NCBI RefSeq assembly: GCF_002787055.1
Contig: NZ_CP024808.1
Location: 1,204,328-1,268,327, forward strand
Direction: 5' to 3'
DNA: 64,000 bases
Origin: Candidatus Nitrosotenuis aquarius
GTDB taxonomy: Archaea; Thermoproteota; Nitrososphaeria; Nitrososphaerales; Nitrosopumilaceae
Shown: positions 1 through 64,000 of the stretch, piece by piece
How the letters are laid out: every line of letters starts with the position of its first letter
How positions within the stretch are numbered: the stretch's first letter is position 1
Notes under the pieces: generated by a model
Databases searched by the model: none
What the model was told of the DNA's origin: nothing
Seen by the model: the letters and a program-made list of their open reading frames with translations, nothing else
Translations under genes and position numbers: made by a program

Positions 1-133
1 CGTTTTCTTTGGCTTCTTGTTTTATCTCTACTATCTGGTTGTTAATTTCTTCAATTTCAGCTACTAGCTCTGCGCGTCTGTCGACTAGTGTCTTGAGCAT
101 AGCGCTGTACAGATTTGTTAGTGTTTGACTCAT
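1..133 (-). CDS. N-terminus of a coiled-coil protein (partial)
   Basis: The reverse strand reads from an ATG at 133 to the window edge, giving 44 residues that begin MSQTLTNLYSAMLKTL and continue with a Glu/Ile/Val-rich heptad pattern. The visible part looks like a coiled-coil helix, but the rest lies outside the window and I do not recognise the family. Function is unknown. Confidence 0.55.
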   Translation of the reverse strand, partial: MSQTLTNLYSAMLKTLVDRRAELVAEIEEINNQIVEIKQEAKEN

Positions 134-353
134 TTTTCTTCGAATCTCCTTTACGGTTTTAGTCTTAAACCCTTACTAATAATTTGTACTAGTGTGTTTG
201 TCAACAATCAGCTCATCATGAGCTTATTGCGCACAATCTCCAAATTTTCCACATTGGAATGGTGGGAATTTGCGCAATGCCAAAACGGTCTTGGTTGTTT
301 AATAAACCAAGTACGCACAGGTTAAAGACTAAGCTGCTTCGTTGTCGCTCAGA
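134..353. promoter_or_regulatory. Divergent promoter region with short palindromes
   Basis: This gap separates the left-edge gene from the 354 gene. It holds a perfect 15-bp palindrome at 210-224 (7-bp arms AGCTCAT/ATGAGCT), an inverted repeat at 290-296/305-311 (CTTGGTT/AACCAAG), and a TATA-like GTTAAAGA at 322-329, about 26 bp before the ATG at 354. The palindromes could be operators; no function is shown. Confidence 0.4.
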
Positions 354-683
354 ATGTTTGAGGATGTAGTAAAGGAGGCAATCAGGGGCCAGACAGAGGC
401 AAGGGCTGGCGCAATAATGCAGGAAAGTGTACCAGCAGAAATTCATGGCTTTATTCCTGATTTGGTCTCACAGCTGGACCAAGGAGTAGACTCGAGTGTA
501 GTGGCAGATCAGGCACTAAACAAGACATTTGATATTGTGGAAAGCGTTGTGCTAACGGACGCTACGGCCCATGTGTTGGACAAGTTCTCGGACAGAATTG
601 TGGATCTGCTCTTTGGGCAAGCATTTTTGAATGTATTATCACAGGCAGCCACACTTATTGCAAACAGCACATCGCCAGTCTAG
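354..683 (+). CDS. Hypothetical protein, all-helical
   Basis: 109 residues. A TTG at 342 could extend it by four codons, but the ATG at 354 has a TATA-like box about 26 bp upstream and fits a leaderless start. The sequence is predicted mainly helical with no signal peptide or clear membrane segment, and no cysteine or catalytic motif. I do not recognise the family. Its stop codon overlaps the 3' end of a small minus-strand zinc-type ORF (680-784). Confidence 0.6.
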   Translation: MFEDVVKEAIRGQTEARAGAIMQESVPAEIHGFIPDLVSQLDQGVDSSVVADQALNKTFDIVESVVLTDATAHVLDKFSDRIVDLLFGQAFLNVLSQAATLIANSTSPV

Positions 684-784
684 GTAAAAACAGTACAGCG
701 ACAGCCCTTGACTAGGCATTTTCCTGAGCCGTCATGTAATTTAGAATCATGAAAACAACCTGCATGGAGGTTTTTGCAGTTCAA
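680..784 (-). CDS. Micro Cys/His-rich protein
   Basis: A 34-residue reading frame starting at a TTG (784). Its composition is striking: Cys 3, 10, 23, 28 and 30 and His 7, 12 and 17, enough ligands for one or two metal sites. It lies directly downstream of, and on the same strand as, the C2H2 micro-protein at 825-947, and overlaps the stop of the 354-683 gene by four bases. No ATG is available and the first in-frame stop lies only eleven codons upstream of the TTG, so the start is uncertain. Metal binding is inferred from spacing only. Confidence 0.45.
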   Translation of the reverse strand: MNCKNLHAGCFHDSKLHDGSGKCLVKGCRCTVFT

Positions 785-824
785 TGATCTGGATTTGGTC
801 TTCTTACTAATCCGCTTTGCTGTT

Positions 825-947
825 CTATGCTACAGCTATGCGAATTTGGCGGGATTCGTGGTTGCAAATGTTTTGGTGCAGATCTGCTAATGACTCCTCT
901 TTGAATGTCAGATCGCATCTGTAACATTTCCATGCAGTTGTTGTCAT
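825..947 (-). CDS. Single C2H2-type zinc-finger micro-protein
   Basis: 40 residues from ATG 947. Cys8 and Cys11 (C-x2-C), twelve intervening residues with a Phe at 15, His24, then Cys28 or His30 match the classical C-x2-C-x12-H-x3-5-H/C zinc finger almost exactly. A TATA-like TATTTAA box (970-976, reverse strand TTAAATA) sits about 26 bp before the ATG, which fits a leaderless mRNA and supports this as a real gene. Single-finger proteins are known in archaea; the target (DNA, RNA or protein) is unknown. Confidence 0.7.
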   Translation of the reverse strand: MTTTAWKCYRCDLTFKEESLADLHQNICNHESRQIRIAVA

Positions 948-967
948 GATATCACAAATGTGAATTT

Positions 968-977
968 TGTATTTAAC
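968..977 (-). promoter_or_regulatory. TATA box of the zinc-finger micro-protein
   Basis: Reverse-strand GTTAAATACA, centred about 26 bp before the ATG at 947, the expected spacing for a leaderless archaeal transcript. Confidence 0.5.
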
Positions 978-1008
978 GCGCGCGTAGAATTTGTATGGAT
1001 AATTTCTA

Positions 1009-1029
1009 CTAGCCCAAAAACAGGGCTAG
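1009..1029 (-). terminator. Hairpin at the 3' end of egsA
   Basis: Perfect 7-bp stem CTAGCCC/GGGCTAG with loop AAAAACA (TGTTTTT on the egsA sense strand). The stem includes the egsA stop codon. Likely 3'-end or transcript-stability signal. Confidence 0.45.
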
Positions 1030-2048
1030 ATCACGCCGGTACTTTTAGCAAGCTCCAGTGCCTTCTTTTCCGTCATCTTGACCCGCTTTAGAATGGTGTA
1101 TCGCTCAGGCCGCAATGATTGCGCAATGACTAGCGCCTGAGCTAGTATTTCCTTTTTGAGGCCAATCTGCTTTGCAGTGGTTGGTGCGCCAACATTTTTG
1201 AGCGTGTTTGCAATTTTTTTCCAGTCCTGGCCTTGGAGTTTTGCCATCAAAATGGCCCCAATTCCGCATTTTTCTCCATGAAGGCCAACATTTGGCGCTA
1301 GCTTGTCCAGCGCATGAGAAAATAGATGTTCTGATCCAGAACAAGGCCTGCTACTTCCAGCAATGCACGAGGCAACTCCCGCACTGATCAGGGCTTCGAC
1401 TATTTCGCGAACGTCTGGCCGCTTTTTCTTTTCAGTTGCCTCTAGCAGAATTTTGGCACTCATTGATGCTAGATTTGATGAATAACGGCCATAGTATTCG
1501 CCGGTGTTGTCGCGTCCAAGCTGCCAGTCCTTTACTGCGGTGATTTTTGCAACCAAGTCACCGCATCCAGCTGTCAAGAGCTTCTTTGGCGCCTTTTTGA
1601 TAACATCAATATCCACAAAGACCCCAAGCGGTGCAGTCGCAACTAAGGAGTGTGGTTTTTCACCCTTGACAGATACAAATGGACTTGCTATTCCATCATG
1701 TGATGCAGCAGTCGGCACACTAACAAACGGCTTGCCCAAGTTGTAGGAGATCATTTTTGCAATGTCTACTGACCTTCCGCCCCCTACTCCAATTATGAGA
1801 TCAGCCTTGTCCTTTCTTACTTGGGCCTCTACTGCCCTAATTGATTTCTCATCGTTTGTGCTGGGCACATGCCAGGCTGACTTGATTTTAGAGCTGGCCA
1901 GTGATTTTGCAATTTTGGTTTTGACAATTTTTTGAACATGATTTCCTGCAATGATAGAGACCTTTTTTGTTGGGCCCAGGTCCAGTAGGAATTTCCCAAA
2001 ATTTCCAATGTTTTTTTCTCCAACCAAAATCAGGCGTGGAAGCTCCAT
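1026..2048 (-). CDS. egsA: sn-Glycerol-1-phosphate dehydrogenase
   Basis: Reduces dihydroxyacetone phosphate to sn-glycerol-1-phosphate, setting the stereochemistry of archaeal membrane lipids; cytoplasmic. 340 residues from the ATG at 2048 (MELPRLILVG), which I prefer over a longer in-frame start at 2096. Visible family features are the nucleotide-binding GVGGGRSVD near residues 87-95, the PTAASHDG segment near 112-119, and Zn-ligand regions GCGDLVAK, SEHLFSHALDK and LHGEKCG in the C-terminal half. It diverges from the proteasome beta gene. The GGGP synthase that uses its product is at 31,595 in the same window. Confidence 0.95.
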   Translation of the reverse strand: MELPRLILVGEKNIGNFGKFLLDLGPTKKVSIIAGNHVQKIVKTKIAKSLASSKIKSAWHVPSTNDEKSIRAVEAQVRKDKADLIIGVGGGRSVDIAKMISYNLGKPFVSVPTAASHDGIASPFVSVKGEKPHSLVATAPLGVFVDIDVIKKAPKKLLTAGCGDLVAKITAVKDWQLGRDNTGEYYGRYSSNLASMSAKILLEATEKKKRPDVREIVEALISAGVASCIAGSSRPCSGSEHLFSHALDKLAPNVGLHGEKCGIGAILMAKLQGQDWKKIANTLKNVGAPTTAKQIGLKKEILAQALVIAQSLRPERYTILKRVKMTEKKALELAKSTGVI

Positions 2049-2118
2049 TGTGTGAGATGGAGAATTGCGCATTACGTCATTGACTGAGCCTACCACTTAT
2101 CAAGTTGACCCCCCAAAG

Positions 2119-2128
2119 TTATTTAAAA
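2119..2128 (+). promoter_or_regulatory. TATA box of proteasome beta gene
   Basis: TTATTTAAAA; a start point about 26 bp downstream would give a short leader containing GGAG at 2155-2158 before the GTG at 2167. Confidence 0.55.
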
Positions 2129-2166
2129 GGGTCCAAGCCTTTTCTGATCATCTAGGAGTATTTTCT

Positions 2167-2802
2167 GTGTCAGCTAATAGCGTAGAAGACAAAATTCTAC
2201 ATGGAACAACCACGGTAGGTATCAAGGCAAGCGACGGCGTAGTCTTGTGTGCAGACATGCGTGCAAGCGCAGGCTATTTCATTGCAAACAACAACACAAT
2301 GAAAGTGCAACAGCTAGCAAGACATGCAGGAATGACAATGGCAGGAGGAGTTGCAGATGCGCAAAACATCACAGATGTTCTGAGATATCACGCAAACATT
2401 CACTTGGTACAAAAAAATGAAAACATTCCAATCAGATCACTTGCAAGACTCTGCTCACTGATGTTCCACCAAAACAGGGGCTATCCGTTCATTGCGGATA
2501 TTCTCATTGGCGGATACGACAAGCAAGGACCGCAGCTGGTAAACATTGACGTGTTTGGCTCTGTTGAAGAGAAAAAATACGTCACAACAGGTAGCGGCTC
2601 ACCAGTGGCATACGGAACCCTAGAAGACGAATACCGAGACAACCTCACAGTAAATGAGGCAAAGGTAATCGCATTGCGTGCTGTAAAAGCAGCAATTGTT
2701 AGAAACATTGGAACCGGCGACGGAATCAATGTCGCAGTTATCGATAAAGACGGCTATCGACTTTTGACCAAAGAGCAAAAGAAAGCCATCATTGCTTTGT
2801 AG
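2167..2802 (+). CDS. psmB: Proteasome subunit beta
   Basis: Catalytic subunit of the 20S proteasome, which degrades unfolded proteins in the cytoplasm. I choose the GTG at 2167: it lies behind a TATA box (2119-2128) and a GGAG element (2155-2158), and gives a short propeptide ending in HG just before the TTTVG that becomes the catalytic N-terminal Thr after self-cleavage. Conserved ADMRAS, GG and GTGDG segments follow. The open frame extends upstream to a TTG at 2065 but that region overlaps the promoter. The aCPSF1 gene starts 7 bp after the stop, so the two are probably co-transcribed. Confidence 0.93.
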   Translation: MSANSVEDKILHGTTTVGIKASDGVVLCADMRASAGYFIANNNTMKVQQLARHAGMTMAGGVADAQNITDVLRYHANIHLVQKNENIPIRSLARLCSLMFHQNRGYPFIADILIGGYDKQGPQLVNIDVFGSVEEKKYVTTGSGSPVAYGTLEDEYRDNLTVNEAKVIALRAVKAAIVRNIGTGDGINVAVIDKDGYRLLTKEQKKAIIAL

Positions 2803-2809
2803 TGATTTA

Positions 2810-4744
2810 ATGCAAAAAAGACAACAGGAAAAGGATTCATCTACAGCCCAAAGTGTAATGGCAACAATACTGCAAAGTATTCCAAAAGAGGCCCAAGTAA
2901 GCAAAATCGACTATGAAGGCCCAAGAATAGCACTATACACAAAATCACCGTCCTTTCTGATGGAAAACAACCAGATTGTATCTGATCTAGTAAATGTAAT
3001 CAAAAAAAGAATCGTAGTTAGAACCGAAGAGTCCATCCGCAAAAACGAGGAAGATGCCCGCAAGGTCATAGCTGAAGCATTGCCAAAAGAGGCAGAGCTA
3101 GGTGGTACATTCTTTGATACAGCAACAGGCGAGGTCTCTGTTGAGGTCAAGCGACCCTGGCTGCTCCAGAACAATCCCGAATTTAATTCGGCAAAGCTGG
3201 CAGAGCAGATGGGCTGGAGAATTCGAGTAAGAAAGGCAACCACAATCCAGTCCAGCACAATTCAGCAAATCAATTACAATCTCAAGCTGACATCGTCCGA
3301 GCGCGCAAAACACCTAAAGCAGATTGGCGAGAGCATCTTCCGATCAAGGTTAGCCCAGAGATCCGAAGTATCGCTGATGACATTGGGCGGATTTGGCCAG
3401 GTGGGGAGATCAAGTATGATTCTGACCACGCCAGAAAGCAAGATTCTCATTGACTGCGGCGTAAACCCAGGGGCCAGAACCCCGGCTGAGGCATTCCCAA
3501 GACTGGACTGGGCAAACATAACACTAGACGAGCTAGACGCAATTGTAATTGGCCATGCACACCTAGATCACACCGGATTTTTGCCAGTGCTGTGCAAGTA
3601 TGGCTACAAGGGTCCCATCTATTGTACAGAACCGACATTGCCAATGATGAACCTAATTCAGCTTGATGCAATTCGTGTAGCATCCGCACAGGGGCGAGCC
3701 CCGCTATATGCAGAGCGCGACGTAAAGCAAATCATGAGACAGACAATCACAATACCATACGGAACAGTAACCGACATTGCTCCAGACATCAAGCTGGTAT
3801 TTTCAAATGCAGGCCATATTTTGGGCTCTGCCACGTGTCACTTTCACATTGGCAACGGCGATCATAATTTTGTATACACTGGCGACATCAAGTTCGGCAA
3901 AAGCATTCTCTTTGATAGCGCATCATGGAATTATCCACGAGTGGAGACCCTACTCATAGAAAGTACCTATGGAGCACGAGAAGACATCCAGCCAACACGA
4001 CAAGAAGTAGAATCAGCATTCATCAATGCAGTAAACAACACTCTAGTTGACGGCGGAAAGGTCCTAATTCCAATTCCGGCAGTCGGTCGCGCCCAGGAAA
4101 TACTGATGGTAATTGATCACTACATGAAGGCAGGCCAAATGGTTGAAGCGCCCGTATTCACAGAGGGAATGATCTCAGAGGCAACTGCAATCCATGAGGC
4201 ATATCCTGAATATTTGGCGCGCGAGCTCCGACAAAAAATTCTGGAAACCGACGACAATCCATTTGATTCTGAATATTTCACAAATATTGAACACTCAGAC
4301 GCTCGAGAGGAACCGTTGCGTGACAACACGCCATGCATAATTCTGGCAACATCTGGAATGCTAGAGGGCGGTCCAGTCTTGGAATATTTCAGAAACATTG
4401 CGCCATCCAACAAAAACAAGATAATCTTTGTTTCGTATCAGGTCAACGGCACATTAGGCAGAAGGGTCCTTGATGGCTCCAAACAGGTCTCGCTGATGGG
4501 CAAGGAAGGCAAAGTAGAGGTAGTCAACGTAAATTGCTCCATGATAAAGCTTGACGGATTTTCAGGCCACAGTGATTTCAATCAGCTAATGTCATTTGTC
4601 CACAAGCTAAGGCCAAAGCTCCGACGTGTACTGGTAAACCACGGAGAGCGAAGAAAATGCGAAAGCCTGGCAATGAACATACGAAGGCAATTCCGAGTTC
4701 CGGCTCATTACCCCCAAGTCCAAGAAGCAATCAGATTATTCTAG
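2810..4744 (+). CDS. aCPSF1/FttA beta-CASP ribonuclease, transcription termination factor
   Basis: 644 residues from the ATG at 2810. The N-terminal ~150 residues match the KH-type RNA-binding domains of archaeal CPSF1; the metallo-beta-lactamase core follows, with the zinc motif HAHLDH at residues 249-254, then the beta-CASP domain and a C-terminal NHGE/HYP region. In other archaea this enzyme cleaves nascent RNA at U-rich 3' ends and terminates transcription genome-wide. It directly follows psmB by 7 bp. A dispersed 74-bp repeat begins 45 bp after its stop. Confidence 0.93.
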   Translation: MQKRQQEKDSSTAQSVMATILQSIPKEAQVSKIDYEGPRIALYTKSPSFLMENNQIVSDLVNVIKKRIVVRTEESIRKNEEDARKVIAEALPKEAELGGTFFDTATGEVSVEVKRPWLLQNNPEFNSAKLAEQMGWRIRVRKATTIQSSTIQQINYNLKLTSSERAKHLKQIGESIFRSRLAQRSEVSLMTLGGFGQVGRSSMILTTPESKILIDCGVNPGARTPAEAFPRLDWANITLDELDAIVIGHAHLDHTGFLPVLCKYGYKGPIYCTEPTLPMMNLIQLDAIRVASAQGRAPLYAERDVKQIMRQTITIPYGTVTDIAPDIKLVFSNAGHILGSATCHFHIGNGDHNFVYTGDIKFGKSILFDSASWNYPRVETLLIESTYGAREDIQPTRQEVESAFINAVNNTLVDGGKVLIPIPAVGRAQEILMVIDHYMKAGQMVEAPVFTEGMISEATAIHEAYPEYLARELRQKILETDDNPFDSEYFTNIEHSDAREEPLRDNTPCIILATSGMLEGGPVLEYFRNIAPSNKNKIIFVSYQVNGTLGRRVLDGSKQVSLMGKEGKVEVVNVNCSMIKLDGFSGHSDFNQLMSFVHKLRPKLRRVLVNHGERRKCESLAMNIRRQFRVPAHYPQVQEAIRLF

Positions 4745-4788
4745 AAACAGATACAGTTGCGTGGTTAAACTCCGTCAATCCCAGTCCA

Positions 4789-4862
4789 GTTTAACCTCGA
4801 TACCACCGGTGTTAAATTACGACATCCACAAAATACACACAAAACTGCCTAGTTCTGCATAG
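4789..4862 (+). repeat. Dispersed 74-bp intergenic repeat, copy 1
   Basis: Matches the reverse complement of 42,974-43,047 over its whole length with few small gaps, including identical blocks of 14 nt (GTGTTAAATTACGA, 4809-4822) and 20 nt (4838-4857, containing CTGCCTAGTTCTG). In both places it lies just 3' of a gene read in the same sense (aCPSF1 here). The TAGTTCT motif recurs at 4861-4866, 4892 and 4902. No ORF inside. Confidence 0.75.
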
Positions 4863-4937
4863 TTCTATATCATCATACAATCAAAATTGTCTAGTTCTGT
4901 CTAGTTCTTTCAATAATTTTCCATTTTGGCAGATCAT

Positions 4938-4956
4938 ATGACTAGTGACTAGTCAT
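4938..4956. promoter_or_regulatory. 19-bp palindromic operator candidate
   Basis: Perfect palindrome ATGACTAGT-G-ACTAGTCAT, directly before a TATA-like CTTTTAAC (4958-4965) that is about 26 bp upstream of the GTG at 4987. Its position and the RHH fold of the downstream protein suggest autoregulation. Confidence 0.6.
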
Positions 4957-4986
4957 GCTTTTAACCGTGAATTGCCAAAATTATCC

Positions 4987-5523
4987 GTGAAGGAAGAAAA
5001 GGCAAAGAAAAGCCAGACCAACACATTTCGGCTTCCGTCATATTTGGTAGATGAAATGAAAAAAGAGGCCAAGCTAGAAAAGATAAATCTCAATGCACTT
5101 GTGATAAAGATTCTCTCCAATCATGTTCTCTGGGAAAGGTACGAGAGAAAGGTAGGACTCTTGCCCATGACAAAGCCGTTTGTCAGAGACGCAATCCACA
5201 GACTAGATGAAAACGAGATAGTCAAGCTAGCAAAGGAAGTCGAGCGCGACACATTCTCAAACATTTTGGCCTTTATGAAAGGCGAGTATACTGTTCACGA
5301 TTTTGTAGAGATTTTGCGTACCTGGCTCAATGTCTCCTGGATGCAGCACAACATAGAGCAGACAAAGGACTCGTACGTTTTTAAAATTCAGCACGACCTC
5401 GGGCTGAAATGGTCCCTGTACGTAGAGACGCTAATCACAGAACTATTCCACGACATAATCAAAAAAAGCTTGCAAGTCAAATCAACCAAAGCCAACATTG
5501 TGCTGATCTTTCCAATAGAATAA
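4987..5523 (+). CDS. Ribbon-helix-helix DNA-binding protein with C-terminal extension
   Basis: 178 residues from the GTG at 4987; the frame is open back to a GTG at 4945, but that start falls inside the 19-bp palindrome, and the TATA-like box 4958-4965 fits leaderless initiation at 4987. The N-terminal part (TFRLPSYLVDEM then two helices ending LNALVIKILSNHV) has the pattern of an Arc/CopG ribbon-helix-helix domain. The remaining ~125 residues are helical, probably a ligand or oligomerisation domain that I do not recognise. Likely an autoregulated transcription factor; target genes are unknown. Confidence 0.7.
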   Translation: MKEEKAKKSQTNTFRLPSYLVDEMKKEAKLEKINLNALVIKILSNHVLWERYERKVGLLPMTKPFVRDAIHRLDENEIVKLAKEVERDTFSNILAFMKGEYTVHDFVEILRTWLNVSWMQHNIEQTKDSYVFKIQHDLGLKWSLYVETLITELFHDIIKKSLQVKSTKANIVLIFPIE

Positions 5524-5550
5524 TACTTTGTAACACATTGTCTTAGCTAG

Positions 5551-5558
5551 TTTAATAT
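5551..5558 (+). promoter_or_regulatory. TATA box of channel gene
   Basis: TTTAATAT centred about 28 bp before the TTG at 5583; supports the TTG as a leaderless start. Confidence 0.5.
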
Positions 5559-5582
5559 CTTGAAAAAAATTGAGCCGCTTTA

Positions 5583-6377
5583 TTGGAAAGTTCCGCAAAG
5601 ATCTCAAGTCTTGTAAATAGCAAAAGGTTCGGCCTGGCAATCACCGCAATCATAGTGATACAGGCAATAGTGCTTGGTCTGGAGACGTTTTCCGAGCTTG
5701 CCGATTTTAGCAATGTCTTTGAATTCATTCATTGGTTTGTAGTAGGCGTCTTTATTGTCGAAGCAGGCCTAAAGATGGCATCGCAGTATCCACAACCCCA
5801 ACTATATTTTAGGGACGGATGGAATGTCTTTGATTTTGCCATAATTGTATTGTCGCTGGTTCCATTTACAGGAAGCTTTTCGACTGTGGCAAGATTGGTG
5901 AGATTACTGAGAATAACCAGGCTCACAAACAGGTCCAAGGAAATGCGAATAATGGTTGCAACAATAGCCAAGTCGCTTCCAAGCATGATGAACATAATGT
6001 TCCTCCTGGGAATTTTGTTCTTCATTTACGGCGTGGCAGGATACCATCTCTTTTCGCAAATCGATCCCGTACACTGGGGAACCCTGCCGGATTCGCTAAT
6101 CACATTATTTAAGATAATCACCCTTGAGGGTTGGGTCGAGTTGATGAATCCAGTCACCAGCGTAAGCATGTTCAATGTTGCATTTTTTATCAGCTTTATT
6201 GTAATTGGAACGTTTGTAGTCATCAATCTTTTTGTGGCAATAATTGTCAAAAAGACAGAAGAGGCCTACAAGCAGATACAAAATCAGACAACCCCGTCCC
6301 AACACGAAATACTAAGCGAGATAAAGGAAATCAGGCGGATGATAGAGGATCTCGAAAAAAGAATCTCAAAGGCTTGA
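5583..6377 (+). CDS. Voltage-gated cation channel, NaChBac/NaVAb type
   Basis: 264 residues from TTG 5583. One six-helix unit: S1-S3, an S4 with regularly spaced arginines (VARLVRLLRITRLTNR), S5, a pore loop with TLEGW at residues 180-184, S6 (VVINLFVAIIV), and a C-terminal charged helix with heptads (EILSEIKEIRRMIEDLEKR) like the tetramerising coiled coil of bacterial sodium channels. The pore sequence is close to the TLESW of NaChBac with Gly replacing Ser, so Na+ (or Ca2+) selectivity is inferred, not known. Its 3' end overlaps htpX, convergently, by 12 bp. Confidence 0.88.
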   Translation: MESSAKISSLVNSKRFGLAITAIIVIQAIVLGLETFSELADFSNVFEFIHWFVVGVFIVEAGLKMASQYPQPQLYFRDGWNVFDFAIIVLSLVPFTGSFSTVARLVRLLRITRLTNRSKEMRIMVATIAKSLPSMMNIMFLLGILFFIYGVAGYHLFSQIDPVHWGTLPDSLITLFKIITLEGWVELMNPVTSVSMFNVAFFISFIVIGTFVVINLFVAIIVKKTEEAYKQIQNQTTPSQHEILSEIKEIRRMIEDLEKRISKA

Positions 6378-7328
6378 GGGGTTTAGCTCCTTTTCTAGTT
6401 TGTAGAGCGCCTCTATTCTTTTGTATGTAAGTGGATGCGTTCTGAACAATTCGCCAAACTTTGAGAAGCTGTTTCTTCTCTCCCAGTCCATTGCCTTTTT
6501 GACTTCGTCTTCTGAGATGTGCATGTCGGAATAATATGACGCAAATCTTGATACCTCAAGGCTTGACGCAACAGGATCCACCGCATAAAATGCACGTAGT
6601 GATGAGTTTTGGACCTGTTGTTTTTGTACGGCAAGACCGTATGTAATTTTGGCAAGTGCGCTTGCCAAAAACGACGGCTTGATCTGGTTTCCCGCAAACC
6701 TGTCCGCCTCAAATTCACGCAGCCTTGAGAGGTACAGTATAGCAAGATTTGTGATAAAGTACACGGCAAATGCGCCAATTCCTATCAGTATTGTACCTCC
6801 CGCGTTGTTTCGCTGGTTTCTTCCGCCAAACATTGTCGACATGGCAATATAGTAAGCAATTGTTGGAATCACAGAAACTATAGTCATTACCAGCATGTCA
6901 TGGTGTTTGATGTGGCCTATCTCGTGCGCAATTACTGCTTTTGTCTCGTCTTTTGTTAAATTGTTGATCAAGCCTCGCGTTAAGCAAAGTGTTGCACTTT
7001 TGCTTGTTCTACCAAAGACAAACGCGTTTGGCATAGGATTTTCTGCCACTGTTATTTCCGGAATCTTTACCTTGTTTTTGATGCAATATTCATGGACTGT
7101 TTCCTCAATCCAGGGCATTTCCTTTGGATCAAGGCGTCTCATTTTGGTGCTCCACCTAATTATCCTTGGGCCAATCAACCACTGGATAAATCCCATGGCG
7201 GCGCCCATTCCAACCATCGCAAATATTCCTACGTTTAGGTAAAATCCGATTGCCGCAATCAGGGCAAAAATTAGGCCAAATATCAAAAACATGGTTAGGC
7301 CCATCGTGGCCACTAGTTTAGATGACAT
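6366..7328 (-). CDS. htpX: Membrane zinc metalloprotease HtpX (M48B)
   Basis: 320 residues. Two hydrophobic segments at the N-terminus (about 10-50), the zinc site HEIGH at 135-139, two further membrane segments (about 145-195), and the third ligand in REFEAD. HtpX cleaves misfolded membrane proteins at the cytoplasmic face of the membrane. The length is normal for the family. It is transcribed alone, convergent with the channel gene. Confidence 0.93.
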   Translation of the reverse strand: MSSKLVATMGLTMFLIFGLIFALIAAIGFYLNVGIFAMVGMGAAMGFIQWLIGPRIIRWSTKMRRLDPKEMPWIEETVHEYCIKNKVKIPEITVAENPMPNAFVFGRTSKSATLCLTRGLINNLTKDETKAVIAHEIGHIKHHDMLVMTIVSVIPTIAYYIAMSTMFGGRNQRNNAGGTILIGIGAFAVYFITNLAILYLSRLREFEADRFAGNQIKPSFLASALAKITYGLAVQKQQVQNSSLRAFYAVDPVASSLEVSRFASYYSDMHISEDEVKKAMDWERRNSFSKFGELFRTHPLTYKRIEALYKLEKELNPSSL

Positions 7329-7457
7329 GATCTTTATTGTACAATTTCGGTTAAGAGGGATCTGTTTATTTTGTGTTACATTGTGTTGCTACCGATATAT
7401 CTGCAGCCTGTGCGTACTATACCCTAATGAAAAAGGAGGGGATAATGGAGAAAAAAG

Positions 7458-7509
7458 AACCCAACTAAGCCGGTGCCCCAATCGGCTTTTACTTTTTTAT
7501 GGTTGGGTT
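7458..7509 (+). ncRNA. Nested hairpins upstream of a zinc-ribbon gene
   Basis: Outer 8-bp stem AACCCAAC (7458-7465)/GTTGGGTT (7502-7509) encloses a 6-bp stem AAGCCG (7467-7472)/CGGCTT (7483-7488) followed by a T-rich run (7487-7499). Just upstream is a strong GGAGG (7435-7439) and tiny ORFs (from 7427 and 7445) ending at the outer stem. Could be a leader/attenuator or a small RNA; alternatively the T-rich run is simply the TATA region of the 7522 gene. Confidence 0.35.
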
Positions 7510-7521
7510 TGTCCAAGAAAA

Positions 7522-7680
7522 ATGCGTGGAGAATCATGTAGAAAGTGCGGTGGGAGTCTGATCACAGTTAAAAATTGTCCCGAATGTAGAGAGATAATTC
7601 AAGAAACATGCAAGAGCTGCTGGACCGTCACGGATGAGAAGATTCATGCAAGTTGCATGGCAGTAAAAACCATAGTCTAG
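7522..7680 (+). CDS. Small double zinc-ribbon protein
   Basis: 52 residues from ATG 7522. Three C-x2-C pairs (Cys6/9, Cys19/22, Cys30/33) plus Cys45 give a zinc-ribbon pattern. A T-rich TTTTTTATG lies about 26 bp upstream. The frame is open further upstream to 7291 but has no initiation signal there and would read through the hairpins. No partner can be named; small ribbons of this type act as protein or nucleic-acid adaptors. Confidence 0.65.
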   Translation: MRGESCRKCGGSLITVKNCPECREIIQETCKSCWTVTDEKIHASCMAVKTIV

Positions 7681-7704
7681 TTCCATTTACTGTCGATAAC
7701 ACAT

Positions 7705-8340
7705 TCACAATTGTTTTGGCAGCTTATGCTTGCCAGTCACAATATAGTTTATTGCGTCACTCATAAACAACGCATGATCCGCAATTCTCTCAAGATATCT
7801 CAGTACCAAGGCTTCTGCTAGTGCGCATTTTGTGTCCTTGGAGTTGATCAGCATGGGTAGTCTTTGTTTGTATAATTTATCCACAAACTCTTCGTTTTCC
7901 TGCATTGCGACTGACTTTCTTATGTCCAGTTCTGCAAAATACAGAACCGAGTCTTTGATCATGGTCTTGACCTTGTCTGATACTTCGATTAGCCAAGACT
8001 TGTCGCATTCGGAAATGTCTCCAAACACTTCCCTTACAGATGCAATGTCGTATGCGTATCTGCCAAACCTGCTAAATCCATAAGAGATCTCAATTGATGA
8101 GCGAATCAATCTGAAATCGTCTGCCACTGGCTGATACTTGAGAAAAATATCAAATGTCAGATCTGCCACCTCAAAATATCTCTTTGAGATTTCATTTGAG
8201 ATTTGGTGAACTTGTTTTACAGTATCTTTTCCATATAGATACGAATCAATCGCAAGCATTATGCTCTGCGTTGCAAGCTCGCCCATCTCCGACATCATGC
8301 CGGAGAGCTTCTTAATTGAGGGATCAATTAGCCTAGTCAT
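7705..8340 (-). CDS. phoU: Phosphate transport regulator PhoU
   Basis: 211 residues, all helical, with the two PhoU repeats ([19 protein letters not shown] in the second repeat is the conserved metal-binding ERIADH type motif). PhoU modulates the Pst transporter and phosphate signalling at the membrane. Its start overlaps the pstB stop by 4 bp, making it the last gene of a pstC-pstA-pstB-phoU operon read on the minus strand. Confidence 0.93.
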
Positions 8341-9146
8341 CCAAACTGCCCCTGAACATATTTTGCCGTCAGCTCGTTTTGCGGTTGCGTAAAGATCTTT
8401 TTTGTTTCGTTAAATTCAACAAGATTTCCCAGATACATAAAGGCAGTATAGTCAGAGACGCGAACTGCCTGCTGCATGTTGTGTGTAACTATTATTATTG
8501 TGAATTCTTTTGCAAGCTCCAAAATTGTCTCTTCTATTTTTTGGGTGGCGATTGGATCCAGTGCAGATGCCGGCTCGTCCATGAGTAAAACCTCGGGTTG
8601 GATTGCCAATGCTCGTGCAATGCAGACTCGTTGTTGTTGGCCTCCAGATAACTCCATTGCTGGCTTTTTGAGGTCGCCCTTTACTTCGTCCCAGAGATAC
8701 GCCATTTTGAGTGAGTCCTGTACAATTTCGTCTAGGATTTTTTTGTCACGTACTCCATTTAGTCGCAGGCCGGCAGCAACATTATCATAAATCGACATTG
8801 TTGGAAACGGGTTTGGCTTTTGAAAAACCATGCCTACTTTGCGCCTGTGATAAATGGGATCCACATCTTTGGAATACAGGTCTTCACCATCAAGCAGAAT
8901 TTTGCCTTCTACTCGGGCATTTTTTGTCATGTCATGCATTCTATTTAGGCAACGCAGAAACGTGGTCTTGCCACAACCAGATGGTCCAATCAACGACGTT
9001 ACGCTTTTTTCCTTGAACTTCATTGTGATGTTTTTGACCGTATGTATTGTGCCATAATACACAGAGACATCTTCTGCAATCATTTTGTATTTGCGCTCAT
9101 CTGTTGGTTGTTTTTCTGTATTTTGCACATTCATCACCGCAGTCAT
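8337..9146 (-). CDS. pstB: Phosphate ABC transporter ATP-binding protein
   Basis: 269 residues. Walker A GPSGCGKT at 54-61, ABC signature LSGGQQQRV near 165, Walker [13 protein letters not shown] and the H-loop VTHNMQQA. Couples ATP hydrolysis to phosphate import through PstA/PstC. Overlaps pstA upstream and phoU downstream by 4 bp each, so translation is probably coupled. Confidence 0.96.
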
Positions 9147-10069
9147 TGTTTTTTGCCTCCCATGATTCTGTAGAACAGTTTACCTCTAGAGCTGCTCTTT
9201 GTGGCAAAATAATATCGGACTCCAATGTTGATTGCCAGGATTATCATGATCAAAACACATGCAGCCCCCCATCCTTGGAGTTGCGCGCTATCATATGGAA
9301 GCAAAGACAGTCTCCAAATTCGAAGTGGAAGCGCATCCATCGGGGAATCAAAGCCTGCAAAGAACTGGCTGCTTCCAAGAACTGTCATTATTAGTGGTGC
9401 AGTCTCTCCAGAGATTCTTGCCACTGCAAGCAAAATTCCAGTAATCATGCCGTTTTTTGCAGCCGAGAGAACTATACGAAATGTTACTACCCATTGCCTG
9501 AGGCCCAGGGCAAGGCCTGCTTCTCTGTATGTCAGCGGGACTAGCTTGAGGGATTCTTCTGTGGTTCTAGCAACAATTGGGAACATGATAAGCGATAGTG
9601 CAAATGCGCCGGCCCACAACGAAAAATGCCCTAATAACAAAACTATGGTCAAAAACGCAAAGATCCCCAAAACAATAGACGGAAACTCCATGAACACGTC
9701 ATTGAAAAATCGAACTGTTCTACCAAGCTTGTTGTTGCCAAATTCCGACAGAAATATTCCAGACATCACTCCAATTGGAATGCCAATCAGGCTAGACATG
9801 CCTATTATGATCAGTGTACCCTGAATGGCAGGCCCAATTCCACCCTGACCAGTTCCTATTGCGCCTGGAACTTGGGTCAGAAATTCTATTGAAATAGCAG
9901 CTAGGCCGTTTTTGAAAACCTCTACCAGAATGCTGCCCAGAGGTATGATCGCAATTACCACACATGCAAGAACTATGCCCATTGCAATTTTGTCAATGAT
10001 TAGTCTACCCCTGACATTGTGTCTGAATAATGATCTGTATTCCGCCCTTTTCTGAATCGAGGACATCAT
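9143..10069 (-). CDS. pstA: Phosphate ABC transporter permease PstA
   Basis: 308 residues with about six membrane helices and the EAA loop that contacts PstB ([16 protein letters not shown], near residue 178). Forms the transmembrane channel with PstC. 4-bp overlaps with both neighbours. Confidence 0.95.
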
Positions 10070-11028
10070 GTGTTTATCACTCCTTCTTTTACTTTGAGCA
10101 TTCTAGATACCAACAAGTGTGCTACAATGTTGATTGCAATTGCAACCAAAAGCAACGTGAATCCAATTCCAATTAATGCAGGCAAATGCAACGACGCAGG
10201 AGATGCCTCGATGAACTCGTTTGCAATGATACTAGACATTGTTTGGCCCGGTTGGAACAAAGTCTGCGGAAACGCATTAGGGCCTGTCGCATTGCCGATC
10301 AGCATTGTTACTGCCATTGTCTCGCCCACTGCTCTGCCAAGACCCAGAATTGCTGCGCCAATCAAGCCAGTCTTTGCATAGGGAAAGATTGCCAGTCTGA
10401 ACATTTCCCACTTTGTTGCGCCAAGCATGTAGGCAGCCTCTTTTTGCATGTGGGGAACTGCGATCATTATTTCCCTAGAAACTGCAGAGATGGTTGGTAT
10501 GATCATTATTGCCAAAATTATGCTTGCACTAAAGATGTCTAGGCCAAACGGAGCAGATGAAAAAAGCCAGATAGTTTGTCCAAATGTATCATAGAGCGGA
10601 TACTCTATGTTGTATAGTAAGAAATCTCGAAAAACTAGCAGGCCCCAAAATCCATAGATAATGCTTGGAACTGCCGCCAGCAGATCAATTACTATTGCAA
10701 GTGGATTTGCGATGAATTTTGGAGCCTGGGAAATGAACATGGCAATTCCTATGCTAATTGGAACGCCCATTGCCATTGCAAGGCCTGCTGTAGCCAGTGT
10801 TCCTGCAATGTACGGAGCAGCTCCGAAGGCCTCTCTGCCCTCAACTGCATTCCATTCCGAGCCAGTTATGAAGCCCAGGCCCTCGTGTTCCCAAACAAGA
10901 TGAGACTCTGAGTACAGCTGAAACACAATCAATACAATTATGGCAAGAACATAGACTCCAGCAACTGTTGCTGTAATTTTAAAAATTTTATCGGCAGAAA
11001 TTCTTGATTTTTTGTTTGTCAGCAACAA
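10066..11028 (-). CDS. pstC: Phosphate ABC transporter permease PstC
   Basis: 320 residues with six or more membrane helices and the EAA loop MQKEAAYMLGATKWEM. First gene of the pst operon. Its upstream region (11,029-11,153) is shared with the divergent AbrB-PhoU regulator gene and contains a 16-bp palindrome and an AACTATAG element. Confidence 0.95.
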   Translation of the reverse strand: MLLTNKKSRISADKIFKITATVAGVYVLAIIVLIVFQLYSESHLVWEHEGLGFITGSEWNAVEGREAFGAAPYIAGTLATAGLAMAMGVPISIGIAMFISQAPKFIANPLAIVIDLLAAVPSIIYGFWGLLVFRDFLLYNIEYPLYDTFGQTIWLFSSAPFGLDIFSASIILAIMIIPTISAVSREIMIAVPHMQKEAAYMLGATKWEMFRLAIFPYAKTGLIGAAILGLGRAVGETMAVTMLIGNATGPNAFPQTLFQPGQTMSSIIANEFIEASPASLHLPALIGIGFTLLLVAIAINIVAHLLVSRMLKVKEGVINT

Positions 11029-11065
11029 TTATGACTTGATTTGTTGTTGCTTTATCCGAGATCCA

Positions 11066-11107
11066 CATATTCTACTGAGTCACTATAGTTCTATATTGAT
11101 CAATATA
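11066..11107. promoter_or_regulatory. pst operator candidates in the divergent promoter
   Basis: Contains CATATTCTAC at 11,066-11,075 (also found inverted at 12,919-12,928), ACTATAGTTC at 11,082-11,091 (sense for pstC: GAACTATAGT) and a perfect 16-bp palindrome TATATTGATCAATATA at 11,092-11,107. The last overlaps AT-rich sequence that may also be a core promoter. Confidence 0.45.
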
Positions 11108-11153
11108 TTATAAAGACCAAAACGGTATTTACTTACTTTATTTCTGTTAATCA

Positions 11154-12191
11154 TTGCAGTCTCTGGAAGACACTAAACAGACACGCCGAATACAGATCAG
11201 TGGCGGCTCCACATACACAATTTCATTGCCAAAAAAATGGATTGACGAGCTTGGAATCAAAAACGGCGATAACATGACCATTATAAAAAACGCAAACCGA
11301 TCCATGACACTATTTCCTGGACTTGGCAGTGAAAAGCCAGCAAAAAAAGTAACACTTGCCATAAGCCAAAAGGACTCTGAAGAATCAATTAGGCGTAGAG
11401 TCATTGCGTTGTATCTAGGCGGATACAAGACAATTCAGATCAGCTCCAAAGGAGTAAAGATTCCTCCGGAATATTCTAGACTGATAAAAGATCTTGTGCG
11501 TAAGTCCATGATTGGCACCGAAATTGTCGAGTCAGATTCCGAGTCAATCACAATTCAAATTTTGACCAGGCTGCCAGAGCTGACATTTGATGTGGCGTTA
11601 AGAAGAATGTATCTGATGACTGCCAACATGCATCGGGAGGCAATGGATGCGCTCAAAAAATTTGATGTGAAATACGCTGAAGAAGTGGTGAAAATGGATG
11701 ACGAGGTGGACAGGTTCGGCCTATACATGATGCGGACTCTTATCATGGCAATACAAAATTCCAGCATGATGTATGATGTCGGCCTCGAACAGCCATCAGA
11801 CTGCCTTAACTATAGAACTGTAATCTCCAGAATAGAAAGAATTGCTGATCATGCAGCGCTAATTGCAAAGAGAATAAAATTCCTAAAAGAGCCATTGGAG
11901 CCTAAATTACTAAAGGAATTAGAGTCACTGAGCAATGACGCAATTGCATGCTTTGAGAATTCAATTTCCGCTCTGACAAAAAAAGACCACGTTCTGGCAG
12001 AAAAAGTAGCAGTAAACATCTTTCAAGTCGTAGAAAAAGAAAAAGAACTAATGTATGGAATGAAGGAGTTCAAAAATTCCACCATAGTCAAATTCACACT
12101 AGAAGACATCAGAAGGACTGCGGAGTACTCTAGCGATATAATAGAGACTGTAGTTAATGAAACCATTCGCGATGTTGTGAGTGAAAAATAG
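11154..12191 (+). CDS. AbrB-PhoU fusion, phosphate-responsive regulator
   Basis: 345 residues from TTG 11,154. Residues ~10-55 form a SpoVT/AbrB swapped-hairpin DNA-binding domain (RRIQISGGSTYTISLPKKW then LGIKNGD); the remainder is a two-repeat PhoU-like helical domain including a VISRIERIADHAA metal motif. This architecture suggests a DNA-binding sensor of Pst activity or phosphate. It is divergent from pstC over a 125-bp promoter with a palindrome, so control of the pst operon and of itself is a natural inference. Confidence 0.85.
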   Translation: MQSLEDTKQTRRIQISGGSTYTISLPKKWIDELGIKNGDNMTIIKNANRSMTLFPGLGSEKPAKKVTLAISQKDSEESIRRRVIALYLGGYKTIQISSKGVKIPPEYSRLIKDLVRKSMIGTEIVESDSESITIQILTRLPELTFDVALRRMYLMTANMHREAMDALKKFDVKYAEEVVKMDDEVDRFGLYMMRTLIMAIQNSSMMYDVGLEQPSDCLNYRTVISRIERIADHAALIAKRIKFLKEPLEPKLLKELESLSNDAIACFENSISALTKKDHVLAEKVAVNIFQVVEKEKELMYGMKEFKNSTIVKFTLEDIRRTAEYSSDIIETVVNETIRDVVSEK

Positions 12192-12229
12192 ACATAAATT
12201 TCTCAAATTAAAAATAAAGAAAAAATTCT

Positions 12230-12868
12230 TTATTGGTATGGTTTTCGGTTTTGCTTTTCTTCCATCATTGCGTCAAACAGAGGAGATTTTGGTGTAAATC
12301 CATTGCAAATGAATGTATATGTTTCTGTAAGTGCAAAGCCAGTCTTTCCACCTGTTGTGTATGCTTCTTCATTATCTGTTCTTGTGTTTATCTTGTAGTT
12401 TTGGATAGAGCAATCCTTGTATTCCATTGATCTTGATGATTGTCCTGCTTGAACCAAGTCTACGGTGACATCAAAGAACTTGTATGGATATTCCTGTATC
12501 GCACCCCTTCCGCCCCACTCAAAAGTTTGGTCTACTGCTTTGTGCAAATATGGCGTATCACCAACAATTCGAATTAGCGTGAATTCCGGTGCTGTTTGTT
12601 TTGCAGATGCAAAGTTGGCTCCAGCTACTGAAGCGCTAAAGAGATTGCTAGTTGTATCATATAATTGGAAATCATATGTTACAGTTGCGTCCCTGAACTT
12701 GAATGTCGCTTGTGGATACACTCCCTCTGCAAAGACATAGACACTGTTTCCTGTTGGTGCACTTTGTGCAGTGATGTTTTCAGTCTGTGACAGGCCAACC
12801 ACCAAAGCAATTGATGCAATTGCAAGTGCTGCGATTACCGAAGTCTTTTTCATATTTTGTGTGTTCAT
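12230..12868 (-). CDS. Secreted protein of the phosphate island
   Basis: 212 residues. A basic start, a hydrophobic stretch (about 9-27) and an A-Q-S junction near 35 indicate a signal peptide. The exported part has no recognisable catalytic motif; two Cys near the C-terminal third (YKDCSIQNY, FICNGF) could form a disulfide. It shares the AACTATATAG element with pstS, and has a TATA-like TTTAGTAAA at 12,890-12,898, 26 bp before the ATG. Context suggests a phosphate-regulated surface protein; the function is unknown. Confidence 0.75.
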   Translation of the reverse strand: MNTQNMKKTSVIAALAIASIALVVGLSQTENITAQSAPTGNSVYVFAEGVYPQATFKFRDATVTYDFQLYDTTSNLFSASVAGANFASAKQTAPEFTLIRIVGDTPYLHKAVDQTFEWGGRGAIQEYPYKFFDVTVDLVQAGQSSRSMEYKDCSIQNYKINTRTDNEEAYTTGGKTGFALTETYTFICNGFTPKSPLFDAMMEEKQNRKPYQ

Positions 12869-12940
12869 TGTGTAAAATTGGAATCTGCATTTACTAAAGA
12901 AGAATCTTTATTGATTTGGTAGAATATGGTGATACCCATA

Positions 12941-12955
12941 CACTATATAGTTGAG
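12941..12955 (-). promoter_or_regulatory. Shared AACTATATAG element upstream of the secreted-protein gene
   Basis: Reverse strand CTCAACTATATAGTG, about 54 bp upstream of the TATA box of the 12,230 gene. Shares TCAACTATATAG with the pstS promoter (15,391-15,402) except for one flanking base. It lies 10 bp outside the left end of the mobile element. Confidence 0.5.
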
Positions 12956-12964
12956 CCAGGAATT

Positions 12965-13019
12965 GACGCATCGGTCTTGTATCATTATTAGCACGTCGTT
13001 ATTCCTGTAACAGCTCGGC
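12965..13019 (+). repeat. Left terminal inverted repeat of the element
   Basis: Begins GACGCATCGG and aligns ungapped with the reverse complement of 15,305-15,359 (GATGCGTCGG...), 40/55 identical, with shared blocks GTATC, GGCAC/AGCAC and CTGTAACA. A second GGCACGTCGT copy follows at 13,018-13,027, a possible subterminal repeat. Confidence 0.75.
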
Positions 13020-13043
13020 ACGTCGTAATTTTGGAGGAAAAAA

Positions 13044-13160
13044 ATGGAAAATATAGGCTTGGATATGTTCACCCAAATCCTATTCGGGATAGCCTTGTTT
13101 TATGCAGGCTATTACTATCGTGGCTATTCTATGGGTAAGCGTAGGAGGAACGAGCCCTGA
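13044..13160 (+). CDS. Micro membrane protein with basic tail (element cargo)
   Basis: 38 residues from ATG 13,044 with a strong GGAGGA at 13,033-13,038. One hydrophobic helix (about 9-24, followed by GYYYRGY) and a basic tail GKRRRN. Its 3' end overlaps the convergent 13,129 gene by 32 bp. Architecture resembles the small ORF next to the transposase relic at 45,789. Unknown function. Confidence 0.55.
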   Translation: MENIGLDMFTQILFGIALFYAGYYYRGYSMGKRRRNEP

Positions 13161-13359
13161 CTCCACTACCTAGAATCATCGCACCTACTGCGAATATTGT
13201 AGCCTTTATCCCAATATCCAGTAGTTTTTCACCGAATTCTATTGGTGATGGTATTATCGGTGCTTCTCCCATAGCGGGCATTCCTGCCCACATTGTAGTG
13301 AGTAGAAGAAATCCTCCAACACCAGTAAGTACCGAGCCAAGAATTATTCTAAAAACCAT
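13129..13359 (-). CDS. Small two-helix membrane protein (element cargo)
   Basis: 76 residues from ATG 13,359, preceded by a nearly ideal Shine-Dalgarno AGGAGGTGA (reverse complement of 13,370-13,378). Two membrane helices (about 4-26 and 50-68) separated by a short Pro/Glu-rich loop, and a basic C-terminus. Size and hairpin topology recall small membrane or capsid-type proteins of archaeal viruses, but there is no sequence evidence for that. Confidence 0.65.
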   Translation of the reverse strand: MVFRIILGSVLTGVGGFLLLTTMWAGMPAMGEAPIIPSPIEFGEKLLDIGIKATIFAVGAMILGSGVRARSSYAYP

Positions 13360-13437
13360 TAGTCTGTTTTCACCTCCTTTTGATGTGTTCTTGCCAGACC
13401 ATGTGGGGAGTGTAATACTTGGATTGCAAACATTCGA

Positions 13438-13743
13438 CTATATTTTACCTGTTGCTTTTGCAACTAATCCGAGAATCAACGCAATCGGTAATCCATATAT
13501 CAGAAGATCAAATGACGCTTTGTTTGGATTCTTTGTTATCTTCTGTAAATTTTTAGCATCTTCTAGATTGTCTTGTTGTTCTTGTGCTTGTTGTAGTTGT
13601 TCCCAAGTTTGTTGTCCATTAGGTGTATTTTGTATCAGCGATGAGTTTTCTAAAACACTCATACTTTGTGTATATACAACGGCACCAATCACTGACGCTA
13701 TTATTGCAACAAAAGCTGTGATTATTGCTTTTTCATCTACCAT
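13438..13743 (-). CDS. Membrane protein with Gln-rich central helix (element cargo)
   Basis: 101 residues if started at ATG 13,743 (MVDEKAIITAF); upstream in-frame ATGs at up to 13,833 would add 30 residues. Two membrane helices (about 6-24 and 79-97) flank a long hydrophilic helix rich in Gln, Glu and Asp (near QLQQAQEQQDNLEDAKN). It precedes the 13,129 gene on the same strand. Function unknown; topology suggests an oligomeric membrane or virion-like protein. Confidence 0.65.
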   Translation of the reverse strand: MVDEKAIITAFVAIIASVIGAVVYTQSMSVLENSSLIQNTPNGQQTWEQLQQAQEQQDNLEDAKNLQKITKNPNKASFDLLIYGLPIALILGLVAKATGKI

Positions 13744-13826
13744 ATTTTCCGTGATCACCACTATCACTGAGTTATTACTTAAAAAGCTGATCATAACTGC
13801 GTTATTGTCCAAAGGTAGGTGATATT

Positions 13827-14003
13827 TTGACAAAAAAAGAATTAATCATTGTACACCTTGCGAAGAAAGACGGAACATTACGTGTCGTAATTCCAAAACA
13901 AATCAGAGAAGAATTAAAGATTAAAGCTGGTGATACAATGCTTGTAAGTCATACTGGCCATAGAGTGATTTTCAAGAAAGTAGATCTGTCAGTTCTTTCT
14001 TAG
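13827..14003 (+). CDS. SpoVT/AbrB-family DNA-binding protein (element)
   Basis: 58 residues from TTG 13,827, behind a GGTAGGTGA ribosome-binding sequence at 13,814-13,822. The segment TLRVVIPKQIREELKIKAGD is the classical swapped-hairpin AbrB signature, followed by a short strand (HRVIFKK). Too short for the usual ORF threshold but convincing by motif. Probably a regulator of the element or an antitoxin-like protein; no toxin ORF is evident beside it. Its 3' end overlaps the convergent RHH gene by 15 bp. Confidence 0.75.
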   Translation: MTKKELIIVHLAKKDGTLRVVIPKQIREELKIKAGDTMLVSHTGHRVIFKKVDLSVLS

Positions 14004-14126
14004 ATGCTCACTCAAAATGACCCGAATAGTTTCTGGCACGGTTTCAAGAAGTCGTTCTTTTCTTTCTTTTTCTAGTGCTTTCTCCATTTCCTCAGGCACA
14101 GAAACTAAGATTCTTTTCATTACCAT
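13989..14126 (-). CDS. Ribbon-helix-helix repressor (element)
   Basis: 45 residues from ATG 14,126 (an internal ATG at 14,120 is an alternative). MKRILVSVPEEMEKALEKERK followed by VPETIRVILSEHLRK is a CopG-type RHH fold. It is divergent from the transposase gene across a 61-bp gap that contains a perfect 13-bp inverted repeat, so it likely represses the transposase and itself. Confidence 0.75.
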   Translation of the reverse strand: MVMKRILVSVPEEMEKALEKERKERLLETVPETIRVILSEHLRKN

Positions 14127-14127
14127 G

Positions 14128-14183
14128 TATCTTATGATATCTATCGATATATTTATTAATATTGGTCTGTATATCATAAGATA
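14128..14183. promoter_or_regulatory. Inverted-repeat operator between RHH and transposase genes
   Basis: TATCTTATGATAT (14,128-14,140) and its exact reverse complement ATATCATAAGATA (14,171-14,183) flank an AT-rich core with the internal palindromic ATCTATCGATATAT. Symmetric placement next to both start codons fits dual repression. Confidence 0.65.
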
Positions 14184-14187
14184 TCTA

Positions 14188-15339
14188 ATGAAATCAGATA
14201 ACAACACGCGACAAGAAAAAGGAAAGGCATTAGCTGAGAAGCCGAATCAGATAAGGCGTATTGATGATAATTGGTATCAAGTTAGATCACAGTCATTAAA
14301 ACATGAATCATGGTATGATGTAGTACAAACTGAAACAGGTTTTGTCTGCGACTGCCCTGATCATCAGTGGAGAAAGGTAAAATGTTATCATATCTACGCA
14401 GTTGAATTTAGCCAACTAATCAGAAACGAAGTTTTTAGAACAGTATGTATAGAAGAACTAACAACAAACAAGTGTATTTTCTGCTATTCAGGTAATATCA
14501 TAAAGCGCGGAATTAGAAAAAATAAAGTTGGAGATTTACAGAGATTCTATTGTAATGATTGTAAGAGATGGTTTGTTTTCAATATAGGATTTGAGAAAAT
14601 GAGAGCTAGCCCAGAAACAATAACGTCAGCTTTACAACTTTATTTCAGCGGAGAATCCCTAAGAAATGTCTGTAATTTTTTGAAGTTGCAAGGAAACAAG
14701 GTATCACATATGACCGTGTATCGTTGGATCAAAAAATATGTCAATCTAATGGAATCTTATTTGGAAAACATTCCTCCTACACTGGGCAACAAGTGGAGAG
14801 CTGATGAATTATACCTCAAAGTAAAGGGTAATACAAAATATCTCTATGCAATGCTTGATGATCAGACGAGATTCTGGATTGCAAAACAGGTAGCGGATAC
14901 AAAATACACAGAATGTGTTCAACCGTTGTTCCAGAATGCCTCCAAATTTGCAGGTGCAAAACCAAAGGTATTGGTTACTGATGGTGCACCAAATTTCGCA
15001 GAGGCTTACAGAATGGAATATTTGAAAGAAAAACTAGAATCTCCAAAACACGTCAGGCATATTCACTTTAACAATGATAGAAATAACAACAAAATGGAAC
15101 GCCTAAACGGTGAGATCCGAGATCGAGAGAAAGTCATGCGTGGTCTAAAGAACCCAGACACACCTATTCTAACAGGATATCAAATCTATCACAACTATGT
15201 ACGCCCTCACATGGCATTGGAAGGTAAAACACCAGCAGATATGGCGGGAATCAAGGTTGAGGGAAACAACAAATGGATTACATTAATTCAGAATGCGAAA
15301 AAGAGCCAGATTGTTACAGGTGGAACAACGTGCCAGTAA
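14188..15339 (+). CDS. SWIM-zinc DDE transposase (IS6-like core)
   Basis: 383 residues from ATG 14,188. Order: SWIM finger C54-x-C56-x9-C66-x-H68; zinc ribbon C96/C99...C122/C125; HTH region about 145-185 (SGESLRNVCNFL, HMTVYRWIKKY); then an RNase H-like catalytic core with D206 (RADELYLK), D265 (VTDGAPN) and E304 (NKMERLNGE). All catalytic residues and zinc ligands are present, so it may be active. The last residues lie inside the right terminal repeat. An extended frame to 14,017 exists but covers the RHH gene and operator. A diverged C-terminal fragment of the same family lies at 45,594. Confidence 0.92.
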   Translation: MKSDNNTRQEKGKALAEKPNQIRRIDDNWYQVRSQSLKHESWYDVVQTETGFVCDCPDHQWRKVKCYHIYAVEFSQLIRNEVFRTVCIEELTTNKCIFCYSGNIIKRGIRKNKVGDLQRFYCNDCKRWFVFNIGFEKMRASPETITSALQLYFSGESLRNVCNFLKLQGNKVSHMTVYRWIKKYVNLMESYLENIPPTLGNKWRADELYLKVKGNTKYLYAMLDDQTRFWIAKQVADTKYTECVQPLFQNASKFAGAKPKVLVTDGAPNFAEAYRMEYLKEKLESPKHVRHIHFNNDRNNNKMERLNGEIRDREKVMRGLKNPDTPILTGYQIYHNYVRPHMALEGKTPADMAGIKVEGNNKWITLIQNAKKSQIVTGGTTCQ

Positions 15340-15359
15340 AGATACAGAACCGACGCATC
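15305..15359 (-). repeat. Right terminal inverted repeat of the element
   Basis: Reverse complement begins GATGCGTCGGTTCTGTATC and matches the left repeat at 40 of 55 positions. Overlaps the final 35 bases of the transposase gene. Confidence 0.75.
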
Positions 15360-15390
15360 CAAATGAGAAAAATTAACTCCAGATAGACTT

Positions 15391-15402
15391 TCAACTATAT
15401 AG
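15391..15402 (+). promoter_or_regulatory. Putative phosphate-regulon element upstream of pstS
   Basis: TCAACTATATAG, about 43 bp upstream of the likely pstS TATA box (TTTGTAAATA, 15,435-15,444) that in turn lies 26 bp before the ATG. The same element occurs in sense orientation before the 12,230 gene and, shortened (GAACTATAG), before pstC. Confidence 0.5.
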
Positions 15403-15466
15403 ATCACGTAAAAAATGTAATCTATGTCGATTATTTGTAAATAACAAACGAATTGATTTACAATCA

Positions 15467-16768
15467 ATGAAGAAAACACTATCTGTAATACTAGGTGTAA
15501 TTTTGATGGCAGGAGTTTTTGCTCCTTTAGTCGAGGCAGCAGAGCCAGCACCACCAAAGTCTGATAAACAATTTCAGATAACTGGTGCAGGAGCTACATT
15601 TCCATACCCCCTAATTGATACATGGAGAGTAGAATACAACAAGATCTATTCTAATGTGAATCTGAACTACCAGTCAATCGGTAGCGGTGGTGGAGTAAAG
15701 CAGCACACGGAAAAAACCGTGAACTTTGGTGCAACAGACGCACCTCTTACTATAAAAGAGCGAGAACTTGCACCGGGTACACTACACATACCAGAAGCAA
15801 TTGGTTCTGTTGTACTGGCATACTATATTCCAGAAGTTCCAAAAAGCGGACTAAAGCTAACTGGTGAAAACGTAGCAGACATTTATCTTGGAAAAATCAA
15901 AAAATGGAACGATCCAAAAATCCAAGAAAACAACCCAGATCTAAAATTGCCAGACAGGCCTATTCTTGTTACAAGACGATCTGATGGTTCTGGCACGACC
16001 TACGTCTTTACCGATTATCTATCCAAGGTTAGTGCGGATTGGGACAAACAAGTAGGAAAAGGCAAAAGCGTTGCATGGCCAACAGGAGTTGGGGCAGCTG
16101 GAAATGAAGGTGTTGCATGGGCTACTCGAAATACAAAATATGCTATTGGTTATGTAGAGTTGGCATATGCAAAGGCAAACGAAATGACTGTTGCATATTT
16201 GCAAAACGGCGACAAGACAGCCTTTGTAGAACCAACATTCGACACTGTCTTTGAAGGCGCCAAGGCGTACCCAGTAGAAAGAATACCAAAGCCAGAGGCA
16301 GATTGGAGTCAAGTGAGTATGGTTTTGGCACCTGGCCAAAACTCGTATCCAATTGTCAGCTTTACGTATCTGCTAGTCTATGAGGATCTCAATCAAGCAG
16401 TATCCAACAAGGATATGGCTCAAACTCTAGTCCACATGTTGTACTGGATGATTACCGACGGACAAAAATTCTCAAAGCCATTGGGATATGTACCGTTGCC
16501 AGAGAACATTCAGGGATTAGATAAACAAGGGCTATCTAGACTCAAATATGATGGAGAACAAATCTGGAGTCATACTTCAGATTCTGTCAAATCCGATACA
16601 ACAAAATCTGATGTAAAGTCAGATACAAAAACTGACGATAAAAAGAAAATCAAAAAGGACACCAAGAAAACTGAGAAGAAGTCAGACAAGAAAACTGAGA
16701 AGGAGGACACCAAGAAAGTCAAAAAACCAATCAAAAAAACAACAACTAAAACAATCACCAACAAATAA
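15467..16768 (+). CDS. pstS: Phosphate ABC transporter substrate-binding protein PstS
   Basis: 433 residues. Signal peptide about 1-25 (MKKTLSVILGVILMAG...VEA), then the PstS binding fold with phosphate-contacting GAGATFPYP, SIGSGGGVKQ, GATDAPL and RRSDGSGTT. Binds extracellular phosphate and delivers it to PstCAB. The last ~60 residues are a low-complexity tail of Lys, Thr, Ser and Asp (KTDDKKKIKKDTKK type), absent from typical PstS. The gene is separated from the pst operon by the regulator, the secreted protein and the mobile element. Confidence 0.95.
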   Translation: MKKTLSVILGVILMAGVFAPLVEAAEPAPPKSDKQFQITGAGATFPYPLIDTWRVEYNKIYSNVNLNYQSIGSGGGVKQHTEKTVNFGATDAPLTIKERELAPGTLHIPEAIGSVVLAYYIPEVPKSGLKLTGENVADIYLGKIKKWNDPKIQENNPDLKLPDRPILVTRRSDGSGTTYVFTDYLSKVSADWDKQVGKGKSVAWPTGVGAAGNEGVAWATRNTKYAIGYVELAYAKANEMTVAYLQNGDKTAFVEPTFDTVFEGAKAYPVERIPKPEADWSQVSMVLAPGQNSYPIVSFTYLLVYEDLNQAVSNKDMAQTLVHMLYWMITDGQKFSKPLGYVPLPENIQGLDKQGLSRLKYDGEQIWSHTSDSVKSDTTKSDVKSDTKTDDKKKIKKDTKKTEKKSDKKTEKEDTKKVKKPIKKTTTKTITNK

Positions 16769-16803
16769 CTTCAAATTTTTCTTTAATATTTTTTAATCCA
16801 AGA

Positions 16804-17214
16804 TTAGCTTTGCTCAGCTAGTTTTTTCATTGCAAGCACTGCGTTTTTTAAGACAGGCAGAAACTGCAAGTCAAGATCTTGCACTTCGGGGTTTTTTGGC
16901 TTCCAGTCTTGTGTGTATGTCAGAACCAGCTCGCCGCTTTTGTTTTCAATTTTGTTTAGAAAATAACCATCAAAGATTTCATTGTCTATTAGGACAAATC
17001 GGATTTGCTGATTTTTTGCGTCTATGGTTATTCTTTCTTTAATGTTGAGGCCAACCGCACTCATTTCTCGTAAAAATCCGTCAGGATATGTCTCCAGAAT
17101 TTTGGATTCCGTGACCTGTCTTATGGTTCGCTCCGGATGCTGAGCTTTGTCCAAAAGCAACCCCCATAGTTTTTCCTGCGAACAGTTGACTTTTTCTGAA
17201 TGCGATATTACCAA
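16804..17214 (-). CDS. SRPBCC-fold protein (AtaL/DUF1857-like)
   Basis: 136 residues. Pattern of a START/Bet v1-like fold: an N-terminal strand with HSEKVNCSQEKLWGLLLDK, a central strand series ending LTYTQDWKP, and a long C-terminal helix (LQFLPVLKNAVLAMKKLAE). Such proteins bind hydrophobic ligands in the cytoplasm; the ligand here is unknown. It ends 35 bp beyond pstS, convergently. Confidence 0.65.
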   Translation of the reverse strand: MVISHSEKVNCSQEKLWGLLLDKAQHPERTIRQVTESKILETYPDGFLREMSAVGLNIKERITIDAKNQQIRFVLIDNEIFDGYFLNKIENKSGELVLTYTQDWKPKNPEVQDLDLQFLPVLKNAVLAMKKLAEQS

Positions 17215-17245
17215 TGTTGTTCTGGTGTATTTTTGCTATTTATGG

Positions 17246-18289
17246 TTAGATTTGCATGATTTTGTTTTTAATCAGGTAGCTTATGCTGTTGACATATTCA
17301 GAATCAGAGATCTTGCCTTCTGTCCACCACTTTACTGGGTCTTTTACCCAAGAGGGAATCCGCATTCCTTGATATTGGATCTCTATTTCATCCACAAAGG
17401 CGTTTGTATCTGTGAGTTCTGCGCTCCACTGCGTCTTTTTGATCCTGTCCTGGAATTTCGCAAACAAGACTATGCCGGTTTTCTTGTCAATTACCTCTTG
17501 GTACTGCTTGGTTTTATCCCAAGCAATCACTGCATCTCTTTGCTGGTTTTTGTACGGAAAGACAACCTCGCTTATGGTCTGAATTTCGTGCTCGGATTGG
17601 ATTGTCATGCCTAACTCCACTGGGATTTTGTGCACAAATCTATAGTATTGTTTTGTGTGGTCCACTAGGCCTTCCGAGTTGATATGAAAGCTGTCCAGTA
17701 TTTTTTTGTCCTTGGTTATCTCCACGGAGGCTATTGCTATGATGCCTCCAGGCGTTCCAAAGGTGTGGGTCAGATTTGTTATACCATCTTCGTCTTTGAT
17801 CGAATATCGGATGTAGTTGTTTTTTGCAACACAGATCTGGTCTTGCATGCAGATTTGCTGATCGGATTTACTGATCGGTACATCGATCATCTTAGAGTTT
17901 ATCAGAAATCTAATTCCATATGAGAAAATGTTGTCGCGCTCTTTTCCTTGGTGCCAGCGTGTCGCATCGTCTTTGATCCACTGTGGGATTGCATCGGTGC
18001 GATCAAAACGATCGCGAACTGTCTTTTTTGTGATCGGCTCACCCAGCAATGCGATCAGTCGATCAGTTCTGTCCGGTTCTTCTGCAAACCAAGAAATGTC
18101 ATTGTACAAAGTAAGGCAGCTTCGAACATTTGGATGGTGCATGTATCGCTCCAAGAACTTGGTCTTGCCAAGCGTTTCTAGTTCAGGGTATAAAGTCTCG
18201 CATTCCCGTATGGTTTTTGTGGGATCTGCAAATGCTAGCGGCATTCCAATTGCCAGAATAAAAATTCCTGCAAGCAATATTTTGTGCAA
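17246..18289 (-). CDS. Secreted protein with two W-K-W repeat modules
   Basis: 347 residues with a signal peptide (about 1-21, ending AFA). Two copies of a ~37-residue module are visible: IPQWIKDDATRWHQGK...YGIRFLINSKMI near residue 100 and IPSWVKDPVKWWTEGK...ISYLIKNKIM at the C-terminus. The same module occurs twice in the 46,700 protein. One likely disulfide pair (CMQDQIC). The middle part has no family I can name. Probably an extracytoplasmic surface protein. Confidence 0.7.
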   Translation of the reverse strand: MHKILLAGIFILAIGMPLAFADPTKTIRECETLYPELETLGKTKFLERYMHHPNVRSCLTLYNDISWFAEEPDRTDRLIALLGEPITKKTVRDRFDRTDAIPQWIKDDATRWHQGKERDNIFSYGIRFLINSKMIDVPISKSDQQICMQDQICVAKNNYIRYSIKDEDGITNLTHTFGTPGGIIAIASVEITKDKKILDSFHINSEGLVDHTKQYYRFVHKIPVELGMTIQSEHEIQTISEVVFPYKNQQRDAVIAWDKTKQYQEVIDKKTGIVLFAKFQDRIKKTQWSAELTDTNAFVDEIEIQYQGMRIPSWVKDPVKWWTEGKISDSEYVNSISYLIKNKIMQI

Positions 18290-18352
18290 TTTGTAAATTT
18301 GAAGTTGACTCGATATTAAGAGGGCGTAGAATTTATCCGTGAAATTTTAATA

Positions 18353-18631
18353 TTATTTCAGATCGTATTCCGGCTTCCAGATTTTGACACCTGGCGGCGT
18401 GACGATAATTCGCTCCTCGCCAAGTCTTGCAATGTCCGCATTGAAGTTTTTTGCTTGGGTGTACAATTCTTCTACTAGCTTGCGGAGCTGCTCAACGTCT
18501 TTTTGCGCAAGTGGTGTTACTCGTAAAATCAGGATCATGTTTTTTTTCATGTCGTCTTTGATAGAGTGAATGTCGCTCTGATCACGAATTGTGATTGCCT
18601 TTAGATAAGTTGGGCTTTCTGTCTTTTGCAT
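18353..18631 (-). CDS. sepF: Cell-division protein SepF (archaeal type)
   Basis: 92 residues matching the compact archaeal SepF core: YLKAITIRDQSDI, then VTPLAQKDVEQLRKLVEELY, and the terminal RIIVTPPGVKIW. In other archaea SepF anchors FtsZ at the membrane; in this phylum it may act with the Cdv system. A membrane-binding amphipathic N-terminus is not obvious beyond MQKTESP. It ends about 60 bp from the 3' side of the 17,246 gene's promoter and is probably transcribed alone. Confidence 0.8.
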   Translation of the reverse strand: MQKTESPTYLKAITIRDQSDIHSIKDDMKKNMILILRVTPLAQKDVEQLRKLVEELYTQAKNFNADIARLGEERIIVTPPGVKIWKPEYDLK

Positions 18632-18706
18632 TATACAACAATACTGCTAGGTGATCCCTCAAAAAGCTTTTCGCAGAAAATTACGCACAAACGTACAGTT
18701 TTGTTC

Positions 18707-19711
18707 CTAGATTCTAAACTGGATATAGTCAGACTCGGATGCGCTTTTTGCAGAGATTTCTGAGATGGCATCACTATGCTGTATTGTAACAATGTTTTCA
18801 GAGTCTTTTGGTGCATCGGAATATCGTAGTGTCACTGCAGCACACAGGGGTTTGTGTTGCTCTAGATTTTCTCCACGCAGTATGGAGACTGGGCCCATAT
18901 GATCACGAGCTACAAACAAAATATCATTTGGTAATGCGAGTGCTTTTATCACATCATTTTCGTCCTTGTTTCTTCCAACAATTAGTTTTGTTTTCTCATC
19001 CAGTCTGAAATGTCTGCCAATTTTTAGCAAGTCAATGTCATTTACAGTCGGATTCTCCACATGTGAGAACAAGTCTTTAGCTCGTAATCCAAATGCCGGA
19101 TCAGTTAGCAGACAGCCTCCGCCTGCGTTTGGTGGATTTTCAATTCCAAATTCCTTTGCCATATCTAACTGAGTTCTTCTAGTTCTGCCGCGAATTTTGC
19201 CCATGTCTTCACGTTTTATCAGGCCCTTTTCTTCTGGGATTGTTTTCCCAAGAAGTCCAGCAGACAGTGGTCTAACAATTAGTCCTTCTAGGCCGGATTC
19301 CTTTTCTATTGTTTTTAGTGCAGGCCCGTGCTGACTCATTGGCCTTTGGCCCAAGACTTCGCCAGAAATGATAAACTCGGCGCCAATTTCTTCCATGTGT
19401 TGTTTTGCTGCCTTGAACATCATAGAGCGGCAGTCAATGCACGGATTCATTCCTGCACCAAACCCGTATTTTGGATTCTTTAGCATCTCGATGTATTCAT
19501 CTCCTAGGTAAACCGTCTTTAGCTTGACATTTAGTGCGTCTGCACGCTCGCGAATCTCAAATCCACAGCCACGACCACAATCAAAATCACAAAACGGAGT
19601 CTTGATTGCAACCGCAGAAACCTCAAAGCCCTGCTTTTGCATCATTCTGACAGCTAGCTGGCTGTCAAGGCCTCCAGAGAGCAACGCAACCACTTTTTTC
19701 TTTTCTTCCAA
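18707..19711 (-). CDS. PP-loop ATPase, tRNA-thiolation-like (MnmA/ThiI superfamily)
   Basis: 334 residues from a TTG at 19,711. The PP-loop SGGLDS lies at about 12-17, with a Cys-rich CDFDCGRGCGF segment near 40 and a PCIDC pair near 90, then SGEVLGQRPMSQ. This fits adenylating sulfur-insertion enzymes that modify tRNA. The frame stays open to an ATG at 19,786, but that start would overlap the start of the divergent peptidase gene; an AT-rich box near 19,754-19,765 favours the TTG. The exact modified nucleotide cannot be told from sequence. Confidence 0.75.
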   Translation of the reverse strand: MEEKKKVVALLSGGLDSQLAVRMMQKQGFEVSAVAIKTPFCDFDCGRGCGFEIRERADALNVKLKTVYLGDEYIEMLKNPKYGFGAGMNPCIDCRSMMFKAAKQHMEEIGAEFIISGEVLGQRPMSQHGPALKTIEKESGLEGLIVRPLSAGLLGKTIPEEKGLIKREDMGKIRGRTRRTQLDMAKEFGIENPPNAGGGCLLTDPAFGLRAKDLFSHVENPTVNDIDLLKIGRHFRLDEKTKLIVGRNKDENDVIKALALPNDILFVARDHMGPVSILRGENLEQHKPLCAAVTLRYSDAPKDSENIVTIQHSDAISEISAKSASESDYIQFRI

Positions 19712-19784
19712 CGAGGAAAAGCTTGTTTTCCAGTATACAAATGTTCCAACAAAGATTAATTCACCATCATGCGTCAAAACACGC

Positions 19785-20849
19785 ATGAAAACGCGCCGAA
19801 AAACACTTCTACTCCATGCGCAAAAAATCGGCTGCGACACCCTTGTTTGCTTTGAGCCAGAAAACCTGTTTTATCTGACTGGGTTTTGGGGCGAGGCGAT
19901 CGGGGTTTTAGAAAAAAACGGCAGCACCACCATAATTGCACCAGAGCTTGAAGTTGGTCGCGCAAAGGACGACGCCATAGATTGCGATGTGATAACATCA
20001 GAGCGCGGAGTTGGCTTGCTATCTGCTCTGATCAAAAAAATTAAGGGCAAAAAGGTCTGCACCGACTGCCAAAATTACGATACCATGGAATTACTCAAAA
20101 AATCCATGCCAAAAATCAAGCATTCCACTGATCCTTTCTATCGAGCCCGCGAAATAAAGGACAAATCCGAGATTACAGTTCTTAGAAAAGCATCCAAAAT
20201 CCTAGACGACATGTATGAGCTTTGCACTAAAAAAATAGCAAAAGGAGTCCGCGAGTCTGAGTTGCAGGCAAAACTAATGGCGTTTGCAATGGAGCAAGAC
20301 ATGTTTGCAACAGGCTATCGCTCTACTCTGAATCCGCTAATTATTGCCGGAGGTCCAAATGGTGCATTGCCGCACGCCCAAGTCACGGATAGAAAATTTG
20401 CAAGTGGTGATCTCATAGTAGTTGATCTTACACTGCGGTACAAGGGCTATGTCAGCGACTCCACAAGAACATTCGGCCTGGGCAAAATCTCAGACCAGGC
20501 AAGAGAAGTCTATGAAATTGTAAAGGAATCGCAAAGACTGGGCCTGCAAGCTGTAAAACCAAATGTTTCATGCAAAAGCGTAGACGATGCATGTAGGGAT
20601 CACATCAACCTGAACAATTATGGAAAATATTTCATTCACTCAACCGGCCACGGGATTGGCCTTGAGGTACACGAGTTCCCAACCATTTCTCAAAAAAGCA
20701 CCACAATACTGCAAAAAAACATGGCAATCACAGTAGAGCCTGGGATCTACATCCCAAACAGATTCGGCGTGCGAATCGAAGATTCTGTGATTGTGCAGCA
20801 AAAACCGATTAACATGCACAAGTTCACAAAAGAACTGATCGTCCTGTAG
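19785..20849 (+). CDS. M24 metallopeptidase, Xaa-Pro dipeptidase type
   Basis: 354 residues from ATG 19,785 (MKTRRKTLLLHAQK). N-terminal creatinase-like domain (FEPENLFYLTGFWGE), then the pita-bread catalytic domain with metal ligands in VVDLTLRYKGYVSD, the HSTGHGIGLEVHE helix, VEPGIYI and RIEDSV. Cleaves N-terminal residues before proline. Longer in-frame starts overlap the divergent PP-loop gene and are not used. Confidence 0.9.
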   Translation: MKTRRKTLLLHAQKIGCDTLVCFEPENLFYLTGFWGEAIGVLEKNGSTTIIAPELEVGRAKDDAIDCDVITSERGVGLLSALIKKIKGKKVCTDCQNYDTMELLKKSMPKIKHSTDPFYRAREIKDKSEITVLRKASKILDDMYELCTKKIAKGVRESELQAKLMAFAMEQDMFATGYRSTLNPLIIAGGPNGALPHAQVTDRKFASGDLIVVDLTLRYKGYVSDSTRTFGLGKISDQAREVYEIVKESQRLGLQAVKPNVSCKSVDDACRDHINLNNYGKYFIHSTGHGIGLEVHEFPTISQKSTTILQKNMAITVEPGIYIPNRFGVRIEDSVIVQQKPINMHKFTKELIVL

Positions 20850-20927
20850 GGCACGAGTGGGCTGTCCACTTTACACATACACGCACCTAACTACGATACC
20901 AATACAACAAGATCACGTGGAGTCATT

Positions 20928-20975
20928 TTGTTGGGGCATGTGCTTCCAATAAAAAATTGGAAAAACACCCAACAA
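20928..20975. terminator. Bidirectional hairpin terminator
   Basis: Outer stem TTGTTGGG (20,928-20,935)/CCCAACAA (20,968-20,975) and inner stem TTCCAAT (20,944-20,950)/ATTGGAA (20,956-20,962) with loop AAAAA. A T-run follows on both strands. It lies between two convergent genes and could serve both. Confidence 0.55.
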
Positions 20976-20981
20976 TTTTTG

Positions 20982-21824
20982 TTACGGTTTTTGTGCAGAA
21001 AGAACTAGAACCTTCCAAGGGAACCTAATTATTCCGTTTCTTGTATAAGATATGGTTTTTTCTAAAACAGTTTTTCTCAGCTCTGCTTTCTGTTTTTGAT
21101 CTAGCTTGTCTAGCTTTTCCCGCAAGGGCTTTGCCAGATATTTGTGATAGTCAGACCAGTATTTTGCAAATGTGCCAGGCGAATACCAGAACTTGTGCTC
21201 TTTGATCACAACGTTGCTAAATCCAGCCCGTACGATTGCCTTTTTGAGATTTTCTTTTGTCCCAAATCTATCCAGGTCTGGCGCCCCGGACGGAAGATAG
21301 TCAGGGATGAATTTTTGCACAGAATCCAAAATGCTTGAAAAATACGGAACCGAATCCCCTGCGCCGTGGACAGCCAATGCAAGTGTCCCGTTTTTCTTCA
21401 GGGCTTTTTTGATATTGGCCAATGCCTTTGTCGCATTTGGGAAAAAGAACAAGGCGTACTGGCACGTAACGGCATCAAACTTTTGGCTAAACTCAAAGTT
21501 TTCTGCATCAAATATGGCAAAATCCGCATTTTTTTCCTTGATTGATTTTTTTGCTATGGCAAGTGCTGCCTGCGAGCTGTCAAGGCCAATCACATGCCCA
21601 GATTTTCCTATTTTGGCCAAGATCTGCCTGGTTACTGCGCCTGTTCCGCACGCCAAGTCAAGCACGGTATTTCCACGGCGGAGTTTTGCCATGGAAACTA
21701 GTTTTTGCGTGCTTTGGAATGGTCCCGTACTTTTGCCGACCCATCTCTTATGGTAGCGAGGTGCGATTTCATTCCAGGTTTTGATTATTCTCTTTTTGTA
21801 TTCTATGTTATTAGAATTTGCCAA
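20982..21824 (-). CDS. Class I SAM-dependent methyltransferase
   Basis: 280 residues. SAM motif VLDLACGTGAVTR near residue 53, VIGLDSSQAALAIA (motif II), then FDAVTCQYALFFFPN (motif IV) as in UbiE/MenG-type enzymes. Substrate unknown; a C-terminal extension (about 200-280) may define it. Head-on with the M24 gene across a hairpin. Confidence 0.8.
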   Translation of the reverse strand: MANSNNIEYKKRIIKTWNEIAPRYHKRWVGKSTGPFQSTQKLVSMAKLRRGNTVLDLACGTGAVTRQILAKIGKSGHVIGLDSSQAALAIAKKSIKEKNADFAIFDAENFEFSQKFDAVTCQYALFFFPNATKALANIKKALKKNGTLALAVHGAGDSVPYFSSILDSVQKFIPDYLPSGAPDLDRFGTKENLKKAIVRAGFSNVVIKEHKFWYSPGTFAKYWSDYHKYLAKPLREKLDKLDQKQKAELRKTVLEKTISYTRNGIIRFPWKVLVLSAQKP

Positions 21825-21882
21825 TTTCTCAAGAGTAGATCAGTAGAACCTTTTATTATATCGTCAACGGGCCGAAATACCA

Positions 21883-22299
21883 ATGGAAGCTAACATCAAG
21901 GAAGGAAAGCTCAATGACATCACTCACCTAGGTCTAAGACTGGCAGTCGGTGTGATATTTCTGGTACACGGACTAGGTAAGGCAGCAAATCCAGGCTTTG
22001 GCGGATTTGTAAACAGTCTCGGCATGCCAGCAGAAATGACAATGCCGATCATTCTTGCAGAATCCGTCTGTGGAGTTTTGTTAATTGTAGGCGTCCTAAA
22101 CAGAATCTCTGCGTCAATACTGTCAATCATAATGCTTGGCGCAATCTTTCACGTCAAAAAGGCGGAAAACTTTACAGGCCAAGGCGCGTATGAGTTTGAT
22201 CTGATTTTGCTTGCTGCAAACCTGACTATCATAACCATGGGCCCAGGAAGAATCTCTATTGCGCATATCGCAAAAAAGATTCCGAGGTTTTTGCACTAG
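21883..22299 (+). CDS. DoxX-family membrane protein
   Basis: 138 residues with four membrane helices and the DoxX pattern (GLRLAVGVIFLVHGLGKAANPGF; LAESVCGVLLIVGVLNR; GAIFHVKKAENF). Members are associated with thiosulfate or quinone redox or with stress; no specific role is shown. A TATA-like TTTATTATA lies about 26 bp before the ATG. Overlaps the convergent cyclophilin fusion by 4 bp. Confidence 0.82.
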   Translation: MEANIKEGKLNDITHLGLRLAVGVIFLVHGLGKAANPGFGGFVNSLGMPAEMTMPIILAESVCGVLLIVGVLNRISASILSIIMLGAIFHVKKAENFTGQGAYEFDLILLAANLTIITMGPGRISIAHIAKKIPRFLH

Positions 22300-23891
22300 C
22301 TCCAAAATCTATTTTTTATTTTCACAATTATTATGGCAGGCATAACAAAGTACATACCAATGTTTAGCAGTATTACTCCAATGCCATAGCCCAGCATTTC
22401 CTGCTCTGAGTCAATATCGGCATAGCTTAGAATCGACATTGTAGACAGCATTGGGGTGATTGTCGCCTTTACTATTTCCCTGAAAATAGGGCTCTGCCTC
22501 TCTAGATCAGCTATTGCAGGACTAAATGAATAATAGAATTCGTTGAATCCAGCCATGAAAGTCGTGCCTGAGCTAGTTCCAAGCAGAACATTCTGCCTTA
22601 TTTCTCGCAAGGCTTGTACTTGGGGAGCAAGTTCAGATCCAAATGCAGCGGTTGCAATGGCACATTCGCCCACTGGTTTTGGATCATTGTCTTTTGGACC
22701 CAGATCAGTTGGCTGGGCACTAGTAGAAAATGACTCTAGTACGGCATCAAATTTCGGCATTGTAGCTGCAAAATTATTTTCGCTATTAGTATATGTCAGA
22801 GTATAAAATTTGTCGCCAGAATGTATTACAACTTCTTTGAACTTGACTTTGATTTGTGTTCCAGTTACATTGAATGTACCTAATGCCTCTCTAACATAGC
22901 CTTCATTTCCTCGGATAGTGGTTTTTTCTTCATTTTGAATGACGAGTACTCCGGAATCAATTGCTGGTTGCAATGTTTTCATGATATTTTCAGAGTATTG
23001 TTCCAATGTTGTACCATTTCCGGATTTAACAGAAACAGAAATTGCTGGTGTGAATCCGCCAATTTTATCGCCAACAGCTACTACGTCTGGTGTTTCGGCG
23101 TTTCGCTTTTGTGGCTCTTGTGTAAACCATCCTGCCGGTGGAACAAACGAGAACCCTAGTTTCTCATTGGAATAGGGAACTTGTTCTGTGGTTCTTGGAG
23201 TGACTCTTTCCGGCTCGCCTTGCTCAAGCAAGTCTACAATGTCGGATCTGTTTTTGACTTCGGCTTTGAGAATTTCTGCATTGCCCCATTGGAAAGGAAT
23301 GTCATTTGTTCCTTCACCGCCGGTTTCCAGATTTGCAATCTTGTCCAAGGTCTCAAAGCTTGCCTGCGTTGCCAGCCTGCCAAACACGGCATAGTTCTGA
23401 TCCAAGGAAGGCGTGTCCTGATGCACTATGAAAAATTGTGAGCTGCCACTGTCTGGATCGCCACCCCTAGCCATGGAGACAATTCCTCTTTTGTGTTTGA
23501 TTGTATTGAACTCGCCTGGAATTGTATATCCAGCATCACCGGTTCCCCATTCAGTTAGCTTTTGGTATTCACCCGGTCTTGTTTTTGGATCACCACCCTG
23601 AATCATGAAATCCTTGATTATTCTGTGAAATACGGTTCTGTCGTAAAATTTCTCTTCTGTTAGTTTTAAAAAGTTCTCTACTGTCTTTGGAGCGTCTGCT
23701 GGAAATAACTCTATTACCATTTCTCCAGATTGTGTGGTAAGTACTACAACTTTGTCAGAGATTTCTGTTTCGGCAAATACAGGCGCTAGCCCAACAATCA
23801 ACAAGCCAATTACAGAAATAATGAACAAATGTCGCAACAACGGAGGGTTTTGCCATCTCAAATAAAAGCTAATGCCATTAGTTTTTAACAA
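22296..23891 (-). CDS. Secreted cyclophilin fused to PsbP/DUF1795-like and CFI-box domains
   Basis: 531 residues. N-terminal membrane segment (about 20-40), a complete cyclophilin domain (about 48-215; FHRIIKDFMIQGGDP, SGSSQFFIVHQ and the variable active-site loop), then a PsbP/DUF1795-like domain (about 240-395, beginning NEKLGFSFVPPAGWF), then a Cys-containing CAIATAAFGSELAPQVQALRE segment like the CFI-box, and a final membrane helix. The order suggests an extracytoplasmic folding factor anchored at both ends. Annotated from domain patterns; the joint function is inference. Confidence 0.8.
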   Translation of the reverse strand: MLKTNGISFYLRWQNPPLLRHLFIISVIGLLIVGLAPVFAETEISDKVVVLTTQSGEMVIELFPADAPKTVENFLKLTEEKFYDRTVFHRIIKDFMIQGGDPKTRPGEYQKLTEWGTGDAGYTIPGEFNTIKHKRGIVSMARGGDPDSGSSQFFIVHQDTPSLDQNYAVFGRLATQASFETLDKIANLETGGEGTNDIPFQWGNAEILKAEVKNRSDIVDLLEQGEPERVTPRTTEQVPYSNEKLGFSFVPPAGWFTQEPQKRNAETPDVVAVGDKIGGFTPAISVSVKSGNGTTLEQYSENIMKTLQPAIDSGVLVIQNEEKTTIRGNEGYVREALGTFNVTGTQIKVKFKEVVIHSGDKFYTLTYTNSENNFAATMPKFDAVLESFSTSAQPTDLGPKDNDPKPVGECAIATAAFGSELAPQVQALREIRQNVLLGTSSGTTFMAGFNEFYYSFSPAIADLERQSPIFREIVKATITPMLSTMSILSYADIDSEQEMLGYGIGVILLNIGMYFVMPAIIIVKIKNRFWS

Positions 23892-23911
23892 CGGCCGAGG
23901 TTTGGGATTTT

Positions 23912-24397
23912 ATGGATTCTGATGAGAAGATAAAGACTCATCTATTGTCAGTATGGCTTGAAGAAAAAAAATTATTCGCACGAGGTAAAGAATGCATGTT
24001 TTTTGTCACCAACAAGGGCTTGTATTTTGTATCAAAGACACAGGCAAAGCCTCAGTGGTGGAAGTCAACTGTTCAACGCCAAACTCTAATGCTTCTCAAA
24101 GACCCAGAGAACACAATTTGGGTTCATGATGGATATGACGAAAAAAATCTTGCACTAGATCTAGAAAACGAGAAAAACACAAGATATCGCATGTCCGATG
24201 TAATCAATATAGATACACAAGAAAAGCCTTGGGGCTCCATCCTGGTGTTAAAGCTACGGGATGGTGAAAAAGAGAGAAAATTCCATCTTTCCATTGTGCG
24301 TGATTGGGTCAGCTATCCAGCAAAGGCACCAATGAATTTTCTGAAAATAAACTGGGTTCCCATAGTCCAATACATAAAATCAAGGATGGAATCATGA
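23912..24397 (+). CDS. Conserved hypothetical protein upstream of cbiE
   Basis: 161 residues from ATG 23,912 with a TTTTTAAC box about 26 bp upstream. Strand-rich and Trp-rich (QWWKST, PWGSI, INWVPI), no signal peptide or membrane segment; resembles a PH-like or lipid-binding barrel but I cannot assign it. Overlaps cbiE by 4 bp (ATGA), so the two are translationally coupled. Confidence 0.65.
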   Translation: MDSDEKIKTHLLSVWLEEKKLFARGKECMFFVTNKGLYFVSKTQAKPQWWKSTVQRQTLMLLKDPENTIWVHDGYDEKNLALDLENEKNTRYRMSDVINIDTQEKPWGSILVLKLRDGEKERKFHLSIVRDWVSYPAKAPMNFLKINWVPIVQYIKSRMES

Positions 24398-25092
24398 CGA
24401 ATGTTTTTGCGGTAGGAGTAGGGCCAGGATCGCCAAAATATGTCACAGAGTTAGTCAAGCAGATAATCCTTGACTGCGATGTCGTGATTGGCTACAAGTA
24501 TACTATGCAGACAATCGAGTCTCTGCTCAAGGGAAAAGAAGTACACGAAATCACAATGAAAAATCAGGAAGAGGCCTACCAAAAAGTAGCAAAAACTCTG
24601 GGCCAAAAAAAGCTAGTAGTTCCATTTACTGGTGACGTGAATTTCTCCGAGTCTGAAGTGGTTGATAGATTAATTGAGATCTTTGGCAAAATTACCATAA
24701 TTCCTGGAATCTCGGCAACTCAGGTAGCTGCATCCAAAGCCCAGGTTCCCCTTGACCGCTCCAAAGTAATCACAATGCACATCACAACTCCAATTGAGGA
24801 GAAAAAACTGGAACTCCAAAAGGCAATACTGGACGGATTCTCTGTTGTTCTAGTGCCAAGGCCCTGGCCACGCGACCCAACCAAGCATTTTATGCAGTCA
24901 GAAATCGCCCATTACCTTAGGAAAAATGGTTTTGATACCAAAAGGTTGCGCGTCCATGTGTACGAATTCCTGACCACAGACAAAGAAACCGAGTTTGTCG
25001 GGTTTGTCTCGGATTTGGAGGGAAAGGAATTTTCTGATCTGTCCGTGATGGTAATCAACCAGCACAAGTTGGAATCCTACATTAATTTCTAG
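24394..25092 (+). CDS. cbiE: Cobalt-precorrin-7 C5-methyltransferase CbiE
   Basis: 232 residues. Start chosen at ATG 24,394, which overlaps the preceding stop and puts the family's N-terminal VGVGPGSPKYVT at residues 7-18. Tetrapyrrole methylase fold with VVPFTGDVNFSES and IIPGISATQVAASKA. Methylates C5 of precorrin-7 in anaerobic-type cobalamin synthesis. Together with bluB at 60,942 it indicates B12 production with dimethylbenzimidazole as lower ligand. Confidence 0.88.
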   Translation: MTNVFAVGVGPGSPKYVTELVKQIILDCDVVIGYKYTMQTIESLLKGKEVHEITMKNQEEAYQKVAKTLGQKKLVVPFTGDVNFSESEVVDRLIEIFGKITIIPGISATQVAASKAQVPLDRSKVITMHITTPIEEKKLELQKAILDGFSVVLVPRPWPRDPTKHFMQSEIAHYLRKNGFDTKRLRVHVYEFLTTDKETEFVGFVSDLEGKEFSDLSVMVINQHKLESYINF

Positions 25093-25961
25093 TTCAGCGG
25101 TGTCTTTGTTTTTGGAATCTTGGATGTGTCAAAGACAAAGACAGTAAGGTCGATGTGCTGGTAATCCTCATCAAACAGTCTAAAGAACCCCTGATCGTCA
25201 AATGTCACGCTCCAGGATTTTCCTGGTGCAATGGCACCGCTTGAAATCTTGCCGTCCGCCGTGAATGTCTTTTTATGAGAGTTGTAATTTGCAGTGCCAG
25301 ACTTTAGTGAGTGGGCAACATCATCTTCATTTACAAATGTGATGGTGCCGCCCGGCGGAATTGTTATTCTGTCTTCTGATACAAAATTGAACCTAAACCC
25401 AGCAGTCTGGGTCTTGTATGTAGCGTCCTGGGGATTTGCAGCTCCCTTTAGAATCTTGATGGTAACGTCAGATTTTGGAGTCTTGTCTATTGGCTTTACT
25501 AAAAACTCGGAAACCTTGCTGGTGTAGACCAGTTTTGTTTTTTGTTTTGCCGAGTCCGTTATTGTTCCACTAAACGTATAGATTGATTCAGTTGCTGTTT
25601 TGTCGATTAGTTTTGCAATTCCGGTGATGGTTGCTTCTTTGCCTTGCTGGTCTGTTGCCTTGGCACTGAATCTGAAGAGCTTGCCGTTTTGCAGTACAGA
25701 GCCAGTAAATTCAGACAGATCCCAGTCTTTTTGGTCAACCATGATCACGCCGTCTTGGAGCGTAAAGTCTGATTTTGTTTTTGTCTGGGTTATGGAAAAT
25801 GTGATTTCTGCGCTAGAATCGGAAATTGACGTGCTAGATACTGCAAAGCCGCTTCCAGAAAACGTGAATGCCTTGTTGCCTGAGACCTGTGCCTCGGCAT
25901 TATTCATAGATGCGGCAAAAACTATGCCTACGAGCACGGCTAGAATGGCTAGGTACTTCAC
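25089..25961 (-). CDS. Secreted protein with cupredoxin-like C-terminal domain
   Basis: 290 residues with a signal peptide (about 1-24). The first ~160 residues are strand-rich with several KxS and TxK repeats; the last ~100 have the cupredoxin pattern IPPGGTITFVNEDDVAHSL, where the His is the usual first copper ligand. The C-terminal loop that normally supplies Cys-His-Met reads FFRLFDEDYQHID and lacks Cys, so type 1 copper binding is doubtful. Overlaps cbiE by 4 bp, convergently. Confidence 0.7.
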   Translation of the reverse strand: MKYLAILAVLVGIVFAASMNNAEAQVSGNKAFTFSGSGFAVSSTSISDSSAEITFSITQTKTKSDFTLQDGVIMVDQKDWDLSEFTGSVLQNGKLFRFSAKATDQQGKEATITGIAKLIDKTATESIYTFSGTITDSAKQKTKLVYTSKVSEFLVKPIDKTPKSDVTIKILKGAANPQDATYKTQTAGFRFNFVSEDRITIPPGGTITFVNEDDVAHSLKSGTANYNSHKKTFTADGKISSGAIAPGKSWSVTFDDQGFFRLFDEDYQHIDLTVFVFDTSKIPKTKTPLN

Positions 25962-26031
25962 AGTATAGTCATGTCCTGATTTTGTTTATAATTTACTACT
26001 GAATTATTTTTGGCCAAGCCACAAAATTTAG

Positions 26032-26589
26032 TCAATTCTTGATTTCATTGAGTTTCGGCATTAGGTCTTCGCCCCCAAAACTCTCTATCATGTAGGCTTC
26101 GATAATACCCCCCACCAAAAGAAGGCCAATCACAATTCCGATTTCTATTACCAATGGCTTCCACTGCTCCTTTAGTGGGGTTTTTCTGAACAACGCCACA
26201 ATCAGAATAAAGCTCCTAGACATTGCAAGTGAGTATGCCGCAAGCTCCATCAAGCCAAACGGGGTCGCAAAGATCAGCGCAAGTGGTGGAATCTCACCTA
26301 ACAGGGGAGTAGTAGTAGCTAGTGCGGCAAACGCAAAGCCAGTAGACACTGCCGAAAACACACCCCAGCCGATTCCAAACCCAGGAATGAACATTGCAAG
26401 TGCGATCTGAGTGTTGTGCATAAAGATCTCAAACCCAAAATTCTCGCCCTTTAGAGACTCGATAAGCTTGTTGAATTCTTCTAGGAAAATTTTTGCCTCT
26501 TCCTCTGGGACTTGCATTTCTGCACCCAAAGAAAATGCCGCAGAAAACACACCCAAAAACACAAAGAACAGAATTATTCGCTTGTTCAA
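26032..26589 (-). CDS. SpoIIM/DUF95-like membrane protein
   Basis: 185 residues from TTG 26,589 (start uncertain; frame open to 26,718, but that reaches into the divergent DP1 gene). First membrane helix at the N-terminus, a charged segment (EEEAKIFLEEFNKLIES), then membrane helices with the FIPGFGIGWGVFSAVSTGF and FGLMELAAYSLAM segments typical of the DUF95 family. Function of archaeal members unknown. Shares a symmetric AT-rich box with the DP1 gene. Confidence 0.78.
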   Translation of the reverse strand: MNKRIILFFVFLGVFSAAFSLGAEMQVPEEEAKIFLEEFNKLIESLKGENFGFEIFMHNTQIALAMFIPGFGIGWGVFSAVSTGFAFAALATTTPLLGEIPPLALIFATPFGLMELAAYSLAMSRSFILIVALFRKTPLKEQWKPLVIEIGIVIGLLLVGGIIEAYMIESFGGEDLMPKLNEIKN

Positions 26590-26640
26590 TTGATCTCTCA
26601 GTTTTGCGCGGTGAATAAGAGTCTGTTGATCTGAGGCAGA

Positions 26641-26652
26641 GTTAATTAAAAC
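26641..26652. promoter_or_regulatory. Bidirectional TATA-like box
   Basis: GTTAATTAAAAC reads as a TATA box on both strands; it is 26-28 bp before the ATG at 26,675 of the DP1 gene. Confidence 0.5.
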
Positions 26653-26674
26653 GTGTTTTGATGTGATGGTGTTT

Positions 26675-28096
26675 ATGATTAGCGATGTTGGTGCCGCATT
26701 AAATTTTGTAATCAACAAGGGCTTTCAAATTCATCCAGACGCGCTAAAGATACTAGAGCAAATAGACGTAAAAGAACTAGAGAGGATCATAAAGCAAATC
26801 GTAAAGGAAAAGGAACGCCAGCAACTATACCTAATTTCGCAAAAAGACTTGGAGTCATTCCTAGGAATTAAAGAGGATGAATCAATAGAGGACAGACACG
26901 AAATTCTCTACGATCCCACGCCTAACCTTGCTTCTGCGGAAGGAGTCCAAGGATTTACTGCCCTTTTCTCTAGTAGGTACGCCAAGCTAAAGCGAATCAT
27001 GTCCAATAGACCCGAGGCAAAGATGGTCAAATCCATTTCTGCCGTAATTTCCACCAAGTCCAAAGATGAGGTCTATGTGTGTGGTTTGGTAACAGACAGG
27101 CGAACCGACAGAAATGTCACCAAAATAACACTAGAGGACCCCAGTGGAATAATGGAAACTATAGTAGTTGACGAGGAGCTCCAAAAAACAGCCTCTGGCT
27201 TGCTAATGGACCAGTTTGTAATGGAAAAAATTGTCACAAGTAAAAACGGCGGCTTTATTGTCAAGGATATCATTTTGCCCGACATTCCAGATCATGCAGC
27301 AAACCGCTCAAAGACAGAGGCCTATGCCGTATTTGTCTCGGATCTGCATGTTGGCTCTAAATATTTCATGGAAAAGGAATTCTCGGATTTGGTTGCCTGG
27401 CTTTCAAGCCCAGATCCAATAGCAAAAAAGGTCCGATTTTTCATCTTGGGCGGCGACGTGGTGGATGGAATTGGAATCTACCCAAACCAAGACAAGGAGC
27501 TAGTGGCGCTAAACACCCAAGACCAACTAAAACTATTATACGAGATTTTGGACAAAGTCCCAAAACACATCAAAGTATTCATCGCGCCTGGAAACCACGA
27601 CCCAGGGAGAAGGGCGTTGCCCCAACCAGCAATTCCTGCAAAATATAATCCAGATTTGTGGGGCAGGAAGAACTTTTTCATGGTAGGCAATCCGGCCATA
27701 ATATCGCTAAACGGCGTCAAGGTCCTAATTTTCCACGGCCAGTCAGTGGACGATATTGTAAAGACCACGCCTGGCCTAAGCTACGACAAGCCAGCCAAGG
27801 TAATGCAGTATTTACTAAAAGCTAGGCATCTGAGCCCAATTTATGGAGCGCAAACCCCCCTTGCGCCAGAACTAGAAGACCATATGGTAATTGACGAGGT
27901 GCCAGACATTTTCCATGCGGGACACGTCCATGTAATAGATCTGGACCTGTACAAGAACATACTAATTCTGAACTCGGGTGCCTGGCAATCACAGACTCCT
28001 TTCCAGTCAGGAGTAGGAATTACGCCAACACCGGCAGTCGCAGTCTTGGTAAATCTGAAGACCTTCAAGGTCTATACCAAGGATTTTTCTAAATAA
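26675..28096 (+). CDS. polB: DNA polymerase D small subunit (DP1)
   Basis: 473 residues from ATG 26,675 (ATG 26,666 and GTG 26,663 are alternatives), chosen from the TATA spacing. OB-fold region about 110-210, then a calcineurin-like nuclease domain: SDLHVGSKYF, LGGDVVDGIG, APGNHDPGRR, IFHGQSVDD and AGHVHVIDLDL. DP1 provides the 3'-5' proofreading activity of PolD, the main replicative polymerase in many archaea. The large subunit is at 32,347, and Orc1/Cdc6 lies convergent just downstream. Confidence 0.95.
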   Translation: MISDVGAALNFVINKGFQIHPDALKILEQIDVKELERIIKQIVKEKERQQLYLISQKDLESFLGIKEDESIEDRHEILYDPTPNLASAEGVQGFTALFSSRYAKLKRIMSNRPEAKMVKSISAVISTKSKDEVYVCGLVTDRRTDRNVTKITLEDPSGIMETIVVDEELQKTASGLLMDQFVMEKIVTSKNGGFIVKDIILPDIPDHAANRSKTEAYAVFVSDLHVGSKYFMEKEFSDLVAWLSSPDPIAKKVRFFILGGDVVDGIGIYPNQDKELVALNTQDQLKLLYEILDKVPKHIKVFIAPGNHDPGRRALPQPAIPAKYNPDLWGRKNFFMVGNPAIISLNGVKVLIFHGQSVDDIVKTTPGLSYDKPAKVMQYLLKARHLSPIYGAQTPLAPELEDHMVIDEVPDIFHAGHVHVIDLDLYKNILILNSGAWQSQTPFQSGVGITPTPAVAVLVNLKTFKVYTKDFSK

Positions 28097-29294
28097 TATC
28101 TTCCAGTGTCGCTTCCGACTTGAATGTCTCTTTGACAGTCTCTGGCGAAATCGTCAGTGTGAATTTCTTTGTCCTTCCATGAATTCCTTGGTGGACAATT
28201 TTGCCGGAAATAATCCCAGACATTTCAATTTCAGATAGCATTTGAGTAACTCGTCTTTGAGTTAGCTCTTTTTGGCGTATTTGCTTGCAAAGGGTCTTGT
28301 ATGCGGAATAGATCTCGCCCGTAGAAAGACCTGACGCCTTCATTACTGCCACGATTAAGAGTTTTTCATGCAGTGGGTAGGATTGGAGTGCTGTTGTTTC
28401 CTTGTCTTCTTCTATTTTTGATGAGGCAGTCCTGATGTGTTCTTCCGTTACTTTGCTTGCCTGAGCTCGCTCGGCTATCTCGCCTGCCACTCGGAGTAGG
28501 TCGATTGCACGCCTGGCATCGCCGTGCTCTCTGCCTGCCATTGCAGCACAAAGATTTAGCGCCGAGTCCTCTACTGTACCTTCAGCAAACGCCTCCTTGA
28601 TTCTCTCCTTTAGGATCTCTTTTAGCTGGTCCACGGAATAATTGGTAAAGATAATCTCTTCTTCAGATAATGAACTAATTACGCGTGGGTCCAGCCTTTC
28701 TTTGAAGGTAAGGTCGTTTGATATTCCTACAAGGGTCAGTGAGCCGTTCTTTAGGCGCTCATTTGCCCTGGTTAGTTGATACATGACGTCCTTGCCCGTC
28801 TTTGAAATTAGGTGGGCTAGGTAGTCGATTTCATCTATTACAAAGACAATGTTGTATTGGTTTTTCTCTATTGCCTTTAACAGCCTCTTGAAAACCTCCG
28901 ATATTGAAAGCCCTGTTGCCGGAATCTGGTCTTCATCCAAGTCCAACTGCCTGCCAATGCTTACAAACAAGCTATAGAGGGTTGCCTCATCCTTGGCATT
29001 AGAATAGATTAGTTTGATTGGGAATTTTGATTTCTCTACCCGTTGTTGTATTTTGTCCAGTATTTTTTTTATAACTAGGGTTTTGCCGGTGCCTGGCTTG
29101 CCGTATACAATTAGGTTAGACGGTCTTGACTGCTTCAAAATAGGTGATAATGATTGGGTAACCTTTTCGAGCTCCTCGTTTCGGTGCAGGATCAATTCCG
29201 GTAAATAAGAAAAATGTAAAACCTTGCGGTTTTTAATTATGGACTTGCCGCTTTCCATATTATCCAATAATCTGTCGACTGGGTCTTCGGTCAA
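28089..29294 (-). CDS. cdc6: Orc1/Cdc6 origin-recognition ATPase
   Basis: 401 residues from TTG 29,294. Walker A GKPGTGKT at 65-72, Walker B VFVIDEIDYL near 148, sensor 1 TLVGISND, sensor 2 GDARRAIDLLR, and a C-terminal winged helix (from about 310) with REL-type RRVTQMLSEIEMSG. Binds and melts the origin and loads MCM. The upstream intergenic region carries repeated motifs expected for its binding. Overlaps DP1 by 8 bp, convergently. Confidence 0.95.
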   Translation of the reverse strand: MTEDPVDRLLDNMESGKSIIKNRKVLHFSYLPELILHRNEELEKVTQSLSPILKQSRPSNLIVYGKPGTGKTLVIKKILDKIQQRVEKSKFPIKLIYSNAKDEATLYSLFVSIGRQLDLDEDQIPATGLSISEVFKRLLKAIEKNQYNIVFVIDEIDYLAHLISKTGKDVMYQLTRANERLKNGSLTLVGISNDLTFKERLDPRVISSLSEEEIIFTNYSVDQLKEILKERIKEAFAEGTVEDSALNLCAAMAGREHGDARRAIDLLRVAGEIAERAQASKVTEEHIRTASSKIEEDKETTALQSYPLHEKLLIVAVMKASGLSTGEIYSAYKTLCKQIRQKELTQRRVTQMLSEIEMSGIISGKIVHQGIHGRTKKFTLTISPETVKETFKSEATLEDII

Positions 29295-29753
29295 CTCTCA
29301 CACCTCAATTTCCAGTCCATTACAACTTTGACTATTCATGAAGTGTTTAGAATGAATATGATAGTTTGAGTTTAGTTGGTAATTAATTATTTTTAATTTG
29401 ATTTTCATAAAAAAATTTAGAAAGAAAAAGAGTGGAAATGATGGTGTGTGGGAAATTCACAAAAAGTTAACGTTGTGTTAAGAAAAGGACCAAAAAAGGC
29501 AATTTTGACCCCATTATTTCGAGTCCAGGCGTGAAGGTTGCCATTAACATTGTTAACGAGCCAGAATAGACCCAATTATTTCCACTCCAGGCATGGAAAA
29601 TAGGAGTTTAGGAGTCTGAAAAGGGGGTTAGCCTGTTAACATGTGAATTTTGGCCAGGCGTGGGCTACGTAGTCAACGTTAACAACGCTGGGAGTTAACA
29701 AAGCTGGCCGGATCCGTTCATTTGTTAACCAGTTAACACGATCGATCACGAAA
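29295..29753. other. Candidate replication origin (oriC)
   Basis: 459-bp gap next to cdc6. Seven GTTAAC hexamers (29,466; 29,552; 29,635; 29,678; 29,694; 29,724; 29,732), three CCAGGCRTG motifs in the same orientation (29,525; 29,587; 29,654), two of them inside a longer ATTATTTC-S-A-S-TCCAGGC repeat (29,513-29,533 and 29,575-29,595), a related AATTTCCAGTCCA at 29,307-29,319, and an AT-rich run at 29,380-29,432 that could unwind. No tRNA or ORF fits here. Confidence 0.75.
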
Positions 29754-30140
29754 ATGGCAAAGAAAAGGATACGAATAGACCTCGAAGACTCGGATGGAGC
29801 CAAGTACAACTTTAACATCGAGGGCAACATAACCCGGGACAAGGTCATCAAAATATTCGAATTAATGAACCTCATGAATATAGAGGACCAGGACGAGGCA
29901 CCCCAATTGGACTCAGTAGGGGCTAAAATCTGGCATATTGTGGACAAATACTTCCCAATGGGCAACTTTACCTCTAATGAAATACTGGAAAAATACGAAG
30001 ACGAATACAATGAACCCATTAAACTAAGCATAATTTCGACCTATTTGGCCAGATTCAACACCAAAGGAAGGATTAACCGCCTGCGTCAGGGCAAAGCCTG
30101 GGTATACCAAATAGCCAAAATTCCTCAGAAAACCGACTAG
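29754..30140 (+). CDS. Origin-adjacent conserved protein, possible winged helix
   Basis: 128 residues starting at the edge of the repeat-rich region. N-terminal strand pair with MAKKRIRIDLEDSDGAKYNF, then a helical half with SNEILEKYEDEYNEPIKLSIISTYL and a K/R-rich wing-like end (RINRLRQGKAWVYQIA), consistent with a winged helix. Two GTTAAC boxes lie within 30 bp of its start, so it may bind them. By position it is a candidate accessory origin factor (compare WhiP of Crenarchaeota), but homology is not shown. Confidence 0.65.
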   Translation: MAKKRIRIDLEDSDGAKYNFNIEGNITRDKVIKIFELMNLMNIEDQDEAPQLDSVGAKIWHIVDKYFPMGNFTSNEILEKYEDEYNEPIKLSIISTYLARFNTKGRINRLRQGKAWVYQIAKIPQKTD

Positions 30141-30298
30141 GAGATATTTACTCGCTTTAGTATGAGCGAGTCTCCTTGAAGGCTGACTTTGACATAATCA
30201 CCCTTCTGAATGCCCAAGTATTTGCGGAATTGTTTTGGTATTGAGATGGTTCCTACAGCCGTGATCTTGACTAGTTCATCATTTTCTGTAAGCATCAT
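30137..30298 (-). CDS. SpoVT/AbrB-family small DNA-binding protein
   Basis: 53 residues from ATG 30,298 (or the next ATG, 30,295). VKITAVGTISIPKQFRKYLGIQKGDYVKVSL is the AbrB swapped-hairpin signature followed by a final strand SLILKRV. Its end overlaps the stop of the 29,754 gene. A TTAAATATCTT-type AT-rich box lies just upstream (30,310-30,325). Likely a local regulator; target unknown. Confidence 0.72.
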   Translation of the reverse strand: MMLTENDELVKITAVGTISIPKQFRKYLGIQKGDYVKVSLQGDSLILKRVNIS

Positions 30299-30463
30299 AT
30301 TAGATTATTAAATTAAGATATTTAAAACTTCTTGAATTAGTAAAACATAATAAAATTTTAGTGGAAAAGTAGGAAATTAGGTTAAACTAATGAAAATATT
30401 ACCATCTGTGTATTTTATTAGGAAAGCCTAATGAAAATATCTAATGAAATTCCCTTTGAAAAC
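30299..30463. other. AT-rich intergenic region with short repeats
   Basis: Contains CTAATGAAAATATT (30,388-30,401), CCTAATGAAAATATC (30,427-30,441) and CTAATGAAATTCC (30,441-30,453), three related copies of CTAATGAAA, plus TATA-like sequences. No ORF or RNA recognised. Confidence 0.35.
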
Positions 30464-31045
30464 TTAGGCCGTAATTGGTTGTTCTTGGTTTCCTAGTTTG
30501 GCCTTTCCCTTTTCTGTGATCTGATACGTAAATGGCTTGGTCTTGTTGTTTCTCTGAACAAAACCTTCCTCGAAAAGCCTCTTCATTAATCTGGATGTGT
30601 GTTCTCTACTTCTCCCTATTGTGATTTGGATGTCACGTGACGTCATTTCCTTGGCTGTGATTAATCCTAAGACGTGTTCTGCTATGCCTTCAAAACCCAT
30701 ATTAGGCATTCTTGGCTTTGGAGCAGGCTTGGTAGACTCGATTTTGACCTCTTCTGGCTCTTTTTGGACTTGTTTTTCCGCCTTTTTCTCCAAAATAGGC
30801 TCGACTTTGGTCAAAAGCTGCTCTTCGGGTAGTTTTTCCTCGAGATCCATGGCATCTAGGCGTATTTTCATGTCAATTAACTGCCTTTCATAATATTCTA
30901 GGCGTGACAAATAGGCAGGATCTGAGGTCTTTTGTGTGCTCAGAGTCTTGATTTTACCATAAATCATCATACCAAAGACCCCAACTGCGAATGCAACTAC
31001 GACATATGCTATGACCTGAGGGTCGGGAATCTCTACTAACATCAC
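30464..31045 (-). CDS. Membrane-anchored winged-helix protein
   Basis: 193 residues. One membrane helix at about 11-30, a charged coiled-coil segment (about 45-100, SRLEYYERQLIDMKIRLDAM and EEVKIES), a Pro/Lys linker and a C-terminal winged helix (about 115-185: HVLGLITAKEMTSRDIQITIGRSREHTSRLMKRLFEEGFVQR type). The topology suggests a membrane-tethered transcription regulator or chromosome anchor near the origin. Not assigned to a named family. Confidence 0.72.
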   Translation of the reverse strand: MMLVEIPDPQVIAYVVVAFAVGVFGMMIYGKIKTLSTQKTSDPAYLSRLEYYERQLIDMKIRLDAMDLEEKLPEEQLLTKVEPILEKKAEKQVQKEPEEVKIESTKPAPKPRMPNMGFEGIAEHVLGLITAKEMTSRDIQITIGRSREHTSRLMKRLFEEGFVQRNNKTKPFTYQITEKGKAKLGNQEQPITA

Positions 31046-31166
31046 TTAGTTGTGAAGATCTATGTGATTTATCATGATTGGCCAACTAATCTTCACACTT
31101 TGTATCAACTTACATATCATAACTAATCACTATATTTCAAAACAGTTAGAGTTGGGTTGTGATTCG

Positions 31167-31529
31167 TCACATTCCACATGCTTGACGAACCAATTTGTCT
31201 ATAACATTTGTCACTTGTTCCTCTCTTTCTGGGAAAACATCACTATTTTTTATCACAGAAACCTGCTCTGCGAGCCTAGATATCACATCAATGTCATCTG
31301 GAAGTAATATGCCTAGGCCACGAAGCAGAATTATCGAATAAAATAATCCCATCAACTTCTCCCTGGATTGGTTTACTTGGCGGAAATATGCGCCCTTACT
31401 GATGCCGAACTCGAACTCGGCGAGGTTCTTTCGATTTAAAATAATTTGAATTTGTCGCTCTGTAAACAATGATTTTTTGATAATTTGCTTGATAATATTG
31501 TTAAAATTAGACTCATCAATCTCTGCCAT
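31167..31529 (-). CDS. Hypothetical protein, HTH-like
   Basis: 120 residues, helical, with a central helix-turn-helix-like run (LFTERQIQIILNRKNLAEFEF) followed by YFRQVNQSREKLMGLFYSI. Conserved-looking but I do not recognise the family. It is divergent from the GGGP synthase gene. No membrane segment beyond one hydrophobic helix (FYSIILLRGLGILL). Confidence 0.6.
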   Translation of the reverse strand: MAEIDESNFNNIIKQIIKKSLFTERQIQIILNRKNLAEFEFGISKGAYFRQVNQSREKLMGLFYSIILLRGLGILLPDDIDVISRLAEQVSVIKNSDVFPEREEQVTNVIDKLVRQACGM

Positions 31530-31594
31530 AGCTATACAGTTCTGTATACCACATTTTAATTAAACTTTAAAACAATTGGTTCAAACCAAATTTC

Positions 31595-32344
31595 ATGGGT
31601 AAAGTAGAGCAATACCTGAGCGCAACACGCAAGAAAAAGGGCGCATTACTGTTTGTACTAATTGACTCTGAAGTATCAAAGATGAAGGAATCTGCTAGGC
31701 TAGCAAAGCAGGTTGAAAAGATTGGCGCCTCTGCAATATTGGTAGGCGGTTCCTCGGCAATTGACCAGCTAGAAATGGCACAGGTTGTAAAAAACATCAA
31801 AAAAGCAGTCAAAATTCCAATAATTCTGTTTCCTGGAAACGTTACTGGCGTGGTTCCATCGGCAGACGCTATACTGTTTAGCTCGCTGATGAACTCGGAA
31901 AATCCATACTATATCACCCAGGCTCAGGCACTTGGAGCCCCAAGTGTGCTCAAGTTCGGCCTAGAGCCATTACCGACTGCCTACATCATAATAGGTGAAG
32001 GAACAACTGCTTGGTTTGTCGGCTCTGCCAGGGGCATTCCATTTGACAAGCCAAACATTGCAGCTGCCTATTGTTTGGCAGCCCAATTCCTAGGTATGAG
32101 ATTTGTGTATTTGGAGGCAGGATCCGGGGCAAAGGAAAGCATCCGACCCCAAATGGTTGCAACCGTCCGCAAACTCTTCAAGGGATTTCTTATAGTGGGT
32201 GGGGGCATTCGTGACGCCAAAACCGCCTCAGAACTAGTAAAAGCAGGAGCCGACGCGCTAGTCATTGGAACAATGCTGGAAAAGGAAAAAAACAGCCTCA
32301 AAAAGCTAGCCGAAATAGCAAATAGTATCAAGAATATAGGCTAG
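31595..32344 (+). CDS. Geranylgeranylglyceryl phosphate synthase
   Basis: 249 residues of the PcrB/GGGPS TIM-barrel family: LFVLIDSE, ILVGGSSAID, ILFPGNVTGV, YLEAGSGA, and the phosphate-binding VGGGIRD and VIGTMLE. Forms the first ether bond between geranylgeranyl diphosphate and glycerol-1-phosphate, using the product of EgsA. A TATA-like ACTTTAAAAC at 31,564-31,573 lies about 27 bp before the ATG. Only 2 bp separate its stop from the DP2 start. Confidence 0.94.
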   Translation: MGKVEQYLSATRKKKGALLFVLIDSEVSKMKESARLAKQVEKIGASAILVGGSSAIDQLEMAQVVKNIKKAVKIPIILFPGNVTGVVPSADAILFSSLMNSENPYYITQAQALGAPSVLKFGLEPLPTAYIIIGEGTTAWFVGSARGIPFDKPNIAAAYCLAAQFLGMRFVYLEAGSGAKESIRPQMVATVRKLFKGFLIVGGGIRDAKTASELVKAGADALVIGTMLEKEKNSLKKLAEIANSIKNIG

Positions 32345-32346
32345 AC

Positions 32347-35300
32347 ATGTCAGAGAATGCGGCGATCTCCCGAATTCAGGGAATCCCAATGCCAAACCAC
32401 TACCTTGATTATTATTCCAAAATATCAGAGCAGGTCTACCAAATCTTTGAAAAGGCTGCCGAGGCAAAATCGACCCTAGTTGATTCCTCTGGAATAGTGG
32501 AACCTAAGATAGCGTTTGATCTGGCAGATAGGGTTGCCAAAATGCACGACATTGACATCGCCGAGCCCTTGAGGGAATTATTAAAGACCAAGGGAAAGGA
32601 GCTTGCGGCACTGGAATTATCAAAAAGCATTGCCTTGGGGCAATATCTTCCAGAGGACACCACACTGGAGCAAAGACTAGACAATGCCGTGCGCGTAGGC
32701 TTGGCCATAGTAACCGAAGGCGTCACAATTGCGCCCCTGCAGGGAATTTCAAGCGTTACTATTAAGAAAAACAAGGACGGAACCGACTATCTTTCGGTAT
32801 CCATTGCCGGCCCGATGCGTTCTGCTGGGGGGACAGAGTCTGCAGTTACCATGCTGATTGCAGACCATGTAAGGCAAACAGTAGGGCTAGCAAAATACCA
32901 GGCAAATGCCTTTGATGACGAAACAGGCAGATTCGTAGAGGAATTGCGCATCTATGAGAGGGATGTTGGCAGCTTTCAGTATCACGTCCAAGACCAGGAC
33001 ATTATCACAGTAATTGCTAATCTGCCAGTAGAACTTGATGGTGTGGATACGGACCCAAACGAGGTGGTCAACCACAAAAACATGGCAAGAATCAAGACAG
33101 ACCGGGTTCGTGGCGGTGCTCTACGCGTACTAAACGACGGCCTCATTGGCAGGGCAAAAAAACTGCTAAAGAGAATAGAACTGTACAAGCTTGACGGATG
33201 GGATTGGCTTGGCGAACTCAAGGGAGCAGTCCAAAAGGGAGAGGAGGGCGACTCGGCGGCAAAGCGCCTCAAGGAGGTAATTACCGGAAGATCTGTTTTA
33301 TCAATGCCAAACAAAATAGGCGGATTTCGCCTAAGATATGGCAGGTCTTGCAACACGGGCTTTGCGTCTGTAGGGATTCATCCAGTAGTGGCAGAAATCC
33401 TAAACCATACCATAGCGGTTGGAACCCAAATAAAGCTGGACGTTCCAGGCAAAGGCGCAACGGTTGCCTTTGTGGATTCCATTGACACGCCTATTGTTAG
33501 GCTCAAAAACGGCAATGTTGTCAAAATACAAACAGTAGAGCAGGGAATTAAAATCAAGGACGACATTGAGCGAATTCTGTACCTTGGCGACATTCTGATC
33601 TCATTTGGCGACTTTTTGGAAAATAATGCGCAGCTCATACCTTCTGGATATGTAGAGGAATTCTGGCTAGAGGAGCTGGCGCAAAAAATCCAACAATATG
33701 AGGCAAAGACGGAATTGCAGGAATTTCTGGTAAAAACCCCGACACTAGAAGAAGCCTTGGAGATATCCCTGAATTTTCAGATTCCACTGCATCCAAAGTA
33801 TCTGTTTTATTGGGAGCAGATCTCGCCTGCTGAGCTGGAAATATTACTCAAGCCAACTACAATAGAAGATGAGAGAATAATCTATTCAATGCATGCAAAG
33901 CCAATCCTTGAAAAAATAGGCGTGCCGCACACAATACAGGATGACTCTGTGGTATTATCGGAAATAGAGGCAGATGTGTTTTACCAAATTCTATTATCAA
34001 ACCAGGTGCAAATAGACCACACAGACTCGGTTCCACAAATCTTGAGTCGAACAACCGGCATCAAAATTAGGCCCAAGTTTTCTGCCTCTATAGGTGTTCG
34101 AATCGGCAGGCCTGAAAAGGCAGCAGCTCGACTAATGAAGCCCCCAGTGCATACTTTGTTTCCGATTGGCGACAAGGGTGGTAGCACTCGCGACTTGCTC
34201 AAGGCAAGCAACGGATCTGAATTTTACTGCAACATCTACAATAGAATTTGCAAGAACTGCAACATTCCTTCAATTAGCATAAACTGTCCAAGGTGCTCAA
34301 ACAGAACCGTAATAGAGCACACATGTCCACTTTGCAGGTCTGTTCTGGATTCGACATTTTGCCAAAAATGCAAGAAAAAGGTCCCAACCCATTCGTTCAA
34401 GCCTTTCCCGCTAAAGGAGAGAATCATCGCCGCTCAGGAAAAAATAGGTGTCCGAGTCCAGGAGCCGTTCAAGGGAGTAATGGAGCTGATAAACCAAGAC
34501 AGAATTGCAGAGCCATTGGAGAAGGGACTCATACGACAGAGCCTTGACTTGACTGTATTCAAGGACGGAACGGTTCGCTTTGATGCGACAAATTCCCCCC
34601 TGACCCACTTCAAGCCGGCATGGATTGGCACATCCATACAAAAACTACACGAGCTTGGTTATGACACTGACATTGACGGAAGACCACTGACCAGCCCTGA
34701 CCAAATTATAGAAATTAAGATGCAGGATATCATAATACCGCACGAGAGCGGAAAATACTTGGTTCAGACCTGCAAGTACATTGACACCGAACTTGCAAAA
34801 TTCTATGGCAAGTCCTCATTCTATAATGTCAGAAACACGGACGAGCTAATTGGGCATTTAGTGATTGGCCTGGCACCTCACACGTCTGTGGGAATAGTTG
34901 GCAGAATAATCGGATACACGGAAACACATGTCTGCTTTGGCACGCCAAACTGGCATTCCGCAAAAAGACGTGATGCCGACGGCGATGCCGACTCTATTAT
35001 GTTACTAATGGATGCTCTCTTGAATTTCTCAAGGCAGTTCCTATCTGATAAAATCGGCGGACTGATGGATGCGCCGCTTTTGGTCCAACCAGTCGTGTTG
35101 CCTCATGAATCCCAACCGCAGGCGCACAACTTTGAGGTGACAAAAAAACTCCCGCTAGAATTCTTTGAAGATACCATTTCTGCCAAAAAGGCATCCGAGG
35201 TCAAAAGCGTGGAGATAATAAAATCACGACTGGAAACGGAAAGGCAGTTCTATGATTATTATTTTACTCACACTACATCGACACTTACTACATCACGATC

Positions 35301-35721
35301 TAGAAGCGCATATTCCACACTTGGCTCGATGCTTGACAAATTCGACATGCAAATACGAAATGCAGAGCTGATCTCGGCAGTAGACACTACAGAAATTGTC
35401 ACCAATGTTATTACGACACATCTGGTACCTGATATCATTGGAAACCTTCGAGCATATGGCAGGCAGAAGTTCCGTTGCACTGCCTGCGGTCGAAAATACC
35501 GAAGGACTCCATTACTGCAACACTGCATTTGTGGAAACAACCTGATCCAGACAATTACTCGGCCTTCAATTGAGAAGTACCTCAGACTTGCAAAGCGCCT
35601 AGTTGAAAAATACGATGTGGGGCCTTATCTAAAGGGCAGAATTGGCACACTGGAAGATGAAATCAACTTGGTATTTGGGAAGCGTAGTGGCGACCAGTTG
35701 TTGTTGACTGACTACAATTAG
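32347..35721 (+). CDS. polC: DNA polymerase D large subunit (DP2)
   Basis: 1,124 residues with no intein, full length for the family. N-terminal domains (GPMRSAGGTESAVTML near 155), a Cys-rich zinc cluster near 635-685 (CKNCN, CPRCS, CPLC, CQKC), the catalytic acidic motif DADGDADS at 876-883, and a C-terminal zinc module (CTACGRKY, HCICG) that interacts with DP1/PCNA in other archaea. Catalytic subunit of the replicative polymerase. Co-transcribed with GGGP synthase. Confidence 0.96.
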   Translation: MSENAAISRIQGIPMPNHYLDYYSKISEQVYQIFEKAAEAKSTLVDSSGIVEPKIAFDLADRVAKMHDIDIAEPLRELLKTKGKELAALELSKSIALGQYLPEDTTLEQRLDNAVRVGLAIVTEGVTIAPLQGISSVTIKKNKDGTDYLSVSIAGPMRSAGGTESAVTMLIADHVRQTVGLAKYQANAFDDETGRFVEELRIYERDVGSFQYHVQDQDIITVIANLPVELDGVDTDPNEVVNHKNMARIKTDRVRGGALRVLNDGLIGRAKKLLKRIELYKLDGWDWLGELKGAVQKGEEGDSAAKRLKEVITGRSVLSMPNKIGGFRLRYGRSCNTGFASVGIHPVVAEILNHTIAVGTQIKLDVPGKGATVAFVDSIDTPIVRLKNGNVVKIQTVEQGIKIKDDIERILYLGDILISFGDFLENNAQLIPSGYVEEFWLEELAQKIQQYEAKTELQEFLVKTPTLEEALEISLNFQIPLHPKYLFYWEQISPAELEILLKPTTIEDERIIYSMHAKPILEKIGVPHTIQDDSVVLSEIEADVFYQILLSNQVQIDHTDSVPQILSRTTGIKIRPKFSASIGVRIGRPEKAAARLMKPPVHTLFPIGDKGGSTRDLLKASNGSEFYCNIYNRICKNCNIPSISINCPRCSNRTVIEHTCPLCRSVLDSTFCQKCKKKVPTHSFKPFPLKERIIAAQEKIGVRVQEPFKGVMELINQDRIAEPLEKGLIRQSLDLTVFKDGTVRFDATNSPLTHFKPAWIGTSIQKLHELGYDTDIDGRPLTSPDQIIEIKMQDIIIPHESGKYLVQTCKYIDTELAKFYGKSSFYNVRNTDELIGHLVIGLAPHTSVGIVGRIIGYTETHVCFGTPNWHSAKRRDADGDADSIMLLMDALLNFSRQFLSDKIGGLMDAPLLVQPVVLPHESQPQAHNFEVTKKLPLEFFEDTISAKKASEVKSVEIIKSRLETERQFYDYYFTHTTSTLTTSRSRSAYSTLGSMLDKFDMQIRNAELISAVDTTEIVTNVITTHLVPDIIGNLRAYGRQKFRCTACGRKYRRTPLLQHCICGNNLIQTITRPSIEKYLRLAKRLVEKYDVGPYLKGRIGTLEDEINLVFGKRSGDQLLLTDYN

Positions 35722-37040
35722 CGCAGTTTTACGTATTCGTAGGCGCCCAACTTGTTATCAAAGCAATAGTGGACCTTTTGGTAGTCCTTTCGGAATGACT
35801 TGACCTTGGATGCAAGCTTCTTTGGATCCTTTTTGTCTATTACTATGCTCTTGATGAATCCGGCAATCTCTTTCATTTCTGGTGTTTTCATGCCCAGTCT
35901 GGTTAATTCTGACACGCCCAGTCTGATTCCTCCTGGGTGGAAATAGTTGCGGCCTGCCTTGATATCGCCCGGGATTAGTTGTCTGTTTACTATGATGTTT
36001 GCCTTTTCTAGGTCTGCTTCCACCTTGCCGCCGTCGGAATAATCCAAGACATTTACTGCAATTTGGTGTGACTTTGTGTAACCTCGCTTTTCACCTAATA
36101 CCTTGAATCCTGCAGCAGAGAGTGCATCAGCTAGTGCCTTTGCGTTTTTGATCACATCCTTTGCATATGCTTTTCCAAACTCTAGTGCTTCTGCAAATGC
36201 AATTGCCTTTGCTGCCATGTGGTGGATGTGGTGACTTGATGTCAGTCCTGGAAAAGTTGCCTTTTTGATTGCCTCGCCGTGCTGCTCTCCGCCCAATACT
36301 AGACCGCCCTGTGGGCCGAACAAGGTCTTGTGGGTGCTCATTGTCATGGTGTCGGCTCCCTCTCGCAGTGGATCTTGGAACTGGCCTCCTGCAATCAGTC
36401 CTGCGACATGGGCTGCATCATAATTGATGTGAATGTTGTATGATTTGAGAAAGTCAGAGAGTTCCTTGACTGGGTGTGGGAATAAGAATAATGAGCCGCC
36501 AAACATTGCCATTTTCGGCAGTCGGTTTGCCTTTTTTAGCTCCTCTATCTTTTCCTTGGTCTTGTCTACGTCTATTGTCATCTCTTCTGCGTCAAATGGA
36601 TAGAATTCAATGTCCAATCCGTGGACTAGGCCGGCAGTACCGGAATGCTCCTTTTTGCCATGAGAAATATGTCCGCCTGCCGGAATGGACGGCGCAATCA
36701 TTACGTCGCCTGGATTTGTAAATGCGGAATAAACTGCTAGATTGGCAACCACGCCTGAAATCGGTCGAACATCAGCAAACTTTGCCTTGTAGAGCTTTTT
36801 TGCCAAGTCCATGCACTGGACTTCGACTTTGTCGATATAGACACAGCCTGCGTAGACGCGCTCGCCTGGCCAGCCTTCGGCATAACGGTTTCCAAAGTCT
36901 GATAACAATGCCTCCTTTACTGCCGGAGAAGGCACATTTTCGCTTGCAATAAGAGGTATAGAATTTTCAAACCACTTGTTGTGCTCTACTAGGTCTGCTA
37001 GAATTTTTTTGTACGAATTTTTGTAGGCAGAACCGGCCAT
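35718..37040 (-). CDS. glyA: Serine hydroxymethyltransferase
   Basis: 440 residues. PLP enzyme with SENVPSPAVKEAL, GVVANLAVYSAF, the PLP Lys in STHKTLFGPQGG, and the C-terminal NYFHPGGIRLGVSELTR. Interconverts serine and glycine, loading the C1 carrier. Diverges from the thermosome gene across a 125-bp gap with an 11-bp inverted repeat. Overlaps DP2 by 4 bp at its 3' end. Confidence 0.95.
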   Translation of the reverse strand: MAGSAYKNSYKKILADLVEHNKWFENSIPLIASENVPSPAVKEALLSDFGNRYAEGWPGERVYAGCVYIDKVEVQCMDLAKKLYKAKFADVRPISGVVANLAVYSAFTNPGDVMIAPSIPAGGHISHGKKEHSGTAGLVHGLDIEFYPFDAEEMTIDVDKTKEKIEELKKANRLPKMAMFGGSLFLFPHPVKELSDFLKSYNIHINYDAAHVAGLIAGGQFQDPLREGADTMTMSTHKTLFGPQGGLVLGGEQHGEAIKKATFPGLTSSHHIHHMAAKAIAFAEALEFGKAYAKDVIKNAKALADALSAAGFKVLGEKRGYTKSHQIAVNVLDYSDGGKVEADLEKANIIVNRQLIPGDIKAGRNYFHPGGIRLGVSELTRLGMKTPEMKEIAGFIKSIVIDKKDPKKLASKVKSFRKDYQKVHYCFDNKLGAYEYVKLR

Positions 37041-37067
37041 GTTTTGGCAGTCTTTTATCCCAATTTA

Positions 37068-37112
37068 AAAACAGCGATTGGTTTTGATTCTGAAATCTTT
37101 GATCGCTGTTTT
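37068..37112. promoter_or_regulatory. 11-bp inverted repeat between glyA and thermosome genes
   Basis: AAAACAGCGAT (37,068-37,078) and ATCGCTGTTTT (37,102-37,112), exact complements spaced by 23 bp. The left arm abuts the glyA TATA-like region; the right arm is 22 bp before the thermosome TATA. Confidence 0.5.
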
Positions 37113-37133
37113 AGTAGAGCTTAACAAACAAGG

Positions 37134-37141
37134 TATAAAAA
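37134..37141 (+). promoter_or_regulatory. TATA box of the thermosome gene
   Basis: TATAAAAA, about 28 bp before the ATG at 37,166; a textbook strong archaeal promoter. Confidence 0.65.
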
Positions 37142-37165
37142 GGGAAAAAATGGAATGACGATCGA

Positions 37166-38878
37166 ATGAGCGTCCAAGTGCCAAAGGGAAATTTGCCCGT
37201 AGTTTTACTAAAAGAAGGCTCGACTGAAAACAAAGGTCGCGAAGCCCAGAAAAACAATATTGCAGCTGCAAAAATCATTGCAGAAATTGTTCACTCTAGC
37301 CTAGGTCCAAGAGGAATGGACAAGATGCTAGTTGACTCTCTAGGCGATGTTACCATTACAAATGACGGTGCTACTATACTCAAAGAAATTGATGTGCAAC
37401 ATCCGGCAGCAAAGATGCTAGTTGAAATTTCCAAGACAACCGACAGCGAGGTAGGCGATGGCACAACATCTGCAGTTATACTTGCAGGCGCATTGCTAGA
37501 AAACGCCGAGTCTTTGATTAACCAAGATGTACACCCAACCGTTATAGTTGATGGATACAGAAAAGCGCAGAAAAAGGCACTACACTTCCTAAAGGAAATT
37601 GCCGAAGAGGTAACTGCAAACGACAAGTCAATTCTGATGAAAATCGCAAAAACATCCATGCAGACAAAACTAGTCAAAAAGGAATCTGATCATTTAGCGG
37701 AATTAATTGTCAAGGCAGTAGTCTCTGTCGCAGAAAAAGACACTGGCGCATTTACAGTTGACGAGGACGACGTCAAGGTAGAGAAAAAGGCAGGCGGCTC
37801 CATGAAGGACTCTCTCCTAGTGGAGGGAATTGTGTTGGACAAAGAAGTAGTCCACGGAGGCATGCCAAAGAAAATCACCGAGGCAAAAATCGCACTGATC
37901 AACACTGCACTTGAAATCGATAAAACTGAATTTGATGCAAAGATAAACATCTCTAATCCACAGCAAATGAAGACATTTCTGGACGAGGAAAACAGAATGC
38001 TCAAGAACATGGTAGACAAAGTAATCGGCTCTGGAGCAAATGTATTGTTGTGCCAAAAAGGAGTCGACGACATGGCTCAGCACTATCTGGCTCGAGCAGG
38101 AATCCTGACAGTCCGACGTGTAAAAGAATCTGACATGACAAAACTTGCAAAAGCAACCGGTGCAAGAATTGTAACAAACCTTGATGATTTATTTGAAAAA
38201 GACCTTGGCGCAGCAAACCTAGTTGAAGAGCGCAAAATAGAGGAAGACAGATGGGTCTTCGTCGAAGGATGCAAGAACCCAAAGGCTGTCACACTCTTGC
38301 TTAGAGGCGGCTCGCAAAGAGTTGTTGACGAAGTAGAAAGATCAGTTCATGACGCACTAATGGTTGTAAAGGATGTAATGGAAAACCCATCAATTGTAGC
38401 AGGCGGTGGGGCACCAGAGACATTTGCTGCAACAAGACTGCGCAACTGGGCAAAATCCCTAGAAGGACGAGAACAACTTGCAGTAGAAAAATTCGCAGAC
38501 TCGCTGGAAGCAATTCCGTTGACACTATCAGAAAATGCAGGAATGGATCCAATCGACACACTGACTAATCTGCGCGCAAAGCAACTCAAGGGCGAAAAAT
38601 GGACCGGAGTTGATGTAATGAAGGCAAAGGTTGGCAACATGAAGTCAAGCGAAATTATCGAGCCACTAGCAGTAAAGAACCAAATTGTTTCTGCTGCAAC
38701 AGAGGCCGCATGCATGATACTTAGAATTGATGATGTTATTGCCGTCGCCAAATCTGCCGGACCACCAGGAGGAGATATGGGTGGAATGGGCGGAGGCATG
38801 CCAGGAATGGGTGGCATGGGAGGTATGGGTGGAATGCCAGGAATGGGTGGCATGGGCGACATGGGCATGGACATGTAA
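37166..38878 (+). CDS. Thermosome subunit (group II chaperonin)
   Basis: 570 residues. ATP-site motifs [16 protein letters not shown] and GDGTTS, catalytic Asp in GGGAPE region neighbours, and a C-terminal Gly-Gly-Met-rich tail (from about 532) typical of chaperonins. Folds cytosolic proteins in an ATP-driven double ring. Strong TATA box and an upstream inverted repeat suggest high, possibly heat-controlled expression. It is the only subunit gene in the window. Confidence 0.96.
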
Positions 38879-38920
38879 CCATCAAACGTTTATTTGCTAA
38901 CAATTTTTACAAAACACAGT

Positions 38921-39202
38921 TTGACTGGCGCAACCAAGGTCTTAACATCCGTCAAATACGCGTATCTGATCGCGTTCTTTGCGTTGCTCTCTGGCATATT
39001 CTATCCATTTATTCAGGGCGGAACACTTGACTATACCATTTATGGTGTGATTGTTTTGTTTGTGGGCCTGGCAGGTACTATTATGATCTACAAAGCGGCA
39101 ACGTCAGACAAAAAGCGCGGATTCTACATCGGTATAGGATTTGGCCTGTTTGCTATTTCGCTGTACTATATTTTGCAGCTTACTGGCAGACCGTTAATTT
39201 AG
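38921..39202 (+). CDS. Small membrane protein, three helices
   Basis: 93 residues if started at TTG 38,921, with a TTTATTTGCTA box about 28 bp upstream (an in-frame TTG at 38,894 would overlap that box). Three membrane helices (AYLIAFFALLSGIFYPF, YTIYGVIVLFVGLAGTIMIY, GFYIGIGFGLFAISLYYI). Unknown family. Overlaps glnA by 4 bp, convergently. Confidence 0.65.
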   Translation: MTGATKVLTSVKYAYLIAFFALLSGIFYPFIQGGTLDYTIYGVIVLFVGLAGTIMIYKAATSDKKRGFYIGIGFGLFAISLYYILQLTGRPLI

Positions 39203-40659
39203 ACGTCAAAGTACAGATAGAACTCGTGTGGGTGTGGACGGATTGATATTTCGCGGTGGTCCTTTCTACCCAATTCAATAATTTTGTCAATTACTTCATT
39301 AGAGTAAATTGGGTTGAGGAACTTGCGGTCATTTTCCAGCTCGTCTATTGCCTCGCCTAGATTAGCTGGTACTGTCTTGATTCCGCGCTTTGTTCTTTCC
39401 TCTTTTGTCATGTGGTAAATGTTTTCCAAGACTGGGTCGCCCGGGTCCATCTTTTTCTTTATTCCATCTAGGCCTGCGGCCAATACTGCAGAGAAGACCA
39501 AATATGGGTTTGATGATGGGTCTGGTGCTCTGTATTCAAATCGCTTGAGATAGGCATACTTTTCTCCCCTGAAATGTTCCGGCACACGGATTGCAGCTGA
39601 TCTGTTACTTGGACTCCATGCGATATACACCGGTGCCTCATAACCTGGGACTAATCTGTGATACGAGTTTGTAGTCGGGTTTGTTATGGCGCAGAGTGCC
39701 CTTGCGTGATTTAGAATTCCTCCGCAGAAATACCTACCAGTCTGGCTTATCTCGTTTTTGTCGTCTTTATCGTAAAATGCGTTCTTGCCGTCCTTCCAGA
39801 GGCTGACGTTTGTGTGCATTCCAGAGCCGGCATCCATGGATATGGGCTTGGGCATCATTGTAGCTACTTTGCCGAACTTTTGCGCGATGTTCTTTACGAC
39901 ATACTTGTATGTCTGCGCGCCGTCTGCGGCATTTGTCATGTAATCATATTTGATGTCGATTTCACACTGGCCTGCGGTTGCTACTTCGTGGTGGTGATTA
40001 TCGCACAAAATTCCAAAGTGCTCATTTAGCACATCAACGCATTCGTTTCTAAATTCTGTCAGTGTGTCAGACGGTGTGCTTGGATAGTATCCTTCTTGCA
40101 GTCCCATTGGATAGCCGGTTCCTTCCTGGCTCCACGGAGCTTCCTTTGATTCTATGGAATAAGACTGGCCCTTGTATGGAGTTAAGACATCCCACTGGAC
40201 TTTGTCAAATACGAAAAACTCTACTTCTGGGCCCCAATAGCTGAAATCAAAGCCCTGTGTTTTGAGATATTCCTCTGCCTTTTGCGAAATTGCTCTTGGG
40301 TCGCGCTCTAGTCTTCCTCTGCCCCTGCCCCAATACACGTCACAGATTAGTCGGGCCGTCTTTTTTTCAGTGACCCATGGAATTATGGCAAATGTGCTTG
40401 GGTCTGGCTTGAGGACCAGATCTGAATCATCAACACTGGTAAATCCCACAATGGATGAGCCGTCGAGCTTTGGCAGGCCATCCTTCATTTGGTCTGGGGT
40501 AAATGTGTCTGCAGAAATTGTTGTGTGGTGGTATCTGCCTACTAGACTTGAAAATTGTAAATCGATGAATCGAATGTTTTCGTGCTTTATTTTTGCAAAA
40601 ACTTCGTCAGGGGAATACTTGACCTGAGTTGTTTCACCGTGAATTACTTTGTATGGCAA
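39199..40659 (-). CDS. glnA: Glutamine synthetase
   Basis: 486 residues. GS N-terminal beta-grasp (IRFIDLQFSSLVGRYH), catalytic KPISMDAGSGMHTNVSLWKDG, NPTTNSYHRLVPGYEAP and RVPEHF/RFEYRAPDPS. Makes glutamine from glutamate, ATP and ammonium, the main ammonium-assimilation step. A typical adenylylation motif was not identified. The upstream gap to 40,812 contains the promoter of both glnA and the GINS gene. Confidence 0.95.
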   Translation of the reverse strand: MPYKVIHGETTQVKYSPDEVFAKIKHENIRFIDLQFSSLVGRYHHTTISADTFTPDQMKDGLPKLDGSSIVGFTSVDDSDLVLKPDPSTFAIIPWVTEKKTARLICDVYWGRGRGRLERDPRAISQKAEEYLKTQGFDFSYWGPEVEFFVFDKVQWDVLTPYKGQSYSIESKEAPWSQEGTGYPMGLQEGYYPSTPSDTLTEFRNECVDVLNEHFGILCDNHHHEVATAGQCEIDIKYDYMTNAADGAQTYKYVVKNIAQKFGKVATMMPKPISMDAGSGMHTNVSLWKDGKNAFYDKDDKNEISQTGRYFCGGILNHARALCAITNPTTNSYHRLVPGYEAPVYIAWSPSNRSAAIRVPEHFRGEKYAYLKRFEYRAPDPSSNPYLVFSAVLAAGLDGIKKKMDPGDPVLENIYHMTKEERTKRGIKTVPANLGEAIDELENDRKFLNPIYSNEVIDKIIELGRKDHREISIRPHPHEFYLYFDV

Positions 40660-40811
40660 TTGCTCCTTCAGATTTCAATCGGATACGCCTTGGATTTAAG
40701 GCTTAATTTTTGGCTCTTCTTGGAATAGTGCCTGACTGACTAACCAAAATCACAGCAAAACAGGAATGAAAAGTTATGAACCTAAATATCCTAATGGGCC
40801 CTAGATAGCAA

Positions 40812-41363
40812 ATGTCGGAAGCAAAAAAAATTGATCTAAGCCTGTTGTATTCTACACTAGTTCGGGAAATAGAAAATGACACCGTACAGGAACTAGAGCC
40901 ACAATTTTATAGAAATCTGTCTGAATATCTTGGCAAGCTAAAAAGCGAAGGATATGACGGAATTGAAAGTAAGATCAAAACCAGACTAGTAGAGATGATT
41001 ACCAATATAGTGACACTACTCGTCAAGACTAGAATAAACAAGGTAAGCCATGGGGGCTTGAACCTGACTAACCTGCTGGACGAGGAAAAATACATCATTG
41101 AATCAGTGCAGGACCAGCTGGAGAGAAAAGAGATGATTTTATCTGCAACACTGAACGGCAGGACCAAACTATTGGAATCTGTGTCAAAAAAGCACAAGAC
41201 CAAGCCAGTTTCTGTTAGGTTCCTCAAGGACTTTGACCAGTTTGTGGGCGCTGACTATACCAAATATGGCCCATACAAGGCAGAGGAAATTGCAACAATT
41301 CCAAACGAGAACGCTCAGGCACTCATTGCCAAGAACATCACAGTAAAGATAAGCGTGGACTAA
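40812..41363 (+). CDS. GINS complex subunit (Gins51-type)
   Basis: 183 residues from ATG 40,812 with an ACCTAAATATCC box about 26 bp upstream. Helical N-terminal A domain and a small beta-rich C-terminal B domain (VRFLKDFDQFVGADYTKYGPYKAEEIATIP), the arrangement of archaeal Gins51. Part of the CMG helicase. Its stop overlaps the next start by 1 bp. Confidence 0.85.
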   Translation: MSEAKKIDLSLLYSTLVREIENDTVQELEPQFYRNLSEYLGKLKSEGYDGIESKIKTRLVEMITNIVTLLVKTRINKVSHGGLNLTNLLDEEKYIIESVQDQLERKEMILSATLNGRTKLLESVSKKHKTKPVSVRFLKDFDQFVGADYTKYGPYKAEEIATIPNENAQALIAKNITVKISVD

Positions 41364-41638
41364 TGTCACACATAGACGTAGACGTAATTGACTTTGTTTT
41401 GCTGACTGTGTATCCAGTTGCCGCACTCTTTGTAATAGAAATGATATTTCGTGTAATCAAACTCAAAAACTGGATCAAACTTGCATTGCAGGCAGTGGTA
41501 TCAATTGGATTTGGGGTTGCGTATCTTACGCTGATTACTGCACACTGGCTTACTGCATTTGTTTTGTTTGCGCTGGCTGCTGCGTTATTGTATCAGGCAA
41601 GACTCTCCAAGATAAAACCGGGCAAGTCGATATACTAG
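41363..41638 (+). CDS. Small membrane protein co-transcribed with GINS
   Basis: 91 residues, three membrane helices (VLLTVYPVAALFVIEMIF, IKLALQAVVSIGFGVAYLTL, LTAFVLFALAAALLY). TAATG overlap with the GINS stop implies coupling. No recognisable family; a role in replication is only suggested by position. Confidence 0.68.
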   Translation: MSHIDVDVIDFVLLTVYPVAALFVIEMIFRVIKLKNWIKLALQAVVSIGFGVAYLTLITAHWLTAFVLFALAAALLYQARLSKIKPGKSIY

Positions 41639-41690
41639 TTTTCATTTATATGCTAAAATGGAAAATAATGGTAAAAACTAGTTCTGACAA

Positions 41691-42977
41691 ATGCACAAAG
41701 AATTAAAACAATTATCGCAAAATCTTACAAGATTGATTGGAAGGACTATAGCGCTTGCATTTTTGTTTGTTGTACTTGTTGTCGGCACGCAAGTAGTTTT
41801 GGCGCAGGAATTTCCACAGCATGATCTAAAAGTGGAAACAATAGCGGAAAACCTGGATGTTCCATGGGCAATTGCGTTTGCGCCGGACGGAAGAATTTTT
41901 GTGACAGAAAGAACTGGCGCCTTGCGGGTAATCGATGACGACTCTCTCCAAAATTCCCCGGCCCTGAAGCTAGATGTGGGGGGAGCGGAAGGCGGACTTT
42001 TGGGGCTGGCACTGGATCCGAACTTTGAGGAAAACCACTACCTGTACATTTACTATACTTATTCTGAATTTCTCTCAACATACAACCGCGTCTCTAGATT
42101 CACAGAATCAAACAATTCAGTATCTGATGAGCTGGTATTGATTGACAAAATCCCGGGAGCTGCAATTCACGACGGTGGGAGAATAAAATTCGGCCCTGAC
42201 GGCAAGCTGTACATAACTACGGGCGATGCCGCAAACATGTCGCTTGCGCAAGACCTCGACTCACTTGCCGGCAAAATACTGCGAATCAATCCTGATGGAA
42301 CAATACCACATGACAATCCGTTTGCGGACTCGCCAGTGTACTCGTATGGGCACAGAAACCCGCAGGGACTTGACTGGGATCCTACCAGTGGAATTTTGGT
42401 TGCAACTGAGCACGGCCCGTCCGGAGACAAGGGATTTGCGCGCGATGAGATAAACATAATCTCTGCAGGCAAAAACTATGGATGGCCGGAGATCACTGGA
42501 GATGAGAAAGATCCGAAATATGTCTCACCAATATTTCACACGGGAGATGTGGCGTGGGCTCCGTCAGGTGCTGCATTTTATGATGGGAATAGAATCCTTG
42601 ACCTAAAGGGAAAATTCCTTGTGGCAAACTTGCGCGGCGTACATTTGCATGCATTTGAGATAGATACGACACAGGGCAAAATTCTCTCAGAGCAGTCATT
42701 ATTTTCTGGAACCTTTGGTAGATTGCGCGACGTGCACATCAACGACGGCTACATCTATCTTTTGACTAGCAATCAAGATGGGCGAGGATCTCCAAGGCAA
42801 AACGACGACAGAATACTAAAGGTGATGGCACTTGATCAAGGCCTGCAAAAAGAAACACAAGAAGAAATCTGTAGTGCCGGCCTCGAGCTTGTAATCAAGG
42901 CAAGCAATGGCAATCCGGCATGTGTCAAGCCCGCAACAAAACTCAAGCTCATAGAGCGTGGATGGGCTCGCAACTAG
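41691..42977 (+). CDS. PQQ-type soluble aldose sugar dehydrogenase
   Basis: 428 residues. N-terminal membrane/signal segment (about 20-40), then six-bladed propeller of the GDH-B/Hedgehog-interacting-like family: ENLDVPWAIAFAPDGRIFVTER, GGLLGLALDPNF, HDGGRIKFGPDGKLYITTGDA, SYGHRNPQGLDWDP, EHGPSGDKG and INIISAGKNYGWPE. Likely oxidises aldoses outside the cell; PQQ is presumed, not shown. The C-terminus carries a Cys pair and a short KLKLIERGWAR tail. A dispersed 74-bp repeat starts at its stop codon. Confidence 0.86.
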   Translation: MHKELKQLSQNLTRLIGRTIALAFLFVVLVVGTQVVLAQEFPQHDLKVETIAENLDVPWAIAFAPDGRIFVTERTGALRVIDDDSLQNSPALKLDVGGAEGGLLGLALDPNFEENHYLYIYYTYSEFLSTYNRVSRFTESNNSVSDELVLIDKIPGAAIHDGGRIKFGPDGKLYITTGDAANMSLAQDLDSLAGKILRINPDGTIPHDNPFADSPVYSYGHRNPQGLDWDPTSGILVATEHGPSGDKGFARDEINIISAGKNYGWPEITGDEKDPKYVSPIFHTGDVAWAPSGAAFYDGNRILDLKGKFLVANLRGVHLHAFEIDTTQGKILSEQSLFSGTFGRLRDVHINDGYIYLLTSNQDGRGSPRQNDDRILKVMALDQGLQKETQEEICSAGLELVIKASNGNPACVKPATKLKLIERGWARN

Positions 42978-43047
42978 ACAGAACTAGGCAGTTTTGTGCG
43001 TGTTTTGATGGTATCGTAATTTAACACTGGTGTTGCTGGGGTTAACC
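42974..43047 (-). repeat. Dispersed 74-bp intergenic repeat, copy 2
   Basis: Reverse complement matches 4,789-4,862, with identical 20-nt (42,979-42,998) and 14-nt (43,014-43,027) blocks. In minus sense it begins 6 bp after the AN1 gene's stop. It overlaps the last three codon positions of the sugar dehydrogenase stop region on the other strand. Confidence 0.75.
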
Positions 43048-43052
43048 ACACA

Positions 43053-43259
43053 TTACCTTCCAAACATTCTAGAGAAAAATCCCTTTTTCTGGCGGATTAC
43101 CTTTTTTTCGCCAAAGCGTTTTGCGCGAATTGAGCTTAGCTTGACACACCTATGCTCTTCTGGAAGTCTGTGCTCTGCACAAAACTCGTCTTTGCAGTAA
43201 TTGCACTCAAAGGGCAGATCTGTCTCGTTTCCGCAATAAGCGCAATTTACTTTCTTCAT
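43053..43259 (-). CDS. AN1-type zinc-finger protein
   Basis: 68 residues. Cys6/Cys9, Cys19/Cys22, then Cys27-x2-His, HRC pattern (CAYCGNETDLPFECNYCKDEFCAEHRLPEEHRC) matches the AN1 finger, with a basic tail (GEKKVIRQKKGFFSRMF). Eukaryotic AN1 proteins bind ubiquitin-pathway partners; archaeal roles are unknown. Confidence 0.85.
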   Translation of the reverse strand: MKKVNCAYCGNETDLPFECNYCKDEFCAEHRLPEEHRCVKLSSIRAKRFGEKKVIRQKKGFFSRMFGR

Positions 43260-43325
43260 GATGTTATTATTGTGGAACTTCTAATAAACTAAAAACATAA
43301 AACAATCATCTTGAAAAGTGGTATC

Positions 43326-44066
43326 ATGCTTGCAGGCAAAGTCGCTATTATTACTGGCGCATCAAGCGGAATAGGCGAAGCAACCGCTCGGGCACTTGCA
43401 AAGGCAGGCGCCAAAGTAGCAATCGGTGCGCGAAGAACAGACAGACTAGAGCAAGTAAAATCACAAATAGAAAAAGACGGTGGCGAGGTCTTTATGCAAA
43501 GACTTGATGTGACAAAAAAGACAGACTGTGATTCCTTTGTGGATGCCGTGGTGAAAAAATGGGGAACAGTCGATATTTTGGTTAACAATGCGGGCTTGAT
43601 GCCTCTAAGCTTTTTTAAAAACTTGAAAGTCTCTGAATGGGACCAGATGATTGACGTCAACATAAAAGGCGTGTTGTATTGTACAGGAGCTGTGATTCCT
43701 CATTTGGTTGCAAAAAAATCTGGTCATATTGTGAATCTGTCATCGGTTGCCGGAAGAATCGTGTTTCCTGCTGGATCGGTTTATTGCGCAACAAAACATG
43801 CGGTTGCGGCATTCTCTGAAGGATTAAGGCAAGAATTTAGCGTCAGGTACAACATTCGTGTTACTTCCATAGAGCCTGGGGTTGTTGCAACAGAACTCAA
43901 CGACACCATTACCGATGAGTCTTTGAAGGGGTTTGTCGAGTCGGCCAAGAAAATGGTGGCACTACAGGCAGAAGACATTGCAAATGCCATTTTGTTTGCA
44001 GTCGAGTCGCCACCACACATGAATGTCAATGAAATTTTGATTAGGCCCACCACGCAAGAACGATAA
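43326..44066 (+). CDS. Short-chain dehydrogenase/reductase
   Basis: 246 residues from ATG 43,326; a TTG at 43,311 with its own TATA-like box is an alternative. Classical SDR: TGASSGIGEA cofactor site near residue 10, NNAG near 87, catalytic Ser in NLSSVAGR and YCATK (Tyr-x3-Lys). NADP preference suggested by the basic GARRTDR segment. Substrate unknown. The stop overlaps the next start by 1 bp. Confidence 0.9.
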   Translation: MLAGKVAIITGASSGIGEATARALAKAGAKVAIGARRTDRLEQVKSQIEKDGGEVFMQRLDVTKKTDCDSFVDAVVKKWGTVDILVNNAGLMPLSFFKNLKVSEWDQMIDVNIKGVLYCTGAVIPHLVAKKSGHIVNLSSVAGRIVFPAGSVYCATKHAVAAFSEGLRQEFSVRYNIRVTSIEPGVVATELNDTITDESLKGFVESAKKMVALQAEDIANAILFAVESPPHMNVNEILIRPTTQER

Positions 44067-45199
44067 TGCAGAAAATTCTGATTTTGGGTGGTGGATTTGG
44101 GGGCTTGGCAGCTGCCAATGAGTTACGAGCTAATCTGTCTGACGTCTCTATCACAGTTGTAGACAAAAAAGACTACTTCATGATGGACTTGGTAAAGCTG
44201 TGGATAATCAAGGGTGTTCGCACATTTGAGAAATCAAAGCGACCGCTGCACACCATAACAAAAAAGGGGATTGAATTTGTAAATGAATCCGTAACTGGAA
44301 TTGACTTTAAAGCAAAAAAGGTCAAAACCACAACCAAGGAATTATCCTATGACTATCTGATTGTTGCGTTAGGTGTCGAACTTGCGCCGGAGAAAATCTC
44401 TGGACTGCCTGAAAATGGATATGTTTTGTATGATTTAGAGCATGGACCAAAAATTAGAGAAAAAATTACGCAGATGAAGTCTGGCAAGCTAGGCTTTGTC
44501 ATTACTGGAATGCCGTACAAGTGCCCACCTGCTCCATTTGAGGCTGCACTGATCATAGATTCCATGCTAAAAGAACAAGGAGTGCGTGACAAAATTGAAA
44601 TTGATTTTTACAGTCCCGCGCCAATTACACTTCCTGCGGCTGGGCCTGAGGTGAGCAACCAACTATTACAAATGTTAAACAAAGAAAACATTCGATTCCA
44701 TGGAAATAAAAAGACAACGTCGGTTGGGAAAAATTCCATACAATTTGAGGATGGCAGCTCTGTACCATTTGATGTTTTAATTGCTATACCTCCACACAAG
44801 GCGCCAAAGGTTGTGTATGAATCTGGCCTAGCACAGGAAGGTGGATACATTCCAGTAAAGCGCGACTGCAAAACAGCAATTGATTCCGTTTATGCAATAG
44901 GTGATGTCACCACAATGATGGTGACTGGTACAATATCTGTGCCAAAGGCTGGAATTTTTGCAGAAGGGGAGGGAATTGCAGTTGCCCGAGATATTATATC
45001 AAAAATAAAACAAAAGGAAAACCCTGATGTCTTTGATGGCAAAGGTGGATGCTTTGTGGAAATGGGCAACACTGCGGGCTATGTCTATGTGGACATGTTT
45101 GCATCGCCAAATCCTATAACGAGACTGGATGAGCCAGCACCGAAACACATGATAGAAAAGGAAAACTTTGAGCAGGAGAGAATTGCAAAATGGCTATGA
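44066..45199 (+). CDS. FAD-dependent oxidoreductase, sulfide:quinone reductase-like
   Basis: 377 residues. N-terminal FAD-binding GGGFGGLAAANEL (8-20), YDYLIVALGVELAPEKISGLP, a Cys in GMPYKCPPAPFEA near residue 153 as in type III SQR/NDH-2-like enzymes, and the second FAD motif YAIGDVTTM near 275. Only one of the two usual redox cysteines is evident, so SQR activity is uncertain. Operon with the SDR. Confidence 0.82.
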   Translation: MQKILILGGGFGGLAAANELRANLSDVSITVVDKKDYFMMDLVKLWIIKGVRTFEKSKRPLHTITKKGIEFVNESVTGIDFKAKKVKTTTKELSYDYLIVALGVELAPEKISGLPENGYVLYDLEHGPKIREKITQMKSGKLGFVITGMPYKCPPAPFEAALIIDSMLKEQGVRDKIEIDFYSPAPITLPAAGPEVSNQLLQMLNKENIRFHGNKKTTSVGKNSIQFEDGSSVPFDVLIAIPPHKAPKVVYESGLAQEGGYIPVKRDCKTAIDSVYAIGDVTTMMVTGTISVPKAGIFAEGEGIAVARDIISKIKQKENPDVFDGKGGCFVEMGNTAGYVYVDMFASPNPITRLDEPAPKHMIEKENFEQERIAKWL

Positions 45200-45403
45200 C
45201 TCTTTTGTCTTTTCTCTGCTCATGTGGCCAAGCAGTGCCTTGAGATCAGAACTGACATTGTCTGCGTTTTTCATAAAATCTAGCTTTTCGGTGATGTTCT
45301 TTTTGAAGTCTTCTGCCTCTGTTTCTATTCGCAGCTTTTCCTGGCAGTCCAGATGATCTTGATCAGTACCTGAGATTTTTTTGCAAATAGAGCAGATCTT
45401 CAT
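45194..45403 (-). CDS. Small zinc-knuckle coiled-coil protein
   Basis: 69 residues: Cys4-x2-Cys7 and His17/Cys20 (DHLDC) make one zinc site, followed by a charged helix (CQEKLRIETEAEDFKKNITEK). Overlaps the oxidoreductase stop by 6 bp on the other strand. Function unknown. Confidence 0.6.
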   Translation of the reverse strand: MKICSICKKISGTDQDHLDCQEKLRIETEAEDFKKNITEKLDFMKNADNVSSDLKALLGHMSREKTKES

Positions 45404-45456
45404 GGAATTAGTATATCGTCAGGATTTAATAATTTCACGTCTTGCCTTGCTTTTTA

Positions 45457-45531
45457 GGGGCCGTAGTCCAGCTTGGTTAAGATGCTAGCCTGGGGTGCTA
45501 GAGATCGTGAGTTCAAATCTCACCGGCCCCA
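45457..45531 (+). tRNA. tRNA-Pro (GGG)
   Basis: Acceptor stem GGGGCCG/CGGCCCC with discriminator A, anticodon stem CTAGC/GCTAG around loop CTGGGGT (anticodon GGG), and T stem GTGAG/CTCAC around TTCAAAT. No intron. A decayed transposase fragment begins 63 bp downstream, suggesting the 3' side is an insertion hot spot. Confidence 0.92.
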
Positions 45532-45593
45532 CTTTAATTTTAATCACATTTGATCATTTATCGACCACAACAAAACTCAAGCTGGGGGGGGGG

Positions 45594-45788
45594 CTTAACG
45601 GAGAAATCCATGACCATGAAAAAGTTGTCAGAGGATTAAAGAAAGACGATTCGCCTTTGATTTCAGGCTATCAAATCTATCACAACATAAGACCTCACAT
45701 GAATTTACAGAACAAGACACCAGCCGAGGTTTGCGGAATAATTATCAAGGGACATGACAAGTGGAGGACTAATCGAGAACGCAAGCCT
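45594..45788 (+). pseudogene. Transposase C-terminal relic
   Basis: About 65 codons starting after a run of ten G (45,584-45,593). LNGEIHDHEKVVRGLKK aligns with LNGEIRDREKVMRGLKN of the 14,188 transposase; also SGYQIYHN..RPHMNLQNKTPAEVCGI versus TGYQIYHNYVRPHMALEGKTPADMAGI, with one residue missing. The upstream catalytic part and any terminal repeats are absent, so it is a diverged remnant of a related element. Confidence 0.85.
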
Positions 45789-45923
45789 ATGAGTGATTGG
45801 TTTTCTTTTGAATCAATAATGATGTTATTCTATGGATTTTTTTCGGGAGCAACGTTCACGTATTTTATCAATAGACCACGTAAAGAAAACTATCGAAAGA
45901 AGCCCCAAGAGAACAATGGGTAA
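45789..45923 (+). CDS. Small membrane ORF with basic tail beside the relic
   Basis: 44 residues from ATG 45,789, in frame with the relic. One hydrophobic helix (MMLFYGFFSGATFTYFI) and a basic tail (NRPRKENYRKKPQ). Design and size recall the 38-residue ORF in the intact element (13,044). It overlaps the 3' end of the minus-strand metalloprotease by about 99 bp, so it may not be expressed. Confidence 0.35.
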   Translation: MSDWFSFESIMMLFYGFFSGATFTYFINRPRKENYRKKPQENNG

Positions 45924-46358
45924 AATGGCTGAAAGATCATTAATACGGTATAATTCATTTTGTGTTGACTCGAATATTGCATATCCTAACTCCAAAAACC
46001 CCGATCCAATAAAACCGATTAGAATGAAGTTATGTTTTCTTAAAAATTTGAAAATGAATATTGGAGCTATACTTGCAAAAACGCCAAAAGAGCCACCCAT
46101 GGCCCAAGATACTTCTTTCATATGTTCAGGGAATGGATCACAAATCAATGCCAAACGAGTAAAAACCCAAGGCCAGAAAACATCTCCACCGTTAACCCAA
46201 CAGACTATTCCATGTCCTAATTCATGTGCGATTCCAGCTGGCCAGAATAACCCCAACATTATGATTGTGGAAAGCACTCCGCTAATCCAAGCCCTGTCAA
46301 AACCACCACGATTCCATAATTCACGAAAAGTTTTTCGTTTCCTCAATAAACGATTCAA
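45825..46358 (-). CDS. Membrane metalloprotease-like protein (HELGH)
   Basis: 177 residues. Membrane helix with HELGHGIVCWVNGGD (zinc motif near residue 45), then three further helices (SWAMGGSFGVFASIAPIFIF, ILIGFIGSGFLELGYAIF, AILPIVLLGLLSIVFFTW). Resembles M50/site-2-type proteases with the active site in a membrane helix, though a clear third ligand (NPDG/LDG) is not visible. It lies between the tRNA-Pro relic region and a 340-bp gap and may be accessory. Confidence 0.6.
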   Translation of the reverse strand: MNRLLRKRKTFRELWNRGGFDRAWISGVLSTIIMLGLFWPAGIAHELGHGIVCWVNGGDVFWPWVFTRLALICDPFPEHMKEVSWAMGGSFGVFASIAPIFIFKFLRKHNFILIGFIGSGFLELGYAIFESTQNELYRINDLSAILPIVLLGLLSIVFFTWSIDKIRERCSRKKSIE

Positions 46359-46699
46359 GTTTTACTCTAGTTTAAACTCAAATGAGCTGAGACTTGACAC
46401 GAATAAAAATTGGAGATGTGAGCCACAAATTTGACAGCACCTAGAATAAAATTACTTGATAAGAACCAGAAATTTAAAATCTCAAATCAAGATCTATTCC
46501 CAATTATGAACAATCTGCCCCCATTTTCCACACAAACCATGCCTGACCCCCCACCATTGTAAAAATTTCAACTTTCTACCAAGTGCGTCCATTTTGAACA
46601 GCATGCTGAATAATAGCTAGACATACGTACACATACTAGGCGTTTGAGGTTGTCGCCAACATGCCTGCCGGAGTTGACCTTAAGCCTTAGATGCCTGTT
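46359..46699. other. Intergenic region without recognised gene
   Basis: 341 bp. Contains the promoter side of the HELGH gene and C-rich runs (46,529-46,533; 46,549-46,554). A minus-strand 17-codon frame (MVGGQAWFVWKMGAD type, near 46,506-46,559) is seen but unsupported. No RNA gene found. Confidence 0.4.
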
Positions 46700-47653
46700 C
46701 TAGTTTCTACACTTGCAGTTTGACTCGCCGCAAAGACAATACACCTGGAATGTAAACACCTTAGTCTTTGATGCTATTCCATCAGTTACATCCACGTACA
46801 CCAAAAATGTCTCTATATCGGTAAAATCCTTGCTTAGTTCATACGATATCGAATAATCACCATTAGAGTCTGTTTCTCCCTTGAATTCCTCTAGAATGTT
46901 TTCCCCATAATCCTCAACACGCACAAAAACAGTAGCGCCTTCTACATTCCCTTCAAAATTCTCCACATGGATTTCCAAGTTTTGTGCAGTTCCGCGCCTT
47001 ACTGCCTTTTGGCCCTGTATGGTAACATCTAAGCCGAGATCTATCTGGCTTGAATTTACCACCTCTAGTGCTATGATTTTTTTGTCAATTAGATACTGGA
47101 TTCCATGCAAAAAATCCGAGTCCGATATTTTTCCCTCTGACCACCATTTAGCAGATAATTTTAGCCAAGAAGGAATTATAGAGTTTTTTTGCACATGAAA
47201 ATAGTACGGCATTAGTTCCTTTCCTGCATGATATACAGAAACTTCGTATGTTCCCGCAGGAGAATAATGATGCAATGGAATAGAAGTAGAATATGCGCCG
47301 CTTTGCAAAACTGGAATGGTGTATTCCGCTCGTATACCGTCTGGACCTGTTACAATCAGTGTTACAGGACTAGTCTGGCCAAAATCTCCAGTTCTGCCAG
47401 AGATCTTGACAAATGCAGTCTCACCGTATTTTGGCAGATTATACGTTGTCTGGACAGGCTTTAGTTTTTCAAATTGTATGAAATCACGTCTACTCAGCTC
47501 CACTAGTGAATCAATCAGGCTTTGATCATTTACCTTGTCAAAGGCCCAAAGCTTGATCTTGCTTTTGATCCAGTTTGGGATCTCTTCCGCATTAGCTGTC
47601 TGTACTAGTGATAATACCATTGCAAAAACCAGAATTGCAAATAGCTTGTACAA
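46700..47653 (-). CDS. Secreted protein with W-K-W repeats and Ig-like region
   Basis: 317 residues with a signal peptide (about 1-22, ending NA). Two copies of the W-K-W module: EIPNWIKSKIKLWAFDK near 23-60 and IPSWLKLSAKWWSEGK...GIQYLIDKKII near 155-195. Between and after these are strand-rich Ig/CARDB-like regions (GPDGIRAEYTIP, LEIHVENFEGNVEGATVFV). The end is Cys-rich (CLCGESNCKC). Likely a cell-surface protein of this phylum; it matches the repeat in the 17,246 protein. Confidence 0.75.
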   Translation of the reverse strand: MYKLFAILVFAMVLSLVQTANAEEIPNWIKSKIKLWAFDKVNDQSLIDSLVELSRRDFIQFEKLKPVQTTYNLPKYGETAFVKISGRTGDFGQTSPVTLIVTGPDGIRAEYTIPVLQSGAYSTSIPLHHYSPAGTYEVSVYHAGKELMPYYFHVQKNSIIPSWLKLSAKWWSEGKISDSDFLHGIQYLIDKKIIALEVVNSSQIDLGLDVTIQGQKAVRRGTAQNLEIHVENFEGNVEGATVFVRVEDYGENILEEFKGETDSNGDYSISYELSKDFTDIETFLVYVDVTDGIASKTKVFTFQVYCLCGESNCKCRN

Positions 47654-47688
47654 TGTATTCTAGAGTACATTTTTGATAAAAAACGATT

Positions 47689-48288
47689 CTATCCAATGTC
47701 AAACTGATTCAGGCTGCGCCACAAATACCACGTAGCCACGCTTCTATATGGACGCCATTTTTCCGCAATTTTTTCCATTTGCTCCTTTTTTGGCAGATCT
47801 GATAGCGAATACAGCTTCTGGATTCCCTTTTTGAGCCCCAAGTCCCCCACAGGTAAAACATCCTGCCTGCCCAGAGAAAAAATCAAAAACATTTCTGCAG
47901 TCCAGCGTCCAATCCCCCTTACTTTTGTTAGCTGCTCAATTACCTCTTCGTCTGTGAGATTTCTCATGTATGACAGTCTGATCTCTTTAGATTCTACTCT
48001 GCTAGACAAATCCTTGATGTAAGAGACCTTCATGTACGATAAACCATCTTTTCGCAGCTTGACATCAGATGTCTTTAGGACATCAGCTGGTTTGGGGAAT
48101 CTTCCATAAATTTCTCTAAATCTAGTGGAGATGGAATCAGCTGCCTTGCCAGAGAGCTGCTGTGTTATGATTGCCTCTACTAGTGATTCATATGGATTTT
48201 TTGTAATTGGTAGATTGTACTTTCCTATTTTGTCGATTACCTTGGCTAGCTTTCTGTCTTTTTTGAGGTGTTTTAGTGCAGCTGTCAA
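47689..48288 (-). CDS. HhH-GPD DNA glycosylase (AlkA-like)
   Basis: 199 residues. HhH motif LTKVRGIGRWTAEMFLIFSLG and catalytic Asp in LPVGDLGLKKG; EAIITQQLSGKAADSI at the N-terminal side as in 3-methyladenine DNA glycosylase II. No 4Fe-4S Cys cluster. Removes alkylated bases. Last gene of the thpR-cca-kinase-glycosylase cluster; overlaps the kinase stop by 4 bp. Confidence 0.9.
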   Translation of the reverse strand: MTAALKHLKKDRKLAKVIDKIGKYNLPITKNPYESLVEAIITQQLSGKAADSISTRFREIYGRFPKPADVLKTSDVKLRKDGLSYMKVSYIKDLSSRVESKEIRLSYMRNLTDEEVIEQLTKVRGIGRWTAEMFLIFSLGRQDVLPVGDLGLKKGIQKLYSLSDLPKKEQMEKIAEKWRPYRSVATWYLWRSLNQFDIG

Positions 48289-49043
48289 CTCAGCTTGAGA
48301 ACCTCTAGTACGTCATCAAAGCTTTGTTGAGTTCTAATTTCCTTGTAGTTGCGCAATGCAGAAATGATTTTTTGTTTTGGTGGAAGCTTGTATATTCTAT
48401 TTACCATTTTTGCAAGACCCGAGCCAATCAGGATGGCTTGGGAAGCTGAAGTGACATTGGATGCCTTGCGCTCCAAGCTGGCGCTCTCAAAGTCGATCAT
48501 GGTGATGTTTTTGCCTACAATAACATGCTTTGTTATGTTGCTTAATTCCCCATGGTCAAGGCCAGCTTCATCTAATTTGTAACAGTCAGTTAGAACTTTT
48601 TTTATCACGGTTTTTAGCTTGGCAGCACTTCCTTTGCCTTTTAGCTCAGAGACCCAGTCGTAGATTTTTACGCCTGACAAAAACTCCATTACGACAAAAT
48701 TCTTGCTGCTAGCTATCAGCTTGGGCCCTACGCCTGCCTTGTTTGCAGCTCCTAGCAGTATAGTCTCATTTTTCATGTCTGGTCTTGGCGAGTCTGTTCT
48801 GCGAATTTTGAGTGCAACTTTTTTTGTGCCCATTTTTGCCAAGACTACTATTCCTGCATAGCCCTTGCCCAAAACGCAGATCTTGTCAAGTGTCATTGGA
48901 CCCTCAAATGACACACCGTCTATGCCTAGACTCTTGAGTTCTTTTACTCTTGATTGGAGCTGCGCTCTAGTCGCCCTTGGGTATCCAAGTATTGCAGAAT
49001 ATGGTTCCTTGACTAGATCACTTGCTGGAAAAAATTGTCTCAT
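48285..49043 (-). CDS. Atypical RIO/COG2112-like protein kinase
   Basis: 252 residues from ATG 49,043 (the frame is open to 49,097 inside cca). Kinase features: Gly-loop GKGYAGIVVLAK, invariant Lys in VALKIRR, the catalytic segment DHGELSN in place of HRD...N, and DFESA in place of DFG. A helix-hairpin-like N-terminal region precedes them. Substrate unknown. It overlaps cca by 26 bp at its start and lies in a tRNA-maturation cluster. Confidence 0.82.
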   Translation of the reverse strand: MRQFFPASDLVKEPYSAILGYPRATRAQLQSRVKELKSLGIDGVSFEGPMTLDKICVLGKGYAGIVVLAKMGTKKVALKIRRTDSPRPDMKNETILLGAANKAGVGPKLIASSKNFVVMEFLSGVKIYDWVSELKGKGSAAKLKTVIKKVLTDCYKLDEAGLDHGELSNITKHVIVGKNITMIDFESASLERKASNVTSASQAILIGSGLAKMVNRIYKLPPKQKIISALRNYKEIRTQQSFDDVLEVLKLS

Positions 49044-50346
49044 CTGTTGAGACGAGTTTCCGTGCAGCCTCTTTAATGGATTTGCCTTTGGCGGCACTTG
49101 CAGTTGTGATTTTGAATTTTTTAATTTCTGATTTTAATCCAGCGGGAACTCCAGATTTTTCTATATTATATTGGATGAGAAATTTTAGGAATTTTTGTGC
49201 ATCTACGTTTTGTCTTTTTTGCAGAGAACAAACCTTTCCGTCATCATTAATCCACATCGCTAGACTTTTCTTTTTGTTTGCAGCAATGAATTTTTCCACG
49301 TGATCTGCTACAAAGAACTCTGGCCCTAGCCTTGTCTGCAGGTCATCCAGCTTTTTTGATTGCAACAAAAACAACAATGACGCAACATTATTCTCAGATA
49401 TGGTAGCTGATCTCTTCAATACGGAAAACCCAGCCTGATTCATTTGTGTGGCAAGAGATGTTGCCGCGCGCTTTATCTGGCCCCAAATTATGTCTGGGCT
49501 GCGTGGCTTGTACCTAAACGATAACACCAGAACATTTTTTGTGTCTAGCTTGGCGCTTTTTTTCTTTATAGTGAAAAATGACAAGGCTGGTTTGCGCAAA
49601 AACGCACGCGCAGCTAGGACAAATCTTCCAATGTTTTCATTGGATATTGCAGCGCCCAAGTTTCTGTTCTCATCTATTGGATCTATTATGACAATTTTTG
49701 TATCAAACTGCTTTGTCGTCTTTCCAATTACTTGGCCTGCCTTTAGCTGCGCAATCTCTTTTAGTACATTTTCAAGCGAGCCGAAATTGAGAACCAAGAC
49801 CTCTGCCACATAACCGGAAAATCCCTGCTTGGCAATCTCTGCACCATAGATGTCATCTGCCTTCAAGAATGCCTTTAGCAGTCTTACCTCGTTTTTCATT
49901 GTGCCAGTTAACGATTTTATCATGAATTTTGTGTGAAACGGGGACCTGTCTGCTGAGCTCTTCCAGGCACCTTCCTGCACGTCATAGCAAGGGACCACGT
50001 TTACCTTGGTGTCACGGATTTGCGCTTCCACGAACGGGTGCTCGGCATATCTGACATAGGGCTTGAACTGGTGTAGTGCGGCAAATCCGATTTTTTTGCC
50101 AATATCTACAAACTCTTTTTCTGGGGTGTCGGAGTGGAACTTTACAAAAACATCAATGTCTGCTCTTTTTGGAAGCCACGTCCCCTTGGCATAAGATCCG
50201 ACGATCTCAATTCCTGTTACCTGGGAATACTTGGATGCCTCTTTTTGCACTAATCTGACTGACTGCTCCACAATCACATCCTTTTGCTTTTGCAGCTTTT
50301 CCGATGGGATGACGTACTTTTCTGCCTGTTTTAGGATGTGGTTCAT
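49018..50346 (-). CDS. cca: CCA tRNA nucleotidyltransferase (archaeal class I)
   Basis: 442 residues. GSYAKGTWLPKRADIDVFVKF near residue 50 is the class I nucleotidyltransferase motif with the catalytic acidic pair, followed by the central YAEHPFVEAQ and KFMIKSLTG and the tail/body domains. Adds or repairs the 3' CCA end of tRNAs (no encoded CCA is present in the three tRNA genes of this window). Overlaps thpR upstream by 4 bp. Confidence 0.93.
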   Translation of the reverse strand: MNHILKQAEKYVIPSEKLQKQKDVIVEQSVRLVQKEASKYSQVTGIEIVGSYAKGTWLPKRADIDVFVKFHSDTPEKEFVDIGKKIGFAALHQFKPYVRYAEHPFVEAQIRDTKVNVVPCYDVQEGAWKSSADRSPFHTKFMIKSLTGTMKNEVRLLKAFLKADDIYGAEIAKQGFSGYVAEVLVLNFGSLENVLKEIAQLKAGQVIGKTTKQFDTKIVIIDPIDENRNLGAAISNENIGRFVLAARAFLRKPALSFFTIKKKSAKLDTKNVLVLSFRYKPRSPDIIWGQIKRAATSLATQMNQAGFSVLKRSATISENNVASLLFLLQSKKLDDLQTRLGPEFFVADHVEKFIAANKKKSLAMWINDDGKVCSLQKRQNVDAQKFLKFLIQYNIEKSGVPAGLKSEIKKFKITTASAAKGKSIKEAARKLVSTDETIFSSK

Positions 50347-50879
50347 TTTGCGTTTATTACTCCTATATCAGAATAGATTGGCCCGCTAGGTGTAAGAACG
50401 CTTTGCTTGAACTTGATGGAAGATACCTTTTGTGTGCCAAATTTTGTAGAAGAATATTTTGAGATTTGGTCTGTAATGTCGCCTGTCTTGTTTTTTATTC
50501 TAAATATGGTGGCATGAGGCTTGAGTGGCTTGTCCGATCTGAATCCCAGTGGAGCTAGCTTTTCCTCTACTAGTTTAGCAAGCTCGACCAGCTTTTCTCC
50601 TCCTTGGTCTAGGCCGATCCAGATTACTCGCGGAAACTTGGGCTTTGGGAAAGCACTCACCCCGATAAATCCAATATCAAATGAGGAAAATTGTATGGTA
50701 TCCAGCTGGGCCTGAACTTTTTTTGCCATTTCCTCTGTTATCTCTCCTAGAAACATTAGTGTAAAGTGCATGTTGTGAATTTCAACTGGCTTTGCAGGAA
50801 TTTTGATTTCAGATTGTACTTTTTTGATTGAATCCAAAACTGTACCATCAGTAATCTCTACTGCAACAAATGTTCGCAT
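50343..50879 (-). CDS. thpR: RNA 2',3'-cyclic phosphodiesterase
   Basis: 178 residues. The two H-x-T/S motifs are HFTL (near 39) and HATI (near 127), the active site of the 2H phosphoesterase superfamily. In archaea these enzymes open 2',3'-cyclic phosphates on RNA ends. First gene of the cluster with cca. Confidence 0.9.
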   Translation of the reverse strand: MRTFVAVEITDGTVLDSIKKVQSEIKIPAKPVEIHNMHFTLMFLGEITEEMAKKVQAQLDTIQFSSFDIGFIGVSAFPKPKFPRVIWIGLDQGGEKLVELAKLVEEKLAPLGFRSDKPLKPHATIFRIKNKTGDITDQISKYSSTKFGTQKVSSIKFKQSVLTPSGPIYSDIGVINAK

Positions 50880-50950
50880 TTGAGAAATGATGTACTTGTC
50901 TTTTTAATGGCTTGCGGTAATTCTATATCGGGCACAAAGGGTGCAAAAAC

Positions 50951-51499
50951 ATGACAAAGCTGATTGTGTGCCTGACTGGCATGCCTGGCGCAGGAAAATC
51001 CACCATTGCTGCAGGCTTGCAAAAAAAGGGATTTACAAGCATAAACATGGGCGATGCAGTGCGGGCGGAGGCAAAAAGACGCAATCTAGAACCAACCGGC
51101 CAAAACTTGGGCAAACTAATGTTAGAACTAAGAGAAAAAAATGGCCAGGGTGCAGTAGCGGAATTAATCAAGGATCAAATTGTAAATTCTAAATCCGATG
51201 TTGTGGTAATTGACGGTGTTCGATCCAATGCGGAAATCGAAGTGCTCAAAAAACTTGCCACAGTAAAATTATTGGCAATACATGCATCAACTGACACACG
51301 TTACACATTTCTGTCTGCACGACACCGATCCGATGATCCACAAAACAGACAAAGCTTTGATGAGCGAGACAACAGGGAAATCGGTGTTGGAATCTCTGCT
51401 TCTATTGCATTAGCTGATGAGACACTATCCAACAATAATTTCACAGTAGACCAGCTAATCGAGACGGCCCACCAAATCATTTCCAAGTGGCTTGCATGA
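50951..51499 (+). CDS. UPF0200 P-loop kinase-like protein
   Basis: 182 residues. Walker A GMPGAGKST at residues 10-18, then SINMGDAVRAEAKRR, VVIDGVRSNAEIEVL and a lid-like RHRSDDPQNRQSFDERD. Resembles nucleotide or dephospho-CoA kinases; substrate unproven. It overlaps the next start by 4 bp (ATGA). Confidence 0.85.
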   Translation: MTKLIVCLTGMPGAGKSTIAAGLQKKGFTSINMGDAVRAEAKRRNLEPTGQNLGKLMLELREKNGQGAVAELIKDQIVNSKSDVVVIDGVRSNAEIEVLKKLATVKLLAIHASTDTRYTFLSARHRSDDPQNRQSFDERDNREIGVGISASIALADETLSNNNFTVDQLIETAHQIISKWLA

Positions 51500-51885
51500 T
51501 TCCTCTAGTTGACTGCAAAATCGAGGCGGTGTGTTCCATTAATCCATCAGAAGATCCTGCCAAAGTAGAGCAGGCAATATCCAACATCTTGGATAATGTA
51601 GAGATCAAGGCAAGCAAATACTCGCTACAGGCAACATCAAAAGAGCTGGAATCATTCTCAAAAATCCACGAATCCATTACAAATCACAACACCAAGAAGA
51701 TCTATTATCGAATTCTAAACGAAAATCTCGAAGGAAACTCTACCTGGTTTTACCTAAACAAGCAGGCGGCGTTTGCAAATAATGTTGCAGTATGTGAGCA
51801 TGATGACGAATCTCCTTTGGGCCCAATCAAGATTATTCTGTCATCGAAGAATATAGAGCGCGTAATAGAGTGGCTCATCTCTTAG
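51496..51885 (+). CDS. UPF0201/COG1325-like RNA-binding protein
   Basis: 129 residues from ATG 51,496, overlapping the UPF0200 stop. Ferredoxin-like pattern (KIEAVCSINPSEDPAKVEQAISNIL) and a C-terminal GPIKIILSSKNIERVIEWL. The pair UPF0200-UPF0201 is commonly adjacent in archaea; role unknown. Confidence 0.82.
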   Translation: MIPLVDCKIEAVCSINPSEDPAKVEQAISNILDNVEIKASKYSLQATSKELESFSKIHESITNHNTKKIYYRILNENLEGNSTWFYLNKQAAFANNVAVCEHDDESPLGPIKIILSSKNIERVIEWLIS

Positions 51886-51958
51886 TCATCTTTTTTCCCT
51901 AGTTGCTCAGCTGGATTTGTTTTCTGATTTTTTATGACTTTTCCAATATCTATGCCTG

Positions 51959-52762
51959 TTGATAGGAAAATTACTGGCAGTAGGCATAATTTTGGCAGTA
52001 GCCGGAGTCCTAGTCTATTTCCAGCAGGACAATCTAGGCATCAACGTAAATCCCACAATTAATGCCGTAGCAGAGAACATTGACGGACTAAAGGATACTA
52101 CAGTCAAGCGAGTCTCCTATGAAATAGACAAGACATCCGATGTTGTTGGCGACAAAATTGATAATGTCGTGCCAAATGTGGACCAGCTAAACCCGATTAC
52201 AAAAATTGAAGACCAGCTAGTCATTCCGCCAAAAAAAGAAGTATACTCTGGCCAAGTCTATGAAAGAAACGAGAATGAAAAAACATGCAAGGTTTCCGTT
52301 CCTAAAATGGCAAAGACAATCAACGGAGTAAAAGAGCTAACACATACTATAACACTAAAGGACTGCCAATATGAAAAACACAAGCCAGTCCAAGTAACAG
52401 TATTAACTGATCCTATAACTGGTGAGCAGACAGTAACGGTAGAGCCGACTCCGCAAACCAAAATCTTTGAAACATTACAATTAACCACGACAAAAAACGA
52501 TGACAATACAGTATCGATTCACTATGAGGATTCTTCTGGCAAGACACTCAAAGTCACAGTGACACTAAGCAATTCTGAAAAACAATTATTCTCTGGAGAA
52601 TTTTTTGCATCAAAGTTTGATACAAGTGTTGATGACGTCTCTGATACTCCGCATATAATAGAAATGATAGTAGAGCATGCAGAATACGGCACAGTAAACT
52701 CGTCAGTGTACAATCCGCAAGGAAATAATGAAAACACCATTTATGGTGTGTTTAGCCAGTAG
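51959..52762 (+). CDS. Membrane-anchored extracytoplasmic protein
   Basis: 267 residues from TTG 51,959 with a T-rich TTTTTTATGACT box about 27 bp upstream. N-terminal membrane helix (KLLAVGIILAVAGVLVYF) followed by a secreted beta-rich part (KTCKVSV...LKDCQYEK with a likely disulfide). No family recognised. Its 3' end overlaps the Sir2 gene by 11 bp. Confidence 0.65.
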   Translation: MIGKLLAVGIILAVAGVLVYFQQDNLGINVNPTINAVAENIDGLKDTTVKRVSYEIDKTSDVVGDKIDNVVPNVDQLNPITKIEDQLVIPPKKEVYSGQVYERNENEKTCKVSVPKMAKTINGVKELTHTITLKDCQYEKHKPVQVTVLTDPITGEQTVTVEPTPQTKIFETLQLTTTKNDDNTVSIHYEDSSGKTLKVTVTLSNSEKQLFSGEFFASKFDTSVDDVSDTPHIIEMIVEHAEYGTVNSSVYNPQGNNENTIYGVFSQ

Positions 52763-53474
52763 ACACTAACTCTACAAGCTTTGGTAATGCATTTGCAGAA
52801 GTCTCTCTAACTGAAAGATCCATTTCCGATGACATGACTGTTTTTTCCGGATTTACCTCGATTAAGACAGCTCCGTTTTGCTTTGCGTATAGCGGTAAAG
52901 TATTTGCAGGCGATACCACCAAAGACGTGCCTGCAATTATCATCACATCGCAGGTTTGTGCGTGGGAGATAGCCTCATCCCACACATCCTGTGGCAATCC
53001 TTCCCCAAACCAAACAACATCTGGGCGCAAAATGTTGCCGCACTTGCACTTTGGCGGAAGAGAGTCAAATGAAGTTGTGATGTTGTCCTTGAAATCACAA
53101 ACGGTGCATTTTATACGGATTATACTGCCATGCAGTTCCAAAACATGCCTGCTTCCTGATCTTTGGTGGAGACCATCGATGTTTTGCGTCAATACGATTA
53201 CTTCTTTGAATTTTGCAAGCTCAGATATTGCAAAATGTCCTGCATTTGGCTTTGCAGCCAGAATATTTGTCCGTCTTTCCTCATACCATTCCCAGACTAG
53301 CTTTGGGTCTTCATAGAATGCGTCAATTGTTGCAAGCTGCATCGAATCGTATTTTCTCCACAATCCATCTTTTCCCCTAAATGTAGGAATTCCGCTTTCT
53401 TGGGATATGCCGGCACCAGTGACAAAGACTATTTTCTTTGCGTCCTTGATTTGTCTGGATAAAGAATCAAACAT
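52752..53474 (-). CDS. Sir2-family NAD-dependent deacylase
   Basis: 240 residues. GAGISQESGIPTFRG near 20-34, TQNIDGLHQRSG with the catalytic His in LELHGS, zinc Cys pairs CTVC and CKCG, and the NAD-binding IIAGTSLVVSPAN. Removes acyl groups from lysines (Alba in other archaea). Its start overlaps the RNase Z stop by 1 bp. Confidence 0.92.
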   Translation of the reverse strand: MFDSLSRQIKDAKKIVFVTGAGISQESGIPTFRGKDGLWRKYDSMQLATIDAFYEDPKLVWEWYEERRTNILAAKPNAGHFAISELAKFKEVIVLTQNIDGLHQRSGSRHVLELHGSIIRIKCTVCDFKDNITTSFDSLPPKCKCGNILRPDVVWFGEGLPQDVWDEAISHAQTCDVMIIAGTSLVVSPANTLPLYAKQNGAVLIEVNPEKTVMSSEMDLSVRETSANALPKLVELVSTG

Positions 53475-54373
53475 TATCTTATTTCAACTTCGAGCAGGTC
53501 TTTTGCAGCAATCACAGAGCCATGAATTATCTTTGCTTCTTGGACCAGCTCGGACTCATCTTTGTATCTTGCAGAAAAATGAGTCAAGATTAGATTTGCC
53601 ACATTTGCATTTTTTGCCAATGTTGCAGCTTCTTTTGCAGTAGAATGATTAGTCTCTATTGCTTTTTCTTTGAGCTTGTCAGAAAATGTGCAATCAAATG
53701 ATAGATAGTCGCAATTTTTGAAAAACTCCTCTAATAGTTTGGTAGGCCTGGTGTCTCCAGAGATTCCGATTTTCTTGCCAGGCCTTTTTTCTCCAACTAC
53801 TTGTGATGGTGTAAATGTCTTGTCACCAACTTTGATCTCTTTTCCTATCTGCAGGTCATGCCAGAGTGGGCCTTCAGGTATTCCTAGCTTTATTGCCTGG
53901 TCCCTGTCGAATTTGCCAGGCTTGTCTTTTTCCTCAAATAGATACGAGAACGCCAAGACAGAGTGTTCCGCCTTTTGCGCACGCACAAGGTACGTCTTTT
54001 CATCACATATTGTACCGGGGCTTACTGCAGTAATGATAACAGGAAATGACAATCCAAACTGCAAAATTCTAATGTTTTCCCCAATGAATTGTTCAATTCC
54101 GTCTGGGCCGTAGATCTCCACTGGCTCTGTTCTGTGCTGTAATGTCATGGTTTGGAGTAATCCAAGAACACCAATGCAGTGGTCTCCATGCATATGCGTT
54201 ACAAAGATCTTCATTTTCTTGTTCCAGCCAAGGCCCGACTTCAAATACGATACCTGTGCACCTTCTCCTGCATCAAACATCAGAATTTCGCCTTCCCGCT
54301 CAAGGCAGATACATGACAGTCCTCTGTCTTCTGTTGGCTGCGCCGCCGATGTGCCCAAAAATACTAGCTTCAT
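53474..54373 (-). CDS. rnz: Ribonuclease Z (tRNA 3' endonuclease)
   Basis: 299 residues. [16 protein letters not shown] near the N-terminus, zinc motif HMHGDHCIG near 61-69, an exosite-like flexible arm, then GISGDTRPT and HFSARYKD. Cleaves the 3' trailer of pre-tRNAs, after which CCA is added. Overlaps the G10 methyltransferase by 4 bp. Confidence 0.93.
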
Positions 54374-55311
54374 TTTACCAGAATCATCCTCGTTAGGCTC
54401 TTGTGTCTGTATATCTCATATTTTTTTGTCAGGTTTAGCTTGACTCCGTCGTCCAGGCCTTTCTTGCACATGATGGCAAATTTTGCCTTTTTTGGCATCT
54501 TTGAGATGAATTTTTTCATGATTTTCTTTGGCGGCTCGGAAACCTTGGATGCCGTGCCATATGGCAGATCAGTTACAATTCCATCAAAGCTCAGCTGGTC
54601 CATGTAATCATAATTTTGGTTGTACACCTCGGCAGAAAATCCGTTTTTCTTTAGATTATCCTTTGTTATTTTGCACATTTTCTCATCAAAATCAATTCCA
54701 ATTGACTTGATTCCCATGGACTGCGCCTCAAGCAGAGTGCTGCCAGTTCCGCAAAACGGATCGCAGACTGTTTCATCGTCGTGAATTTTTGCCAGATTTA
54801 TCATTGCTCGGGTGAGCTTCCAGTCCAGCTCATGATGGAATTTTGTGAGCTTTTCAGGTCGCTTTGCAGGCTCAAATTTAGTGGCAAACCCAAAAAAATT
54901 CTCTTCTTCTGTGAAAATCATGTATATCACAACGTCTGGGTCTTCCAGCGATACCTTAGCATTGCAAAAAGTAGAGACCATGCTGCCTAGCGATCTCTCT
55001 ATTTCCGGAATGTCTACTGGTCTATCTGAGAGATTGATTGCCTTGCACATGAATGACTTTGCGCCAAACAAAAGAGAATAATTATTCTCATCAAAGAATA
55101 CATTGGACATTTTGCGCAATAGCTGTCCTGCAGTTTTTACAAATGTGGCGCGTCTTGCAATTTTCTCCCAAGGAGTAACGCTTTGCACCAGAATCAAATT
55201 GGAAATGGTCTTGACTTTGGCAAATCTGTCGTACATTTTTACCAGTGTGACTACCTCGTCTACTGCTAATTCTGGATATTCTTTTGAAACTAGAAAAAAG
55301 CTTTCTGGCAT
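54370..55311 (-). CDS. tRNA (guanine10-N2)-methyltransferase
   Basis: 313 residues. N-terminal THUMP-like half, then a Rossmann methyltransferase with [15 protein letters not shown] (SAM), IGIDFDEKM and the catalytic TDLPYG (D/N-P-P-Y type). Methylates G10 of tRNAs; Trm11/TrmG10 family. Coupled to RNase Z. Confidence 0.88.
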
Positions 55312-56184
55312 TTAGATTGCCTTTGCAATTACTCCAGAGACGTCAACTATTGACGTGTTGCCAGGAATTGTATTTGCAGATATGATAGCAGAGACGCCAG
55401 ATTTTTTAATTTTCTTTTCAGCATTGTCAATTAGTAACGCATGGGTGCATGCTACATAGACTCGTCCGCACTTTTGCTTTTTTAGAAACTGCGTTGCCTT
55501 GACAATACTTCCACCGGTGCTTATCATGTCATCCACTAGTACGAGGTCTCGCCCCTTTACTCCGTCAAGGTTTGCAGTCATGATCTGGACTTTGCCTGTC
55601 TTTCTGTCGCGCTGTTTTTGCAATGCAATGTAATTGGTTCCATAGAATTTTGCAAATTCCTTTGCCCGCTCTTTGCCACCCAAGTCTGGTGAGACCACAA
55701 GTGGGTTTTTGAGCCTGAGCTTTTTGAGATAGTTAGCTAGTTCTGGTACCGCAGAGACATTTTTGATTGGAATGGTAAAATGCTTGAGCCCAAGCATACT
55801 GTGCATATCAACTACTATAATTTTCGATGCGCCTGCGGCCGAGAGAAGCTTGGCAATAACCGATAACGTGACTATCTCTCCTTGGAGGAATTCTCTATCC
55901 TGTCGTGCGTATCCCATGTATGGTATGGCACAGATTACCTGCCTTGAGAACTGCCTTGCCTTTGAGATAAGTGACAATGTCTGCATCAGGTTGGTGTCAA
56001 CGGGTGGGTATGTCGAATTTACTACAATGATTTTGCCTTTGGGTTTTGCAGAAATTGTAACCTTGCTTTCACCGTCTGGAAAGACTCGCAGCTCAGATGA
56101 AACAAAATTTGCCTTTAGTTTTCTTGCCAGTTTTCTTGCTAGATCTTCAGATGCCTTTCCGCCAATTACTGTAACTGCTGACAA
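55312..56184 (-). CDS. prs: Ribose-phosphate pyrophosphokinase
   Basis: 290 residues. Archaeal-type PRPP synthetase with PYMGYARQDREFLQGE, VVSPDLGGKERA and the PRPP loop LVLVDDMISTGGS. Makes PRPP for nucleotides. Its stop lies directly next to the methyltransferase start. Confidence 0.94.
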   Translation of the reverse strand: MSAVTVIGGKASEDLARKLARKLKANFVSSELRVFPDGESKVTISAKPKGKIIVVNSTYPPVDTNLMQTLSLISKARQFSRQVICAIPYMGYARQDREFLQGEIVTLSVIAKLLSAAGASKIIVVDMHSMLGLKHFTIPIKNVSAVPELANYLKKLRLKNPLVVSPDLGGKERAKEFAKFYGTNYIALQKQRDRKTGKVQIMTANLDGVKGRDLVLVDDMISTGGSIVKATQFLKKQKCGRVYVACTHALLIDNAEKKIKKSGVSAIISANTIPGNTSIVDVSGVIAKAI

Positions 56185-56227
56185 TAAATCAACAATCTAG
56201 GAGGGACTCTTAAGTTTTAGGAGAGAC

Positions 56228-56971
56228 TTATTTTTTTGCTGGAGCAGCTGCAGCTGCCTCTTGTGGCTTTTCTTCTTTCTTTTCTGTCTTTTTGTTGGCA
56301 TATGTCTCAACAAAGTTGATCTTCTCCAGTGTTGGGACAAACTTGAAGGCGTCCATCTGGATAAAGTGCTTGATAATTCTCAGGCTTTCTGCGCCAAAGA
56401 TCTCTTCTGGAATTGTAACATCAAGTGTATTGCCGTTTAGCTTCGATGATATTTTCGAATCCTCCACTGGCAGGTGTCTTTTTAGAATGCCGTTGATCTT
56501 GTCTTCAGGTGTCTCTAGTGCCTTGAGCACGTTGACATCATAGACTACGGTCTTTCCTGCTAGTCGATGGTTGAAGTCAACTTGGACTCTGCCAGAGCCG
56601 ACAAATCTTACGACTCCTGTTTTCTGATCAACTTCAATAGTATCGCCGACGCCGACCTTGTCTGCGTCTTCGCCTAGCTTTCTTAGTGGAATCATGCGGA
56701 CTTTTCCAGAGTCGCGCTCGCCAAAGCCCTTGTCTGGTGTCACATCTACTGTTAGCTTGTCGCCCGCCTTTGCATTTGCTAAGGCATCATCAAGTCCTTT
56801 TAGGACCCAAGACTCGCCTACTGAGACCAGTTTTGGTTGGTACTTGATGTTTTCCTGGAATAGATTGTGCTTTTTTGCCTCATCCGCAATGGTGGTCTCT
56901 ACTACTTCATTAGAGTCCTTTACCTTTGCAGTATAATCAATTAGAATCAATGAGCCTTTAGTGAATGCCAT
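56228..56971 (-). CDS. FKBP-type peptidyl-prolyl isomerase (long archaeal type)
   Basis: 247 residues. FKBP core with GSLILIDYTAKVKDSNEVVETT, ESWVLKGLDDALANAKAGDKL, an inserted IF domain (VQVDFNHRLAGKTVVYDV) and a ~100-residue C-terminal extension ending in a Lys/Ala-rich tail (EEKPQEAAAAAPAKK). Assists folding in the cytoplasm. Confidence 0.92.
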   Translation of the reverse strand: MAFTKGSLILIDYTAKVKDSNEVVETTIADEAKKHNLFQENIKYQPKLVSVGESWVLKGLDDALANAKAGDKLTVDVTPDKGFGERDSGKVRMIPLRKLGEDADKVGVGDTIEVDQKTGVVRFVGSGRVQVDFNHRLAGKTVVYDVNVLKALETPEDKINGILKRHLPVEDSKISSKLNGNTLDVTIPEEIFGAESLRIIKHFIQMDAFKFVPTLEKINFVETYANKKTEKKEEKPQEAAAAAPAKK

Positions 56972-56997
56972 GCGATCGCTCCTCGAATTTCCTAATA

Positions 56998-58143
56998 TTA
57001 AAGCTGCTTGAGTTTGTCTTCGGCAACTTTGAGGGCTTCCATCTGTTTGGTCTTGTAGCCCATCATTTCTAGTGTGGAGCCGATTGAAGAAATTGTTCGC
57101 ATGACGTGGTATTTTTGGACCTCGCCCATGCAGCCAACTCGGAATACTTTGCCCTTTAGGTTTCCAAATCCACCTGCAACTAGAACTCGGAATTTGTCTG
57201 CAAGTGTGTTTCTAAAGGTCTTGTCCTCTAGTCCTTGTAGGTAGTTTAGTGCGACCACAACTGTTGATCTTGCGTCTTCTTTTGCAAATGGAGTCAGGCC
57301 AAGCTCGGATAATCCAGAATAGAGTGCTTGTGAGCATACTCGGTGTCTTCTGATTCTGTTGTCTAGGCCTTCTTCTAGTATGACGTTCATTGCCTCTCTG
57401 TATGCATATAGCAACGGGAGGGCTGGCGTGAATGGAGTGTGTTTTGCCTCTTCGTAATAGTGGAAATATCTTGATAAATTAAAGTACATTGTCTTTGGCG
57501 GATTTGCGTTCATGTATTTTTTGGCCCGCTCGTTTACCACAATTGGTGAGATTCCCGGCGGTGCCGCAAATGCCTTTTGTGCTCCAGTCATTGCAACGTC
57601 GATTCCCCACTTGTCCATTTCTAGGTCTTCGCCGCCGACAATGGAAACGCCGTCTACTACATAGAACGCGTCGTTTCTTGCTGTAAGATCCTTGATTTTA
57701 TCCAAATATTTTATCATGGTTCCAGTTGAAGTCTCATTCCATACGCAATAGAACGCCTTGACGTCCTTGTTGTTATCAAATGCTTCCTTTACTTGATCAA
57801 ATGTTACGTTTGTTCCAGGGGTGCTTTCCAGTTTTATGACTTTGGCGCCGGCCCATTCCAGCATTTGCGCCAGTCTTCCGGAGAACTCTCCGTTTGTTGG
57901 GATGATTACCTTGTCCCCAGGCTTTACAATATTGATAACGCTTGCTTCAACAGCTCCTGTTCCGGATGCTGAAAGCAAGACTGCCTCGCCGCTACTCTTG
58001 AAAACTTTTTGAGTTTTTTCTACGGCGTCTTGGTATAATTCTACAAAATCGTCACTTCTATGGTTAATCATTGGCGTGATCATTGCGCGCATTACTCGCT
58101 CTGGTACGTTTGTTGGACCAGGCAACATGACTAGATATTCCAT
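56998..58143 (-). CDS. Class V aminotransferase (alanine/serine-glyoxylate type)
   Basis: 381 residues. MLPGPTNVPERV N-terminus, LLSASGTGAVEAS, IIPTNGEFSGRL, VDGVSIVGGEDL, and the PLP Lys in MTGAQKAFAAPPG. Transaminates glyoxylate or pyruvate with serine or alanine. The substrate cannot be fixed from sequence. Sequence after the start is close to nadM. Confidence 0.9.
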   Translation of the reverse strand: MEYLVMLPGPTNVPERVMRAMITPMINHRSDDFVELYQDAVEKTQKVFKSSGEAVLLSASGTGAVEASVINIVKPGDKVIIPTNGEFSGRLAQMLEWAGAKVIKLESTPGTNVTFDQVKEAFDNNKDVKAFYCVWNETSTGTMIKYLDKIKDLTARNDAFYVVDGVSIVGGEDLEMDKWGIDVAMTGAQKAFAAPPGISPIVVNERAKKYMNANPPKTMYFNLSRYFHYYEEAKHTPFTPALPLLYAYREAMNVILEEGLDNRIRRHRVCSQALYSGLSELGLTPFAKEDARSTVVVALNYLQGLEDKTFRNTLADKFRVLVAGGFGNLKGKVFRVGCMGEVQKYHVMRTISSIGSTLEMMGYKTKQMEALKVAEDKLKQL

Positions 58144-58179
58144 AAGCAGTTTGACCTGTTTTGCGGGCTTTATTTAAAA

Positions 58180-58674
58180 CTAAAGTTTGGCCAGGCGATC
58201 TTGTGCATTAATTTTCAGCAAAACCTTTGCGGTTCCTTGCGGCACAAACTCGGCCCAGCTTTGTCCTGTTGCTATTTTTTGCCTAATGTCAGTTCCGGAC
58301 AGGATCTCTCTTTGCTTTAGTGGAACTGATATCACTTTGATTCCGCGCTTTTTGTACAATTCGTGCGTAAAATCATCGTTTGAAAACACCACATCATATT
58401 TTGGAATTATGCTATCAACATGATAAGTCCACTTGGCATGATCGTTTACGTCTGGCACAAAATAGATCTTGCATTTCTGCAAATCAGATTTTTCCACGGA
58501 TGACTCTATCATTTCTTTTCGCTCTTCTGCTGAAAATGGATTTCTTTTTTCATTGAATCGATTAGAGCTGCCAATTCCTATTGCCAAATTGTCCACTTGG
58601 GTCAGTGCAAATTTTACTGCGGCTAAATGCCCCAAATGAAAAGGCTGGAATCTGCCTATGAGAAGACCATCCAT
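58180..58674 (-). CDS. nadM: Nicotinamide-nucleotide adenylyltransferase
   Basis: 164 residues from ATG 58,674 (MDGLLIGRFQPFHLGH), which puts the family N-terminal motif at the start; the open frame runs on to 58,773 into the divergent rtcA. GRFQPFHLGH is the nucleotidyl-transferase HxGH site, then RNPFSAEERKEMI and SGTDIRQKIA. Makes NAD from NMN and ATP. Confidence 0.94.
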   Translation of the reverse strand: MDGLLIGRFQPFHLGHLAAVKFALTQVDNLAIGIGSSNRFNEKRNPFSAEERKEMIESSVEKSDLQKCKIYFVPDVNDHAKWTYHVDSIIPKYDVVFSNDDFTHELYKKRGIKVISVPLKQREILSGTDIRQKIATGQSWAEFVPQGTAKVLLKINAQDRLAKL

Positions 58675-58710
58675 GATTTTTTTCCTTGCACTTGATTTAA
58701 AAACTAAACA

Positions 58711-59748
58711 ATGAAACCAGAACAAATGGAAGCACTGCGAATCGACGGCTCGCACGGCGAAGGCGGAGGACAAATCTTGCGCTCCGCACTAACGCTTTCT
58801 GCCATAACGCAAAAGCCAATCAAAATAGAAAACATTCGTCACAATCGCAAGATACCAGGCCTCAGACCATCACATCTATCCACGATCAAGATTCTCGGCA
58901 AAATTTGTAACGCAAAAATTGACGGACTGTCAGTAGGATCTACCAGTATAACATTTTCGCCAGGACAGATCCAAGACATAAAACTGCAGGAAAATGTAGG
59001 AACAGCTGGCAGCATTTCATTGATTTTGCAGGCAATAATTCCGGCTGTGGCACTTGCAGGAAAAAAACTGGAATTGTCAATTTCTGGAGGAACAGATGTT
59101 CCGTGGAGTCCCACATCAAATTACACGAAGTTTGTTCTAGGCGAAGCATTTTTGCGCCTTGGCATAAAATTTGAAATGAATATCAAAAAACGCGGCTATT
59201 ACCCAAAGGGGGGAGGCCAAATAGACCTCACAGTTTTTCCATGTCGGAAGCTAATTCCAATACATCTCTCAAAGAGAACCACAAAGAACGTAAAAATTCT
59301 CTGCTCTTTTTCTGGGTTAAACCAAAATGAAATATCAAATTCAATTGCATCTGCAAAGGATGTTTTACAAAAGCAAGGATTCTCCACACAATCACAAATC
59401 ACAGAAGACCGAGCGCTAAATCCCGGAGCATCCTTTCTGATGTATAGTCATGATTCTGATTCAATTAATGGTGCAGACGAGCTGTTTGATCCCAAGGAAG
59501 AGTTTGGCAAAAATTCCACATCTGCATTTGTATCGTCGAATTTTGGTGCAGATACAAATCTGTCTGATATGCTAGTAACGCCTCTTGCTCTTATCCGAGA
59601 AATGTCGATTTTTACTGTACAGCAAATCTCAACACACTTGGAGACAAATCTCTACATCACATCAAAGATTACTGGCTGCAAGTACGGCGTAGGCAAAATC
59701 AACAGTGGCTATGAAATACGAATAACAGGCTTAGAGACCAGCATCTAG
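58711..59748 (+). CDS. rtcA: RNA 3'-terminal phosphate cyclase
   Basis: 345 residues from ATG 58,711 (ATG 58,726 is alternative). IDGSHGEGGGQILRSALTLSAITQKP at the N-terminus, GLRPSHLSTIKIL, GGTDVPWSPTSNYTKFV and KRGYYPKGGGQI match RtcA. Converts RNA 3'-phosphate to 2',3'-cyclic phosphate. The window also holds ThpR, which opens such ends. Confidence 0.94.
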   Translation: MKPEQMEALRIDGSHGEGGGQILRSALTLSAITQKPIKIENIRHNRKIPGLRPSHLSTIKILGKICNAKIDGLSVGSTSITFSPGQIQDIKLQENVGTAGSISLILQAIIPAVALAGKKLELSISGGTDVPWSPTSNYTKFVLGEAFLRLGIKFEMNIKKRGYYPKGGGQIDLTVFPCRKLIPIHLSKRTTKNVKILCSFSGLNQNEISNSIASAKDVLQKQGFSTQSQITEDRALNPGASFLMYSHDSDSINGADELFDPKEEFGKNSTSAFVSSNFGADTNLSDMLVTPLALIREMSIFTVQQISTHLETNLYITSKITGCKYGVGKINSGYEIRITGLETSI

Positions 59749-60225
59749 TATTGCGGCAAATAACAACACCAAAACGGACAGAACAACGGTTACTTCGCCT
59801 ACAATTATGATCTTTTTGCGCAGCTTGGTTATCTGTTCCTGGCTAAGCTGGCCCTGCATTATCTTGTCTTCTACTTCTTTTCTGATTATTCTCACATGTA
59901 ATGCAAATGAACCCAAAAGGGCAGCTACTAAAAACATCTTGATTATCAGCATCATCCCATAGCTGGATGTAAACAAAAATTCAGGCCTATTCAGAATCTG
60001 GTGGGAGTTCCACACGCCAGTTGCAATCAAAATCAATAGGGCAGGTATTGCAATTTTGTTAAATCGTCTACCAACTTTGATCATTATCTGTAGTCGTTCT
60101 TGCATTGTTGGCACCATCGACTTGAGAATCGGAGCAAAAACTATGGCAATGAATAATGAGCCGCCAACCCAGATCGCCGAACAAATCAAGTGAATCCACG
60201 TGATGATTGCCTGCTCTAGTGCCAA
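59731..60225 (-). CDS. CopD-like integral membrane protein
   Basis: 164 residues, four membrane helices, with ITWIHLICSAIWVGGSLF at the first and KMFLVAALLGSFALHVR at the third; His residues in these helices resemble CopD/PCuAC-type copper proteins. Function likely copper- or heme-related but not shown. Overlaps rtcA by 18 bp, convergently. Confidence 0.75.
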   Translation of the reverse strand: MALEQAIITWIHLICSAIWVGGSLFIAIVFAPILKSMVPTMQERLQIMIKVGRRFNKIAIPALLILIATGVWNSHQILNRPEFLFTSSYGMMLIIKMFLVAALLGSFALHVRIIRKEVEDKIMQGQLSQEQITKLRKKIIIVGEVTVVLSVLVLLFAAILDAGL

Positions 60226-60302
60226 TGAACTCTTGCGCTTGCTTTCAAATATTATCTAAGTGAAACCAACATTTTTTAGTTCAGATAATTTGGTACCATT
60301 CG

Positions 60303-60797
60303 TTGGCGCTTCAAAGCAAAATGATTCTGTATGTAGCAATAGGCGGCCTACTTGCAATGCTTGGCGGTATCACTTGGTATGCAAGTCTTGACAATCCCAA
60401 ACTAGCTCAGGTCGAAATAGACATGGGCACAGTCAAACTAGTAAGTGAGAATACCATAGAGGGTAAAGCAAGACTTGACGTGGGATTTGTAATAAAGAAC
60501 CCAAGCGACAAGACATTTACCATATCTAGAATCGACTATGAATTATTTGCAAATGGCGTCTCAATTGGCAAAAGCCAGTATTCCACAGAAGACGTTGCAA
60601 TGCCTGGACGCGCAGCATTCTATCCAAATGCCGAAATCGAGCTTCCAAGCCCATTTACTCTTACTAAAACAACAGAGAACGCAGACGCATACACTGCTAT
60701 AACATCAAAAAGTCCAGTCGTGTATTCAGCCAAAGGCCTAGTCGTAGTAGAATCTGCTTGGAGCCTAGTCGAAAAAGAATTCAACGTTTCTCAATAA
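60303..60797 (+). CDS. LEA14/WHy-like membrane-anchored protein
   Basis: 164 residues from TTG 60,303 (TTTTTTAG box ~27 bp upstream; ATG 60,321 is alternative). N-terminal membrane helix (MILYVAIGGLLAMLGGITWY), then a WHy-type fold (LDVGFVIKNPSDKTFTISRIDYELFANG). In other organisms LEA14 proteins bind or protect membranes under stress. Confidence 0.72.
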   Translation: MALQSKMILYVAIGGLLAMLGGITWYASLDNPKLAQVEIDMGTVKLVSENTIEGKARLDVGFVIKNPSDKTFTISRIDYELFANGVSIGKSQYSTEDVAMPGRAAFYPNAEIELPSPFTLTKTTENADAYTAITSKSPVVYSAKGLVVVESAWSLVEKEFNVSQ

Positions 60798-60809
60798 TTT
60801 TGTAAAAGG

Positions 60810-60883
60810 TGGGCCGAGAGAGATTCGAACTCTCGATCACCGCCGTGTCGAGGCGGTATCCTAACCAACTAGACTACCGGCCC
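60810..60883 (-). tRNA. tRNA-Val (GAC)
   Basis: Read on the minus strand: acceptor GGGCCGG/TCGGCCC with discriminator A, anticodon stem CCGCC/GGCGG and loop TCGACAC (anticodon GAC), T stem GAGAG/CTCTC with TTCGAAT. The loop has C at position 33 where U is normal. No intron. Confidence 0.85.
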
Positions 60884-60941
60884 AATAAAGTACAGGCCAT
60901 GAGCTCTACATTATTAACCTTTAAGCGGCATCAACAGATTC

Positions 60942-61658
60942 ATGAGCGAATTCTCCAGCCAAGAAAAATCTGGACTCTACAAGGCAATCTACACAAGGCG
61001 AGACGTAAGATCTCACTTTAACTCAAAACCAATTCCTGATGAGACACTAGCCAGAATTCTTAATGCAGCTCATCACGCACCGTCTGTTGGGTTCTCCCAG
61101 CCATGGAATTTTGTTTTGATTAGAGAAAACACCACAAAACAAAAGGTCAAAGAATCTTTTGAAGCTGAAAAATCCCGCTCATCAAGTGATGTAGATGATC
61201 AAAAAAAGGAAAAATATCTCTCACTAAAGCTGGAAGGAATTTTGGAATCTGACGTGAATCTATGCATCACCTATGATCCAACTAGGTTCGGCCCGTTTGT
61301 GATCGGCCGATCCAGCATCCCAGAAACAGGAATCTATAGTGTTTGTTGCGCAGTGCAGAATCTGTGGCTTGCAGCCCGTTCAGAAGGAATCGGTGTGGGC
61401 TGGGTCAGCATTCTATCCAATGAAACCCTAAGGCAAGCACTGAATCTGCCAGAGCACATTGTACCGGTTGCATATCTATGCCTTGGGCATGTGGAAGAAT
61501 TTGCAGAAAAGCCGGACTTGGAGACTGCCAAATGGCTTCCACGCCTTGAGCTCAAGGACGTTGTATATTTTGAAAAATGGGGCCAAACATCAAGTGATCT
61601 CTGGAACAAAATCAACGAGCTAATCAGAACAAATCTTGATTATGTTTTTATGAAGTAA
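60942..61658 (+). CDS. bluB: 5,6-Dimethylbenzimidazole synthase BluB
   Basis: 238 residues. Nitroreductase fold with IYTRRDVRSHFNSKPIPDE, AAHHAPSVGFSQPWNFVLI, RSSIPETGIYSVCCAVQNLWLAARSEGIGVGWVS. The PSVGFSQPWNF segment is the BluB hallmark. Fragments FMN to make the lower ligand of cobalamin. Starts 58 bp after the tRNA-Val. Confidence 0.9.
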   Translation: MSEFSSQEKSGLYKAIYTRRDVRSHFNSKPIPDETLARILNAAHHAPSVGFSQPWNFVLIRENTTKQKVKESFEAEKSRSSSDVDDQKKEKYLSLKLEGILESDVNLCITYDPTRFGPFVIGRSSIPETGIYSVCCAVQNLWLAARSEGIGVGWVSILSNETLRQALNLPEHIVPVAYLCLGHVEEFAEKPDLETAKWLPRLELKDVVYFEKWGQTSSDLWNKINELIRTNLDYVFMK

Positions 61659-61676
61659 AACCTTCGGTTTTGTGCT

Positions 61677-61770
61677 GGGCTTGTAGCGCAGAGCCAATTT
61701 CGGCGCGCAACATGGATAGCGCAGTAGCCTCCTAAGTTACAGGTCGAGGGATCGAAGCCCTCCAAGCCCG
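61677..61770 (+). tRNA. tRNA-Arg (CCT) with D-loop insertion
   Basis: Acceptor GGGCTTG/CAAGCCC (discriminator G), D stem GCGC/GCGC, anticodon stem GTAGC/GTTAC around CTCCTAA (anticodon CCT), T stem GAGGG/CCCTC. The D loop is 29 nt (61,690-61,718) instead of about 8-11, so roughly 18-20 nt look like an intron at a non-canonical site; AGCC/GGC pairing inside it could form part of a bulge-helix-bulge. Confidence 0.85.
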
Positions 61771-61842
61771 CTTACCATTATTTCACCAAGTATTGCCAAA
61801 CTTACTTTCTAATTTAAATAAAGAACAGAGAAACCTAACCTG

Positions 61843-62364
61843 ATGAAAATAGTTGTAATCTCTGGCAGCCCACGAAAGCAGGCAGTAACACAAGTAATGA
61901 TGAAGTTCGTTTATGACTACGCCAAATCAAAAAACGCAGAAACAAAATTCATCAATTTGTCCGATGGCATGGTTGACTGCTACAAGGGATACGACGTGAC
62001 CTATTCTGATACAACGACACAGGCGGCAAAGGACATCATGGATGCAGACGTCTGGTTGGTTGGCACGCCCATCTACAACTCATTTTTCAGCGCCGCACTC
62101 AAAAATCTCTTCGAGTATGTCAACTACAAGTCCACTGCCGGAAAAACCGCAGGACTTGCAATTTTGGCCTCAGGACAAATTGGCTTTACGGACGTGCAGA
62201 CACTGCTGACCCAGCTGATGTCGTACTTTAGGGTCATAACAAACCCCAAGGCAGTATTCATGACAGTAGAACAAATCAAGGATGGAATAATCGACGAGGC
62301 AGGCAAAGCCAGGCTCAGGGAACTAGTTGATGAAACATTACTTTTGGCTTCTAGACCGAAGTAG
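61843..62364 (+). CDS. NAD(P)H-dependent FMN reductase
   Basis: 173 residues with a flavodoxin-like fold: VVISGSPRKQAVTQVMMKF (FMN phosphate loop), VDCYKGYD, VWLVGTPIYNSFFSAALKNLFEYV and ILASGQIGFTD. SsuE-like FMN reductases supply reduced flavin. A TTTAAATAAAG box lies about 27 bp upstream. Confidence 0.85.
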   Translation: MKIVVISGSPRKQAVTQVMMKFVYDYAKSKNAETKFINLSDGMVDCYKGYDVTYSDTTTQAAKDIMDADVWLVGTPIYNSFFSAALKNLFEYVNYKSTAGKTAGLAILASGQIGFTDVQTLLTQLMSYFRVITNPKAVFMTVEQIKDGIIDEAGKARLRELVDETLLLASRPK

Positions 62365-62752
62365 AGCCAGCAGGTAGGTACACTACCTTGAATATTTTGA
62401 CGATATAGTCACCATCAAAGATTTTTGTGATCTTTGATCCGCTGACATCTCTTACTCGGAACTTGTACTCATAAGAGCCGTCTTCTTTGACATCGGTTTG
62501 TGCAAAGTGGACCGGATCACCGTTTTTGAATATCTGTATGATTACTGGATGGCCCTCAACTGGGTTTGCAATTTTTCCCTCAACAAATCCCCAAGGAAGC
62601 TTGTTGTTTTTTGGAGCAGAAAATGGCACTTCCGTTTTTTCTAGTCCAATTGAAGAATTTATTGGAGTCAGGCTTGTTTCTGCAAATGCAGAATTTACGG
62701 TTGCCATTACAATTGCAAATGCAAGTGTTGCAATGACTGCCTTGACGAACAT
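62351..62752 (-). CDS. Small secreted beta-domain protein
   Basis: 133 residues from ATG 62,752. Signal peptide (about 1-22, ending FAE), then a fibronectin/Ig-like domain (GFVEGKIANPVEGHPVIIQIFKNG, GSYEYKFRV). Thaumarchaeal surface protein type; function unknown. Overlaps the FMN reductase stop by 14 bp. Confidence 0.65.
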   Translation of the reverse strand: MFVKAVIATLAFAIVMATVNSAFAETSLTPINSSIGLEKTEVPFSAPKNNKLPWGFVEGKIANPVEGHPVIIQIFKNGDPVHFAQTDVKEDGSYEYKFRVRDVSGSKITKIFDGDYIVKIFKVVYLPAGSTSV

Positions 62753-62803
62753 TAAGCAACTTCTGCCCAAGTCAAATATTAAGATGACGTATCAATGATA
62801 CAC

Positions 62804-62917
62804 ATGGAACAGCTAAACGATGGTTGTGTCTGCAAGTGCCATTTTGGCGGCGCAATAAGCTGCCCTGGATGCAAGAAAAACCATCGCGGAGCAAAAACCT
62901 GCGCTCACTGCAAGTGA
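62804..62917 (+). CDS. Micro Cys/His zinc-ribbon protein
   Basis: 37 residues from ATG 62,804: Cys8, 10 and 12, His13, Cys20/Cys23, His27, Cys33/Cys36. An AAATATTAAG box (62,775-62,784) centred about 26 bp upstream fits leaderless expression. Similar in flavour to the micro zinc proteins near 680-947. Confidence 0.6.
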   Translation: MEQLNDGCVCKCHFGGAISCPGCKKNHRGAKTCAHCK

Positions 62918-62918
62918 G

Positions 62919-63383
62919 TTATCTTTTCTTTGCGGCAGCCGCTTTCAAATTTGCAAGTTCTGCCTTTAGCGCCTCTATTTGGACAAGTGTCTCTAAATTG
63001 GCAATTTCCTGTCGCATCCTGTTGATTTCATTGTCCTTGAGCTTCACCTCATCTTTGAGCTCGTTTAGCTCAGCAGTAAACGACTCACGAAATCGATTTA
63101 GCTCGTCTACAGAGATGTTTGTTGTTCTAGTCGAGCTTTTTTTTTCCTCATGCGGATGGCTATGGGCGTGTTCTGCATGAGAATGCTCGTGGCCGCCATG
63201 CTTTTTGGTCCAGTCAGCGCTTTTTTGCGCCAAATAGCAGATTGCAACCAAAAACCAAGTAACTATGAGAGAAACTAGGAGCAGTTGGTTCAGCGCCGGA
63301 GGCATGTAGAAGTATAGGCCAGTTAAAGATACTGCAAAACAACCAGTAACGACTGTTGCTAGGTGGTTTCGCAGATAACCCAT
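62919..63383 (-). CDS. Membrane protein with His-rich loop and coiled coil
   Basis: 154 residues. Two membrane helices (about 8-28 and 33-52), then a His-rich stretch (HGGHEHSHAEHAHSHPH, about 63-79) and a long C-terminal coiled coil (from about 92, RESFTAELNELKDEVKLKDNEI). The His loop probably binds metal; it could be a cytosolic metal buffer or sensor. The stop is 2 bp from the micro zinc gene's stop. Confidence 0.7.
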   Translation of the reverse strand: MGYLRNHLATVVTGCFAVSLTGLYFYMPPALNQLLLVSLIVTWFLVAICYLAQKSADWTKKHGGHEHSHAEHAHSHPHEEKKSSTRTTNISVDELNRFRESFTAELNELKDEVKLKDNEINRMRQEIANLETLVQIEALKAELANLKAAAAKKR

Positions 63384-63457
63384 GTTTTAAGGCTAGAAAA
63401 GTCGAATATAACGTTAATGCTGAATCCCATAATAATAAAAGAAAAGATAAACGAAGT

Positions 63458-63688
63458 TTATTCGTCTTTTTCTGATACGATAATCTCTTGCGGGACTTCG
63501 GATTGTAAAATCTTTATTTTTGACAGAAGCTCATTTCTGAGATCGCGTGCAACCCTTCGCACAGTTGGTCTTGGAACGCCGAGTTCTTCGACAACTTTGC
63601 TGTAAATGTCTTGCTTGTCTGTCAGCCCCTTCTCAAGGTAGGTGTTGATTGCTGCTTTGATAACGGTGCTTTGATTTGTGCGATTCAC
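63458..63688 (-). CDS. Small HTH transcription regulator
   Basis: 76 residues. KAAINTYLEKGLTDKQDIYSKVVEELGVPRPTVRRVARDLRNELL forms a winged-helix/HTH pattern (YSKVVEELGVPRPTVRRVA), followed by a C-terminal helix. Unknown target. No membrane part. Confidence 0.7.
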   Translation of the reverse strand: MNRTNQSTVIKAAINTYLEKGLTDKQDIYSKVVEELGVPRPTVRRVARDLRNELLSKIKILQSEVPQEIIVSEKDE

Positions 63689-63926
63689 AAATTGTAATTT
63701 TTCCCGATCTATATAAGACTATAACTTTTCTTGGGAAAAAATTGTAGAGTTTTCCGAGCTGCAAAAAATTATTATAATATGTAAAGTCGTAACGATCCCC
63801 GGAGCATTACAAAACGATTTTCGATTCGGACAAAAATCCAAAAATTAAAAATTGTAATTTTTACAAAACACTTTCAAAATAATTCAATAGCAAGACTCTT
63901 ATGCTCAGAGGCGAATCGTGGTATAA
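63689..63926. other. Promoter region before the cyclophilin gene
   Basis: 238 bp, AT-rich, with an ATTGTAATTTTT sequence found twice (63,690-63,701 and 63,851-63,862). No gene or structured RNA recognised. Confidence 0.35.
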
Positions 63927-64000
63927 TTGACCCAGGCAACAATAGAAACCAAGTTTGGAAAAATTGTATTTAAATTGCTGCCGGAACTTGCGCCAGAACA
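63927..64000 (+). CDS. Start of a cyclophilin-type peptidyl-prolyl isomerase (partial)
   Basis: From TTG 63,927 the frame reads TQATIETKFGKIVFKLLPELAPE, which matches the cyclophilin N-terminus (KLxGxIxxxLxPxxAPxTVxNF). Truncated by the window edge. Confidence 0.6.
   Translation, partial: MTQATIETKFGKIVFKLLPELAPE

Follow-up and report, generated by a model that had tools for sequence, protein, structure and literature searches.

Insertion sequences of the IS6 family (IS6/IS26) typically consist of a single gene between ends of 15-20 bp, and their transposases measure about 220-250 aa. IS26 moves replicatively via cointegrates. Archaeal members of the family are about 0.7-0.85 kb long and carry one gene (Harmer and Hall 2019, PMC6807381). 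A single passenger-bearing member is on record, ISDsp3 from a Dehalococcoides, and its passenger is one hypothetical gene (Varani et al. 2021, PMC7986276). Long IS6 transposases of clostridia, encoded by genes of 1.2-1.8 kb, possess an N-terminal zinc-binding extension before the DDE core; these elements are again single-gene, and no SWIM motif is mentioned for them (PMC7986276). According to the main-text passages of Krupovic et al. 2019 (PMC6563490) that were searched, thaumarchaeal IS-like transposons typically comprise 1-2 genes, multigene elements are proviruses, casposons, conjugative or cryptic integrated elements, and the larger elements commonly carry RHH and restriction-modification genes. 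A class of cargo transposons is not described in these passages, nor was a description of such archaeal elements found in the open-access literature.

The window analysed here (the whole stretch of 64,000 nucleotides from Candidatus Nitrosotenuis aquarius) contains what is, in all probability, a complete and probably autonomous transposon of an IS6-related archaeal family which routinely carries passengers. With IS6 it shares a DDE_Tnp_IS240 core, ends starting with GG and having G at position 7, and 8-bp duplications. It differs in a transposase of 383 aa with SWIM motif and zinc ribbon, and the family differs in tandem end motifs, a divergently oriented regulator gene and passengers on both sides, its elements spanning 1970-6770 bp with several genes. 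The N-terminal zinc-binding extension is shared with the clostridial transposases, and the hosts and cargo types with the larger thaumarchaeal elements. As in passenger-carrying insertion sequences (tIS), one transposase and one end pair move passengers as a unit: empty sites and bounded elements place non-transposition genes between one pair of ends. ISDsp3 is a single case, whereas the present clade, which extends across archaea and has a regulator slot of its own, regularly contains passengers. A composite transposon has two insertion-sequence copies around its cargo, whereas here one transposase and one end pair were found. No Cas1 or tyrosine recombinase ORF, as expected for a casposon or integrase-borne element, was present within the element (ORF list, Pfam). 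Judged by sequence, the class thus appears IS6-related by core and ends, with a multi-gene, apparently regulated and modular body, rather than being a canonical IS6 member.

Limits and insertion site of the element

With very high confidence, the transposon was delimited to positions 12973-15351 (2379 bp). Its ends read GGTCTTGTATC... at 12973 and ...GATACAGAACC at 15351, and both borders adjoin an identical direct repeat, GACGCATC (12965-12972 and 15352-15359), which forms the target-site duplication according to the empty site in relatives. Among the combinations of a perfect 8-bp duplication with GG-ended repeats around the transposase in the 64-kb window, these ends gave the best match (22/30; runner-up 17/30). 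The left end (12973-13023, plus strand) contains an outer motif at 12977-12996 and an inner copy at 13005-13023 (CTGTAACAGCTCGGCACGT). The right end (15305-15351, minus strand) contains the outer motif at 15328-15347 and an inner copy from 15319, and overlaps the 3' end of the transposase gene, a claim of the initial annotation which the coordinates bear out. The inverted ends of about 55 bp claimed in the same annotation are real as an inverted repeat, but their outermost 8 bp on each side belong to the duplication. No inverted repeat of the region is longer than the pair 12965-13012 / 15312-15359 (77% over 48 nt). It includes these 8 bp, since GACGCATC is nearly palindromic and could be taken for part of an inverted repeat. 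An inverted repeat starting with these 8 bp was ruled out by the empty site, in which GACGCATC is recognized as the duplicated direct repeat.

The flanking host genes, both outside the element, encode a conserved secreted protein (12230-12868, minus strand; same-genus neighbours 48-67% identical) and the phosphate-binding protein PstS (15467-16768, plus strand; PBP_like_2 3e-36; relatives 65-85% identical). Of the two phosphate-linked genes proposed earlier, pstS could be retained; for the second gene, which has no Pfam match, a phosphate link was not confirmed. In same-genus relatives, the two genes are adjacent and the intergenic region is uninterrupted; removing the element and one duplication from the window restores such a site. 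Two palindromic CTATATAG boxes are then spaced by 57 bp, compared to 55-56 bp in close relatives. Box spacing and empty site show that the element arrived as one unit, between the boxes, and that it splits the intergenic region common to the two divergent genes, as had been proposed. The empty-site alignment suggested at that time was carried out for the pstS region and fixed the ends and the 8-bp duplication. None of the same-genus relatives keeps the small ORFs without the transposase. The 1.70-Mb closed thaumarchaeal genome contains only one full copy of the element.

Genes of the element

The transposase gene (14188-15339, plus strand, 383 aa) matches Pfam DDE_Tnp_IS240 (PF13610) with 4e-16. 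The protein consists of a SWIM zinc motif (C54, C56, C66, H68), a zinc ribbon (C96, C99, C122, C125), helices with a weak HTH match and the DDE core (D206, D265, E304). All eight zinc ligands and the three acidic residues are invariant in an alignment of 25 sequences, in which relatives are 33-62% identical to the window transposase. Hence, the complete SWIM-zinc DDE transposase of the initial annotation was confirmed, with the DDE triad and both zinc motifs intact. The cut-off of the NCBIfam IS6 transposase model (125 bits) was missed by 2 bits (123 bits), and the matches in annotated plasmid and phage records are IS6 transposases with 23-31% identity over the core. As far as these matches indicate, IS6 is the best family for this protein. 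An AlphaFold model was obtained with a pLDDT of 84, and its predicted RNase H-like core can be superposed on those of retroviral integrases (HTLV-2, TM 0.75 by target, 3.6 Å). Solved structures gave no match by sequence, and the fold comparison retrieved nothing more specific than the cores of integrases and transposases in general.

Five further ORFs including an AbrB and an RHH regulator and three membrane micro-proteins had been noted, and all were found. The RHH (CopG-type) DNA-binding protein (13989-14126, minus strand, 45 aa) is encoded divergently from the transposase; it is weak in Pfam (E 0.03) and clear against relatives, whose divergent RHH proteins are 84-89% identical. The AbrB/MazE-type DNA-binding protein (13827-14003, plus strand, 58 aa, TTG start) matches Pfam MazE_antitoxin with E 9e-08, which is above the curated cut-off. 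The region between the RHH gene and the transposase gene (14127-14187) is a divergent promoter region with a TATA-like ATATTTATTAATAT between two related repeats, a putative RHH operator. This arrangement is kept in eight elements with the RHH type of the window.

The three membrane ORFs encode proteins of 38 aa (13044-13160, plus strand; one predicted membrane helix, no family match), 76 aa (13129-13359, minus strand; two predicted membrane helices) and about 101 aa (13438-13743, minus strand; ORF list; two hydrophobic segments around a Gln-rich loop). For the last, longer alternative starts are possible. The Shine-Dalgarno sequences reported before were confirmed as Shine-Dalgarno-like sequences, namely GGAGG (13033-13037), GGAGGTGA and GGTGAT, preceding the three ORFs. 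The 76-aa protein has one distant relative (L088; E 0.003, 33%) in another genus, and a transposase remnant of the same family lies at a distance of about 500 bp from the gene of this relative. For the 101-aa protein, no homologue was found in 120 other genomes or in phage records.

A family of bounded elements in archaea

Ends of related elements were determined by searching pairs of GG-ended repeats adjoining a perfect 8-bp duplication. A strict search for ends at the transposase stop codon yielded no more than two elements, as the transposase gene is followed by cargo, too; the search was then widened. For genome scanning, a profile of 10 transposases was used, the profile of all 25 being too diverse. 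Transposase matches occur in 33 of 61 near relatives; with stricter settings, 56 genomes were matched among 398 from the phylum. In total, 63 bounded elements (the one of the window and 62 others) were obtained: 17 of a first set including the window element, 48 from 80 loci of the named genome collection, five of which duplicate the first set, and three from virus contigs. About one in five eligible loci remained without recovered ends. Each of the 63 elements has GGTTCTG-type ends and a perfect 8/8 duplication, the latter being a selection criterion which is backed by decoys (1 and 0 matches with scrambled duplications versus 48 true ones) and by empty sites. For element G007a, the joined flanks with one duplication align from 600 to 600 bp in three relatives; for element G024, they align with 92% over the whole junction. 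The hosts are Thaumarchaeota (genera including Nitrosopumilus, Nitrosarchaeum, Nitrosotalea, Nitrososphaera and Nitrosocosmicus), Bathyarchaeota, Methanoperedens, Methanoregula and Thermoplasmata, in addition to virus contigs. The median length is 3270 bp (n = 63). Insertions were intergenic in 49 of 57 assessable cases, and a YNNNNNNR pattern is weakly preferred among the duplications, but not followed by that of the window copy.

The elements have a common layout of tandem-motif ends, a central transposase, a divergent small regulator gene and, to the left and to the right, variable cargo with medians of 1256 bp and 756 bp, respectively. Family and layout are assigned with high confidence. 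In 51 of the 63 elements, a small DNA-binding gene was assigned whose start lies 62-256 bp upstream of the transposase and which is transcribed away from it (25 RHH, 18 AbrB-like and 8 zinc-ribbon); the labels stem from profiles seeded on these elements, so that this number is a classification and by itself no proof of repression. Pfam supports MazE/AbrB clearly for some of the regulators and RHH weakly. A single small repressor slot, occupied by unrelated DNA-binding folds, may control transposition, a question which becomes testable with this family.

The ends read GGTTCTG(T/G), and this end type recurs in the other copies; all 34 ends of the first 17 elements have GG and G7, GG being a selection criterion of the end search and G7 partly so. 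Behind the outer 20-bp motif, a second copy of equal orientation follows. Its offset is mostly +26-29 or +36-39, two spacings which differ by one helical turn, and the motifs span about 45-60 bp per end. The two spacing classes were revealed by a gapped test, whereas an ungapped test for internal repeats was mostly not significant. The pooled score of the tandem motif was 335 versus 193 ± 7 for shuffled sequences (34 ends, 17 elements). The inner copies of the window element lie at the family spacing of +28 and are significant only when pooled, not singly. The tandem motifs are binding-site-like, and we regard them as putative transposase sites. Terminal repeats identical over 30 bp in at least 15 elements suggest recent movement of these copies; with its imperfect repeats, the window copy could be inactive now.

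We infer mobility of the window element from these features, and the following mechanism is proposed. The transposase would bind the tandem end motifs through its N-terminal zinc domains and pair the ends; RNase H-like (DDE) catalysis would link these to the target with a stagger of 8 bp. Movement may be replicative, through cointegrates, or of the cut-and-paste type. The RHH protein would bind the repeats around the TATA box common to both genes and repress its own gene and that of the transposase, an autorepression which we consider rather more probable than its absence. The passengers, here the three small membrane proteins and the AbrB protein, would ride along, and recombination between elements, with transposase and ends as the conserved parts, would exchange them. 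Viruses are a plausible vehicle, since three bounded elements sit in virus contigs; neighbours of one of them (L091) encode an MCM helicase, a reverse transcriptase and an Mtd-like tail protein.

Passengers, rival explanations and proposed exchange

Among the 125 cargo ORFs of at least 120 aa, Pfam detected methyltransferases (6 N6/N4 methylases, 3 D12 and 2 N6), nucleases (ThaI, Tsp45I, GmrSD, HNH and Mrr), 2 HEPN/AbiV proteins and 4 proteasome-like proteins; PADLOC agrees with Pfam on the methyltransferases. Small proteins with two hydrophobic segments, assigned by hydrophobicity only, occur in 19 of the 63 elements and are mostly unrelated to each other in sequence. Their density in cargo exceeds that in flanking DNA by a factor of 3.2 (p = 0.0005). 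By hydrophobicity profile, the membrane proteins of the window belong to this cargo class.

A plain IS6-type insertion sequence, with the small ORFs as chance neighbours and a coincidental long left end, would suit the IS6-like transposase core and the single-gene form of most described IS6 elements (PMC7986276, PMC6807381). It is refuted by the empty-site alignment, as the small ORFs lie within the unit delimited by the duplication and the empty site; further, the layout recurs in 62 relatives, and no bounded element is shorter than 1970 bp although the transposase gene takes up only about 1.15 kb. Hence, this reading is hardly credible. Small two-helix hydrophobic proteins recall capsid proteins of the fusellovirus type, and the three membrane proteins might accordingly be spindle-virus-type capsid or envelope proteins, the element being a reduced provirus. 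Three family members do sit in virus contigs, one of them beside the diversity-generating reverse transcriptase of a tailed virus. The captured viral module suggested in the initial annotation nevertheless found no support by sequence and is very unlikely: PHROGs and phage records yielded no match, the element is without a viral gene, the relative of the 76-aa protein adjoins a transposase remnant, and small two-helix proteins recur across the family, mostly without being related in sequence. In contrast, the alternative of a cargo-carrying transposon family is strongly supported by the empty sites, the 8-bp duplications and the 62 further bounded elements of the same layout. The two refuting conditions of the initial annotation, relatives with the small ORFs but no transposase and an end similarity absent from other copies, were checked, and both outcomes spoke for this family.

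A further reading concerns only the function of the cargo and is compatible with the transposon explanation: AbrB and RHH proteins could be antitoxins, and the membrane proteins toxins or abortive-infection effectors, keeping the element or protecting the host. The frequent defence cargo elsewhere in the family (methyltransferases, ThaI, Tsp45I, GmrSD, HEPN/AbiV), the match of the AbrB protein to MazE antitoxin models and the enrichment of small membrane proteins point in this direction. No toxin family, however, was matched in the window element, and the slot of the transposase regulator is taken by RHH, AbrB and zinc-ribbon genes irrespective of the cargo type. We regard an addiction or defence cassette as a minor possibility. 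Our best guess for the three membrane proteins is a role in defence or maintenance, albeit with low confidence.

The transposon reading describes a widespread archaeal clade in which passengers are normal and precise ends can be found automatically. Such elements account for a class of unexplained small-gene islands. In ammonia oxidisers, Bathyarchaeota and methane oxidisers, they are a vehicle for the spread of many orphan membrane proteins as well as of small restriction-modification systems. Compact transposases together with their ends might serve as genetic tools for archaea. We tentatively suggest that the elements are exchange platforms: the transposase and the ends persist, sometimes at one and the same chromosomal position, and the cassettes to either side, regulator as well as passengers, are replaced. 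As such, they might form a main archaeal trade route for small defence and membrane genes, partly aboard viruses.

Pairs of elements with similar transposase DNA and different cargo are frequent, which suggests that cassettes are exchanged while the core is conserved. The clearest case is the pair of G024 and L140 (identical to L215): they share the insertion point CTTTCAGA / CTTTCAGG, and their transposase DNA is 87% identical over exactly the gene; the ends are similar and nothing else is alike, the regulator type being different and the cargo wholly different. Alternatively, this pair could have arisen by repeated insertion into one favoured site. The window element has only the block from RHH gene to transposase in common with five others (G021, L101, L108, L124 and L147). 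In L145 and L169, both ends are alike (92% and 82%, about 60 bp) and the transposases are 73% identical, but the cargo is not alike.

Surroundings of the insertion site

The transposon (12973-15351) is flanked by two copies of a palindromic box, CTATATAG, with one on each side of the insertion (12943-12950 and 15395-15402). No other copies of this box are found within the 64-kb window, and the pair is kept in relatives of the same genus, where it is spaced by 55-56 bp or wider. Since the boxes are paired, confined to these two positions in the window and conserved in relatives, they may act as paired operators or promoters for pstS (15467-16768, forward strand) and its neighbor gene. The neighbor (12230-12868, reverse strand) encodes a conserved secreted protein without a Pfam match, and its position between a phoU-like gene and pstS is kept in same-genus relatives.

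Cargo of related elements

Elements at one shared insertion point were found in two genomes of one genus (L215, the same element as L140, and L061). Their transposase DNA is 87% identical; cargo and regulator are wholly different. In many elements, a protein of approximately 150-220 AA is encoded directly behind the small regulator (L114:7223-7729, L135:7268-7759, L161:7058-7714, and others), arranged as if both formed one operon. Proteasome-like proteins are an unexpected passenger type recurring among elements: the cargo ORFs of bounded elements gave four Pfam Proteasome matches, and by eye L062:7519-8445, L092:6669-7577 and L145:6707-7537 look like these proteins.

Further family members and remnants

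One element is inserted in an archaeal virus contig (L091:6558-11604). Next to it, a reverse transcriptase is encoded together with an Mtd-like tail protein, forming an apparent diversity-generating retroelement. An archaeal-type transposase of the family is also contained in a record titled Gammaproteobacteria bacterium (L142), possibly due to a mis-binned contig or to transfer. In the genome of Candidatus Nitrosotenuis aquarius, further remnants of this transposase family are located at about 649400-649830, 1664205 and 35688 (genome positions). Within the window, a remnant at 45498-45773 adjoins tRNA-Pro (45457-45532).

Follow-up and report, generated by a model that had tools for sequence, protein, structure and literature searches.

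A second conserved box set and its candidate winged-helix reader at a probable ORB-type, orc1-adjacent origin of Candidatus Nitrosotenuis aquarius

Does the gap between two divergent genes of Candidatus Nitrosotenuis aquarius serve as a replication origin and, if so, which proteins would read its repeated sequences? The 459-bp gap lies at positions 29295-29753 of the window (the whole 64,000-nucleotide stretch of DNA that was analysed) and separates orc1/cdc6 on the minus strand from a gene at 29754-30140 on the plus strand. The initial annotation of this DNA had proposed a candidate chromosomal origin here, with a cluster of GTTAAC hexamers directly upstream of orc1/cdc6, and the gene order bears out that location: the initiator gene, an open reading frame at 28089-29294 (401 amino acids, TTG start), begins at 29294 on the minus strand. 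Its product matches the Pfam families Cdc6_lid (4.8e-26) and Cdc6_C (1.9e-20), and its closest relatives of solved structure are Sulfolobus Cdc6-1 (2qby_A, 6e-88) and Aeropyrum Orc1 (2v1u_A, 2e-84), both of which are complexes with DNA according to their PDB titles. DNA polymerase D genes lie on both sides of the locus (26663-28096 and 32347-35721). A further protein near the gap, encoded at 30464-31045, has an N-terminal hydrophobic stretch (judged by eye) and a TrmB-like winged-helix match that is weak and below cut-off. We rejected an RNA element as an account of the region, as an Rfam search of 28000-31500 returned no match.

We compared the gap with the origin recognition box (ORB) motif common to archaeal origins, given as TCCA[CG]T[TG]GAAA[TC][GA]AAGGGGT in a passage of the Ori-Finder 2 paper (PMC4164010). 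The canonical ORB had been described as not obvious at this locus, which is wrong: read on the minus strand, 29507-29533 (ORB 2, CACGCCTGGACTCGAAATAATGGGGTC) and 29569-29595 (ORB 1, CATGCCTGGAGTGGAAATAATTGGGTC) are ORBs that contain the G-string, each with four mismatches to the common motif, and they lie 62 bp apart. Two more ORB-like boxes, each with five mismatches, face one another closer to orc1. Box 4 (29296-29322, minus strand, TGGACTGGAAATTGAGGTGT) is 2 nt from the orc1 start codon, and box 3 (29428-29452, plus strand, AAGAGTGGAAATGATGGTGT) has the opposite orientation. Between these opposed ORBs lies a candidate unwinding stretch at 29323-29427 that is 80% AT, rising to 84% in 29360-29427, in agreement with the AT-rich stretch previously placed on the cdc6 side; AACTAAAAATAATTAATTACAAACTAAACT within it is conserved in an alignment of 76 origins.

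These ORBs also account for most of the CCAGGCRTG repeats. There are indeed three copies, all on the plus strand, at 29525, 29587 and 29654 (spacing 62 and 67 bp), and two of them do lie inside a longer repeat of 27 bp with 85% identity. CCAGGCRTG is the 5' flank of both ORB 1 and ORB 2. We therefore rejected CCAGGCRTG as a separate origin code, and the suggestion of a lineage-specific code in place of the ORB gives way to ordinary ORBs with CCAGGCRTG as their flank at two of the three places. Only the third copy stands alone, in a half-ORB at 29640-29664 (minus strand) that carries a third CACGCCTGG element without the G-string and whose CCCACGCCTRG is conserved in the alignment of 76 origins. 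This CACGCCTGG half-ORB lies beside a GTTAAC and is possibly a recognition unit in its own right.

Four ORB-like sites with four or five mismatches thus fall within 290 bp, and a match alone is weak evidence at this level, since an 853-kb sample of the genome contains 53 sites with at most five mismatches to the motif. The case for ORBs is carried instead by position, pairing and conservation, not by motif matches alone. Closer matches exist in relatives, for example TCCAGTGGAAACAAAGGGGT. Among 52 family origins that were not selected by any motif, the matching form of box 3 is present in 46 and the core expression of box 4 matches in 26, and the forward-ORB pair is spaced 61-62 bp apart in 41 (those in which the expression finds two). 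The pair is spaced similarly beyond the family, at 59-62 bp in 21 of 22 other Nitrososphaeria origins with at least two ORB matches. Because ORBs are present, two CCAGGCRTG copies are their flank and two more ORB-like boxes surround the AT-rich stretch, we conclude that 29295-29753 is very probably an ORB-type, orc1-adjacent origin of a known kind. The adjacency of orc1, the four ORB-like boxes, the flanked AT-rich stretch and the conservation of these elements all support the origin that had been proposed. By analogy with known archaeal origins, Orc1/Cdc6 would bind the ORBs that flank the AT-rich unwinding stretch, and the helicase would be loaded there; a model for Sulfolobus oriC1, in passages of a 2025 study, likewise places Orc1 on ORBs that oppose each other, from where it recruits MCM to the AT-rich stretch (PMC12141716).

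A competing account would deny the locus an active origin and place the start of replication at another site, such as the neighbourhood of a different Orc1 paralogue. Three diverged Orc1 paralogues are indeed encoded in this genome, at 326,830, 1,528,821 and 1,622,392, and GC skew does not mark the locus. When GC skew, which had been named as a check on the proposal, was computed over a sampled half of the genome, its extremes lay at 450 and 1298 kb (a weak signal, permutation p = 0.056), and the extreme expected of an origin under the G-rich-leading-strand convention lay at ~450 kb, not at the 1,234 kb of this locus; GC skew over that half shows no turn at the locus, and AT skew gave no lead. 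Against this account, relatives across the family keep the ORBs, the boxes and the AT-rich stretch at this locus, and a single origin has been mapped in the related N. maritimus according to passages of PMC4010727. Ori-Finder 2 makes its calls at intergenic regions that bear ORBs and adjoin replication genes, and in passages of its paper the single prediction for N. maritimus is marked as true (PMC4164010). We therefore regard an origin elsewhere as highly improbable. The three further Orc1/Cdc6 paralogues, all outside the window, share 27-31% identity with the origin-linked Orc1.

The remaining feature of the gap is the GTTAAC cluster itself. As the initial annotation had claimed, seven copies occur within 272 bp: box 1 at 29466-29471, box 2 at 29552-29557 between ORB 2 and ORB 1, box 3 at 29635-29640 (ATTAAC in many relatives), boxes 4, 5 and 6 at 29678-29683, 29694-29699 and 29724-29729, and box 7 at 29732-29737, which is found in a minority of the relatives examined. 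Boxes 4 to 6 form a fixed triplet with start-to-start spacings of 16 and 30 bp. All of the boxes (29466-29737) lie outside the AT-rich stretch at 29323-29427, and the 29754 start codon follows boxes 6 and 7 at a distance of 17-30 bp. The chance expectation had been put at below 0.1, and it is lower still: at the rate outside the cluster, 0.017 copies are expected per 272 bp (Poisson P of at least seven copies, 7e-17). The whole genome (1,697,207 bp, one contig) contains 112 GTTAAC. Among the 100 of these 112 places that were listed, one further pair is spaced 300 bp or less, and the sampled half of the genome holds no further trio within that distance. In that half, only two other places hold four copies of the related word TTAACA within 459 bp (184854-185242 and 1029210-1029978), and these are possible further binding sites.

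A palindromic hexamer that clusters at an origin and has few copies elsewhere could be a methylation or restriction site that marks the origin. GATC marks oriC of E. coli in this way, and GTTAAC is presumably an HpaI-type site. We had suspected from a dinucleotide expectation that GTTAAC is avoided genome-wide, and a maximal-order Markov model gave this no support (59 seen versus 67 expected in half of the genome), so the hexamer is not avoided beyond expectation. Moreover, other lineages carry a non-palindromic word, TTCACA, in the same place, and we consider a methylation or restriction mark very improbable.

Conservation in relatives had been named beforehand as a check, and both the boxes and the ORBs are kept across the family. 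We scanned a collection of 84,980 species for the exact 30/16-bp GTTAAC triplet and found it in 115 DNA stretches, of which 95 also contain orc1 and/or the gene for the winged-helix (wH) protein encoded at 29754-30140 (92 from Nitrososphaerota and 3 without a phylum name); the 20 that contain neither are mostly bacterial. The triplet also matched three viral contigs, none of which contains the wH gene or orc1 (L156, the one read further, has phage-like bacterial reading frames), and viral carriage was rejected. As the 115 loci were selected by the triplet itself, its conservation among them is built in, and the unbiased count is therefore that of loci fetched by their Orc1 or wH protein. This search fetched 65 family loci, of which 61 were usable and 52 distinct. 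All 52 contain three to seven GTTAAC, and 37 contain the exact 30/16-bp triplet. In an alignment that took in the 76 of 83 origins shorter than 500 bp, the boxes, the ORBs and the AT-rich stretch form distinct conserved blocks, and the spacing of GTTAAC is kept across Nitrosopumilaceae. Seven single-contig genomes of this family (G017, G046, G068, G070, G080, G119 and G190) start ~145-153 bp before the orc1 match, so that part of the origin falls at each end of the contig in these genomes.

An unsupervised scan for over-represented 6-mers, which was blind to GTTAAC, recovered the same element. In the 20 of the 52 f1 origins that were used, TTAACA was seen 214 times versus 18.1 expected and GTTAAC 99 times versus 3.9, and in 24 origins of six other families (f2, f3, f5, f7, f9 and f11) TTAACA was seen 211 times versus 25.1; GTTAAC and TTAACA were the two top words in both sets. 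Five origins from f4, f6 and f8 have no GTTAAC, and their top word is TTCACA (22 seen, 2.3 expected), as it is in 20 origins from other classes of the phylum (95 seen, 10.7 expected). Most Nitrososphaeria families have TTAACA in this intergenic region; TTCACA takes its place in other families of the class and in further classes. The box variants differ by one base, TT[A/C]ACA, and GTTAAC is the palindromic form of the TTAACA unit.

A natural candidate for the reader of these boxes is the 128-amino-acid product of the divergent reading frame at 29754-30140 (plus strand), which the initial annotation had named as a possible GTTAAC-binding factor. A Pfam search of this protein found no family at cut-off. 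Its predicted structure consists of a beta-beta-alpha part followed by one winged helix, with helix 91-104 at the position of the recognition helix; the model is middling overall (mean pLDDT 68, pTM 0.49) and better in the winged-helix part (pLDDT about 78-88). A Foldseek search with the full model gave no match at E <= 0.001, and VIA-align with residues 48-125 aligned winged-helix proteins, including Fur, BlaI and the wH domains of Orc1, at Z scores of 6.3 or less, which is below the level that shows kinship. The nearest likeness is to the BlaI/MecI/CopY repressors (Pfam Penicillinase_R), with which the protein shares a winged helix and a similar recognition helix (2k4b_A, E = 0.05). Penicillinase_R matches weakly in 25 of 44 relatives of the window protein, which itself scores 15.8 bits versus a cut-off of 22.6 and so does not reach the gathering score of that family; it differs from these repressors by its N-terminal beta-beta-alpha part and its location at an origin. 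WhiP/Cdt1-like origin proteins have a two-winged-helix architecture. A profile built from family members detects the wH protein in 144 of the 160 class genomes (131 of the 134 good ones) and in 117 of the 200 phylum genomes (104 of the 174 good ones). Among the 143 class genomes with both genes, wH is divergent from orc1 and within 1.5 kb of it in 121 and divergent across contig ends in 10; the other 12 are otherwise arranged (in 4 the genes are on different contigs, in 4 they share a strand, and in 4 they are divergent but 2-3 kb apart).

The base that differs between box variants is matched by one residue of the wH protein. Residue 93, part of the opening turn of the predicted recognition helix, was first picked by eye, on loci that were also part of the later test set. 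Of 200 loci in all, 192 were usable and 147 had an adjacent orc1, leaving 142 distinct wH proteins whose origins we typed as TTAACA (79), TTCACA (51), mixed (8) or box-poor (4). Residue 93 is I, V, L or A in 78 of the 79 TTAACA origins (I 47, V 20, L 6, A 5; T 1) and T in 49 of the 51 TTCACA origins (A 1, M 1). The exceptions are L253 (T with TTAACA), L322 (A with TTCACA) and L360 (M with TTCACA); M also occurs with TTAACA in f2. When all 118 columns of the wH alignment were ranked, residue 93 came first both in leave-one-family-out accuracy (0.975, versus 0.772 for the next column) and in mutual information. By family majority, it is not T in 9 of 9 TTAACA units and is T in 9 of 9 TTCACA units (Fisher p = 4e-5). 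Among the TTCACA families, f4 and f6 share an order with f1, and f8 shares the class of f1. Families f54 and f23 lie beyond that class and combine TTAACA or mixed boxes with V or A (one box-poor f23 locus has T). This covariation strongly supports the earlier suggestion, and from it we infer that the 29754 protein binds the boxes; on these sequence comparisons, it is very likely their reader.

The covariation could also arise if the boxes were read by another protein, such as Orc1, an Orc1 paralogue or a nucleoid protein, with residue 93 tracking the base through shared ancestry alone. The column scan was confined to the wH protein, and independent switches are few: on a wH tree built without the residue 93 column from 75 of 130 typed loci, box type changes four times, two of them on supported branches, and the direction of residue 93 agrees in 1.9 of 2 pairs on average. 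With fewer than six independent pairs significance is unreachable, so shared ancestry may still explain the pattern. Set against this, the best of the 118 wH columns falls within the first turn of the predicted recognition helix, and orc1-bearing genomes without a wH profile match do not have enriched boxes. In 20 such genomes we saw no enrichment upstream of orc1 (TTAACA 11 versus 15.6 expected; TTCACA 11 versus 9.0), a control that includes one weakly wH-positive genome, G266 (L382, f37); the f37 controls L382-L384 contribute 8 of the 11 TTCACA. The weak wH matches came from a single-sequence search, in G266 (E = 1.5e-6) and G275 (2.1e-5). We thus find a different reader unlikely and favor the wH protein.

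If the wH protein reads the boxes, they could still be no more than an operator through which it represses its own gene and orc1, lying near the origin because the genes do. The position of boxes 6 and 7 before the 29754 start codon and the weak resemblance of the wH core to BlaI/CopY-type repressors would fit such an operator. Genomes in which the two genes have separated bear on this. In 0.95-kb stretches from 10 genomes with wH away from orc1 (f21, f41, f26 and f16), TTCACA was seen 44 times upstream of orc1 (4.8 expected) and 7 times upstream of wH (4.0 expected). ORB-like sites are upstream of orc1, and none upstream of wH, in 8 of 8 genomes of f21, f41 and f26, and in f2 the boxes are within 461 bp of orc1, save a few scattered copies, with wH ~3 kb away (3 of 3 loci). 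The arrangement is reversed in f16, which has few TTCACA and ORB-like sites upstream of wH in 3 of 5 genomes and upstream of orc1 in 0 of 5, and in the single f51 genome, where ORB and boxes are both at wH. Residue 93 is T in all members of f21, f41, f26, f16 and f51 that were read, and M or I in f2. After gene separation, the boxes mostly remain with the ORBs: where wH has moved away, box enrichment is found upstream of orc1, beside the ORBs, and not at wH, and in f16 and f51 the ORBs remain at wH, away from orc1. As the boxes are also interleaved with the ORBs at fixed spacing, an operator function alone seems improbable. The f16 loci (L413-L416, L431-L436) may represent an origin whose initiator gene is no longer its neighbour.

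Taken as a whole, the comparisons indicate that this is probably an Orc1-adjacent origin with Orc1 on the ORBs and the wH protein on the TTAACA units, helping initiation. The wH product of 29754-30140 would bind TTAACA units at fixed spacings beside and between the ORBs and, given the position of the boxes at the origin, we infer a role in initiation, most likely as an origin architecture or licensing factor that aids Orc1 assembly or times firing. It could in addition repress its own gene via boxes 6 and 7 near its own start.

To our knowledge, archaeal origin proteins beyond Orc1 are hardly known. What is new here is the second box set and its proposed wH reader; the ORB origin itself is known. 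Passages of earlier work describe ORB origins adjoining orc1, including that of N. maritimus (PMC4010727, PMC4164010, PMC5797428), and the locus shares with the origins described there the orc1 neighbour, the ORBs with G-string and the AT-rich stretch between opposed ORBs. It adds a second conserved set of boxes (TTAACA or TTCACA) and a cognate winged-helix gene. In the titles, abstracts and passages of the open-access literature that we searched, this wH protein and TTAACA/TTCACA boxes at archaeal origins are undescribed; passages from a 2008 context study of 27 genomes name other cdc6 neighbours, and the word "winged" is absent from them (PMC2643942). The closest parallel is the ucm element of Sulfolobus oriC1 and its binding protein UBP, likewise a small protein that is not an initiator and has a sequence element of its own within an ORB origin (PMC12141716). 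As described in passages of that study, UBP has 111 amino acids, binds by beta-hairpins to ucm in the unwinding stretch and occupies over 300 chromosomal sites, and its fold is a strand-swapped beta saddle (PMC12141716). Here, in contrast, a winged helix is predicted, several boxes lie outside the AT stretch, one cluster is seen in the genome and the gene is usually beside orc1. Passages of the same study hold that Desulfurococcales and Sulfolobales acquired UBP relatively recently, and its closing sentence asks for analogous proteins in more divergent lineages (PMC12141716).

We judge it evenly balanced whether a two-protein code extends across the phylum, to many Thermoproteota outside the wH-less (Sulfolobus-like) families. 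In such a code, Orc1 would read the ORBs and the wH protein TT[A/C]ACA, with a single residue of the recognition helix determining which base is read; both proteins would be ancestral in the phylum, and UBP a later replacement where wH was lost. The gene, the boxes and the specificity switch are testable candidates for ammonia oxidisers and many other archaea, and they offer a route to spotting origins from DNA alone, perhaps even where orc1 has moved off, as in f16. Upstream of wH at one locus (L413 in genome G284), TTTACA occurs eight times in 0.96 kb and is a possible third version of the box.
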